Source: a virus
DNA: 32,780 nt
Virus record (IMG/VR): IMGVR_UViG_3300046460_000180
Coordinates: 1-32,780 of that record
Direction: 5' to 3' (one strand)
Shown: piece by piece, positions 1 to 32,780 of the stretch
Position numbering within the stretch: position 1 is the first letter of the stretch
How the letters are laid out: every line of letters begins with the position of its first letter
Position numbers and translations under genes: made by a program
The notes under the pieces: generated by a model
The model's input: the letters and a program-made list of their open reading frames with translations, nothing else
The model's database searches: none
Told to the model about the DNA's origin: nothing

Positions 1-32
1 GCTTTTATTTTTCTCCCTCCGGTCTGATCGCC
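1..32. other. Left edge, AT-rich non-coding (possible cos left arm)
   Basis: No gene. The first 20 bases are T-rich, unlike the rest of the window, and contain TCTCCCT at 12-18, the reverse complement of AGGGAGA at 32761-32767 near the right edge. GATC occurs at 26, 38 and 48. If the two edges join in a circle, these elements flank the junction. That this is a cos site is inference from the gene order only. Confidence 0.35.
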
Positions 33-83
33 ATGGGGATCCGCCGTGATCGCAGGCCGATTACCAACATGACGGGAGCGATG

Positions 84-599
84 ATGGCGGCCAGGGCGAT
101 CCAGATTGGCGAGGCGGGCGGGCTGGTCGCTGGGCAGATCACCGCCCAGCGCCTGCAGCGGCGCTGGGATCAGGCGCAGCTCGCGGCCCGTGTCACCGAG
201 GCCGGCCGGACGATGAGCGCGAGCGTCCTCGGCAAGATCGAGTCGGGCCACCGCCGCGTGGACGTGGACGACCTGGTGGCGATCGCGGCCGCGCTTGATG
301 TGCCTGTCGCGGCGCTGCTCGGCTCCGCCGCCGACCGGCCCGAGCGCCTCCCGCACTACGGAGCGGTGGAGACCGCCGTGCGCGAGGACATCGAGCAGCT
401 CGGCGAGCTGGTCGGTATCGAGCTCTCGCTGTCCCAGATGGCCTATGCACTGGCCGGGGAAGTCGACGCCGGTGGCGGGGAGGGCGGCAAGCAACTCCCG
501 TCCCTGAACCGCGAGCTCCGGCAGACGCTCGCCCAGCTGGTGGAGGGACGGGCCACAGACGATGACGACGACCTCGGAGACCTGGGCTCCACCGAGTGA
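84..599 (+). CDS. Small terminase subunit candidate with XRE-type HTH
   Basis: About 171 residues. The first half (roughly residues 10-70) is a Cro/CI-type helix-turn-helix with the usual features: LAARVTEAG, SASVLGKIESGHRR as recognition region, then LVAIAAALDVPVAALL. The second half is helical and contains LPSLNRELRQTLAQL, the kind of helix found at the end of many actinophage small terminases; the C terminus is very acidic. Lying immediately upstream of, and overlapping by 38 nt, the large terminase gene supports a packaging role in recognising phage DNA. Starts at 33, 69, 81 and 84 are all in frame; 84 is chosen because GGGAG at 74-78 gives normal spacing. It could instead be a regulator; the position argues against this. 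Confidence 0.6.
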   Translation: MAARAIQIGEAGGLVAGQITAQRLQRRWDQAQLAARVTEAGRTMSASVLGKIESGHRRVDVDDLVAIAAALDVPVAALLGSAADRPERLPHYGAVETAVREDIEQLGELVGIELSLSQMAYALAGEVDAGGGEGGKQLPSLNRELRQTLAQLVEGRATDDDDDLGDLGSTE

Positions 600-2121
600 G
601 TTCGCCGCCGACCTGCGCGAGCGGTACGGGCTGACGTGCCCGCCTCGCTGGGGAACGCCTCGCCACCCGGACCGTCCGTCGCTGGGGCCGAAGCTGTGGA
701 AGGTCATGGCCGCCCTCGGGGCCCCGCCGATGCCGTGGCAGAAGTACGTGTCGGACGTCGCGCTGGAGATCGACCCGGCCACCGGGCTGTTCGCGCACCG
801 CGAGGTCGGCATAGCCGTCTCCCGGCAGCAGGGTAAGACCGAGCTGTGCCTCGGCGCGCAGGTCCACCGGGCGCTCGCCTGGCCCCGGCAGAACATCATC
901 TACGCCGCCCAGACGCGAGGCATGGCCCGGCAGCGCTGGGAGGACGAGTTCTGGGAGAAGATCGCCGGATCGAAGCTGGCCCGGCAGGCGCGCATCCGCA
1001 AGGGCAACGGCAACGAGGCCATCTTGTGGAACCGGACCCGCTCCAAGATGGGCATCACCGCGAACACCGAGAAAGCCGGGCACGGCCCGCCCCTGGATAT
1101 GGGCTTCATCGACGAGGCGTTCGCGCACGAGGATGACCGCCTGGAGCAGGCGTTCAGTCCTGCGATGCTCACGCGGATGATGGCTCAGCTGTGGTGGGCG
1201 TCGGCCGGTGGCACCACGAAGTCGTCGTGGCTGAACAAGAAGCGCGAGGCCGGCCGCACGCTGATCGAGGCGATGTTCGCCGCCCTGGCCGAGGACGCCG
1301 CGGCGCAGCGGCCGCGGGTGGCGTACTTCGAGTGGTACGCGCCCGAGGACATGGACCGGGCCGACCCCGCCACGTGGCGGGCGACGCTGCCCGCGCTCGG
1401 GCACACGGTGACCGAGGCGATCATCGCCGCCGAGCTGGAGAAACTGGACCCGGCCGAGTTCGACCGGGCGTACCTGAACCGGACCAGGAAGCCGACGCCG
1501 CCCAGCGATCCGAACATCCCGAGAGGTGCGTGGCCCGGGCTGCTCGACGAGGGCAGCAAGACGGCGTCCGATGTGGTGTTCGCGGTCGACGTGTCGCAGG
1601 ACCGGGGTCACGCTTCCATCGGGGTCGCCTCGCGGCGGCCGGACGGGCGCGTGCATGTGGAGCTGGTGGACCGCCGGGCGGGGACGGCGTGGGTGGTTCC
1701 TGCGCTGGCCAGGCTCAAGGCGGTCCGTGACCCGCTCCTGATCGCCGTCGCCTCGTCCGGCGCCCCGGCCGGGTCGCTGATCGATGACCTGGTGAAGGCG
1801 GGGATCACCGCTCCGGAGAAGAAGGACGAGCCGCACCGCGGGCACCTGGCGGTGCTACGGACCAACGACATCGTCGAGGCCTGCGGCCAGATGGCCGACG
1901 CGATGACGCAGGACCTGGTGCGCCACTTGGACCAGGCGCCGCTCACGGCCGCCGTGAACGGCGCCCGGACCCGACGCGTCGGAGACGCGTGGACGCTGGA
2001 CCGCACGAAATCCCTGGTCGACGTGGCGCCGTTCGTCGCGGTGACGCTGGCCCGCTGGGCGCTACTGACCAAGGGCCCCGCCGTTCTGAACGACTACGAC
2101 ATCGCCGACTCGTTCGGGTAA
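562..2121 (+). CDS. terL: Terminase large subunit
   Basis: 519 residues, a normal length for an HK97-type TerL. The N-terminal ATPase has a Walker A variant SRQQGKT (residues 87-93) and Walker B MGFIDEA with D184 and E185. The C-terminal RNase H-like nuclease begins with FAVDVSQDRGH, where D343 is the likely first metal ligand, and a later acidic position is in KSLVDVAP near residue 490. The protein would cut the concatemer and drive DNA through the portal. The ATG sits 14 nt after GGAGGG (542-547) inside the end of the preceding gene, so the two are probably translationally coupled. The portal follows 10 nt downstream. Confidence 0.95.
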   Translation: MTTTSETWAPPSEFAADLRERYGLTCPPRWGTPRHPDRPSLGPKLWKVMAALGAPPMPWQKYVSDVALEIDPATGLFAHREVGIAVSRQQGKTELCLGAQVHRALAWPRQNIIYAAQTRGMARQRWEDEFWEKIAGSKLARQARIRKGNGNEAILWNRTRSKMGITANTEKAGHGPPLDMGFIDEAFAHEDDRLEQAFSPAMLTRMMAQLWWASAGGTTKSSWLNKKREAGRTLIEAMFAALAEDAAAQRPRVAYFEWYAPEDMDRADPATWRATLPALGHTVTEAIIAAELEKLDPAEFDRAYLNRTRKPTPPSDPNIPRGAWPGLLDEGSKTASDVVFAVDVSQDRGHASIGVASRRPDGRVHVELVDRRAGTAWVVPALARLKAVRDPLLIAVASSGAPAGSLIDDLVKAGITAPEKKDEPHRGHLAVLRTNDIVEACGQMADAMTQDLVRHLDQAPLTAAVNGARTRRVGDAWTLDRTKSLVDVAPFVAVTLARWALLTKGPAVLNDYDIADSFG

Positions 2122-2131
2122 GGGGGTACCT

Positions 2132-3343
2132 ATGGGCACCTGGTCGAGGCTGCGGCACGCCTTCACCCGCAACGCGCAGGTGACCAGTACCGAGGATCTG
2201 ATAGCCGCCGCACGCGGCCGCAAGACCGGGAACACGGTGCACGTCACCGCCGACACAGCACTGCGGCACAGCGCCGTGTGGGCGTGTCTGCGGCTGCGTG
2301 CGGACCTGGTCTCGACAATGCCGGTGGACGTATACCGGCGGGTCAACGGCATTCAGGTCGAGGTCGCCAAGCCTCCCGTCCTGGTGGCGCCTGGCGGCGC
2401 GCAGGTCGGCGTCAAGGAGTGGCTTTACTCCACTCAGGTCGACCTCGACCGGGCGGGCAACGCGTTCGGCATCATCACCGAACGGTCCGGCGTCATCGGG
2501 CCGGACGGCCGCGGCCTGCCCGCACGCATCGACCTGGTCGCCCTCGGCGATGTGACCATCCGCGCGACCGGATCAGAGATCACAAAGTTCGTGATCGGCG
2601 GCAAGGAATACGAGCCGTGGGAGATCTGGCACGAGAAGCAGTACACCGTGGCCGGCATGCCGCTCGGCCTGTCCCCGGTGGCCTATGCGGCATGGACGAT
2701 CGAAGAGTCCCTGAACGCCCAGCAGTTCGCCCGTGACTGGTTCGCGGGCGGCGCCGTGCCCATGGCCGAGCTCAAGAACATCAACAAGACGATCGACCAG
2801 AAGCAGGCCCGGATCGCCCGGGACAACTTCAAAGCCGCGGTGTCCAACGGCGACCTGTTCGTCCACGGCAACGACTGGGAGTACAAGCCGATCCAGGCCG
2901 TGGCCGCCCAGTCCGCATTCATCGAAGCCCGCCAGTACGGGCTCTCCGACATCGCCCGCTTCTTCGGATGCCCCGGCGACATGATCGACGCAGCCGCGTC
3001 GGGCAGCGCCATCACCTACGCCAGCATCACCCAGCGCAACCTGCAGTTCCTCATCATGCACCTCGGGCCGGCCGTGTCCCGGCGGGAAGACGCGTTCACC
3101 CGTCACCTCACCCCGGGCCCGCGCTACGTGAAGCTGAACGCCGACGCACTGCTGCGCATGGACCCCGAGGCGAGGGCCCGCACCCTCGCCTCGCAGATCA
3201 CCGCGCGGACTCTGACGCCGTCCGAGGCACGCGCGCTGGAGGACCGGCCGCCGCTGACGGAAGACCAGTACGCCGAGTTCGACCGACTGTTCGGCGCACG
3301 CACCACCACACCCACGACCGCCGCAACGGGAGCAACGTCATGA
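2132..3343 (+). CDS. Portal protein (HK97-like)
   Basis: 403 residues, typical of the HK97-type phage portal family. Recognisable parts are the N-terminal segment with TALRHSAVWACLRLRADLVS, the central DLDRAGNAFGIITE region, and FFGCPGDMIDAA with the following SGSAITYASI and a Gln-rich stem, all characteristic of this family. It forms the dodecameric ring at the capsid vertex through which TerL pumps DNA. An AGGGGG ribosome binding site lies just upstream. Its stop overlaps the start of the protease gene by 4 nt. The C-terminal tail is Thr-rich. Confidence 0.93.
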   Translation: MGTWSRLRHAFTRNAQVTSTEDLIAAARGRKTGNTVHVTADTALRHSAVWACLRLRADLVSTMPVDVYRRVNGIQVEVAKPPVLVAPGGAQVGVKEWLYSTQVDLDRAGNAFGIITERSGVIGPDGRGLPARIDLVALGDVTIRATGSEITKFVIGGKEYEPWEIWHEKQYTVAGMPLGLSPVAYAAWTIEESLNAQQFARDWFAGGAVPMAELKNINKTIDQKQARIARDNFKAAVSNGDLFVHGNDWEYKPIQAVAAQSAFIEARQYGLSDIARFFGCPGDMIDAAASGSAITYASITQRNLQFLIMHLGPAVSRREDAFTRHLTPGPRYVKLNADALLRMDPEARARTLASQITARTLTPSEARALEDRPPLTEDQYAEFDRLFGARTTTPTTAATGATS

Positions 3344-4011
3344 CCACCACCACGCTCGCCGCCGCTGCCGCGGCCCGTGCCCAGAACGTGCGTCAGCGCG
3401 CTGACCGCCCCTCGCAACGCCGCTGTGCCGAGCAGCCCGGGACGCGCGCCACGGTGCGCGCGTCCCTGTCCGGCGTCCAGGTCCGCGACGCCGCCGAGGG
3501 GAACGGGCTGGAGTTCCTCGGGCACGCCTCGGTGTACGAGCGCGGCTACGAGATGTGGGACATGTTCGGCCCCTATACCGAGGTCGTGGCCGCCGGGGCG
3601 GGCTCCGAGTCCCTTGCCCGCGCGGACCTCGACGTGCCGCTCGTCCTCGGTCACGACCAGCTGCGCCGCCTGGCCCGCACGACCACCGGCACCCTGGTTC
3701 TCTCCGAGGACGACAACGGGCTGTCCGTCCTCGCGCCGCAGCTGGACCCCTCGGACGTGGACGTCGCGTACATCACGCCGAAGCTGCGCGCCGGCCTCAT
3801 CGACGAGATGAGCTTCGCGTTCCGGATCGAGTCGGGCCAGTGGTCCCCGGACTACTCCGAGTACCGCATCAACCGGTACGACATCCACCGCGGCGACGTC
3901 GCGATCGTCGGCTACGGCGCGAACCCCTACACCGGCGCCAACGTGCGCCAGCCCGCCGCGGCCCCGTCGAGCCGGGCCCGCGCGCTGCTGGACATCGCGC
4001 TCGCCCGCTGA
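3340..4011 (+). CDS. Prohead maturation protease (S78 family)
   Basis: 223 residues. The start at 3340 overlaps the portal stop (ATGA) and has GGGAG at 3328-3332. The protease core runs from about residue 65: LEFLGHASVYE, then the catalytic histidine motif LVLGHDQ (H105) and the catalytic serine motif DEMSFAF (S158), followed by DVAIVGYGANP. Both motifs match the herpesvirus-assemblin-like fold of HK97 gp4 proteases. The first 50 residues are basic, Ala/Arg-rich and probably disordered. The enzyme would remove the capsid delta domain during head maturation, fitting its place between portal and capsid genes. Confidence 0.92.
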   Translation: MTTTTLAAAAAARAQNVRQRADRPSQRRCAEQPGTRATVRASLSGVQVRDAAEGNGLEFLGHASVYERGYEMWDMFGPYTEVVAAGAGSESLARADLDVPLVLGHDQLRRLARTTTGTLVLSEDDNGLSVLAPQLDPSDVDVAYITPKLRAGLIDEMSFAFRIESGQWSPDYSEYRINRYDIHRGDVAIVGYGANPYTGANVRQPAAAPSSRARALLDIALAR

Positions 4012-4027
4012 GCTGCCCACCTGATCT

Positions 4028-4047
4028 ACCCGCCGTCACACGCGGGT
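4028..4047 (+). terminator. Small hairpin between protease and capsid genes
   Basis: ACCCGC (4028-4033) and GCGGGT (4042-4047) form a perfect 6-bp stem with an 8-nt loop, followed by GCTTTG. It lies in the 146-nt gap before the capsid gene. It may partly terminate transcription or act as an RNA processing or stability element ahead of the highly expressed capsid gene. The short stem makes this tentative. Confidence 0.35.
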
Positions 4048-4157
4048 GCTTTGCCCTGCGCTCTGCGCGCACGAGACCGCCCGGCGCCATGCCTCGGGTG
4101 GCCGTCTGACCCGGACCGGGGCGTCTGGAATCCCATCGAGCAAGGAGATGACGAGCC

Positions 4158-5549
4158 ATGACGCTCGCCGAACTGATCGCCCAGGCGCGCACCGCGCTGG
4201 ACACCGCGATCACCGCACGCCAGCAGGAGCAGGACGCACTCGTTGCGCTGCGCTCCGACCCGAACCTGACCGAGGACGCCGTCGCCGCGCGGGTCGCCAC
4301 CCGCGACACCGCCGACGCGGAAGTCACGCGGCGACAGACCGCCCTTGACGAGCTGCTCACCGAGCAGGCCCGGGACGAGGAAATCGCGGCCCTGTCCGCG
4401 CGTACCGTCCCGGCCTCCACCCGTGCCCCCGCCTACGACCGCGTCGGCCGGGTCGGCGCCGAGGAGCGAACCTACCGCCCCGACCAGGACCGGCGCGGCT
4501 CCGCCTTCGAGGGCGACGTCGCTGCCGCGTTCCTCGGCGACTACGAGGCCCGCGACCGACTTTCGCGGCACATGGCCGAGGAGCGTGTCGAGCGCGGCGA
4601 CCAGCTGCAGCGCGCGGCCGGCACCGGTGCATTCTCCGGCCTGGTCGTCCCGCAGTACCTGACAGACCTCTACGCCCCGGCCGCAGCCGCCCGGCGCCCG
4701 TTCGCGGACTCCATCCGTTCGCACGACCTGCCCGCCCAGGGCATGACCGTCAACCTGTCCCGCATCACCACCTCGACCTCCGTCGACCTTCAGGCCACGG
4801 AGAACAGCGCGGTGGCCGAGCAGGACATCGACGACACGCTGCTGTCCATTCCCGTGCAGACCAACGCGGGCCAGCAGACCCTGTCCCGGCAGGCGATCGA
4901 GCGCGGGTCCGGTGTGGAGCCGATCGTCCTGGACGATCTGTTCCGCCGCTACTCGACCCGGCTGGACGCCACCCTGCTCAACCAGGCGACCAACGGCCTG
5001 ACCAACGTGGCTACTGCCGTGGCCTACACCGACGCCACCCCGACCGCCGGTGAGCTGTACCCCAAGGTTCTGGAGAGCCTTGCCGGTGTCGAGGCCGCGC
5101 TCCTGGACCAGGCGTCCGGCGACAACATCGCCGTCATGCACTCCCGCCGCTGGTACTGGATGCAGAACGCCATGGGCGCCACGTGGCCGCTCATCACCCA
5201 GCCCGGCATCGTCGCGCAGACCCTCGGGGTCAACTACGCCACCGCCTACGGCAGCGGTGTGCGCGGTGTCCTGCCCAACGGCACCCCGGTCATCGTCGAC
5301 AACAACATCGCGACGAACCTCGGCGCGGGCACCAACGAGGACGAGATTTACCTCGTTGACCGCAACGAGTGCCACCTGTGGGAGGACTCCGCCGCCCCGA
5401 TGTTCATCCGGGCCGAGCAGCCCAAGGCCGGCAGCCTCGGCGTCGTCATGGTCGTGTACGGCTACTTCGCCTACACCCACGCCCGCTACGCCCACGCCCG
5501 GAAGATCGCGGGCACCGGCCTGATCACGCCTGCGTTCACTGGCGTCTGA
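4158..5549 (+). CDS. Major capsid protein (HK97 fold) with delta domain
   Basis: 463 residues. Residues 1 to about 90 are predicted coiled coil rich in Ala, Asp, Glu and Arg (LAELIAQARTALDTAITARQ and onward), the scaffold-like delta domain that the upstream protease would remove. The rest is the coat fold: GAFSGLVVPQYL begins the mature part, with a long central region and a C-terminal beta region, VMVVYGYFAYTHARYAHARK. AAGGAG at 4142-4147 sets the start. A 15-bp hairpin follows the stop, as expected for the most expressed structural gene. The exact maturation site is not visible. Confidence 0.92.
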   Translation: MTLAELIAQARTALDTAITARQQEQDALVALRSDPNLTEDAVAARVATRDTADAEVTRRQTALDELLTEQARDEEIAALSARTVPASTRAPAYDRVGRVGAEERTYRPDQDRRGSAFEGDVAAAFLGDYEARDRLSRHMAEERVERGDQLQRAAGTGAFSGLVVPQYLTDLYAPAAAARRPFADSIRSHDLPAQGMTVNLSRITTSTSVDLQATENSAVAEQDIDDTLLSIPVQTNAGQQTLSRQAIERGSGVEPIVLDDLFRRYSTRLDATLLNQATNGLTNVATAVAYTDATPTAGELYPKVLESLAGVEAALLDQASGDNIAVMHSRRWYWMQNAMGATWPLITQPGIVAQTLGVNYATAYGSGVRGVLPNGTPVIVDNNIATNLGAGTNEDEIYLVDRNECHLWEDSAAPMFIRAEQPKAGSLGVVMVVYGYFAYTHARYAHARKIAGTGLITPAFTGV

Positions 5550-5557
5550 TCCACCTT

Positions 5558-5598
5558 CGCCTAGGGCCCGCCTCTCTCGCAGGGGCGGGCCCTAGGCG
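5558..5598 (+). terminator. Strong hairpin after the capsid gene
   Basis: A perfect 15-bp stem, 5558-5572 paired with 5584-5598, with an 11-nt loop and no T-tract. It begins 8 nt after the capsid stop. Streptomyces phage terminators often lack U-tracts, so it may reduce read-through into the connector genes or protect capsid mRNA 3' ends. The structure is certain from sequence; the function is inferred. Confidence 0.75.
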
Positions 5599-5624
5599 TA
5601 CCCGCCCTCGACCCGGAGAAAGCC

Positions 5625-5903
5625 ATGACAGAAGACACGATGATCGCCGCGCTGCTGCGCGAGCGCGCAGGCTACGTGACCCACGGCATGCACGACCGCG
5701 CCGCCCAGGTCGACGAGCAGCTGGCCCTGCGCGGCTACACACCACCGAACGACGAGACCGCCGAGACCGAGACCCCCTCGACCCCGCCGACCGGGGCCGC
5801 CGAGACCGAGACCCCCTCGACCCCGCCGACCGGGGCCGCCGAGACCGAGGCCCGCTCGACCCCGCCGAAGTCCCGCCGTCAGCGGGGCACCGAGACCGCC
5901 TGA
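5625..5903 (+). CDS. Small head-module protein with repeated Thr/Pro/Glu tail
   Basis: 92 residues, function unknown. The first half (residues 1-40) resembles a short helical protein with ALLRERAGYVTHGMHDRAAQVDEQLALRGY, a pattern seen in small phage proteins located just after the capsid gene. The second half is three copies of a 13-residue unit (AETETPSTPPTGA, the last degenerate), ending in a basic RRQRG. It has a GGAG site before ATG 5625 and ends 1 nt before the connector gene. It may be a head decoration or accessory protein; that is a guess from position. Confidence 0.7.
   Translation: MTEDTMIAALLRERAGYVTHGMHDRAAQVDEQLALRGYTPPNDETAETETPSTPPTGAAETETPSTPPTGAAETEARSTPPKSRRQRGTETA
5760..5873 (+). 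repeat. 39-bp in-frame tandem repeat
   Basis: Two 39-bp units, 5760-5798 and 5799-5837, appear identical and a third, diverged unit runs 5838-5873. Being a multiple of three it lengthens the protein tail without breaking the frame. The near identity suggests recent expansion by slippage or unequal recombination. Confidence 0.85.
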
Positions 5904-5904
5904 G

Positions 5905-6501
5905 ATGGCCAACGAGTACGGCAGCCGCGGCATCCTGAAGGAACGTCTGGACATCCCGGCGGACGACACCTCGCGCGATACCGCGCTGGACGCCGCACTG
6001 GCTGCCGCGTCCCGCTCCATCGACCGTGCCACCGGCCGCCGGTTCTGGCTCGACGAGCAGCCCATCGAGCGCGTCTACAACCCCCGCGGCCGGGTGGTGT
6101 GCCAGGACGACGGAGACCTGCTCCTGGTCGACGACATCGGCACCACCACCGGGCTCATCGTGACGACCGGTTCCGGGACCTCGTTCACGGCCATCACCGG
6201 ATACGAGACCAGCCCCGACAACGCGCTGTTGGACGGGCAGTCCATCACCGGCCTGTTCCTGCTGAACGGCACGTGGGGCAGCAGCATCAGCCGCGTACGA
6301 GTCACCGCCCGGTTCGGGTGGCCGGCCGTTCCGGACGACATCAGCGAAGCGGCCCTGATCCAGGCGGCCCGCCTGTACCGCCGCAGGAGCAGCCCGGAAG
6401 GTGTCACTGGTTCCGCTGAGTGGGGCGTCGTGCGGCTCAGCCGCCGTGACCCCGACGTCTGGAACCTGATCGAGCCCTACATCCTGCCCGGCTTCGGATA
6501 G
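5905..6501 (+). CDS. Head-tail connector protein (gp6-like)
   Basis: 198 residues. The N-terminal half shows the gp6-like pattern: LKERLDIPADDTSRD, then ALDAALAAASRSIDRATGRRFW, a helix bundle that docks on the portal. The middle has a beta-rich insert with DLLLVDDIGTTTGL. The C-terminal SEAALIQAARLYRRRSSPEG is the conserved helix of this family. It would form the first ring below the portal, sealing the filled head. The start follows the previous stop by 1 nt with only a weak ribosome binding site, so translation is probably coupled. Confidence 0.82.
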   Translation: MANEYGSRGILKERLDIPADDTSRDTALDAALAAASRSIDRATGRRFWLDEQPIERVYNPRGRVVCQDDGDLLLVDDIGTTTGLIVTTGSGTSFTAITGYETSPDNALLDGQSITGLFLLNGTWGSSISRVRVTARFGWPAVPDDISEAALIQAARLYRRRSSPEGVTGSAEWGVVRLSRRDPDVWNLIEPYILPGFG

Positions 6502-6509
6502 GAGGCCCC

Positions 6510-6695
6510 ATGAAGATCCGCATGCTGGTCGAAATGACCGGCTCCAGGGACGGCGAACCCTGGCCCGCCAAGGGCGAAGAAGCCGACCTGCCCACCGCGG
6601 CCGCCGCCCACCTCGTCAGCGCAGGCGTGGCCGAGATGGTCAGCGCGGACAAGCCCCGCAAGGGAGGCCGCCGTGCAGCCGTCAGCAATCCGTGA
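6510..6695 (+). CDS. Small neck-module protein, unknown
   Basis: 61 residues. AGGAGG lies just before the ATG. The sequence MKIRMLVEMTGSRDGEPWP, then DLPTAAAAHLVSAGVAEMV, resembles short proteins commonly found between connector and neck genes of actinophages, with a compact beta-hairpin and helix and a basic tail. Its last 23 nt overlap the next gene in another frame. No specific role can be assigned. Confidence 0.75.
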   Translation: MKIRMLVEMTGSRDGEPWPAKGEEADLPTAAAAHLVSAGVAEMVSADKPRKGGRRAAVSNP

Positions 6696-7119
6696 CGCCA
6701 TCGCGGACGCCGCCCGCGTCGTTGTCCTGCCCGCCGGGATAGCCAAGCTCACGTGCACCGGCTACGTACCGGACGCGGTGACGACGCCCCACTTCTTTGT
6801 CGGCGAGTACACCGTCGACTTCGACAAGGCGATGGGCCGCAGCCTCGACGAGGTGGAGCTCACCTGCCGGGTGCTGGTCAGCCGCGCCGACGACAGAAGC
6901 GCTCAAGCCATCCTCGACGGCCTGCTGTCCGGCGCCGGGCCCGCCTCACTGAAGGCCGCGATCGAGGCCGCCCGCGGCGCTCCCGGTGACTACGCGCTCG
7001 GCGGCCTGGCGCACGACCTGCACGTCAAGCGCGTGCAGGGATACCGCTGGTACGAGCATCAGGGCACGCAGTACGTGGGGGCCGAGCTCATCATCCAGGT
7101 CATCGGAGAGGGGAACTGA
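6673..7119 (+). CDS. Neck / tail terminator candidate
   Basis: 148 residues from GTG 6673, with AGGGAGG at 6661-6667. It has an N-terminal helix (IRDAIADAARVV), a central beta-rich body with VDFDKAMGRSLDEVELTCRVLV, and a C-terminal strand pair around YVGAELIIQVIGEGN. Small alpha/beta proteins of this size directly before the tail tube gene usually form the neck or tail terminator ring. The start overlaps the preceding gene, and the tube-like gene begins 1 nt after its stop. The tail terminator call rests on size, shape and position. Confidence 0.65.
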   Translation: MQPSAIRDAIADAARVVVLPAGIAKLTCTGYVPDAVTTPHFFVGEYTVDFDKAMGRSLDEVELTCRVLVSRADDRSAQAILDGLLSGAGPASLKAAIEAARGAPGDYALGGLAHDLHVKRVQGYRWYEHQGTQYVGAELIIQVIGEGN

Positions 7120-7120
7120 C

Positions 7121-7852
7121 GTGGGCAAATTCGTGCTGCTCGATGCGCGACTGTTCGCGCCGGGCGCCGACCTGTCCGGCGCCTCCAACAAGATCGAATT
7201 GACCTCGGAGATCGAGGACAAGGAGACCACTAACTACCGCTCGGGCGGGTGGAAGGAAGTGATCGGCGGGCTCGGTTCGGCCGAGATCAGCGCCGAGGGA
7301 CAGTGGGAGGCTGGGGACCCATCGAAGGTCGATGACGCCTCGTGGGCCACGCTCGGCGGTGTCGGCCCGTACACCGTCTGCCCGAACGACTCCATCGTTG
7401 GCGCGCTGGCGTACGTCACCGCGGGGATGCGCGCCGACTACAAGGTCGGCGATGCCGTCGGCGAGGTCGCCCCGTGGTCCGGCACCGTCAAGAGTTCGTG
7501 GCCGCTGGTGCGCGGGCAGATCGCCCACCCGCCGGGCCTGGCCCGCACCGCAACCGGCACGGGTACCGCCGTACAGCTCGGCTCCATCCCGGCAGGCAAG
7601 CGCCTGTACGCCGCTCTGCACGTCCTGTCGGTGGCCGGTACGACGCCGTCGATCACGGCCCGGATCGAGTCCGGCGATGCCGCGATGACCACGCCCACCA
7701 CCCGCCTTACCTTCGGCGCGGCAACTGCCCCGGGCGGTCAGATCCTGCGCGGTGACGGCACGGCCATCGCCGATACCCACTACCGCGTCGCCTGGACCAT
7801 CACCGGGGCCACGCCCAGCTTCATGTTCGCGGTCTCGCTGGGCGTGCGGTAG
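7121..7852 (+). CDS. Tail tube-like protein 1 (long paralogue)
   Basis: 243 residues, GTG start with GGAG at 7105-7108. The N-terminal 80 residues match those of the next gene closely: NKIELTSEIEDKETTNY and GWKEVIGGL versus AELSVEVEDKEVTTY and GWKEVIGGL. This is the beta-sandwich start of actinophage major tail proteins. Residues from about 140 on form a separate beta-rich domain (TATGTGTAVQLGSIPAGKRL and following) that the second copy lacks and that may decorate the tube surface. It is either the major tail protein or a tube-like cap protein; which copy builds the tube cannot be told from sequence. Confidence 0.75.
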   Translation: MGKFVLLDARLFAPGADLSGASNKIELTSEIEDKETTNYRSGGWKEVIGGLGSAEISAEGQWEAGDPSKVDDASWATLGGVGPYTVCPNDSIVGALAYVTAGMRADYKVGDAVGEVAPWSGTVKSSWPLVRGQIAHPPGLARTATGTGTAVQLGSIPAGKRLYAALHVLSVAGTTPSITARIESGDAAMTTPTTRLTFGAATAPGGQILRGDGTAIADTHYRVAWTITGATPSFMFAVSLGVR

Positions 7853-7870
7853 CTGTCCCGTCCCTCACCA

Positions 7871-7898
7871 CAGCCCGGAGACCGCCGGTCCCGGGCTG
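7871..7898 (+). terminator. Hairpin between the two tail tube-like genes
   Basis: CAGCCCGG (7871-7878) pairs with CCGGGCTG (7891-7898); inside, GACC (7880-7883) pairs with GGTC (7887-7890) around a 3-nt loop, leaving a single bulged A. That gives a 12-bp interrupted stem in a 74-nt gap. There is no T-tract. It could set different expression levels for the two tube-like genes. Confidence 0.6.
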
Positions 7899-7926
7899 AT
7901 CGCCATGCCCGGAAAGGGGTATCCCA

Positions 7927-8337
7927 ATGGCCAAGATGGTCCTGCTGGCAGCGTTCGTCAGCATCAACGGCACTGACCTGTCGAGCTACACCCGCAAGGC
8001 CGAGCTCAGCGTCGAGGTGGAAGACAAGGAAGTCACCACCTACGCGAGCCTCGGGTGGAAGGAAGTGATCGGCGGTCTCAAGTCCGGTGAGCTCAGCCTT
8101 GAGTTCCTGCAGGACGTCGCCGCAACGAAGATCGACAGCATCATGTGGCCCCTGCTCGGCACCGTCGTGCCGTTCGTCGTCCGCCTCGACAGTGCGGTCG
8201 CGGGCCCGTCGAACCCGCAGTGGGCGGGATCCGTCCTCATCAACGGATGGAACCCCATCGAAGGGTCCGTCGGCGATGAGGCGTCCGTGTCGGTCGGCTA
8301 CCCGACGTCCGGAGCCGTGACCCGCGCCATCGCCTGA
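7927..8337 (+). CDS. Tail tube-like protein 2 (short paralogue)
   Basis: 136 residues, with a GGAAAGGGG ribosome binding site. It is close to the minimal tail tube fold: MAKMVLLAAFVSINGTDLSS, EVEDKEVTTYASLGWKEVIGGL, and a C-terminal GSVGDEASVSVGYPTSG. It shares its first half with the 243-residue protein just upstream, including a 23-nt identical DNA stretch (7247-7269 and 8053-8075). It probably forms the stacked rings of the tail. The stop overlaps the next start by 1 nt. Confidence 0.8.
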   Translation: MAKMVLLAAFVSINGTDLSSYTRKAELSVEVEDKEVTTYASLGWKEVIGGLKSGELSLEFLQDVAATKIDSIMWPLLGTVVPFVVRLDSAVAGPSNPQWAGSVLINGWNPIEGSVGDEASVSVGYPTSGAVTRAIA

Positions 8338-8846
8338 TGGCCGGCGCGGGCCCGCCGTTCGACCTGCGGTGCACGCACGAGGGCTTGGATGCCCTGGTGC
8401 GGGCGATCCGCCGGGAAGAGGACGGCAAGCTGCTCCGCAAGGAGCTCGCGAAGAACATGCGCGAGGCCCTCAAGCCCGGTGCTGCGATGGCCAAGAGCGG
8501 CATCATGGCGATGCCGTCGGCCGGCACCGGAATGGGCGCCGGGCTCCGCGCGGGAATCGCGAAGAAGATCCGCCCCGAGGTCAAGCTCGGCGGCCGGTGG
8601 ACCGGGGCCCGAGTCAAAGCGTTCAAGACTCCGGGGCTGCGCGGGTTCGCGAACGCCCCGAAGCGCACGAACCGCCGCGATGGCGGGTGGCGGACCCTCA
8701 CCTACGGCCACGAGCCGTGGCGTACCCAGTACGGCAAGCGCCACTGGTTCGACGAGGCCTTCGAGAACGACGCCGCCGCCTACCGGGCCGCGGTCCACGA
8801 AGCAATGGAAGACATGGCCCGCCGCCTCGCTGCGCGGGCCCGATAA
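8337..8846 (+). CDS. Neck / tail assembly protein, HK97 gp10-like (tentative)
   Basis: 169 residues, TGATG junction with the previous gene. The sequence is basic, with LVRAIRREEDGKLLRKELAKNMREAL early, a Gly/Ala/Met-rich middle, and YGHEPWRTQYGKRHWFDEAFENDAAAY near the end. The late pattern, with conserved Trp and Phe before a terminal helix, is like that of HK97 gp10-type proteins that help join head and tail. In most siphophages such a gene lies before the tail tube gene; here it lies after, so either the order is rearranged or this is a different tail assembly protein. Confidence 0.55.
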   Translation: MAGAGPPFDLRCTHEGLDALVRAIRREEDGKLLRKELAKNMREALKPGAAMAKSGIMAMPSAGTGMGAGLRAGIAKKIRPEVKLGGRWTGARVKAFKTPGLRGFANAPKRTNRRDGGWRTLTYGHEPWRTQYGKRHWFDEAFENDAAAYRAAVHEAMEDMARRLAARAR

Positions 8847-8858
8847 GGAGAAGTGCCC

Positions 8859-9269
8859 ATGTTCCTCGTCTACCAGCCCGAGGGTCAGCCGGAGGCGACG
8901 CGGTGGCGCTACGACCCGCGCAAGCTCATGTCCGTGGAGCGGGAGGACCTGGAGCGCCGCACCGGCCGGAACTTCTCGGAGTTCACCACGGCTGTCCTGC
9001 AGGGCAACAGCCTGTGCCGGAGGGCGCTGCTGTTCACCTACCTGCGGCGCGAGCACCCCAAGACCAAGTTCGAGGACGTCGACTTCGCGTGGGATGAGCT
9101 GAAGCTGGAGTACTCCCGCCAGGAGTGGCAGCAGTTCCGGGAGAACGTCCTGGAGTCCCAGCACGGTGACGAGCTCGCCGCGTCTCTGTCCGTGATCGAC
9201 AAGAACATGGACGAGGCGTTCGACGACACCGAGGCCGTGGGAAAAGCAGCGCTGCCGATCGCCGACTGA
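8859..9269 (+). CDS. Tail assembly chaperone, upstream product (gpG-like)
   Basis: 136 residues. The ATG at 8859 has AAGGAG at 8845-8850 with 8-nt spacing, better than GTG 8853. The protein is acidic and helical: MSVEREDLERRTGRNFSEF, then LCRRALLFTYLRREHPKT, ending in KNMDEAFDDTEAVGKAALPIAD. Lying just upstream of the tape measure gene, it fits the family that coats the tape measure during tail assembly. A slippery heptamer close to its end allows a longer product, described separately. Confidence 0.85.
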   Translation: MFLVYQPEGQPEATRWRYDPRKLMSVEREDLERRTGRNFSEFTTAVLQGNSLCRRALLFTYLRREHPKTKFEDVDFAWDELKLEYSRQEWQQFRENVLESQHGDELAASLSVIDKNMDEAFDDTEAVGKAALPIAD

Positions 9270-9409
9270 GCCAGCTCGGCAACGCCGCCCACCTCCTCGG
9301 CATCAAGCCGTGGCAGTGGCAGCTGATGACCGTGGACGAGACGGACGCCGCTCTCGCCTGGCTGGACGAGTACAAGCGGGCCACCGACGAGGCGGCCGCC
9401 GACAACTGA
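8859..9409 (+). CDS. Tail assembly chaperone, -1 frameshift product (gpGT-like)
   Basis: The first 129 codons are shared with the shorter product. At the heptamer GGGAAAA (9239-9245), read as G GGA AAA, a one-base backward slip moves ribosomes into an open frame that reads SSAADRRLSQLGNAA, then LLGIKPWQWQLMTVDETDAA, and stops at TGA 9407-9409. This adds about 54 residues, giving about 183. The added part has the Trp-rich pattern usual for the T domain, which binds tail tube protein. The tape measure gene starts 11 nt later. The arrangement is the classic conserved siphophage frameshift; the slip itself is inferred from the motif and the extended open frame. Confidence 0.85.
9239..9245 (+). 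promoter_or_regulatory. -1 ribosomal frameshift slippery site GGGAAAA
   Basis: Perfect X XXY YYZ heptamer in the correct phase near the end of the tail chaperone gene, with the stop of the zero frame 22 nt downstream. It controls the ratio of short to long chaperone. Confidence 0.85.
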
Positions 9410-9420
9410 AGAGGTGAGTC

Positions 9421-12354
9421 GTGAGCGATACGTCACTGGTGTTCAACCTGGTGGCCCGCGACCGGGCGTCCGCCGTCGTGGAGCGGATGGGCGACCGGTT
9501 CAACCAGGCGTCCGCGACGATCGGCGCGGGCATCGGGGTCGCCCTCGGTGTCGGGGTCGCGGCGAACCTGGACATGGAGGCCGCGAACGCCAAGCTCGCG
9601 GCACAGCTGGGTGTCGGGCCGGCCGAGGCCGCCGAGCTCTCGAAGGTCTCGGCCAGCGTGTACGGCAACGCGTGGGGCGAGACGACCGCCGACGTGAACG
9701 AGGCCATCAAGGGCGTCTACCAGCAGATCGGCGACACCTCCCAGGCCGAAGGCGGACTGGAGGGCGTGACCACCAAGGTCCTCGCCCTGTCCGAGACGTT
9801 CGACCAGGACCTTGCGGGCACCACCGCGGCGGTCGGCCAGATGATCAAGACCGGCCTGGCGGACAACGCCGATGAGGCCCTCGACATCCTGACCCGAGGT
9901 TTCCAGACCGGCACGAACAAGGCGGACGACCTCCTCGACACGGTCACGGAGTACGGCACTCAGTTCCGCAAGTTCGGCCTGGACGGGCAGACCGCGACCG
10001 GTCTGCTCTCCCAAGGGCTGAAGGCCGGCGCCCGGGACGCCGACACCGTGGCGGACGCCATCAAGGAGTTCAGCATTCGGGCGATCGACGGATCGACGGC
10101 GTCGGCGGCCGGGTTCAAGGCCCTCGGCCTCAACGCCCAGGAGATGACTGCCCAGATCGGCCAGGGCGGCAAGAAGGCCACCGAGGGCCTGGACGTCGTC
10201 CTGGAACGCCTGCGCGCCATGGACGACCCGGTGGCCCAAGAGGCCGCCGCTGTTGCCCTGTTCGGGACCAAGGCAGAAGACCTCGGGAAGAGTCTGTACT
10301 CGCTCGACCCGTCGACAGCGGTCGCCGCCCTGGGCAAGGTCGAGGGAGCGGCAGGCAAGGCCACCAAGACGCTGGGCGACAGCCCTGCCAAGGCGCTGGA
10401 CAAGTTCAAGCGGCAGTCGGTGCAGAAACTCGCCGCCATCACCGGGACGTTCGTCCAGTTCGCGACCCGCAACCAGTCCGCGTTCATCCCCCTCACCTAC
10501 GGGCTGGCGGGCCTTGCCGCAATCGTCGTGACGGTCTCCATCGCGCAGAAGCTGTACGCCACGTACACGGCGATTAGCACCGCTGCCACGAACCTTATGA
10601 ACTCGGCGACGTACCGGGCGATCGCCGGGTGGACGCGGATGATGGCGGTCGGCCTGATGGCCTACGCCCGCATCGCCGGGGCTGCGGTGGTGTCCGCCGC
10701 TACCACGGCCGGCGCCTGGGTCGGCAGCGCCCTGGTATCGATCGGCACCTGGATCGCCGCGGTGATCCGGGCCGGGATCACGGCCGCCGCGCAGTTCCTC
10801 ATGATGGCTGCGCGGGCGGTGGCCTGGGCCGCGGTCATGGCCGCGCAGTGGCTGATCGCGATGGGCCCCATCGGCTGGGTCATCGCCGCGGTCATCGCCC
10901 TGGTCGTCCTGATCGTCATGAACTGGGACCGGATCAAGGAAGTGAGCGGGCGGGTCTGGGACTGGCTCTGGACAAAGATCAAGCAGGTCGGCCAGTTCAT
11001 CCTGAACTACATCGTCGGCTGGAAGCTCGTCAGCTTCTTCCTGAACCACTGGGAGAAGATCAAGACCGGTCTGGTCAACAAGGTCGTGGGCATCATCGCC
11101 TACGTGCGAGGCCTGCCCGGGCGGATCAGAGCCGCGCTCGGCAACCTCGGAGCCCTGCTGTACGAGAAGGGCAAGAACATCGTCCAGGGCCTGTGGAACG
11201 GCATCCAGGGCATGGGCGGATGGATCCGGGGCAAGCTGCTCGGCTGGGCCAGGGACATGATCCCGGGCCCGATCGCGAAGGCGCTGGGCATCGCGTCCCC
11301 GTCGAAGGTCACCAAGGCTCAGGGGCAGTGGATCGCCCGGGGCCTGGTCGACGGGCTCACCGGGTCGTCGAAGCAGGTCAAGGCCGCGGCCACAAAGCTG
11401 GCGGACATCGTGAAAGCCGGTCTAGCCCCTGGCAAGAAGCGGTCCAAGGCGCTCGGGGTGATCAGCTCCGGGTCGGCGAAGCTCGTCAAGCTCGCCAACA
11501 AGGAGGTCTCCCTCGCGGCGAAGATGAAGACCGCGACGAAGGCGTTGGCTGACCAGATCAAGGCGCGGGACAAACTCGCCGCGGACGTGAAGAAGGGCGT
11601 CCTCGACTCCGCGAACATCACCGCGAACGCGACCGGCGGGCAGGTCAGTGCCGCATCGATCCTGGCGAACCTGACCGCGAAGATGCAGCAGGCAAAGCAG
11701 TTCGCCCAGCAGCTCGCCACTCTGAAGAAGAAGGGCGTCAGCAGCGACCTGATCGCACAGATCGCGCAGGCCGGGGTCGAGCAGGGCTCCGGTGCGGCCG
11801 CCGCACTGGCCACCGCGTCCGCGTCGCAGATCTCCCAGATCAACGCCACCCAGAAGCAACTGGTGGGCGCTGCCACACAGGCAGGCGACACGGCGGGAAC
11901 GGCCATGTACGGGGCGGGGATCCAGGCTGCGAACGGTCTGATCAAGGGTCTCAAGTCGCAGCAGAAGGAGATCGAGAAGCAGATGGCCTCCATCGGTACC
12001 TCGATGGCGAAGGCGATCAAGAAGGCGCTCGGCATCCACAGCCCGTCCAAGGTGTTCGCGGACGAGGTTGGGCGGTGGATCCCCGCCGGGATCATGCAGG
12101 GCATGACTGACGGGCAGGGCAGCCTGGATCGGGCCATGGCCGAGGTGGTGCAGCCGCCCCCGTCCTCGGGTGCGCAGGCGGTCGGCCGGCGGATGAGCCC
12201 GGTACAGGCCGCGCCACTGATGAGCGCGAGTGCACCACAGACGGTCCGTATTGAGCTGGCGGGCCCTGAAGAGGTCAAGAAGTTCCTGCGCGGCATCGTC
12301 CGCAAGGACGGCCGAGGCAGCGTTCAGCTGGCGTTCGGCACAGGAAAGGGGTAA
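9421..12354 (+). CDS. Tape measure protein
   Basis: 977 residues, GTG start. The first third resembles the phage minor tail / TP901-type tape measure core (LSKVSASVYGNAWGETTADV, QMIKTGLADNADEALDILTR, LLSQGLKAGARDADTVADAI). From about residue 350 to 510 there is a long hydrophobic region with several potential membrane helices, which may take part in DNA passage through the host envelope. Two ALGIxSPSKV motifs, near residues 626 and 873, are followed by similar segments and mark a duplicated C-terminal unit. The rest is helical with Lys and Ala repeats. The protein sets tail length; 977 residues would suggest a tail near 150 nm by the usual rule of about 0.15 nm per residue. Confidence 0.95.
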   Translation: MSDTSLVFNLVARDRASAVVERMGDRFNQASATIGAGIGVALGVGVAANLDMEAANAKLAAQLGVGPAEAAELSKVSASVYGNAWGETTADVNEAIKGVYQQIGDTSQAEGGLEGVTTKVLALSETFDQDLAGTTAAVGQMIKTGLADNADEALDILTRGFQTGTNKADDLLDTVTEYGTQFRKFGLDGQTATGLLSQGLKAGARDADTVADAIKEFSIRAIDGSTASAAGFKALGLNAQEMTAQIGQGGKKATEGLDVVLERLRAMDDPVAQEAAAVALFGTKAEDLGKSLYSLDPSTAVAALGKVEGAAGKATKTLGDSPAKALDKFKRQSVQKLAAITGTFVQFATRNQSAFIPLTYGLAGLAAIVVTVSIAQKLYATYTAISTAATNLMNSATYRAIAGWTRMMAVGLMAYARIAGAAVVSAATTAGAWVGSALVSIGTWIAAVIRAGITAAAQFLMMAARAVAWAAVMAAQWLIAMGPIGWVIAAVIALVVLIVMNWDRIKEVSGRVWDWLWTKIKQVGQFILNYIVGWKLVSFFLNHWEKIKTGLVNKVVGIIAYVRGLPGRIRAALGNLGALLYEKGKNIVQGLWNGIQGMGGWIRGKLLGWARDMIPGPIAKALGIASPSKVTKAQGQWIARGLVDGLTGSSKQVKAAATKLADIVKAGLAPGKKRSKALGVISSGSAKLVKLANKEVSLAAKMKTATKALADQIKARDKLAADVKKGVLDSANITANATGGQVSAASILANLTAKMQQAKQFAQQLATLKKKGVSSDLIAQIAQAGVEQGSGAAAALATASASQISQINATQKQLVGAATQAGDTAGTAMYGAGIQAANGLIKGLKSQQKEIEKQMASIGTSMAKAIKKALGIHSPSKVFADEVGRWIPAGIMQGMTDGQGSLDRAMAEVVQPPPSSGAQAVGRRMSPVQAAPLMSASAPQTVRIELAGPEEVKKFLRGIVRKDGRGSVQLAFGTGKG

Positions 12355-12356
12355 CC

Positions 12357-15300
12357 GTGGCGTTCCCGATCACTCCGCTGGACGTGCGGACGGAGATCCA
12401 GGTGAACTCGGCCTGGGTCGACGTCACCGCAGACACCTACACCCGGGACCCGATCACGATCGAGCGGGGGACGGCTGACGAGGCGAGCACCGGGGAGCCC
12501 TCGAAATGCTCCCTGACCCTGAACAACCGCTCTGGGAAGTACTCCCCACGAAACCCGATGAGCCCGTACTACGGGCTCATCGGCAGGAACACCCCGGTGC
12601 GGGTGTCCGTGCCGGGGCAGGAGTCGTACCTCAGCCTGGACGGGGCGACTACCTCGTATGCCCGCACGCCGGATGTGGCGGCGCTCGACATCGTCGGCGA
12701 CCTCGACCTGCGGGTCGAGGTGACCGCGGACTGGACCGCCCGCACCAGCCAGTCGCTTATCGGCAAGTGGATCTCGGCGACGAACCAGAGGTCGTACCTG
12801 CTGCGTCTCGAACCCGGTCTGCTCACTCTCAACTGGAGCGTTGCCGGGTCGGCCTCACTGTTCGCCTCTCAGCCGCTGCCTGCGCTGCCACGGCGGGCCG
12901 CACTGCGCGCCACCCTGGACGTCAACAACGGGGCCGGCGGATACACCGTGGCCATGTACTGGGCGCCGTCGATGGACGGACCCTGGACCATGATCGGCAG
13001 TCCGCTCATCGGTGCCAGCATCACGAGCATCTTTGCCGGTACCGCACCGCTCGAGGTCGCTCCGATCGCCGCGACAGGCGTGGTGCCCATCGACGGGCGG
13101 GTGCACCGTGCCGAGGTCCGCTCGGGGATCGGTGGCGCCGTTGTGGCGTCGCCTGATCTCCGGGCGCTCTCCCCGGGCACCTCCGGGTTCACCGACTCGG
13201 CCGGGCGGGTGTGGGCGCTCGCCGGGGCCGCAGCGATCAGCAACAGGCAGTACAGGTTCACCGGCGAGATCAGCTCATGGCCCCCTCGGTGGGACGTGTC
13301 CGGGAACGACGTGTGGGTGCCGATCGAGGCGGCCGGCCCGACCCGCAAGTTGGGCCAGGGAAAGAAGGCACTCGAATCGACCCTGCGTCGTCGCGTGCCG
13401 TCCGACCCGGATCTGATCGCGTACTGGCCGATGGAGGACGGCAGCGAAGCAAACACCGCATCCTCGCCCCTGGCAGGCGTGCGGTCGCTGACGTTGTCCG
13501 GGGTGGAGTTCGCGGCCGACGACTCGCTGAGCGGCTCGAACCCCCTGCCCAAGGTGTCCGCTCTGGCCAGCCTGGCGGGCACAGTCCCGCTCAGCACCCA
13601 GTCCGGCTGGCAGGTGGAGTTCGTCTACTACCTGCCGACACTGCCTGTCGTGCAGTCGGAGATCATGCGCGTCAACGTCGCCGGTTCGGTCATGACCACC
13701 GCAGTGGTGTACGCCAGCACGGCCGGCATCCGCGTCGAGGCACGTGACGCCAACGACGCCGTACTCAACGCCTTCTTGTCCGTGGACCCCGGTGCCGTCG
13801 CGGACTTCTGGGGGAAGTGGAACCGGCTGGCCATCTTCACCGCGGACAACGGGGCCGGCACAGTCCGCCTGTTCGCGGGCTGGCGCAACATCGCCGACAA
13901 CAGCCGGTGGAACGCCACCACCACCTACACCGGGACGCAGGGCGCCGTCACCGGGGTATCCGCATCCTGGGGTGCAGCCACCGAGGGACTGGCCCTCGGG
14001 CATCTCGCCGTGTTCGACATTCCCGCGGCGTCGGCGTCGCTCTCCGAGTTCCCCGGATCAACCATCTTCAACGGCGCTGATGACGGCTTCAACGGTGAGA
14101 CGGCCATCGACCGCCTCGCCCGGCTGGACACCGAAGAAGCGGCGAACATCCAGGTGCGGACGGTGGACGGGGACACGACTGTCAGCTCCGCGCGCATGGG
14201 ACCGCAGCGCCCGGACACACTCCTCACTCTCATCGAGGAGGCAGCCGACGCTGACGGAGGGATCCTGTACGAGGACCGGGACCGCCTCGGCCTGATCTTC
14301 AGAGACCGGACCTCCCTGTACAACCAGCCCACCGCGATCTCCCTGGACTACAACGCGAAGGGCGAGGTCCCACCACCGCTGGAACCGGTCGAGGACGACC
14401 AGCACATCCGCAACGACGCCACCGTGCAACGCGACGGCGGCTCCTCGGGGCGCAGCATCGTCACCGACGGGCCGCTGTCCGTGCAGCCGCCACCACTCGG
14501 CGTCGGCCTGTACGACGAATCGGTCACCCTGTCCCTGTACACCGACGACCAGGCCCCGCAGATCGCGTACTGGCGAACGCACCTCGGCACCTGGGACGAG
14601 GCCCGCTACCCGGTCATCACGATGTGGCTGCACGCCGCACCGCACCTGATCCCACGGGTGCTCGCCATGGACATCGGGGACCGGCTCACCATCGCGCATC
14701 CTCCGCCGTGGCTGCCACCCGGCCTGATCGACCAGCACATCCGTGGATACACCGAGGTCCTCGGCCAGTTCGAGTGGACGCTGACCCTCAACTGCTCCCC
14801 GGCCGGCCCTTGGACCGTCGGTGTGGTTGAGGATCCGGTGCTGGGCCGCGTGGACACGGACGGGTCGCAACTGGCATCGTCCGTCACCTCGTCGGCTACG
14901 ACGTTGTCGGTAGCCACTACGGCCGGCCCGGTGTGGGTGACCGACCCCCGCGAGTACCCGTTCGATCTTGAGATGGGCGGCGAGGTCGTCACCGCGGTGG
15001 GGGCTGGCAGCGTCCTCAACCCGAACGCGCTGTTTCTCACCGACCTCAACGGCTGGGTTGCGCAGTCCGCTTCGCTCTCCTACGTGACGACTGTCGTCAA
15101 CAGCACCGCAGGAGCAGTCGCCTCGATGCTGATCACCCCTACCGGCGCCGCGTCTGCCTCGGCCAACCTGGCAGTAAATACGCCTATCGGCAGCATCACC
15201 CCCGGCGCCTCATACACCGCGTCCGGATGGGTCTACTCGCCTGCCGGATGGTCCGACATGCGCGTCGTTACGGATTTCTTCGATGCCTCGAATGTGCTGA

Positions 15301-15596
15301 TCTCCAGCGGCACGTCGGTCGCTGTCGCCGTTCCCGCAGGAGCTTGGACGTTCCTCACCCTCACCAATACAGCCCCCGCACTGTCATCCCGGGCACGGCC
15401 CCGGGCCCGAGTCGGAGCGTCTGCGACAGCAACGGATATCTCGTACTGGTGGGGCATCCGGCTGGTCCCTGACGCATCGGTTGTCTCGACCAGCCCGCAG
15501 ACGATGACGGTGATCCGCTCCACCAACAACATCGTCAAAGCCCAGACCGCGGGCACGGACGTAGCCCTCGCCCAGCCCAGCATCGTCGCCCTGTAG
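12357..15596 (+). CDS. Large tail-tip protein with LamG-like and CBM-like domains
   Basis: 1079 residues from GTG 12357 (GGAAAGGGG before it). Parts visible: an N-terminal distal-tail-like segment (TIERGTADEASTGEPSKCSL and SGKYSPRNPMSPYYG); a first LamG/concanavalin-like sandwich at about 83-255; a second at about 350-560 after LIAYWPMEDGSEANTASS; a tail-associated base region at about 565-880 containing NGETAIDRLARLDTEEAAN and LGTWDEARYP; and a carbohydrate-binding-like module at about 890-1040. That last module begins NALFLTDLNGW and includes SYTASGWVYSP. It seems inserted in a small terminal beta domain, since SPQTMTVIRSTNNIVKAQTA follows. Probable roles are host surface binding and baseplate structure. 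It is the only large gene between tape measure and lysis. Confidence 0.85.
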   Translation: MAFPITPLDVRTEIQVNSAWVDVTADTYTRDPITIERGTADEASTGEPSKCSLTLNNRSGKYSPRNPMSPYYGLIGRNTPVRVSVPGQESYLSLDGATTSYARTPDVAALDIVGDLDLRVEVTADWTARTSQSLIGKWISATNQRSYLLRLEPGLLTLNWSVAGSASLFASQPLPALPRRAALRATLDVNNGAGGYTVAMYWAPSMDGPWTMIGSPLIGASITSIFAGTAPLEVAPIAATGVVPIDGRVHRAEVRSGIGGAVVASPDLRALSPGTSGFTDSAGRVWALAGAAAISNRQYRFTGEISSWPPRWDVSGNDVWVPIEAAGPTRKLGQGKKALESTLRRRVPSDPDLIAYWPMEDGSEANTASSPLAGVRSLTLSGVEFAADDSLSGSNPLPKVSALASLAGTVPLSTQSGWQVEFVYYLPTLPVVQSEIMRVNVAGSVMTTAVVYASTAGIRVEARDANDAVLNAFLSVDPGAVADFWGKWNRLAIFTADNGAGTVRLFAGWRNIADNSRWNATTTYTGTQGAVTGVSASWGAATEGLALGHLAVFDIPAASASLSEFPGSTIFNGADDGFNGETAIDRLARLDTEEAANIQVRTVDGDTTVSSARMGPQRPDTLLTLIEEAADADGGILYEDRDRLGLIFRDRTSLYNQPTAISLDYNAKGEVPPPLEPVEDDQHIRNDATVQRDGGSSGRSIVTDGPLSVQPPPLGVGLYDESVTLSLYTDDQAPQIAYWRTHLGTWDEARYPVITMWLHAAPHLIPRVLAMDIGDRLTIAHPPPWLPPGLIDQHIRGYTEVLGQFEWTLTLNCSPAGPWTVGVVEDPVLGRVDTDGSQLASSVTSSATTLSVATTAGPVWVTDPREYPFDLEMGGEVVTAVGAGSVLNPNALFLTDLNGWVAQSASLSYVTTVVNSTAGAVASMLITPTGAASASANLAVNTPIGSITPGASYTASGWVYSPAGWSDMRVVTDFFDASNVLISSGTSVAVAVPAGAWTFLTLTNTAPALSSRARPRARVGASATATDISYWWGIRLVPDASVVSTSPQTMTVIRSTNNIVKAQTAGTDVALAQPSIVAL

Positions 15597-15605
15597 GAGG
15601 AGCCC

Positions 15606-15938
15606 ATGCCATATCCATGGCAGCCCGGCATGAAGATCACTGCCAATCGGCTGCGCGCCGGGGTGCTCGCCGGAACCGTGACCATCAACTTCTCCACGTC
15701 CATCACGAACACCTTCTTCAACGCGGCCTACTTCCGGGACTCCATCGCCGTGACCTTCCCAGCAGGGTTCTTCACGAACACGCCCAACATCTTCGTGACC
15801 GGCCGATCAACCACCCCGGGCGTCCTCCTGGAGGTCAGCTACTCAAACCAGACGGCCTCCGGCTTTACGGCCTGGGCCGCCCGGTCAACGAACACGGCCA
15901 CGGTGATCGACTGGATGGCCATCGAAGTACCAGCCTGA
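15606..15938 (+). CDS. Small tail-tip / receptor-binding candidate
   Basis: 110 residues with a strong GGAGGA ribosome binding site. After the short lead MPYPWQPGMKITANRLRAG the protein is nearly all beta: VTINFSTSITNTFFNAAYF, SIAVTFPAGFFTNTPNIFVT, and GFTAWAARSTNTATVIDWMAI. This layout of Phe- and Asn-rich strands ending in a WMAI-type strand is common in small C-terminal tail fibre or H-type-lectin-like domains of Streptomyces phages. Lying between the tail-tip protein and the lysin, it likely binds the host surface. The fold assignment is by pattern only. Confidence 0.7.
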   Translation: MPYPWQPGMKITANRLRAGVLAGTVTINFSTSITNTFFNAAYFRDSIAVTFPAGFFTNTPNIFVTGRSTTPGVLLEVSYSNQTASGFTAWAARSTNTATVIDWMAIEVPA

Positions 15939-15956
15939 CCCGCCCCGAACCCCGAA

Positions 15957-15984
15957 GCCCCGAGCCTGCCGGCCGGGGCCTTTT
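15957..15984 (+). terminator. Terminator between tail and lysis genes
   Basis: GCCCCG (15957-15962) pairs with CGGGGC (15974-15979), and inside it GCC pairs with GGC around a 4-nt loop with one bulged A. It is followed by CTTTTG. This is one of the few hairpins here with a T-run and a likely intrinsic terminator or attenuator before the lysin. Confidence 0.75.
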
Positions 15985-16004
15985 GCATGTCTGGAGACAC
16001 GCCC

Positions 16005-16955
16005 ATGGCAACACCGCTCACCCCGTCCACGTTCCTGTCCGCCCTGCGCGGCGAGGGCGTCGACGTCGTCGAGGTCGGATCCTGGCGCACCCACAACCGC
16101 GCCGGCCACGGGGCGTGGGGACCCATGAACGGCATCATGATCCACCACACCGTTACGTCGGGCGTCGCCAGCTCGGTCGCCATCTGCCGCGACGGCTACA
16201 GCACCCTGCCCGGCCCGCTCTGTCACGGCGTAATCGACAAGGCCGGCCGCGTGCACCTGGTCGGCTACGGGCGCGCCAATCACGCCGGTCTCGGCGATGA
16301 CGACGTACTTGCCGCGGTCATCGCCGAGCGCGCGCTACCGGCCGACAACGAGGCGAACACCGACGGCAACAGCCACTTCTACGGGTTCGAGTGCATCAAC
16401 CTCGGCGACGGCAAGGACCCGTGGCCCGAGGCGCAGGTCGAGGCCATCGCCCGCGCCGCCGCTGGAATCTGCCGCGCACACGGGTGGAGCGCCGAGTCCG
16501 TCATCGGCCACAACGAGTGGCAGCCGGGCAAGGTCGACCCGCGCGGCCCGATCGGCAAGGTGGGAGGCCCGGCGCTCACCATGGCGAAGATCCGCGCCCG
16601 CGTCGCCGAGCTGCTCGACGACGACCACGCGCCGACCGCGCCGACCGCGCCGAGCAAGCCCTCGACCCCGCCGAAGCCGAGCACGCCGAAGCCTTACACC
16701 CCGCCGAAGTTCCCGGCAGGCCTCGCCCCGGGCCGCACGAAGCCGTCAGCGCGCAGCTTGCAGCGCGCGCTCAAGACCGCCAGATACCTCACCAAGAGCG
16801 TGCCCGAGGCCGACAACTACGGCCCGCAGACTCAGGCCGCGGTCGCCCGGTTCCACAACGCCCACCCCACATACCGCGCCAAGGGCAAGACCCACGACCC
16901 GGCAATCGGCCCGCGCGGCTGGGCCGCCCTCCACCGCATCGCCTACGGAAAGTGA
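16005..16955 (+). CDS. Endolysin: N-acetylmuramoyl-L-alanine amidase with peptidoglycan-binding domain
   Basis: 316 residues. The start at 16005 has GGAG at 15993-15996; an upstream ATG at 15987 lacks one. The amidase/PGRP-type domain covers about residues 20-205: MIHHTVT with H47 and H48, the FECINLGDGKDPWP segment, and IGHNEWQPGKVDPRG with H169, K176 and D178, matching the zinc ligand and catalytic positions of the Amidase_2 family. A Pro/Thr/Lys linker (about 208-240) leads to a C-terminal peptidoglycan-binding domain with RSLQRALKTARYL and YGPQTQAAVARFHNAHP. It would cut the bond between glycan and stem peptide at lysis. No signal peptide is visible, so export needs a holin. Confidence 0.93.
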   Translation: MATPLTPSTFLSALRGEGVDVVEVGSWRTHNRAGHGAWGPMNGIMIHHTVTSGVASSVAICRDGYSTLPGPLCHGVIDKAGRVHLVGYGRANHAGLGDDDVLAAVIAERALPADNEANTDGNSHFYGFECINLGDGKDPWPEAQVEAIARAAAGICRAHGWSAESVIGHNEWQPGKVDPRGPIGKVGGPALTMAKIRARVAELLDDDHAPTAPTAPSKPSTPPKPSTPKPYTPPKFPAGLAPGRTKPSARSLQRALKTARYLTKSVPEADNYGPQTQAAVARFHNAHPTYRAKGKTHDPAIGPRGWAALHRIAYGK

Positions 16956-16963
16956 GCCACGCC

Positions 16964-17197
16964 ATGCAGGACAGCACCAAGCGGACCATCCGCACCGCCA
17001 TACAGGCCACCGCCGGATTCGCCGCCGCGCTCCCCGCAATCGTGGCCGCGTCCGGCATACCCGAGACACTGCCATGGGTCGCCGGCGGCCTCGCCGTCGC
17101 CAGCGGCACCGCCCGCATCATGGCACTGCCCGCAGTCGAGCAGCTGCTCGACCGCGTCGGCCTCGGCCTGGTCGACGAGGGGGCGTCGCACACGTGA
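16964..17197 (+). CDS. Holin candidate 1 (two hydrophobic helices)
   Basis: 77 residues. A short charged N terminus (MQDSTKRTIRTAIQ) leads into two hydrophobic stretches, about residues 13-32 (TAGFAAALPAIVAASG) and 37-55 (LPWVAGGLAVASGTARIM), then a short amphipathic end. That is the layout of small class II holins, and the gene lies 8 nt after the endolysin stop. Its stop overlaps the next gene's GTG by 4 nt. Identification rests on context and hydropathy. Confidence 0.7.
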   Translation: MQDSTKRTIRTAIQATAGFAAALPAIVAASGIPETLPWVAGGLAVASGTARIMALPAVEQLLDRVGLGLVDEGASHT

Positions 17198-17517
17198 GCA
17201 CCGGAGTTTCCGGCGTCGACCTCGCCATCGTCTGGTGCGGCGTCATCACCGCAACCGGCGGCGCCCTCGGCCTGCTCTACCGGGCGAGCAGAGGCGCACG
17301 CCGCCTCGCCGAACGGCTCGGCGACCTTGCCGACGACTGGCAGGGCACCCCCGACCGCCCCGGCGTCCCCGGGCGCCCGGGCGTCATGACGCGCCTCGAT
17401 GCAATGGAGCAGCAACTCGCTGCCGTCCAGCACGAGCTGCACCCCAACTCGGGAAGCAGCCTGCGCGACGCCGTCGACCGCGTCGACGAGCGGACCCGCC
17501 GCACCCTCGACGAGTAG
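17194..17517 (+). CDS. Membrane protein with coiled coil (holin 2 or spanin-like accessory)
   Basis: 107 residues from GTG 17194. One N-terminal membrane helix (about 7-28, DLAIVWCGVITATGGALGLLY) is followed by a basic patch and a helical C-terminal part with MTRLDAMEQQLAAVQHEL, probably a coiled coil. Genes of this kind often form the second half of a lysis pair in actinophages, as antiholin or second holin. The overlapping start (GTGA) implies coupled translation with the previous gene. Function within lysis is inferred. Confidence 0.65.
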   Translation: MSTGVSGVDLAIVWCGVITATGGALGLLYRASRGARRLAERLGDLADDWQGTPDRPGVPGRPGVMTRLDAMEQQLAAVQHELHPNSGSSLRDAVDRVDERTRRTLDE

Positions 17518-17532
17518 CACCCCCGTGCACCA

Positions 17533-17562
17533 TGCCCCTCCTGCCTTCCGGCAGGAGGGGCA
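17533..17562 (+). terminator. Late operon terminator
   Basis: Perfect 13-bp stem, TGCCCCTCCTGCC (17533-17545) with its complement at 17550-17562, and a TTCC loop, followed by CTTTC. It lies 15 nt after the last lysis gene and before an independent regulatory gene, so it closes the late transcription unit. Confidence 0.88.
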
Positions 17563-17658
17563 CTTTCGCGCGTTCAGGAGAGTTTACGAATTGGACGCCG
17601 ACAGGACGCGGCCGCGCTCGTACTCTGGCAGTCCGGACACACGCGTACAGGGGGCAGG

Positions 17659-18885
17659 ATGACCACACACCACGTTGGCCAACGGATCCGCGAGCTGCGC
17701 AAGGTTCGGCAGCTCTCCGTGCGGCAGTTGGCCGGCCGAGTCGCCATCTCCGTGAGCCTTCTGGAGAAGGTCGAACGGGGCGACCGCACACCGAACCCCG
17801 GCCTGATCGCCCAGCTCGCCCAGGCGCTCGCCGTCGGCCCAGACAGAATCACCGGCCAGCCGTTCATCAACGGCGCCGAAACCGAGGACCAGGTCCAGGC
17901 CGTCATCCCCGAACTGCGCCGCATCCTCCTCACGTACGACAACCCCGACGACCTAGTAACTGCCCCCCGCCCGCTTCCGGTCCTCGCCGCCGAGATGGAC
18001 CACGTCACACAGATGCGGCAAGACGGGCAGTACGTCCCCATGGGCCCGCTGCTCCCCGGCCTGCTCGCCGAGCTCACCCACACTGCTCTGTCCACCCAAG
18101 GCGAGCAGCAGCGCCAGGCATTCTGGTGGCTCGCCCGCGGCTACCGGGCCACCAACTCGCTGGCGCACAAGCTCGGATACCACGACTTGAGCCTCACAGC
18201 GGTTGAGCGAGTCCACTGGGCTGCGGACCGGTCCGGTGACCCCCTCATGCAGGTGACGGCTGCGTACCTGAAGTCCGGGGCCATGGTCAGGATGGGCGCG
18301 TTCGGATCGGCACGCCGCCTGCTGGAGGGGCTGGAGCGCGAAATCGAGCGCCTCGCCCCTGAAGAGGCTCTCACCGAGGCGCAGGTCGCCGTGCAGGGCG
18401 CCGTACTCCTGAAGCTGGCAATCCTCGAAGCGCGCGACGGCCGGCCGGAGTGGGCGACGCAACGTCTTACCGAGGCCCGCACGGCAGCGGGCATGCTCCG
18501 CGCGGACACCACGCACTACGAGATGAGCTTCGGGCCGACCAACGTCCGCATCCACGAGGTGGCAGCGCTGATCGACATGGGCGACACAGCGCAGGCACTC
18601 GCGCGGCTGCGGGAGTGGGGAGCGGAGCAGGACCGTACAGAGTGGGAGCTCCCGGCGGGAATCGCGGCTGAACGCGCTTCGCATCACCACATTGATGTGG
18701 CTTCGGCCCGGCTTGCAGAGGGCGACCGGCGCGGCGCCTTCGCCGATCTTGCGGTGGCACGAGGGATCAGCCCTGTGCATACCCGATTCCACCCGACCGT
18801 ACGGAGCACCGCAGCGGCGCTTGTACGGCTTGACCGGCACCAGGACGACACGATTGCCGGGTTCGCTCGATGGACTGGCGTGTGA
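17659..18885 (+). CDS. XRE-TPR transcriptional regulator (host-like)
   Basis: 408 residues. The N-terminal helix-turn-helix (about 5-62) reads VGQRIRELRKVRQLSVRQLA, then SVSLLEKVERGDRTPNPGLI and LAQALAVGPDRITG. The remaining 300 residues are all-helical, TPR-like: ALSTQGEQQRQAFWWLARGY, ERVHWAADRSGDPLMQVTAA, ATQRLTEARTAAGMLRA and others. This layout is common in Streptomyces chromosomal regulators and is formally like the RRNPP family, whose TPR part binds a small signal. It sits alone after the late terminator and before small host-like genes. Its target and signal are unknown. The start is supported by AGGGGGCAGG just upstream. Confidence 0.85.
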   Translation: MTTHHVGQRIRELRKVRQLSVRQLAGRVAISVSLLEKVERGDRTPNPGLIAQLAQALAVGPDRITGQPFINGAETEDQVQAVIPELRRILLTYDNPDDLVTAPRPLPVLAAEMDHVTQMRQDGQYVPMGPLLPGLLAELTHTALSTQGEQQRQAFWWLARGYRATNSLAHKLGYHDLSLTAVERVHWAADRSGDPLMQVTAAYLKSGAMVRMGAFGSARRLLEGLEREIERLAPEEALTEAQVAVQGAVLLKLAILEARDGRPEWATQRLTEARTAAGMLRADTTHYEMSFGPTNVRIHEVAALIDMGDTAQALARLREWGAEQDRTEWELPAGIAAERASHHHIDVASARLAEGDRRGAFADLAVARGISPVHTRFHPTVRSTAAALVRLDRHQDDTIAGFARWTGV

Positions 18886-18954
18886 CGCTCTGTCAAGAGT
18901 TGTGACAGAAAATCATCCCCACAGATTGTGCGGAACGCCCCGACGTTTTCGCGC

Positions 18955-18992
18955 GACGATCCCCTCACATCCACCTGTGTGAGGGGATCGTC
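18955..18992 (+). promoter_or_regulatory. 15-bp hairpin abutting a start codon and burying the RBS
   Basis: A perfect 15-bp stem, 18955-18969 with 18978-18992, and an 8-nt loop. The base after the stem is the A of ATG 18993. The only Shine-Dalgarno-like stretch for that gene, GAGGGG at 18981-18986, lies inside the 3' arm. The structure could block translation unless opened, or it could be the terminator of the regulator gene upstream; there is no T-tract. Confidence 0.7.
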
Positions 18993-19418
18993 ATGTCTGA
19001 CACCACCGCAGCCGCCGGGGCCTGGCTCGCCGAGGCCGACCCCGACGCCGAACACGCTGCCCGCTGGATCAGCGGCGCCAAGATTCTGTTATTGCCACTC
19101 GGCCGCCGATGGTCGGCGATCAAGGTTCCCGAGCACGACGGGCTCTCGGCCGCAGCTGCGCACGACGTCACCGGCCCTGTCGTTCACGACCCCGCCGGCC
19201 ACTGCGTCTTCTTCCTCGTCCCGACCGATACGGTGTGGGACTGCCCAGGCACCGAGCTGCTCGGCGATACCTGCTGGCTGGCCGTGCCGGTCCCCACCAT
19301 GATCGAGCCGCCGGGCCCCCACTGGATCAGCCCGCCGGACGGGAGCGGCCTACTGGTCGACCCGGCACGGTTGCGTGCGGCACTCGGCCCGCGCGTCGGA
19401 GCGGAGCACTTCGGATGA
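18993..19418 (+). CDS. Conserved Streptomyces-type protein of unknown function
   Basis: 141 residues. The pattern (WISGAKILLLPLGRRWSAIKVP, then GPVVHDPAGHCVFFLVPTDT, ELLGDTCWLAVPVP and PHWISPPDGSGLLVDPARL) matches a frequent Streptomyces protein family of about 150 residues found near mobile elements and HTH regulators; no function is known to me. The beta-rich LPLGRRW segment is reminiscent of the start of bifunctional primase/polymerase-type proteins, but no catalytic residues follow. The next gene overlaps its stop by 4 nt. It looks like cargo taken from a host chromosome. Confidence 0.75.
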   Translation: MSDTTAAAGAWLAEADPDAEHAARWISGAKILLLPLGRRWSAIKVPEHDGLSAAAAHDVTGPVVHDPAGHCVFFLVPTDTVWDCPGTELLGDTCWLAVPVPTMIEPPGPHWISPPDGSGLLVDPARLRAALGPRVGAEHFG

Positions 19419-19564
19419 TCACACTGACGAAACGCGGCGGCCGTGCTGAGACGGTGTACCGCAAGCTCATCGGCCACACCGTGACCTGCGCAGGCTGTCG
19501 CGCCGGGGCGCCCTGCCTCACGGCTGCACGGCTCGGTCGCGCATGGCGGGCGGTACGGGGATGA
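19415..19564 (+). CDS. Small cysteine-containing host-like protein
   Basis: 49 residues, overlapping its neighbours on both sides by 4 nt (ATGA). It contains YRKLIGHTVTCAGCRAGAPC with three cysteines and a histidine in a possible metal-binding knuckle, then TAARLGRAWRAVRG. Very similar short proteins occur in Streptomyces next to the family encoded upstream. Function unknown. Confidence 0.65.
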   Translation: MITLTKRGGRAETVYRKLIGHTVTCAGCRAGAPCLTAARLGRAWRAVRG

Positions 19565-19719
19565 GGACCGAGTCGACCGCGGTCATCACCCACGTCTGCT
19601 GGGACCTGGACCCGAAGACCGGGGCGCGCTGCCGAAGGGACCCCCGCCACAAGGGTGACCACTACGACCCCTACACGCGCGACTCCTGGGACCATCCCGG
19701 CACAACGTGGCGCAGCTGA
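19561..19719 (+). CDS. Very small protein with CWDLD and Cys/His residues
   Basis: 52 residues, starting in the ATGA overlap with the previous stop. The sequence includes HVCWDLDPKTGARCRRDPRH and KGDHYDPYTRDSWDHPG, giving two Cys and several His/Asp that could bind a metal ion. It is the third gene of a coupled trio and its stop comes 47 nt before the convergent XRE gene. No function is recognised; coding is supported by coupling and biased third-position GC. Confidence 0.5.
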   Translation: MRTESTAVITHVCWDLDPKTGARCRRDPRHKGDHYDPYTRDSWDHPGTTWRS

Positions 19720-19766
19720 GCTCCCGCCCGTACCCGAGGCCGGCGGCGGCCGGGGTCCGGGCGGGC

Positions 19767-20000
19767 TTACTGCCGTACGAGGTCGGCGACGGTGACGTCC
19801 AGGGCGCAAGCGATGCGCCACAGGGTGTCGAGCCGCGGGGACGCGTGTCCGTTCTCGATCTGGCTGATCGCCTGCTTTTCCAGACCGGCGCGGCCGGCCA
19901 ACCGCTCTTGCGTGCAGTTGGCAGCTAGTCGGATGGCGCGTACCTGGTCGCCGACGTGCCGCCGGTAGTCGAGGAGTTCTTCGGGCGATTCGGGGCGCAC
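19767..20000 (-). CDS. Small XRE-family regulator
   Basis: 77 residues from GTG at 20000; an in-frame stop just upstream (20019-20021) leaves this as the first start, with AGGA close before it. Nearly the whole protein is a helix-turn-helix: VGDQVRAIRLAANCTQERLA, GLEKQAISQIENGHASPRL and LWRIACALDVTVADLVRQ. It has no dimerisation or sensor domain. It is leftward and convergent with the small cargo genes. A 14-bp palindrome upstream (20036-20049) may be its operator. Possible roles are a regulator of the neighbouring cassette or a second phage regulator. Confidence 0.8.
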   Translation of the reverse strand: MRPESPEELLDYRRHVGDQVRAIRLAANCTQERLAGRAGLEKQAISQIENGHASPRLDTLWRIACALDVTVADLVRQ

Positions 20001-20035
20001 TGTCCTACGGTGTGCGGCTCATGATCATTTGTCGT

Positions 20036-20049
20036 TACGGTAGACCGTA
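20036..20049. promoter_or_regulatory. Palindrome, candidate operator of the small XRE gene
   Basis: TACGGT (20036-20041), 2 nt, ACCGTA (20044-20049). On the minus strand a TATACG hexamer overlaps its edge (20051-20046), and a further TACGGT half-site lies at 20006-20011, 30 nt nearer the gene. Suits an autoregulatory site. No good -35 was seen. Confidence 0.4.
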
Positions 20050-20122
20050 TATTGATGGATCTTGCACGCACGTGATTCACTACTTCCGGCGTCAAGGTCG
20101 CGAGCCGTAGGCGCCAAAACGA

Positions 20123-20152
20123 GCGGCCCCTGAACGGAAGTTCAGGGGCCGC
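20123..20152 (-). terminator. Terminator downstream of the integrase (probably bidirectional)
   Basis: Perfect 13-bp stem, 20123-20135 with 20140-20152, and a GGAA/TTCC loop. Read leftward it is followed by TCGTTTTGG, read rightward by CGTGCTTTG, so both strands have a short T-run. It separates integrase operon transcription from the small XRE gene. Confidence 0.82.
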
Positions 20153-20342
20153 CGTGCTTTGAGGTGGAACATGCCGGGTGCGAGGATCGGGAAGGGCTTG
20201 ACCCGCCTCCGCGGCCGCCAGACAATCGACCAAACGAAGATTGGTCTACACCACCGGGACGGTGCACTCATGTCGGAAGAGCGTTCTTCACTTTCCAATC
20301 TGCTCAAAGAGGAAACTGTAACCCGTTCGTCTTGACCTGCGG
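20153..20342. other. Non-coding stretch next to the integrase; attP candidate region
   Basis: The 342-nt interval 20001-20342 has no convincing gene. Besides the palindrome and terminator listed, this part holds GACCAA (20228-20233) facing TTGGTC (20241-20246), and close by CACCG facing CGGTG around 20252-20264. Serine integrase attP sites are about 50 bp imperfect dyads beside int, so this is the natural place for one. The core cannot be fixed without a host junction. Confidence 0.35.
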
Positions 20343-21995
20343 TTATGCCGTCGGCTGCGTGCCGCGCGGGCCCCAGAGGGCTGGGGGGTCCTCCCACACA
20401 GCCACGGCAACGGCGTAGGGGGGAAGGGTCATAAGCCCTTGCTCGCGCTTGGGGTACGCCCATACGCCCCGCAGCACGGTCCTGAGCATCGTCTGCCGAC
20501 TCTCGACCGGCGTGAGCTCCCAGCGACCCAGCAACCCCCGGATCACTGGCAGGAGCGCGGCGCGGTCGGTCGTCTCCTCCGGGGCCTGGTCGAGCTCGGC
20601 AAGCTGAACGGTGATCGAGAGCTGTTCGGAGGTGAGCCGGTCCCGCTCCCGCACGTACGACTCTTCGGGGATGATCCCGCGGCTGACGAGACTGGTCTGG
20701 CGGTCCATCTCTCGCGCGATCTCGTCGAGCTGGCCGGACAGCTGCTGTTTCGCGGTCAGGGTGCGCTCGGCACGGTTTTCGTCGGCCGGCGCGGATTGCT
20801 GCGGGATCGTCGCGGCGTCGGCTTCGATCTCTGCCGCCATCTCCGCCAGCCGTTCGAGGATTGCCGATTCCACGACGGCGCGTTTGATGTACACGCCGTC
20901 GCAGCTGCCCGAGTCGCTGCGCGTCGAGCACCGGTGCAGGTACCCCGGCTTGTTGATGAGCACGCCCCCGGCGCCGTGAGTGGCGCCATTGCAAATGTTC
21001 GCTCCGCCACCACACCGGCCGCAGCGGACAAGCCCGGACGAGGCATATGGGGAGGTGCGGACCCTGGCGGGGGTCTTCCGTGCGACTTCGCGCTGCTCCT
21101 TGTACGCCTCCCAGACGTCTTCCTTGACGATGACCTCTTGGGCGCCTGGGATGAAGATGCGTACAGGGCAGAGCGCGGTGCGTGATGCTTTGCCGTCGGG
21201 GTCGGTGGGTGGGCAGTCGCAGTCTGTCGGGTGGTAGCGGATCCAGCCGGCCGCAAAGCCAGAGTCGAGATACTTCGTGAGGCTGCTCTGCCGCCACGGC
21301 ACACCTCGGGTCCCTACGTATCCCTCACTGCCCAACTGCCGGATGACCGAGTTCATGGTCCTGCCGTCGGCTATCCGCTGGTAGATGTCCGTGACCAGGA
21401 GACCCAGTTTCGGATCGGGTTCGTACCACTCCGGGTGCAGCACGCCGTCGTCATCGAGGCGCCGCTGATGCCAGATGTACCCCCAGCGCTTTTTGCCGGT
21501 GGACGGCAGCCCGCGGTTGCGCCGGTTCTCCATGGTTTCGGCCCACTGCTCGCCGATACGGTCCGACTCGAACTCTGCGAACTTGAACGCCAGCCCCTGC
21601 TGGAGGCGTCCGAATGCGGTGCTTGTGTCGACTGCCTCGGTTGCAGATTCGAGGCGCCCGCCGACTGCTTCCAGCCTGGCGAGGTTGAGGGCGTTGCCGT
21701 GGCGCGATCGGCCGAATCGGCTGTACCGCCATACGGCAATGCCGCGGGCCGTGCCGTCCTCGACAGACTTGATGGCCCCCATGATCTTGCGCTTGAAGTT
21801 GCGGCCCGTCATGTCGAGGTCTTCGACCCACCCGACGATGCGCTTGCCGTTGCGGTCGGCCCAGGCCTGGATGGACGACCGTTGAATGTCCGGGCTGATC
21901 TTGTCTTCGTAGTAGGTGCTGACTCGGATGTAACCAATCCAGGGCTCCCCGGCTGCTGCCTGGGAGCCCTGGAATGTGGTGGGGATCAGTGTCAC
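20343..21995 (-). CDS. int: Large serine integrase
   Basis: 550 residues from GTG 21995 with GGGAG 8 nt upstream. The resolvase-like catalytic domain (about 18-165) has GYIRVST with the nucleophile at S26, AVWRYSRFGRS, and FAEFESDRIGEQW. The recombinase domain follows (about 170-290, with GKKRWGYIWHQRR and GRTMNSVIRQLGSEGYVGTR). The zinc ribbon has LVRCGRCGGGA and a second pair in HRCSTRSDSGSC, then a coiled coil (about 395-470). It would join attP to a host attB without host factors. It overlaps the upstream membrane protein by 4 nt, so integrase is probably co-expressed with the repressor. A directionality factor was not recognised. Confidence 0.96.
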   Translation of the reverse strand: MTLIPTTFQGSQAAAGEPWIGYIRVSTYYEDKISPDIQRSSIQAWADRNGKRIVGWVEDLDMTGRNFKRKIMGAIKSVEDGTARGIAVWRYSRFGRSRHGNALNLARLEAVGGRLESATEAVDTSTAFGRLQQGLAFKFAEFESDRIGEQWAETMENRRNRGLPSTGKKRWGYIWHQRRLDDDGVLHPEWYEPDPKLGLLVTDIYQRIADGRTMNSVIRQLGSEGYVGTRGVPWRQSSLTKYLDSGFAAGWIRYHPTDCDCPPTDPDGKASRTALCPVRIFIPGAQEVIVKEDVWEAYKEQREVARKTPARVRTSPYASSGLVRCGRCGGGANICNGATHGAGGVLINKPGYLHRCSTRSDSGSCDGVYIKRAVVESAILERLAEMAAEIEADAATIPQQSAPADENRAERTLTAKQQLSGQLDEIAREMDRQTSLVSRGIIPEESYVRERDRLTSEQLSITVQLAELDQAPEETTDRAALLPVIRGLLGRWELTPVESRQTMLRTVLRGVWAYPKREQGLMTLPPYAVAVAVWEDPPALWGPRGTQPTA

Positions 21996-22336
21996 GTTGC
22001 GGTCTCCCGTGGGCGCCGGGCAGCAGCTTCGAAGTCAACTACTACGGTGCCGTTGCTCGGCGCGGTGATGAGTTGTGTGTCGTGCTGGATGACGGCCCGC
22101 ACAAGTGCTGCGGTGTCGGCGTCCGCAACTTGTTTCCGAATGGTCGTCTGCACTGCCCGGTAGCCGGTTGCCGCTGTCGCCAGCACCCCGAGCATCGTGA
22201 CGGTTATGCCGGTTCCGATGACGGGCCCGATGGCGGTCGTTGTCACTGCACCAGTGATCAGGATGGTGAGGCCGACCACCAGGGTGAGAGCGGAGAGCGC
22301 AGCAGTCAGGTACGGGCTGCGAGTGGACACGGACAC
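21992..22336 (-). CDS. Two-helix membrane protein of the lysogeny operon
   Basis: 114 residues from GTG 22336, 16 nt after the repressor stop and overlapping the integrase start (GTGA). Two membrane helices are clear, about 10-32 (ALSALTLVVGLTILITGAV) and 36-58 (IGPVIGTGITVTMLGVLATA), followed by a soluble tail of about 55 residues that includes TTIRKQVADADTAALVRAVI. Function unknown. Because it is sandwiched between repressor and integrase and so likely made in lysogens, a role in superinfection exclusion or other prophage benefit is a reasonable guess. Confidence 0.75.
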   Translation of the reverse strand: MSVSTRSPYLTAALSALTLVVGLTILITGAVTTTAIGPVIGTGITVTMLGVLATAATGYRAVQTTIRKQVADADTAALVRAVIQHDTQLITAPSNGTVVVDFEAAARRPRETAT

Positions 22337-22352
22337 GTGCGGGCCTTCTTCC

Positions 22353-22772
22353 TTAGGGGGCGCTCTCCCCGGCGTCTTTCGCGTGGAGTGCGCGGATCAT
22401 GCTGAGCACTGCTGCTTGGTCGGCGGTGTCGGTGACGCCCAGCGCTTCGAGTGCCTCGTGAGGCGAAGCGGGGCGTCTGGCTTTTTTCTTGTCCGCGGCA
22501 ATCTCCTCCGGGGGAAGGAGGCCGGCGCGGGCGATGAGGGGTAGGACGGGGACGTTGAGGGTCTGGCCCACAGCGAGCAGGGTGCGAATGTCGGGCTGTC
22601 CGGTGTCTCCGAGTAGTCGCGAGACGGTGGCCGCAGGGATGCCGGATGCCTCAGCGAAGCGGGCTCGGGTCCCTCGTTCGGCGGGGTCGTATCCGTAGCG
22701 TGGGAGCGCCCAGCGCAGCCACTCGCCGACTGATGCGGTGAGTGGGGGTTCGGGTTGCGAGCCGTTTGTCAT
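22353..22772 (-). CDS. Phage immunity repressor candidate (XRE family)
   Basis: 139 residues from ATG 22772. The N-terminal part has the helix-turn-helix: GTRARFAEASGIPAATVSRL as the core, then PDIRTLLAVGQTLNVPVLPL. The C-terminal 40 residues (ADKKKARRPASPHEALEALG, TADQAAVLSMIRALHAKDAG) are helical and could dimerise; there is no LexA-type protease domain. It is leftward, heads the integrase operon and faces a Cro-like gene, the usual place of the immunity repressor. No Shine-Dalgarno precedes the ATG, and a TACATT -10-like box ends 6 nt before it, so the mRNA may be leaderless. An earlier in-frame ATG (22901) is rejected because the extension looks non-coding. Confidence 0.8.
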   Translation of the reverse strand: MTNGSQPEPPLTASVGEWLRWALPRYGYDPAERGTRARFAEASGIPAATVSRLLGDTGQPDIRTLLAVGQTLNVPVLPLIARAGLLPPEEIAADKKKARRPASPHEALEALGVTDTADQAAVLSMIRALHAKDAGESAP

Positions 22773-23045
22773 AGCGGCAATGTATCGCGCGTGAACGGTT
22801 CTTAGTACTGGTCGCGCAAGTTTTGGGCACGCCTTGCCTTCCCCCCGCCGGTTTCCACGAACGTACGCGCCACTGTATCGGTCAGGCATTCGAATATGCA
22901 CGAGTTCCCCACATCGTGCTCACACAACGTCACACCACCCTCGCCTGATCGTCAAGAGTTGAATCACTCGTTCCATGCGTGATCGGTCTGTGTTATGTTC
23001 CATGCGTGATCGAAACACGATCACGCATGTACCGAAGGAACGCTC
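22773..23045. promoter_or_regulatory. Divergent control region of the lysis-lysogeny switch
   Basis: 273 nt without a gene. Toward the repressor: minus-strand TACATT at 22784-22779. Toward the early operon: a copy of GTTCCATGCGTGATCG at 22970-22985, another at 22997-23012 and an inverted copy of its last 12 bases at 23018-23029. Weaker relatives of the 12-base site (8 of 12 matching on the minus strand) are at 22782-22793 and 22809-22820, beside the repressor start. The layout resembles a lambda-like operator region; binding is inferred. Confidence 0.6.
22992..23029 (+). promoter_or_regulatory. Early promoter/operator module A
   Basis: GTTATGTTC (TATGTT at 22994-22999 as a -10 candidate) followed directly by a perfect dyad: arms CATGCGTGATCG (23001-23012) and CGATCACGCATG (23018-23029) with a 5-nt spacer. 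A further copy of the arm lies at 22974-22985 over the expected -35. It sits just ahead of the GAAGGAA ribosome binding site of the Cro-like gene. A similar module occurs at 27971-28008. Confidence 0.65.
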
Positions 23046-23255
23046 GTGGGCTTCACTCCTCTCCCCCTGCGCGCCGCTGCTGCCGCCCTTGGCGACACCA
23101 CAGCCGTGGCCATCGCTGAACGGCTCGAAACCCCGTACGTCACCGTGCGTCGGTGGACCAGCGGCCGAGGCGTCCCGTCCGGCCCCTCGCTCGCCGACAT
23201 CGAACGCATCTACGGCGTCACGTCTGCCCAGTTGTTCCCCGCGGACGCGGCATGA
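23046..23255 (+). CDS. Cro-like / excise-type HTH protein
   Basis: 69 residues from GTG 23046 with GAAGGAA 5 nt before it. A single helix-turn-helix fills the protein: AAAALGDTTAVAIAERL, then ETPYVTVRRWTSGRGVPSG and LADIERIYGVTSAQLFPADA. It is the first gene of the rightward early operon, opposite the repressor, so Cro is the simplest reading; a recombination directionality factor is the main alternative. Its stop overlaps the next start (ATGA). Confidence 0.78.
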   Translation: MGFTPLPLRAAAAALGDTTAVAIAERLETPYVTVRRWTSGRGVPSGPSLADIERIYGVTSAQLFPADAA

Positions 23256-23467
23256 CCGACGCTGACCGCCTATTCCTCCGGCGCACCGCGATCCGGACAG
23301 CAGCCCGGATCTGGCGAGCAGGCCTGGACTCCATGGACCGCATGACGGTCGCCGACGCAGCCCGCGCCTGCTACTCGCCCGGTGGTCTGCCGCTCGCCGA
23401 ACTGGAACGGGCGATCCGTGCCGACCGGGCCGCCCGAACCCTCCCGAGCCACCGCGCCGCCGCCTGA
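23252..23467 (+). CDS. Small early protein, unknown
   Basis: 71 residues, mostly helical and basic: FLRRTAIRTAARIWRAGLDS, MTVADAARACYSPGGLPLAE, and a final Arg-rich helix. It is coupled to the Cro-like gene by a 4-nt overlap. No family recognised. A small basic helical product at this position could be a directionality factor for the serine integrase, but nothing in the sequence proves it. Confidence 0.68.
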   Translation: MTDADRLFLRRTAIRTAARIWRAGLDSMDRMTVADAARACYSPGGLPLAELERAIRADRAARTLPSHRAAA

Positions 23468-23534
23468 ACAGATGACAAAGGGCCGCCCGGATGCACCCGG
23501 ACGACCCATCACGACCACGGAAAGGCACCGCCTC

Positions 23535-23888
23535 GTGAACCCCAACCGTACCGGCCGCCGCACCCCTCGCGCCGCCGACGCAATCCGCACCGTACGGATC
23601 GCCCGCGCCCTCGCCGCCCTGGCCCCCGATGCCGCCAGGGTCCGCCTCACTCCTGTCTGGACCGACCGGGCCGGTGTCCCCCGCATGGCCACCGTCGTCC
23701 TGATCACCGACAACCACGGCCGCCCCACTGGCAGTCAGACCGCACATCGCGTAGCCCGCGACATCCTGCGGCAGCAGTACAGCCGCGCGAACTGGGCCCG
23801 ACAGCAGCGATACGACGTCCACCGCGGCCGACTCACCCCGCTGTACAACGCGTTCGGGCCCGCCGAGCTCACTGAGGCCGGCCGATGA
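23535..23888 (+). CDS. Early protein, unknown
   Basis: 117 residues from GTG 23535, chosen because GAAAGG lies at 23519-23524; ATG 23472 is in frame but lacks a ribosome binding site and would translate an imperfect GC hairpin (about 23478-23505). The protein is basic: AADAIRTVRIARALAALAPD, VRLTPVWTDRAGVPRMATVV, then HRVARDILRQQYSRANWARQ and YDVHRGRLTPLYNAF. A mixed alpha/beta fold seems likely. No function recognised. Confidence 0.68.
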   Translation: MNPNRTGRRTPRAADAIRTVRIARALAALAPDAARVRLTPVWTDRAGVPRMATVVLITDNHGRPTGSQTAHRVARDILRQQYSRANWARQQRYDVHRGRLTPLYNAFGPAELTEAGR

Positions 23889-24262
23889 TGCGCCCCAGCC
23901 TCACCGCCGACGGGCACCACGTCCGCCTGCCGGTACGCGACCAGCTGCTCGCCCCGCTGCTCGACGACCTCGCCATCTCGTACGCCGAGAACCACGTCGA
24001 GGTAGGACTCTTGCTCGCCGCGCACGCTGCGTCGGTGCTGCGCCTCGACCACGCCGAGGCGTCCGACGACATGCCCGAGTACGAGCGTGCCATTCGGGCC
24101 GCCGGGGCCGACGGCACCCGCGAGGCGCTGCTAGCCGAGCTCCCCATCGACCACCAGGTCGATCCCCTGCTCGGCCCGGACGACGCGATCACTTTCGCCG
24201 GTCGCATCACCCGCCTCGCCGGATACATCCGCCACACCATCCCGAAGGGTCCCCGCACGTGA
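23885..24262 (+). CDS. Early protein, unknown, acidic helical
   Basis: 125 residues, ATGA overlap with the previous gene. It reads LPVRDQLLAPLLDDLAIS, ENHVEVGLLLAAHAASVLRL, then an acidic middle (ASDDMPEYERAIRAAGADG) and a C-terminal ITFAGRITRLAGYIRHTIPK. Probably all-helical and cytoplasmic. No family recognised. The next gene starts in its stop codon (GTGA), so it is expressed as part of the same early chain. Confidence 0.68.
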   Translation: MMRPSLTADGHHVRLPVRDQLLAPLLDDLAISYAENHVEVGLLLAAHAASVLRLDHAEASDDMPEYERAIRAAGADGTREALLAELPIDHQVDPLLGPDDAITFAGRITRLAGYIRHTIPKGPRT

Positions 24263-24717
24263 CCACTCTCGACGACGCCACCCGCAGCCGCCTTATCGAG
24301 CTGCTGGAGCAGGGCGCGACCAATCGGGCCGCGGCTGCAGAGCTCCGCCTCGACAAGAACACGCCCGCCCGCTACCGCCGACAGCTCGGCCTCGGGCGGG
24401 CGGTTCTCCCCCCGCCGCCGACCCGAACCACCGTCACCATCGAGCAGGCATGGCAGGCGAACGTGCGGTCCGTCGATCGCGGCCACATGCAGTGGATCGG
24501 CGGATACAACAACGCGGGCGTGCCCACGTTCACTTACCGGTCCCGCCCCACATCGTCCCGCGTTGTTGCCTTCCGCATCCGAACCGGCCGCGAGCCCGTC
24601 GGATACGTCAAGGTCGAGTGCGACCGGCCCGACTGCGTCGCACCCGCCCACGTCGACGACCGGCCTGGGCGCGAGAACACCGCCCGTCTCCTCACCGAGC
24701 TCGGCGGCACCCTGTGA
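24259..24717 (+). CDS. HTH protein with degenerate HNH-like domain
   Basis: 152 residues. The N-terminal 50 form a helix-turn-helix of the kind used by transposase-like and homing proteins (RLIELLEQGATNRAAAAEL and NTPARYRRQLGLG). Residues about 70-140 align with the HNH protein at 28035-28511: HMQWIGGYNNAGVPTF against [16 protein letters not shown], and VECDRPDCVAPAHVDDR against [17 protein letters not shown]. The catalytic Asp-His of the HNH motif is replaced by Val-Glu here. The fold and metal-binding cysteines appear kept but nuclease activity is unlikely; a DNA-binding or regulatory role is inferred. Confidence 0.7.
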   Translation: MTTLDDATRSRLIELLEQGATNRAAAAELRLDKNTPARYRRQLGLGRAVLPPPPTRTTVTIEQAWQANVRSVDRGHMQWIGGYNNAGVPTFTYRSRPTSSRVVAFRIRTGREPVGYVKVECDRPDCVAPAHVDDRPGRENTARLLTELGGTL

Positions 24718-24941
24718 CGCCCGCCGCCCGCCTCGACCAGGCCCGCCGTCGCCTCGACACCCCGCCGGCCGAACCCGTGCCCGGTCAGCTCGCGGTCGAC
24801 TCCCCGCCGGTCGTCTGCAAGCACGGCAACCCGCGGTGCGGCGCTGTCCCAGCCCGCCCGTACCCGTGCGGTCCGCGGTGCGACGCGCACCAGCCCAGCA
24901 TCACCCGCCCGTTCTCCACCCGCAGGGAGCCGCAGCCGTGA
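24714..24941 (+). CDS. Small early protein with a Cys/His cluster
   Basis: 75 residues, GTGA overlap. A helical start (AARLDQARRRLDTPPAEPVP) is followed by VVCKHGNPRCGAVPARPYPC and GPRCDAHQ, giving four cysteines and two histidines that could form a small zinc site. The tail is Arg/Pro-rich. Function unknown. Confidence 0.6.
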   Translation: MTPAARLDQARRRLDTPPAEPVPGQLAVDSPPVVCKHGNPRCGAVPARPYPCGPRCDAHQPSITRPFSTRREPQP

Positions 24942-25534
24942 GTGTCACCCTGCTGCCCCCGATCTCGTACAGCAGCGGCCCTGTGGACGCCGACCCGCTC
25001 GCCGAGGGCCCGCGCTTTCTGCGGACCGGCGGCATGTCCCGATGGCACCGCCCCCGTTCCGGCGTGCGGTACGCCGACGACCGCACGGTGTACGCGGTGT
25101 GGTGCGGGCAGAGCGTCGGCGGGCTGCGGCTGGCCCGCCCCATGCTCACCGCCGAGACCGTCCCGCCCGGCGAGCTGGTCTGTGCGACGTGCGACGGCCG
25201 GGCAGTCGGTGCCGGGCAGGAAACCGACGGACCGGTCGGCCGGCAGCTGACGTTCGGCCCCCGCAGCCTCACCCCGCCCCGCCACTGCCCCGGTAGCCGC
25301 AGCGGCCTGTACGAGCCGCTGCCCGGCGGCACCACGGGCCGCTGCCTCGCCTGCGGGGACGCTCACCCGACCCGGGCCATGGGCGGCCCGTACGCATCCC
25401 GGTACGCGATCGTCCAGCACCCCCCAGGGCCTCGCCTGTTCGCCCCGTGCCCGTTCCACCGATGGCGGCACCCCACCGCCGTCGGCGGGCGCCTCGCATG
25501 CGCCTGCGGGCGTCCCCTCACCACCCCGCAGTAA
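24938..25534 (+). CDS. Putative zinc-binding protein, unknown
   Basis: 198 residues from GTG 24938 (GTGA overlap). Several cysteine pairs occur: LVCATCDG near residue 89, TGRCLACGDAHP near 138, APCPFHRW near 172 and LACACGRPL near 189, so at least one and perhaps two zinc ribbons. The N-terminal half has MSRWHRPRSGVRYADDRTVY and YAVWCGQSVGGLRLA. Similar multi-CxxC proteins are frequent in Streptomyces phages and integrative elements without known role. A GC hairpin follows it. Confidence 0.65.
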   Translation: MSVTLLPPISYSSGPVDADPLAEGPRFLRTGGMSRWHRPRSGVRYADDRTVYAVWCGQSVGGLRLARPMLTAETVPPGELVCATCDGRAVGAGQETDGPVGRQLTFGPRSLTPPRHCPGSRSGLYEPLPGGTTGRCLACGDAHPTRAMGGPYASRYAIVQHPPGPRLFAPCPFHRWRHPTAVGGRLACACGRPLTTPQ

Positions 25535-25545
25535 CCCCGTACCGC

Positions 25546-25585
25546 CCCGGGGGCGAGGACGAGCCGCCGCGCCCCTCGCCCCGGG
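25546..25585 (+). terminator. GC-rich hairpin before the replication gene
   Basis: GGGGCGAGG (25550-25558) pairs with CCTCGCCCC (25574-25582), extended by CCC-GGG past one bulged G, with a 15-nt loop. It lies in the 82-nt gap between two early genes and lacks a T-tract, so it may attenuate rather than end transcription. Confidence 0.5.
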
Positions 25586-25616
25586 CGCCACACCCCAGAC
25601 AGGAGCACGATCCGCC

Positions 25617-26555
25617 GTGCCATGGTTCAAAGTTGACGACACCGCCCACGCTCATCCGAAGCTGCTCCGGGCGACCAACGCCGCAATCGGCCTGTGGATG
25701 CGGGCCGGAGCGTACGCGGCGCAGCACCTCACCGAGGGCACCGTTCCCGGTGTGGTGGCGCAGCTGTACGGCACCGCTCCGCAGGCTCGGAAGCTGGTAG
25801 CGGTCGGGCTGTGGCATGAGAACGGTCACGCCTGCGCGCGCTGCCCGCAGCCCGCGCCGGGCGACTACTACATGCACGACTTCCTGATCTACAACCCCAC
25901 CAAGGCCGCCGTCGAGACGGAGCGCGAGCAGGCTGCGGGTCGGCAGAAAAGGGCTCGCGAACGCGCTGCGGCGCAGCGTAACCAGACGGGTAATCCCTCC
26001 GGTTCGTCGTCGAATGCGGACTCTTTCGCGGGTGAATCATCGACCGAAAATTCTGAAAGCGGTTCGAATCGAGCTGCGTTTCAGGACGTTTCCGCAGGTC
26101 AGGATGGTTCGTCACAGCGTGACGGGGTTGACCCGTCACGGTCCCCCCGACCCGACCCGTCCCTTACTACTCCCTACGGGAGTAGTAACCCCCCTACCCC
26201 CCAGCGGGGGGAGCAGCAGCCGCCCGCCGCCGCGCTGTTCGAAACGTGGTGGGCGCGCTACGGCCGGGGCACTGCGCAGGGCAAGGCGAGCATCCGCCGC
26301 GCCATTGAGGACGCCCTCGGCAACGGCATCGCCGCGGCCGAGCTGGCGCCTGCGCTCGACCGGCTCGGCCAGACCTCGAAACCGGTCACCGGCGGCACCC
26401 TCCAGTTCGCCCTGTCGGAGATTCGCCGCCCGACCCCCGGGGCCGACGTAATCCCGCTCGACCCGTCCGCCCCCCGCCGTATCGGTCGCGTCGCTGCCGC
26501 ACAAGCGATGTTCGCCGCCGCCGCTGGCCTCGACCCCCAGGAGAACGTTCGATGA
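25617..26555 (+). CDS. Replication protein, DnaD/winged-helix-like (initiator or helicase loader)
   Basis: 312 residues. The first residues, MPWFKVDDTAHAHPK, and the following LLRATNAAIGLWMRAGAYAA are typical of actinophage replication proteins with an N-terminal winged helix. Residues about 100-205 are a low-complexity linker rich in Ser, Asn, Gln and Pro. The C-terminal part (about 210-290: FETWWARYGRGTAQGKASIR, ALGNGIAAAELAPALDRLG) is a helical domain like the DnaD/DnaB C2-type region. It probably marks the origin and recruits the host helicase. GTG 25617 is used, with AGGAG 12 nt away. The linker DNA holds several inverted repeats that may be the origin. Confidence 0.75.
   Translation: MPWFKVDDTAHAHPKLLRATNAAIGLWMRAGAYAAQHLTEGTVPGVVAQLYGTAPQARKLVAVGLWHENGHACARCPQPAPGDYYMHDFLIYNPTKAAVETEREQAAGRQKRARERAAAQRNQTGNPSGSSSNADSFAGESSTENSESGSNRAAFQDVSAGQDGSSQRDGVDPSRSPRPDPSLTTPYGSSNPPTPQRGEQQPPAAALFETWWARYGRGTAQGKASIRRAIEDALGNGIAAAELAPALDRLGQTSKPVTGGTLQFALSEIRRPTPGADVIPLDPSAPRRIGRVAAAQAMFAAAAGLDPQENVR
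26110..26211. repeat. Cluster of inverted repeats inside the replication gene (origin candidate)
   Basis: Four dyads in 102 bp: CGTCAC/GTGACG at 26110-26115 and 26119-26124; CGTGACGGG/CCCGTCACG at 26118-26126 and 26132-26140; an 11-bp arm pair 26164-26174 and 26178-26188 with a 3-nt loop; and CCCCCC/GGGGGG at 26197-26202 and 26206-26211. An A+T-richer segment lies just upstream, about 26030-26075. An origin inside the initiator gene is a known phage arrangement (lambda O). Confidence 0.5.
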
Positions 26556-27271
26556 TCCGCCAGCACGTTGCCGCGCTCCTCGCCTATGCGGCCAAGCTCG
26601 ATCCCCGTAGCGCCCCCACCGACCCCGCCGCCGCCGCGGAAACCCTCGACCAGTGGTGTGACCTCCTGTCGGACGTTCCGCCGACCGCGCCGCACCCCGA
26701 CGGCCGCGACTGGAACGCGGCCGAAATCGTCCGCCACCACATCGCGACCAGCCCCTACCCGATCAAGCCCAGCGACGTATCCCGCCCGTGGCACGACTTC
26801 AAGCGGGATGTCCTTCGCCGCCACATCGACCCGGTGCCTGCCGCCGACCCCGACGACCAGGTTGCCTACAGTGCCGAGCTGCTCGGCACCCGCCACGCCA
26901 TCGCCACCGGCGAGCAGGCGGCCACCTTCCGGCCGCCGGAGCTCACCCACGGGACGCGTGCCGAGCGCGATGCCGAGGCCAAGAAGCGCCTTGCCGCGCT
27001 CGGCACGTACATGCCCCGCACCGTCAAAGACCAGCTCGACGCCTACCGGCCGCGTAGGGCGCAGCGCGAGCGCCTGGCCGCCGCCAACCAGCCTGATCCG
27101 CTCGACGTGGCGTGCGTGTGGTGCGGCGCCGAAACCGGCGAGCAGTGCCGGGACCGCCGCGTCAACCCCCGCACACAGGCGCTGGCCATGGCCCGTCGCA
27201 CCAAGTCGCACCCGTCCCGAATCGAAGCCGCAACAGCCCGCCACAACGCCCGTACGGAGGCCGCCGCATGA
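26552..27271 (+). CDS. Zinc-ribbon early protein, unknown
   Basis: 239 residues, ATGA overlap with the replication gene. The N-terminal half is helical and Trp-containing: ETLDQWCDLLSDVPPTAPHP, DWNAAEIVRHHIATSPYPIK and VSRPWHDFKRDVLRRHIDPV. The C-terminal part has CVWCGAETGEQCRDRR followed by a possible histidine ligand, a zinc-ribbon-like knuckle seen in many Streptomyces phage proteins. Coupling to the initiator suggests a replication-linked role, which is inferred. Confidence 0.7.
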   Translation: MIRQHVAALLAYAAKLDPRSAPTDPAAAAETLDQWCDLLSDVPPTAPHPDGRDWNAAEIVRHHIATSPYPIKPSDVSRPWHDFKRDVLRRHIDPVPAADPDDQVAYSAELLGTRHAIATGEQAATFRPPELTHGTRAERDAEAKKRLAALGTYMPRTVKDQLDAYRPRRAQRERLAAANQPDPLDVACVWCGAETGEQCRDRRVNPRTQALAMARRTKSHPSRIEAATARHNARTEAAA

Positions 27272-27756
27272 ACCGCAACACCAAGCACCCCGGGCGCACC
27301 TATCGCCGCAAGCCGAACAGTGGCGACCGCACCCGCAACGGCACGGACTGGCGCATCACGGCGAGTTGGGACGCCCGCCCGGACCGGCCGGCCATCCGCA
27401 CCACCAGCGACAAGCGCGCCCGCGACCGCATGATGCGGGCGTTCACCGACGCCGGGGCATACGTGATCCTCGAGGAGTACCGCGGCCACGGCCAGTGGCG
27501 CACCCTCCGTGAGATCGGCGGCCAGGCCGAGGCCGCTGAGCGCGACCGGGCCGACCGTGAGCAGCGCGAGGCCGCCGCACGCGAGGCCCGGCACGCCGCC
27601 GACTACGCCGCCCAGTGCGAGCAGAACACCCGCGCCCTCGACCGCCAGGCCGAGGCCGAGCTCGACGACCTCGCCCGGATCATGCGCCGACCGCCGGTTG
27701 CCCGGGCCGCCGTCGGGCACACCGTCGCCCGTCACGTCACCGGGGCGCAGCGATGA
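27268..27756 (+). CDS. Basic coiled-coil early protein, unknown
   Basis: 162 residues, ATGA overlap. It has a basic start (KHPGRTYRRKPNSGDRTRNG), a middle with DWRITASWDARPDRPAIRTT and AYVILEEYRGHGQWRTLREI, and a long Glu/Arg/Ala helix from about residue 85 to 145 (AEAAERDRADREQREAAARE) likely to form a coiled coil. No family recognised. Confidence 0.65.
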   Translation: MNRNTKHPGRTYRRKPNSGDRTRNGTDWRITASWDARPDRPAIRTTSDKRARDRMMRAFTDAGAYVILEEYRGHGQWRTLREIGGQAEAAERDRADREQREAAAREARHAADYAAQCEQNTRALDRQAEAELDDLARIMRRPPVARAAVGHTVARHVTGAQR

Positions 27757-27923
27757 CCGGCGATGTTCCCGACGCAGTCGGCGCAATCATCGCCGCCGCC
27801 ATCCGGGATCACCCGACCAGCGAGCCCGAGGGACAAGCGCGCTGCGCGGTGGCCGAGCTGGTCCGTGAGGGGTGGGTCATCGCCGCCCCCGGCGTGATCG
27901 CCGCCGCGCTACGGGGCGCGTAA
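27753..27923 (+). CDS. Very small early protein, last gene of operon 1
   Basis: 56 residues, ATGA overlap with the gene before. It reads MTGDVPDAVGAIIAAAIRDH, then GQARCAVAELVREGWVIAAP and GVIAAALRGA, a short alpha/beta protein with no recognised function. A hairpin terminator begins 9 nt after the stop. Confidence 0.6.
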   Translation: MTGDVPDAVGAIIAAAIRDHPTSEPEGQARCAVAELVREGWVIAAPGVIAAALRGA

Positions 27924-27931
27924 CAGAAGCG

Positions 27932-27965
27932 GGGGGGTGCGACACGAGTAGCGAGCGCACCCCCC
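27932..27965 (+). terminator. Hairpin ending early operon 1
   Basis: GGGGGGTGCG (27932-27941) pairs with CGCACCCCCC (27956-27965), 14-nt loop, no T-run. It separates operon 1 from the second promoter/operator module that starts 6 nt later. Confidence 0.7.
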
Positions 27966-27970
27966 AAAGG

Positions 27971-28008
27971 GTTATGTTTCATGCATGAGCGATCGACGAT
28001 CGCGCGAG
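27971..28008 (+). promoter_or_regulatory. Early promoter/operator module B
   Basis: GTTATGTTT (TATGTT at 27973-27978) followed by the dyad CATGCATGAGCG (27980-27991), 5 nt, CGATCGCGCGAG (27997-28008). It has the same layout and the same 5-nt spacing as module A and 29 of 38 identical positions. It lies between a terminator and the HNH/SSB operon, so it probably drives that operon under the same regulator. Confidence 0.6.
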
Positions 28009-28034
28009 AGAGATACGAGAACGGGGATAGATCC

Positions 28035-28511
28035 ATGGCGAGGCAGCAGGCAACCGCCGCGTGGCGCTACTGGTCCCGAGTCAGGTTCGACGGCCCCATT
28101 CCTCTCGTCCGCGGAGTCATCGGCCACTGCAACGAGTGGGACGGCGCCCGCAACGAGCGCGGTTACGGCACGTTCTGGAACAGCCGCACCGTCAAGGCCC
28201 ACCGGTACGCCTACGAACTTGCGCTCGGCGCGATCCCGGCCGGGCTCGACATCGACCACCGGTGCCGCAACCGCCGCTGTGTTCGCCCCAGCCATCTGCG
28301 GGCCGTCACCCACCGCGTGAACCTCCTCGCCAGCACCAACCACGTCGCTCTGCGCGCCGCCCAGGTCGCATGCCATCGCGGCCACCCGTTCGACGACGAC
28401 AACACCATCCGGGCCACCGACGGAACCCGGAAGTGCCGGGCCTGCAAGAACGCCGCCGCCCGCGCCGCGTACCACGCCAACCGCCCCACCACCGAGAGGC
28501 AGGCCGCCTGA
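28035..28511 (+). CDS. HNH endonuclease (HNH_3 type)
   Basis: 158 residues from ATG 28035 (GGGGA upstream; an in-frame ATG at 27981 lies inside the operator). The HNH_3 pattern is complete: [34 protein letters not shown], then the catalytic DHRC with CVRPSHL. A second Cys/His set follows ([12 protein letters not shown] and CRACKNAAA), which may bind another zinc. Such free-standing nucleases are common in phages, as homing elements or helpers in recombination and packaging. Its position as first gene of an operon with SSB suggests a role in DNA metabolism. Confidence 0.88.
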
Positions 28512-28900
28512 TGTCCGGCGAGACCGTCATCACCGTCATCGGAAATCTCACCGCCGACCCCGAGCTCAGGTTCACCCCCGCCGGTGCCCCGGTTGCCAAC
28601 TTCACCATCGCCAACACTCCCCGCATCTTCGACAGGCAGGCGAATGAGTGGAAGGACGCCCCCACGCTGTTCCTGCGCTGCGCGGTCTGGCGTCAAGCCG
28701 CCGAGAACGTCGCCGAGAGTCTCGCCCGCGGCATGCGCGTCATTGTCCAAGGCCGCCTGGTCCAGCGGCCGTACGAAAAAGACGGCGAGAAGCGAACGGC
28801 CTATCAGCTCGACGTCGAGGAGATCGGCCCGTCGCTGAAGTCCGCGACGGCCGCCGTCACCAGGACCAACGCGAGCCGCGACGTCGAGGTCGGCCGATGA
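28511..28900 (+). CDS. ssb: Single-stranded DNA-binding protein
   Basis: 129 residues, TGATG junction with the HNH gene. The OB fold is clear: [29 protein letters not shown], then [38 protein letters not shown] and [14 protein letters not shown]. It would coat single-stranded DNA during replication and recombination as a tetramer. It lacks the acidic DDIPF-type tail by which bacterial SSB recruits partners, ending instead in SRDVEVGR. The only plain replication protein besides the initiator-like one. Confidence 0.94.
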
Positions 28901-29031
28901 CCGAGACCGCGCCGCGCACGGCCCGCGAAGCCGCCGACCTGCTCGCCGCCGACGGCCACCACGTCCACTACGTCGCCGACGGAGAAGCCCGATGCCACAC
29001 CGGCCACTGCATCCCCGAGGAGCAGCAATGA
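28897..29031 (+). CDS. Tiny early protein, unknown
   Basis: 44 residues in ATGA overlaps at both ends. It reads [20 protein letters not shown], then [17 protein letters not shown], with a Cys-His pair of CHTGHC type that could bind metal. Function unknown. Confidence 0.5.
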
Positions 29032-29186
29032 CCAGCCTCGCCGCCGCCGTCCGCCGCCGCCGCGAACGCCGCATCCTCGCCAGCCTCGCACCCGTCGCCA
29101 TCGCACCCGTCGCCAACGACGAGCAGCGCGACCCCGATTACTGCTGGACCTGTGGCCGCAAATGCGGCTCTCAAGCCCACCGCTGA
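29028..29186 (+). CDS. Tiny early protein with CxxC pair
   Basis: 52 residues, ATGA overlap. Basic helix (AAVRRRRERRILASLAPVA) followed by YCWTCGRKCGSQAH, a likely half zinc knuckle. Function unknown. A hairpin follows the stop. Confidence 0.5.
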   Translation: MTSLAAAVRRRRERRILASLAPVAIAPVANDEQRDPDYCWTCGRKCGSQAHR

Positions 29187-29195
29187 CCGCCCCGT

Positions 29196-29218
29196 GGCGC
29201 CGCCACCAGCGCGGCGCC
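29196..29218 (+). terminator. Short hairpin in early operon 2
   Basis: GGCGCCGC (29196-29203) pairs with GCGGCGCC (29211-29218) around 7 nt, in a 55-nt gap. Probably attenuation or mRNA processing; no T-run. Confidence 0.4.
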
Positions 29219-29241
29219 CTACTCAGCCCCCGGAGAACGCC

Positions 29242-29391
29242 ATGCAGCCGTTGCGCCTCGCCCTAGCCATCCTGTTCGTCAGCCTCGCCACCTCTGCCGC
29301 CCTTGATGGCGACCACTTCGAAGCCGCCTGCCATGCCACCTCCGCCGCGTGCTGGTTCGCCATGCTCGCCGTGAATACGGAGCGTCGCTGA
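29242..29391 (+). CDS. Small membrane protein
   Basis: 49 residues with GGAG 6 nt before ATG 29242. Hydrophobic from residue 5 to 22 (RLALAILFVSLATSAALDG) and again from about 29 to 43 (CHATSAACWFAMLAV). It either spans the membrane twice or has a signal-like start. Its stop shares one base with the next start. Function unknown. Confidence 0.58.
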   Translation: MQPLRLALAILFVSLATSAALDGDHFEAACHATSAACWFAMLAVNTERR

Positions 29392-29627
29392 TGGCCCGCA
29401 ACATCGGTGCCGCCCGCAACGGCGACGTATACCGCGCAGTCATCGTCATCACGCGCCCCGACGGCCACACCCACACCAAGCACGAAGGGCCGTACGACAA
29501 GCCCGGCGCCGCACGCGCCCGCGTGACCTTCTGGACCAACTACTACGCCGAGCAGGACGCCGGGACCGGCAAGACCTACGCCGCCGGCCACATCGAAAAG
29601 GCCACGACTACTTGGGAGCGCGTCTGA
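29391..29627 (+). CDS. Small early protein, unknown
   Basis: 78 residues, TGATG junction. It looks like a compact beta protein: GDVYRAVIVITRPDGHTHTK, RVTFWTNYYAEQDAGTGKTY and HIEKATTTWERV. The pattern suggests a three- or four-strand sheet with one helix. No family recognised. Confidence 0.62.
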   Translation: MARNIGAARNGDVYRAVIVITRPDGHTHTKHEGPYDKPGAARARVTFWTNYYAEQDAGTGKTYAAGHIEKATTTWERV

Positions 29628-29968
29628 TGGGCATGTTTCACTCGACCTACTTCGCGTACGGCGTCAACGTCTCCACTACCGAGCCCGCATGGGCGGAAGC
29701 CGAGCGACTCGACAAGGCGCTTACCCCGCTCGCGGACCGGTGCCCCGACGTCGGATACCTGACTGCGGGCGACTACGACCGTGACCGCGTGTTCCTGACC
29801 ACGCAGTGCGACGAGGTCGACCTCGGCGACTACAAGCACGTGACGCCCGAGACCGTCACGCCCGAGCAGCTCGCCGACTGGGACAGGCAACTCGCCGTCG
29901 CCGTCGCCGAGCTCGGTTACGCGGACTCCACCCCGGCCGGGTGGCTGTGCGTTCCGGACCTCAGCTGA
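29627..29968 (+). CDS. Early protein of the FHSTYFAYG type, unknown
   Basis: 113 residues, TGATG junctions at both ends. The start MGMFHSTYFAYGVNV resembles proteins seen in other Streptomyces phages and prophages. The middle has AEAERLDKALTPLADRCPDV and YLTAGDYDRDRVFLTTQCDE; the end has LAVAVAELGYADSTPAGWL. The acidic alpha/beta protein has no known role. Confidence 0.65.
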   Translation: MGMFHSTYFAYGVNVSTTEPAWAEAERLDKALTPLADRCPDVGYLTAGDYDRDRVFLTTQCDEVDLGDYKHVTPETVTPEQLADWDRQLAVAVAELGYADSTPAGWLCVPDLS

Positions 29969-30390
29969 TGGCCCGCCGCACGCGTCCGAACAAGGAGCGC
30001 CGCGCCCTCGCCGCCCAGGCCCGCGACGTACGCCGCGCCCAGCTGCGCAACCTGCTCGACCGCCTCGACCGCGTCGGCCTCACCGCCGACGAGCGAGACG
30101 CACTCCGCGGTCACGTCGAGCCCCTGCTCGCCGAGGTCGGCCAGCTCCGCCACACCGTGGGCGGGCAGCAGTCCGCGATTCACCGCCACGGCGTGCAACT
30201 CAATGCCGCACACCAGGCGATCGAGGAGGCCGAGCAGCGCGCCGGCCAGGCCGAGGCCGCCCTCGACCGCGTGCGCGACGCGCTTGCCCCGTACGACTGG
30301 CCGCACGCCCAAGTCAGGGCCGCAGCCGTGCGCGCCGCGCTCGACGAGCAGCAGCCCACCACCGACACCATCCCGGAGCCGCAGCAGTGA
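29968..30390 (+). CDS. Coiled-coil protein, unknown
   Basis: 140 residues, TGATG junction. The protein is almost entirely helical: ERRALAAQARDVRRAQLRNL, VEPLLAEVGQLRHTVGGQQS and AIEEAEQRAGQAEAALDRVR with heptad-like spacing. The N terminus is strongly basic (MARRTRPNKERR), and might contact nucleic acid. The next gene starts in its stop (GTGA). Confidence 0.62.
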   Translation: MARRTRPNKERRALAAQARDVRRAQLRNLLDRLDRVGLTADERDALRGHVEPLLAEVGQLRHTVGGQQSAIHRHGVQLNAAHQAIEEAEQRAGQAEAALDRVRDALAPYDWPHAQVRAAAVRAALDEQQPTTDTIPEPQQ

Positions 30391-31226
30391 GCACCCCGAC
30401 TCTCGCCCCCGACCCTGTCGCCACCGTGGCGGCCTACGACCTGCGCGCCATCCGCGAGCAGTGGGGCGACCTGCTCGCCGCGATCGAGCAGGCGCCGGCC
30501 GCCGAGTGGCCGCCCCGCGAGGCTCGCGGATTCCTCGACCAGCTCGCCACCGACGACCACGCTGCCGTTTCCGCTGTCGGTCGGATGCCGCTCGTGCTCC
30601 GTGAACACCCTGCGCCGCTCAACCTCGACGCCCTGGCCGCCGCCGTCGACGTCGAGCTCGACCTCTTCGGCCTCGCCGACACCGTCGCCGCCGAGGTGCA
30701 GCGGCCCGTCCGGCGCGTGCCAGTCCCCGTCATCAGCCAGCGGACGCGCCGAATTTCGGAGCCCATGGACCGGGCCGCCCCCGCCCGCTGGACTTACGCC
30801 AGCTCGATCGACCCGGGCAGCCGGGCCTACGGGCTGCATTGGGCCGCCGTATGGATCGAAGGGCGCACCCTCGGCGAGCAGTCCGACGACCTCTTCCGCC
30901 CCGTCCGGCCGTTGCTGCTCGACGAGATCGCCGCCGTCGCGCGCCACGCCCGGCAGACCATCGAGCGGGCCCTCGGCCGCGACGGACGCCCCACCGCCCT
31001 TGACCGGCCGTGCCCGTACTGCCGTGGGCGGCTCACCGCGTACACCCGCAGTGGCGACCCCGCGGCCGCCACCATCGTCTGTGCAACGGGGGAGCCGTGC
31101 CCGGGGCCGGTGCTGCTCAATGCGCGCGGCCGGCGGGAGTGGGCCGGGGCCGACCTGGTCGGCTTGTACGTGGCGATGGAAGCCGCACAGCACAAGACCG
31201 GCGGGACACCGATCCCGACCGCCTGA
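30387..31226 (+). CDS. Zinc-ribbon protein common in actinophages, unknown
   Basis: 279 residues from GTG 30387. The N-terminal half is helical (VAAYDLRAIREQWGDLLAAI, REARGFLDQLATDDHAAVSA, LDALAAAVDVELDLFGLADT). The C-terminal quarter is a zinc ribbon, RPCPYCRGRLTAYTRSGD then IVCATGEPCPGPVLL, and ends in an AGADLVGLYVAMEA helix. Proteins with this layout recur in Streptomyces phages and integrative elements; the role is unknown. It closes operon 2 and is followed by a strong terminator. Confidence 0.7.
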   Translation: MSTPTLAPDPVATVAAYDLRAIREQWGDLLAAIEQAPAAEWPPREARGFLDQLATDDHAAVSAVGRMPLVLREHPAPLNLDALAAAVDVELDLFGLADTVAAEVQRPVRRVPVPVISQRTRRISEPMDRAAPARWTYASSIDPGSRAYGLHWAAVWIEGRTLGEQSDDLFRPVRPLLLDEIAAVARHARQTIERALGRDGRPTALDRPCPYCRGRLTAYTRSGDPAAATIVCATGEPCPGPVLLNARGRREWAGADLVGLYVAMEAAQHKTGGTPIPTA

Positions 31227-31235
31227 ACACGCAAA

Positions 31236-31267
31236 GGCCCGTTCGGCACTCGACTGCCGAACGGGCC
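31236..31267 (+). terminator. Terminator of early operon 2
   Basis: Perfect 13-bp stem, GGCCCGTTCGGCA (31236-31248) with its complement at 31255-31267, and a 6-nt loop. It lies 9 nt after the stop of the previous gene. An A-run precedes it, so on the opposite strand it would end in TTT. Confidence 0.82.
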
Positions 31268-31293
31268 CAACCACAACGGGAGGAACCCCCGCC

Positions 31294-31554
31294 ATGGCCA
31301 CGCAGAAGCCTACTCGCGAGCGCCGGAAAACCGTCTCCGTCGCCCGTACCGCCGACTTCGATCGCGACCTCTCCACCATCATGCGCACCGGTATGACACA
31401 GTCCGAAGCCGTCCGCTTCGCTGTCGCATTCCTCGCCCACGGCTACCAGTCCGCATGGGATGCAGGTGCCGTACCCGACGGTGTTCAGCCCCAGCACATG
31501 CTGATGAAGGTCCGCCGGTACGACGGCCCACAGGCCCCCGACCAGGCCGTATGA
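31294..31554 (+). CDS. Ribbon-helix-helix-type DNA-binding protein (candidate)
   Basis: 86 residues, GGGAGGA ribosome binding site at 31278-31284. The N-terminal half fits a ribbon-helix-helix: RRKTVSVARTADFDRDLSTI as strand and helix A, then TGMTQSEAVRFAVAFLAHGY as turn and helix B. The tail (GVQPQHMLMKVRRYDGPQA) is extended. Such proteins bind repeated DNA sites as dimers of dimers. The gene lies directly beside a row of similar GTACGAC elements spaced by whole helical turns, starting inside its own 3' end. Confidence 0.72.
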   Translation: MATQKPTRERRKTVSVARTADFDRDLSTIMRTGMTQSEAVRFAVAFLAHGYQSAWDAGAVPDGVQPQHMLMKVRRYDGPQAPDQAV

Positions 31555-31634
31555 CACCCGTGCGACACGCTGCGCCCCGCCGTACGACACGGCGGGGCGC
31601 AGCCGTACGACGTGACCGAGCGGGCGTACGACAG
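31518..31634 (+). repeat. Phased GTRYGAC repeat array
   Basis: Copies of GTACGAC or close variants start at 31518, 31549 (GTATGAC, including the RHH stop), 31560 (GTGCGAC), 31582, 31605 and 31626. The steps are 31, 11, 22, 23 and 21 nt, close to whole turns of B-DNA. The last four are in non-coding DNA. A binding array for the adjacent RHH protein is the leading idea. Confidence 0.6.
31569..31603 (+). terminator. Hairpin after the RHH gene
   Basis: Perfect 15-bp stem, 31569-31583 with 31589-31603, and a 5-nt loop that contains part of one GTACGAC repeat. No T-run. Likely ends RHH transcription. Confidence 0.72.
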
Positions 31635-31640
31635 CACCGC

Positions 31641-31670
31641 TTGCGTCGTGACCTTTCCGTGACCTAAAGT
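31641..31670 (+). promoter_or_regulatory. Possible promoter within the 287-nt gap
   Basis: TTGCGT (31641-31646), 18 nt, TAAAGT (31665-31670). Between the boxes CGTGACCT occurs twice, at 31647-31654 and 31658-31665, exactly 11 nt apart. Matches to consensus are only moderate. It would transcribe through the hairpin at 31712 toward the last genes and, in a circle, toward the terminase. Confidence 0.35.
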
Positions 31671-31711
31671 TGGGCCCGTCCTCGGCGTGCCCGCAAACGG
31701 TCGCCGACATG

Positions 31712-31741
31712 AACGCCCCGCCGCCACCGCGACGGGGCGTT
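31712..31741 (+). terminator. Rho-independent-type terminator
   Basis: AACGCCCCG (31712-31720) pairs with CGGGGCGTT (31733-31741), 12-nt loop, followed by TTGCGTTTG. With its T-rich exit this is one of the better intrinsic terminators in the window. It lies 42 nt after the promoter-like boxes, so together they could make a short RNA of about 70 nt. From 31746 to 31841 no further feature is seen. Confidence 0.7.
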
Positions 31742-31841
31742 TTGCGTTTGTGCAGCGGGTGACCTCATCCGGGCGACCCATCACTGATCGACCGCCGCAG
31801 CGGCGTCACCAACTGCACACCAACAACTGGTCGGGGGAAGC

Positions 31842-32027
31842 ATGCGTATCAGCGTGACAGGCAACGGCCGCAGCGTAGAGATCGAGATCGAGGGCGGCTC
31901 GACGCAGAAGCTTGCCGCCGCCGAGGCTGCAGCGCTCCGACTCCTCGACGCCGCGCCCGCCGAGCGACCTGCCGCTATCGGCTTCACGGCCATCCCTGCG
32001 ACCGCACGCACCGACACGGGAGGTTAG
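31842..32027 (+). CDS. Small protein, unknown
   Basis: 61 residues, GGGGGA just before ATG 31842. It begins with beta strands (MRISVTGNGRSVEIEIEGGS) then a helix (KLAAAEAAALRLLDAAPAER) and a Thr/Gly-rich tail. This looks like a small phage or host-type protein with a single sheet-helix unit. It stops 4 nt before the HNH endonuclease gene and is probably co-transcribed. Confidence 0.6.
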   Translation: MRISVTGNGRSVEIEIEGGSTQKLAAAEAAALRLLDAAPAERPAAIGFTAIPATARTDTGG

Positions 32028-32031
32028 GCCC

Positions 32032-32316
32032 GTGGCCAGCCGCCGGGACCTCACCAGCTACGCGTACCGCAAACAGCGCGCCCGGCTCCTCGCTGAGTCC
32101 GATGTGTGTCACATCTGCGGGCACGGTGCAGCCGACGTCATTGACCATCGCGTGCCCGTTGCCCGGGGCGGTGACCCGCTCGACCCGGACAACCAAGCAC
32201 CTGCCCACGGCATCAACCGGTGCCCCACGTGCGGGCGCAACTGCAACGGCGAGAAGGGCGCGGCGGCGCAGGCCAGCCGCCTCGTCACCTCGCGCGACTG
32301 GTACGCCGGACCGTAG
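32032..32316 (+). CDS. HNH endonuclease next to the packaging end
   Basis: 94 residues from GTG 32032 with GGAGG 8 nt before it. The beta-beta-alpha metal motif is complete: VCHICGHGAADVIDHRVPVA, with the C-x2-C pair and Asp-His, then DPDNQAPAHGINRC and PTCGRNCNGEKG with the second C-x2-C pair and the Asn of the HNN/HNH motif. Small HNH proteins coded beside the terminase genes of cos phages cooperate with TerL in cutting cos; in a circle this gene lies about 0.5 kb before the small terminase gene. It is unrelated in layout to the HNH_3 protein at 28035. Confidence 0.9.
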   Translation: MASRRDLTSYAYRKQRARLLAESDVCHICGHGAADVIDHRVPVARGGDPLDPDNQAPAHGINRCPTCGRNCNGEKGAAAQASRLVTSRDWYAGP

Positions 32317-32328
32317 GAGGACGAGCCC

Positions 32329-32712
32329 ATGGAGGACCGCACCGCATCCCTGCGCCTGGCCGGCCCCCGCGGCACCATCGAGGTGGCGGGCCACGACATG
32401 AGCAGAGCCGTCTCCGGCATTGAGCTGGAGCATCGCGCGGGAGAGCGTCCGCGGCTGCGTCTGGACCTGCTGTTGCACGAGGTCACGATCGACGGCGAGA
32501 TGCAGGCCATCGTGCCGGACGAGACGGCGGCCGCACTGGTCGCGCTCGGCTGGACACCGCCGCGTGAGCAGCCCCCGGTCGGCTGGCTCGCCGAGGCCCT
32601 TCGGTCTCCGGCCCACCGGTCCGCAGTCGCGGCCGAGGTGCGGCGGATGGCCCGCGTCGATCAGGCGTGGGCGCGTGAAGCGATGGGGCATCAGTGCAGG
32701 TCAAAGCGCTGA
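32329..32712 (+). CDS. Conserved-looking phage protein, unknown
   Basis: 127 residues with a strong TAGGAGGA site. The N-terminal half is beta-rich (ASLRLAGPRGTIEVAGHDMS, GIELEHRAGERPRLRLDLLL, HEVTIDGEMQAIVPDETAAA) and the C-terminal half helical (WLAEALRSPAHRSAVAAEV). Last gene before the right edge. No function recognised; a packaging-linked role is possible from position only. Confidence 0.68.
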   Translation: MEDRTASLRLAGPRGTIEVAGHDMSRAVSGIELEHRAGERPRLRLDLLLHEVTIDGEMQAIVPDETAAALVALGWTPPREQPPVGWLAEALRSPAHRSAVAAEVRRMARVDQAWAREAMGHQCRSKR

Positions 32713-32780
32713 TCATCTGATCTGATCCGATCGATCCGGCTCAGATTTCCTTGATTTTTTAGGGAGATCATCTTCCCAGC
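32713..32780. other. Right edge, non-coding, AT-rich with clustered GATC
   Basis: No gene. GATC starts at 32711, 32719, 32724, 32729, 32733 and 32766. A T-run of six ends at 32760, and AGGGAGA (32761-32767) is the reverse complement of TCTCCCT at 12-18. Joining the edges would create the palindrome AGCGCT exactly at the joint. This fits a cos or packaging region, but true ends are not proven by the sequence. Confidence 0.4.

Follow-up and report, generated by a model that had tools for sequence, protein, structure and literature searches.

Two similar modules that lie about 5 kb apart in the 32,780-nt stretch of viral DNA analyzed here (the window) appear to be operators of one lambda-like phage immunity switch, in which a single HTH regulator would act over both promoters (Table 1); we place the probability of this reading at about 0.87. 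In this Streptomyces virus, both sets of early genes are very probably kept off together by a single control protein of the virus. That a single regulator serves both sites was put forward in the original prediction, and the proposal is supported by covariation of the two modules within genomes across 25 phages and by the restriction of the operator motif to two loci in whole records of related phages.

Table 1. Features of the proposed switch in the window (positions in nt unless given in kb)
Feature	Position	Strand	Remarks
Repressor gene rep, 139 aa	22353..22772	-	PHROG 3949 'transcriptional repressor', E 4.7e-15
-10-like TACATT, predicted rep promoter	22779..22784	-	6 nt before rep ATG
Weak operator-unit-like sequence	22786..22797	+	CGCGCGTGAACG, 9/12 (3 mismatches), at rep promoter
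Putative upstream operator unit of module A	22970..22985	+	GTTCCATGCGTGATCG, exact 16-nt direct repeat of 22997-23012
-10-like TATGTT, predicted Cro-operon promoter	22994..22999	+	aligned hexamer abutting operator, cro side
Module A, predicted operator	23001..23029	+	CATGCGTGATCG-AAACA-CGATCACGCATG, perfect 12-5-12 inverted repeat
Cro-like gene, 69-aa HTH protein	23046..23255	+	first gene of early operon 1; Pfam HTH_3 E 2e-4, under cut-off
Early operon 1 (Cro/replication)	about 23.0-27.9 kb	+	starts with Cro-like gene
G/C-rich hairpin, putative operon 1 terminator	27932..27965	+	GGGGGGTGCG/CGCACCCCCC, dG -24.7 kcal/mol, z -4.0
-10-like TATGTT, predicted HNH/SSB-operon promoter	27973..27978	+	T, A and T of TAnnnT unchanged in all 17 phages aligned
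Module B, predicted operator	27980..28008	+	CATGCATGAGCG-ATCGA-CGATCGCGCGAG; identified from its sequence and from how it covaries with A among phages
HNH endonuclease gene, 158 aa	28035..28511	+	first gene of early operon 2; Pfam HNH_3 E 3e-16, PHROG 826
Single-strand DNA-binding protein (SSB) gene	28511..28900	+	Pfam SSB E 1.9e-28; overlaps HNH stop codon (ATGA)

Two modules with a shared layout in the window

The original prediction described GTTATGTT, one nucleotide and a 12-5-12 arrangement of arms at both 22992-23029 and 27971-28008, with 29 of 38 positions identical; the layout and coordinates are correct, and a script recount agrees with the identity. When the whole window was scanned with the A 38-mer, B was the top non-self match on the same strand (29), followed by an unrelated sequence at 21, and 200 dinucleotide-preserving shuffles scanned in the same way yielded a best score of 25 and a mean of 21.7. 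Within the window, GTTATGTTYCATGCRTGAKCGA occurs with up to three mismatches only at A and B (expected number, 0). The prediction itself had named, as evidence against it, numerous matches of like quality within coding regions; no such abundance was found in the window scan or in the related phage records.

The inverted arms, also part of the prediction, are perfect in A, but those of B are complementary to each other at only 7 of 12 positions. B is recognizable because each of its arms matches the A unit CATGCGTGATCG (10/12 and 9/12, together 19/24); the next best site in the window scores 17/24, and shuffles give a mean of 16.2 and a maximum of 19. B also contains a perfect 7-1-7 dyad, GCGATCG-A-CGATCGC (27989-28003), the center of which is 2 nt from that of the 12-5-12 arrangement. 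Module A includes a third unit that the prediction had overlooked, GTTCCATGCGTGATCG, located 27 bp ahead of the main site, and this upstream-unit arrangement recurs in four related phages (L004, L014, L045 and L019). An element resembling CGCGCGTGAACG, which is weak on its own, is present at the equivalent place in sister phages. Single 12-nt units with up to three mismatches are as frequent in the window as expected by chance (51 found, 49.4 expected), so the window by itself gives no ground for claiming weaker sites, including the one at the rep promoter.

A promoter scan of positions 22700-28100 detected no sigma70 consensus promoter or -35 element, and at A and B only the -10-like TATGTT is clear. 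In nearly all of 19 phages, a TAnnTT-like hexamer is located exactly 6 nt 5' of the rep ATG, which implies that the rep mRNA is leaderless. As for the terminator that had been predicted ahead of B, a strong hairpin is indeed present, with compensatory changes at inner stem pairs among relatives, but it lacks a T tract and is absent from the terminator-scan list. Reading the repeats as RNA elements was considered and rejected: the B leader folds no better than shuffled sequences (z 0.4), and a hairpin at A would need transcription from 5' of A's own predicted start, which falls inside the left arm. DNA operators fit better, since the B leader is without special structure and the predicted A transcript starts in the left arm.

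The repressor has an N-terminal HTH_3 (XRE) domain (Pfam E 6e-4, under the curated cut-off) and an all-helical C-terminal part; HTH_3 was the sole domain found in a Pfam search of its 139 residues, which detected no S24 self-cleavage (protease) domain. Its AF2 model (pLDDT 80) resembles the HTH domains of SinR, DdrO, P22 c2 and 434 Cro at low E-value significance, and comparison with the PDB indicates general XRE HTH likeness only (best E 2.8e-3). An alignment search of the Cro-like protein against solved structures returned no match.

Covariation of the two modules within phage genomes

We compared 25 non-redundant phages, the window phage and 24 relatives. All 25 have a divergent repressor/Cro pair and, 5' of the HNH/SSB operon, an operator-like module directly preceded by a -10-like hexamer. 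Among 17 aligned HNH-side modules, the T, A and T of the -10 hexamer are invariant while the adjoining operator varies, and across the 25 phages the operator sequences sort into about nine types. Scored against the upstream region of its own phage, the HNH-side module gave a summed score of 481, compared with 305 ± 18 (maximum 384) for 20,000 permuted pairings; with the target narrowed to ~950 nt around the cro operator, the score was again 481, compared with 289 ± 19 for shuffled pairings, none of which (0/10,000) reached it. Two covariation controls were flat: the scores were 245.5 vs 245.0 for the 48 nt directly 5' of the HNH-side module and 264.8 vs 269.7 for the initial 48 nt of the HNH gene. 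At the level of the nine operator types, the true pairing was the single best of 362,880, a test that is not fully independent because assignment to types was done by eye and drew in part on operator sequence.

These data bear on whether the shared sequence could simply be a conserved promoter core (an extended -10 plus the initial transcribed region) recognized by host RNA polymerase alone, which we consider very improbable. No part of the module is better conserved than the -10-like hexamer, as such a core would predict, but a polymerase element should be uniform, whereas the dyad varies widely between phages and matches within each phage, a pattern that requires a binding partner specific to the phage. 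The left unit, moreover, forms a perfect 5-2-5 dyad in 44% of cases, far above the background of 1.1%; the window A unit is without the internal 5-2-5 dyad found in many relatives. The arms are 5 nt apart at A and B but 9-10 nt apart in the HNH-side modules of L004, L003, L014 and L045, and this variation between sites makes a rigid dimer spanning both arms unlikely.

The within-genome match is absent in AxeJC-type phages (L002, rank 10 of 25) and in L019 (rank 19). Vondra and Cumberbatch differ from AxeJC in the repressor/Cro region, with a nearly identical HNH-side module, and L019 joins the HNH module of one type to the repressor region of another. Such mosaicism, which characterizes the phage group, would suit an origin of the likeness as recombination or module-boundary sequence, or as a recent duplication or gene conversion, with no shared regulation. 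We regard that origin as very unlikely too, since the similarity does not extend past the -10/operator block (as the flat flank controls indicate), lies at the promoter in both places, and is repeated independently in several of the operator types.

Confinement of the operator motif to two loci

In seven of seven phage records of 35-40 kb, TTCCWTCCRYGGAWGG with up to two mismatches occurs at the HNH module and around rep/cro, and nowhere else. The highest-scoring matches of the CTGTC, CCAC and TTTCTCTC types are likewise at these promoters, with few others, and phages of the TTTCTCTC type have one copy each at the rep, cro and HNH promoters. TTCCATCC is another operator type, non-cognate to the window phage. 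In R4-group Streptomyces phages, a repressor acts through stoperators (PMC10276819), and the repeats could in principle be sites of this kind, as in L5 and R4, at which repressor bound at dispersed positions blocks elongation. This is the least probable of the alternatives, a very small chance indeed: there are only two loci, both abutting a -10, with none elsewhere in the seven whole records, and the main arms are inverted pairs rather than single asymmetric sites.

The candidate regulators

Operator divergence follows the divergence of both the repressor and the Cro-like protein (rank r 0.48-0.55). For the HNH-side operator, the correlation with the repressor persisted after removal of Cro and HNH divergence (partial r 0.31, 1/500), while that with Cro was small after removal of repressor divergence (partial r 0.07, 128/500). 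With the HTH regions alone, this order reverses weakly (0.13 for the repressor, 0.19 for Cro). For the Cro-side operator, correlation with Cro was retained after removal of repressor and HNH divergence (partial r 0.25, 8/500; HTH region 0.30, 3/500).

The regulator at both sites is most likely the repressor encoded at 22353-22772, probably sharing them with Cro, an assignment that covariation cannot itself make. A less likely arrangement, though the most credible of the alternatives, is that the Cro-like protein is the main or sole regulator at B, shutting off HNH/SSB early in lytic growth, and that the repressor acts at A only. Both HTH proteins are encoded beside A, and the Cro-side operator's retained correlation with Cro is in keeping with this arrangement, but the HNH-side operator follows the repressor and hardly Cro in the partial correlations; because of the reversal with the HTH regions alone, that counterevidence is not decisive.

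A model for the proposed switch and comparison with known systems

We propose that each module consists of a promoter core (a TAnnnT -10 with no clear -35) whose -10 abuts two operator units, with a third unit upstream in A. The repressor, made from its own leaderless mRNA, would bind the units over the -10/start region at both promoters and, in a lysogen, would shut off both the Cro/replication operon and the HNH/SSB operon (from 28.0 kb). The hairpin between the operons should end the former ahead of the latter. In lytic growth, the Cro-like protein probably occupies these operator units, like lambda Cro.

Lambda has two tripartite operators (PMC6550527). Like lambda CI/Cro with OL and OR, the window phage has a divergent repressor/Cro pair with operators between, and, judged by sequence, one regulator set, two operator regions and two early operons; module A, like OR, has three similar units. 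Unlike in the OL layout, both operons are on the + strand, to the right of rep, ~5 kb apart and with a hairpin between them; the second operon begins with HNH and SSB genes, and the repressor, lacking S24, falls outside the S24/SOS-inducible type. The CI protein of phage 186 represses an early operon at pR and a distant second promoter, pB; however, pB drives a late-gene activator rather than an early replication operon, and the 186 proteins are not known to be related to those here.

Precedents for a single repressor at several promoters exist in lambda and, with many dispersed sites, in the Streptomyces phages phiC31 and R4 (PMC6550527, PMC4557955, PMC10276819). The phiC31 and L5 systems have 18-30 dispersed repressor sites (PMC4557955). 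The window phage would resemble phiC31 as a Streptomyces temperate phage with one repressor at more than one early site, but it has two loci only, where phiC31-type systems have about 18 sites or more, and its repressor and Cro genes are divergent, whereas the phiC31 repressor gene is rightward, follows the structural genes and encodes three isoforms. R4, phiJoe and phiScoe and the L5 stoperator system would likewise share with it a single repressor that silences several phage regions; unlike the few, promoter-bound sites here, stoperators are many, scattered and act on elongation. In stoperator systems, sites and repressor diverge in sequence together from one immunity group to the next (PMC10276819, PMC6550527).

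Cluster BP phages (AxeJC, Eklok, Vondra and others) have the same order of integrase, repressor, Cro, ERF/replication, HNH and SSB genes, although DNA similarity to AxeJC and relatives covers only 4-26% of a 9.5 kb query; unlike in the window phage, their HNH-side module has no clear match to the Cro-side operator. Neither a repressor nor an operator is mentioned in the genome paper on this cluster (PMC9583777). The layout had been flagged as unusual: the principle of one repressor at several promoters is not new, but the two-locus, same-strand form was not found described for this cluster-BP-like group in a literature search that left the older phiC31 papers uncovered.

Implications for immunity in this phage group

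The proposed switch provides a testable regulatory map with three promoters and two operator loci, in a group of widespread Streptomyces temperate phages and prophages that is almost untouched experimentally. How specificity evolves has been called poorly understood (PMC6550527). More tentatively, the group may represent about nine operator specificities in a natural series, across which the repressor, Cro and the separated rep, cro and HNH promoters must change together; in it, the AxeJC group and L019 would be between specificities, their second early operon outside immunity or weakly under it. If so, the series would make the stepwise evolution of immunity at several unlinked operators directly testable. 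Because operator type varies while the architecture is fixed, mutual immunity between these phages should be predictable, and the group would offer paired operators and repressors for studies of how specificity evolves.

Two copies of a putative promoter/operator module in the window

The virus looks like a Streptomyces siphophage. Of the isolates in the phage collection, AxeJC and seven relatives come closest to it; they make up actinobacteriophage cluster BP, whose genomes are circularly permuted and whose members are probably temperate (PMC9583777). The shared gene order runs from a serine integrase through a membrane protein and the repressor (all on the minus strand) to the Cro-like gene, the replication genes, HNH and SSB, with the SSB gene overlapping the HNH stop codon. 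The 139-aa repressor has an HTH of XRE type and a C-terminal part made of helices, and no protease domain was found in it. Early operon 1 encodes another HNH-like protein, which matches PHROG 826 and also a PHROG with a WhiB name, and three more HTH proteins are encoded outside the switch (Table).

The original prediction that two copies of one putative promoter/operator module, A and B, are present was borne out: the two 38-mers are identical at 29 positions. When all 32,780 bases were scanned with the 38-mer of A, module B scored 29 and the next unrelated place 21; the best score among 200 dinucleotide shuffles was 25. A degenerate 22-mer common to both modules has two matches in the window at ≤3 mismatches, with zero expected. 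The predicted inverted 12-nt arms around a 5-nt spacer are perfect in module A, but in module B the two arms are complementary at just 7/12 positions. What makes module B recognisable is the likeness of its arms, set 5 nt apart as in A, to A's unit: they match it at 10/12 and 9/12 positions, or 19/24 together, where no other site exceeds 17/24 and the shuffles average 16.2 with a maximum of 19. Module A also has a third unit, absent from the prediction, as an exact 16-nt repeat 27 bp upstream. Single 12-nt units at ≤3 mismatches are not enriched in the window (51 found versus 49.4 by chance), so the claim is limited to A and B.

Features of the window discussed in the text
Feature	Position	Strand	Remark
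Module A	22992-23029		before Cro-like gene
Third unit of module A	22970-22985		
Module B	27971-28008		before HNH/SSB operon
Repressor ATG and hexamer upstream of it	22772-22784	-	
G/C hairpin	27932-27965		just before HNH promoter
Second HNH-like protein	24259-24717		
HTH protein	33-599		before terminase
HTH regulator, 408 aa	17659-18885		
HTH_3 protein, 77 aa	19767-20000	-	adjoins integrase

The HNH-side module mostly matches the repressor/Cro region of the same genome

HNH relatives were gathered from viral contigs and bacterial genomes for a comparison of the sequences that precede HNH and Cro. Close relatives from bacterial genomes sit in Streptomyces contigs and are apparently prophages. 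The HNH side has a conserved layout in which TAnnnT, with T, A and T invariant among the 17 phages aligned, is followed by an operator-like block and, in most cases, preceded by a G/C-rich hairpin. The hairpin, strong and without a T tract in the window, is kept in many relatives, where inner pairs show compensatory changes. The block varies between phages: it is CATGCGTGATCG in the window, TTCCATCCATGGAAGG in the largest group, CTGTCCAGACAG in L009/L015/L053, CCACYCGTGGRCGG in L006/L021/L059, TTTCTCTC in L005/L007/L008 and CACTCGTGAG-like in L003/L004/L014/L045 (L-numbers denote related phages or prophages). Within a phage, the block recurs in the repressor/Cro region, 4-7 kb upstream.

Across 25 non-redundant phages, each 48-nt HNH-side module was aligned without gaps to the upstream region of its own phage, and the best scores summed to 481, compared with 305 +/- 18 (maximum 384) in 20,000 exchanges of regions. 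With the target narrowed to some 950 nt surrounding the Cro operator, 481 compared with 289 +/- 19, and 0/10,000 exchanges scored as high. No signal came from two control segments scored likewise, the 48 nt bordering the module upstream and the opening 48 nt of the HNH gene, which indicates that kinship of the phages is not the cause of the matching. Among nine operator types the true pairing was the best of all 362,880, a test not fully independent, since sorting into types was done by eye and drew in part on the operator sequence. This matching of DNA sequences is the deciding test for the proposal that one regulator would serve both modules; RNA-level readings of the repeats fit poorly.

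In seven whole records (35-40 kb), the TTCC-type motif at ≤2 mismatches is confined to the repressor/Cro region and the HNH module. In the TTTCTCTC type the rep, cro and HNH promoters have one copy each. In L059, 17938-17951 (minus strand) matches the operator consensus CCACYCGTGGRCGG exactly; this place, about 9 kb beyond the HNH module in the downstream direction, is possibly a third site or a chance match.

We infer that the one regulator is most likely the repressor, since a lysogen must silence both operons; Cro would be expected to use the same sites, as in lambda. Operator divergence follows that of both proteins. Partial correlations for the HNH-side operator were 0.31 with the repressor versus 0.07 with Cro, and those for the Cro-side operator pointed toward both; with the HTH regions alone the order was weakly reversed.

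Promoter and operator anatomy

In nearly all of 19 phages compared, the repressor ATG is preceded at exactly 6 nt by a TAnnTT-like hexamer, a spacing that implies a leaderless repressor mRNA, and in TTCC-type phages the operator spans the repressor start codon. On both the Cro and HNH sides a -10-like hexamer directly adjoins the operator, so that an occupied operator would mask the -10/start region. Many relatives have a 5-2-5 dyad within the first 12-bp unit (44% perfect versus 1.1% background; the window's A unit lacks it), and arm spacing varies, from 5 nt in the window to 9-10 nt at the HNH side of sister phages. The simplest inference is that each unit would be occupied on its own, with two or three such units in a module, and that the 29 bp would not act as a single dimer site.

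Possible exchange of immunity regions and relation to known switches

No within-genome match was found in AxeJC (rank 10/25) or L019 (rank 19/25). Vondra and Cumberbatch (L119, L121) differ from AxeJC, Eklok, Ignacio and Piccadilly (L002, L118, L120, L122) in the repressor/Cro region, but their HNH-side modules are almost identical, which suggests that an immunity region was exchanged in these cluster BP phages. L019 (about 1589 and 7940), with a repressor/Cro region akin to the window's and an HNH-side module resembling the TTCCATCC type, is an apparent mosaic. The unmatched phages may have arisen by recombination, leaving a second operon that fits the present repressor imperfectly; alternatively, their regulators may accept the mismatch.

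In lambda, CI and Cro share two tripartite operators (PMC6550527), dispersed sites number 18-30 in phiC31 and L5 (PMC4557955), and R4-like Streptomyces phages use a repressor-stoperator system (PMC10276819). The literature searched held no description of the two-operon layout for this phage group, an absence that is weak evidence. Unlike phiC31, L5 and R4, the window system does not show dispersed sites. Its proposed logic is that of lambda, with the difference that its two operons both lie on one strand and to one side.
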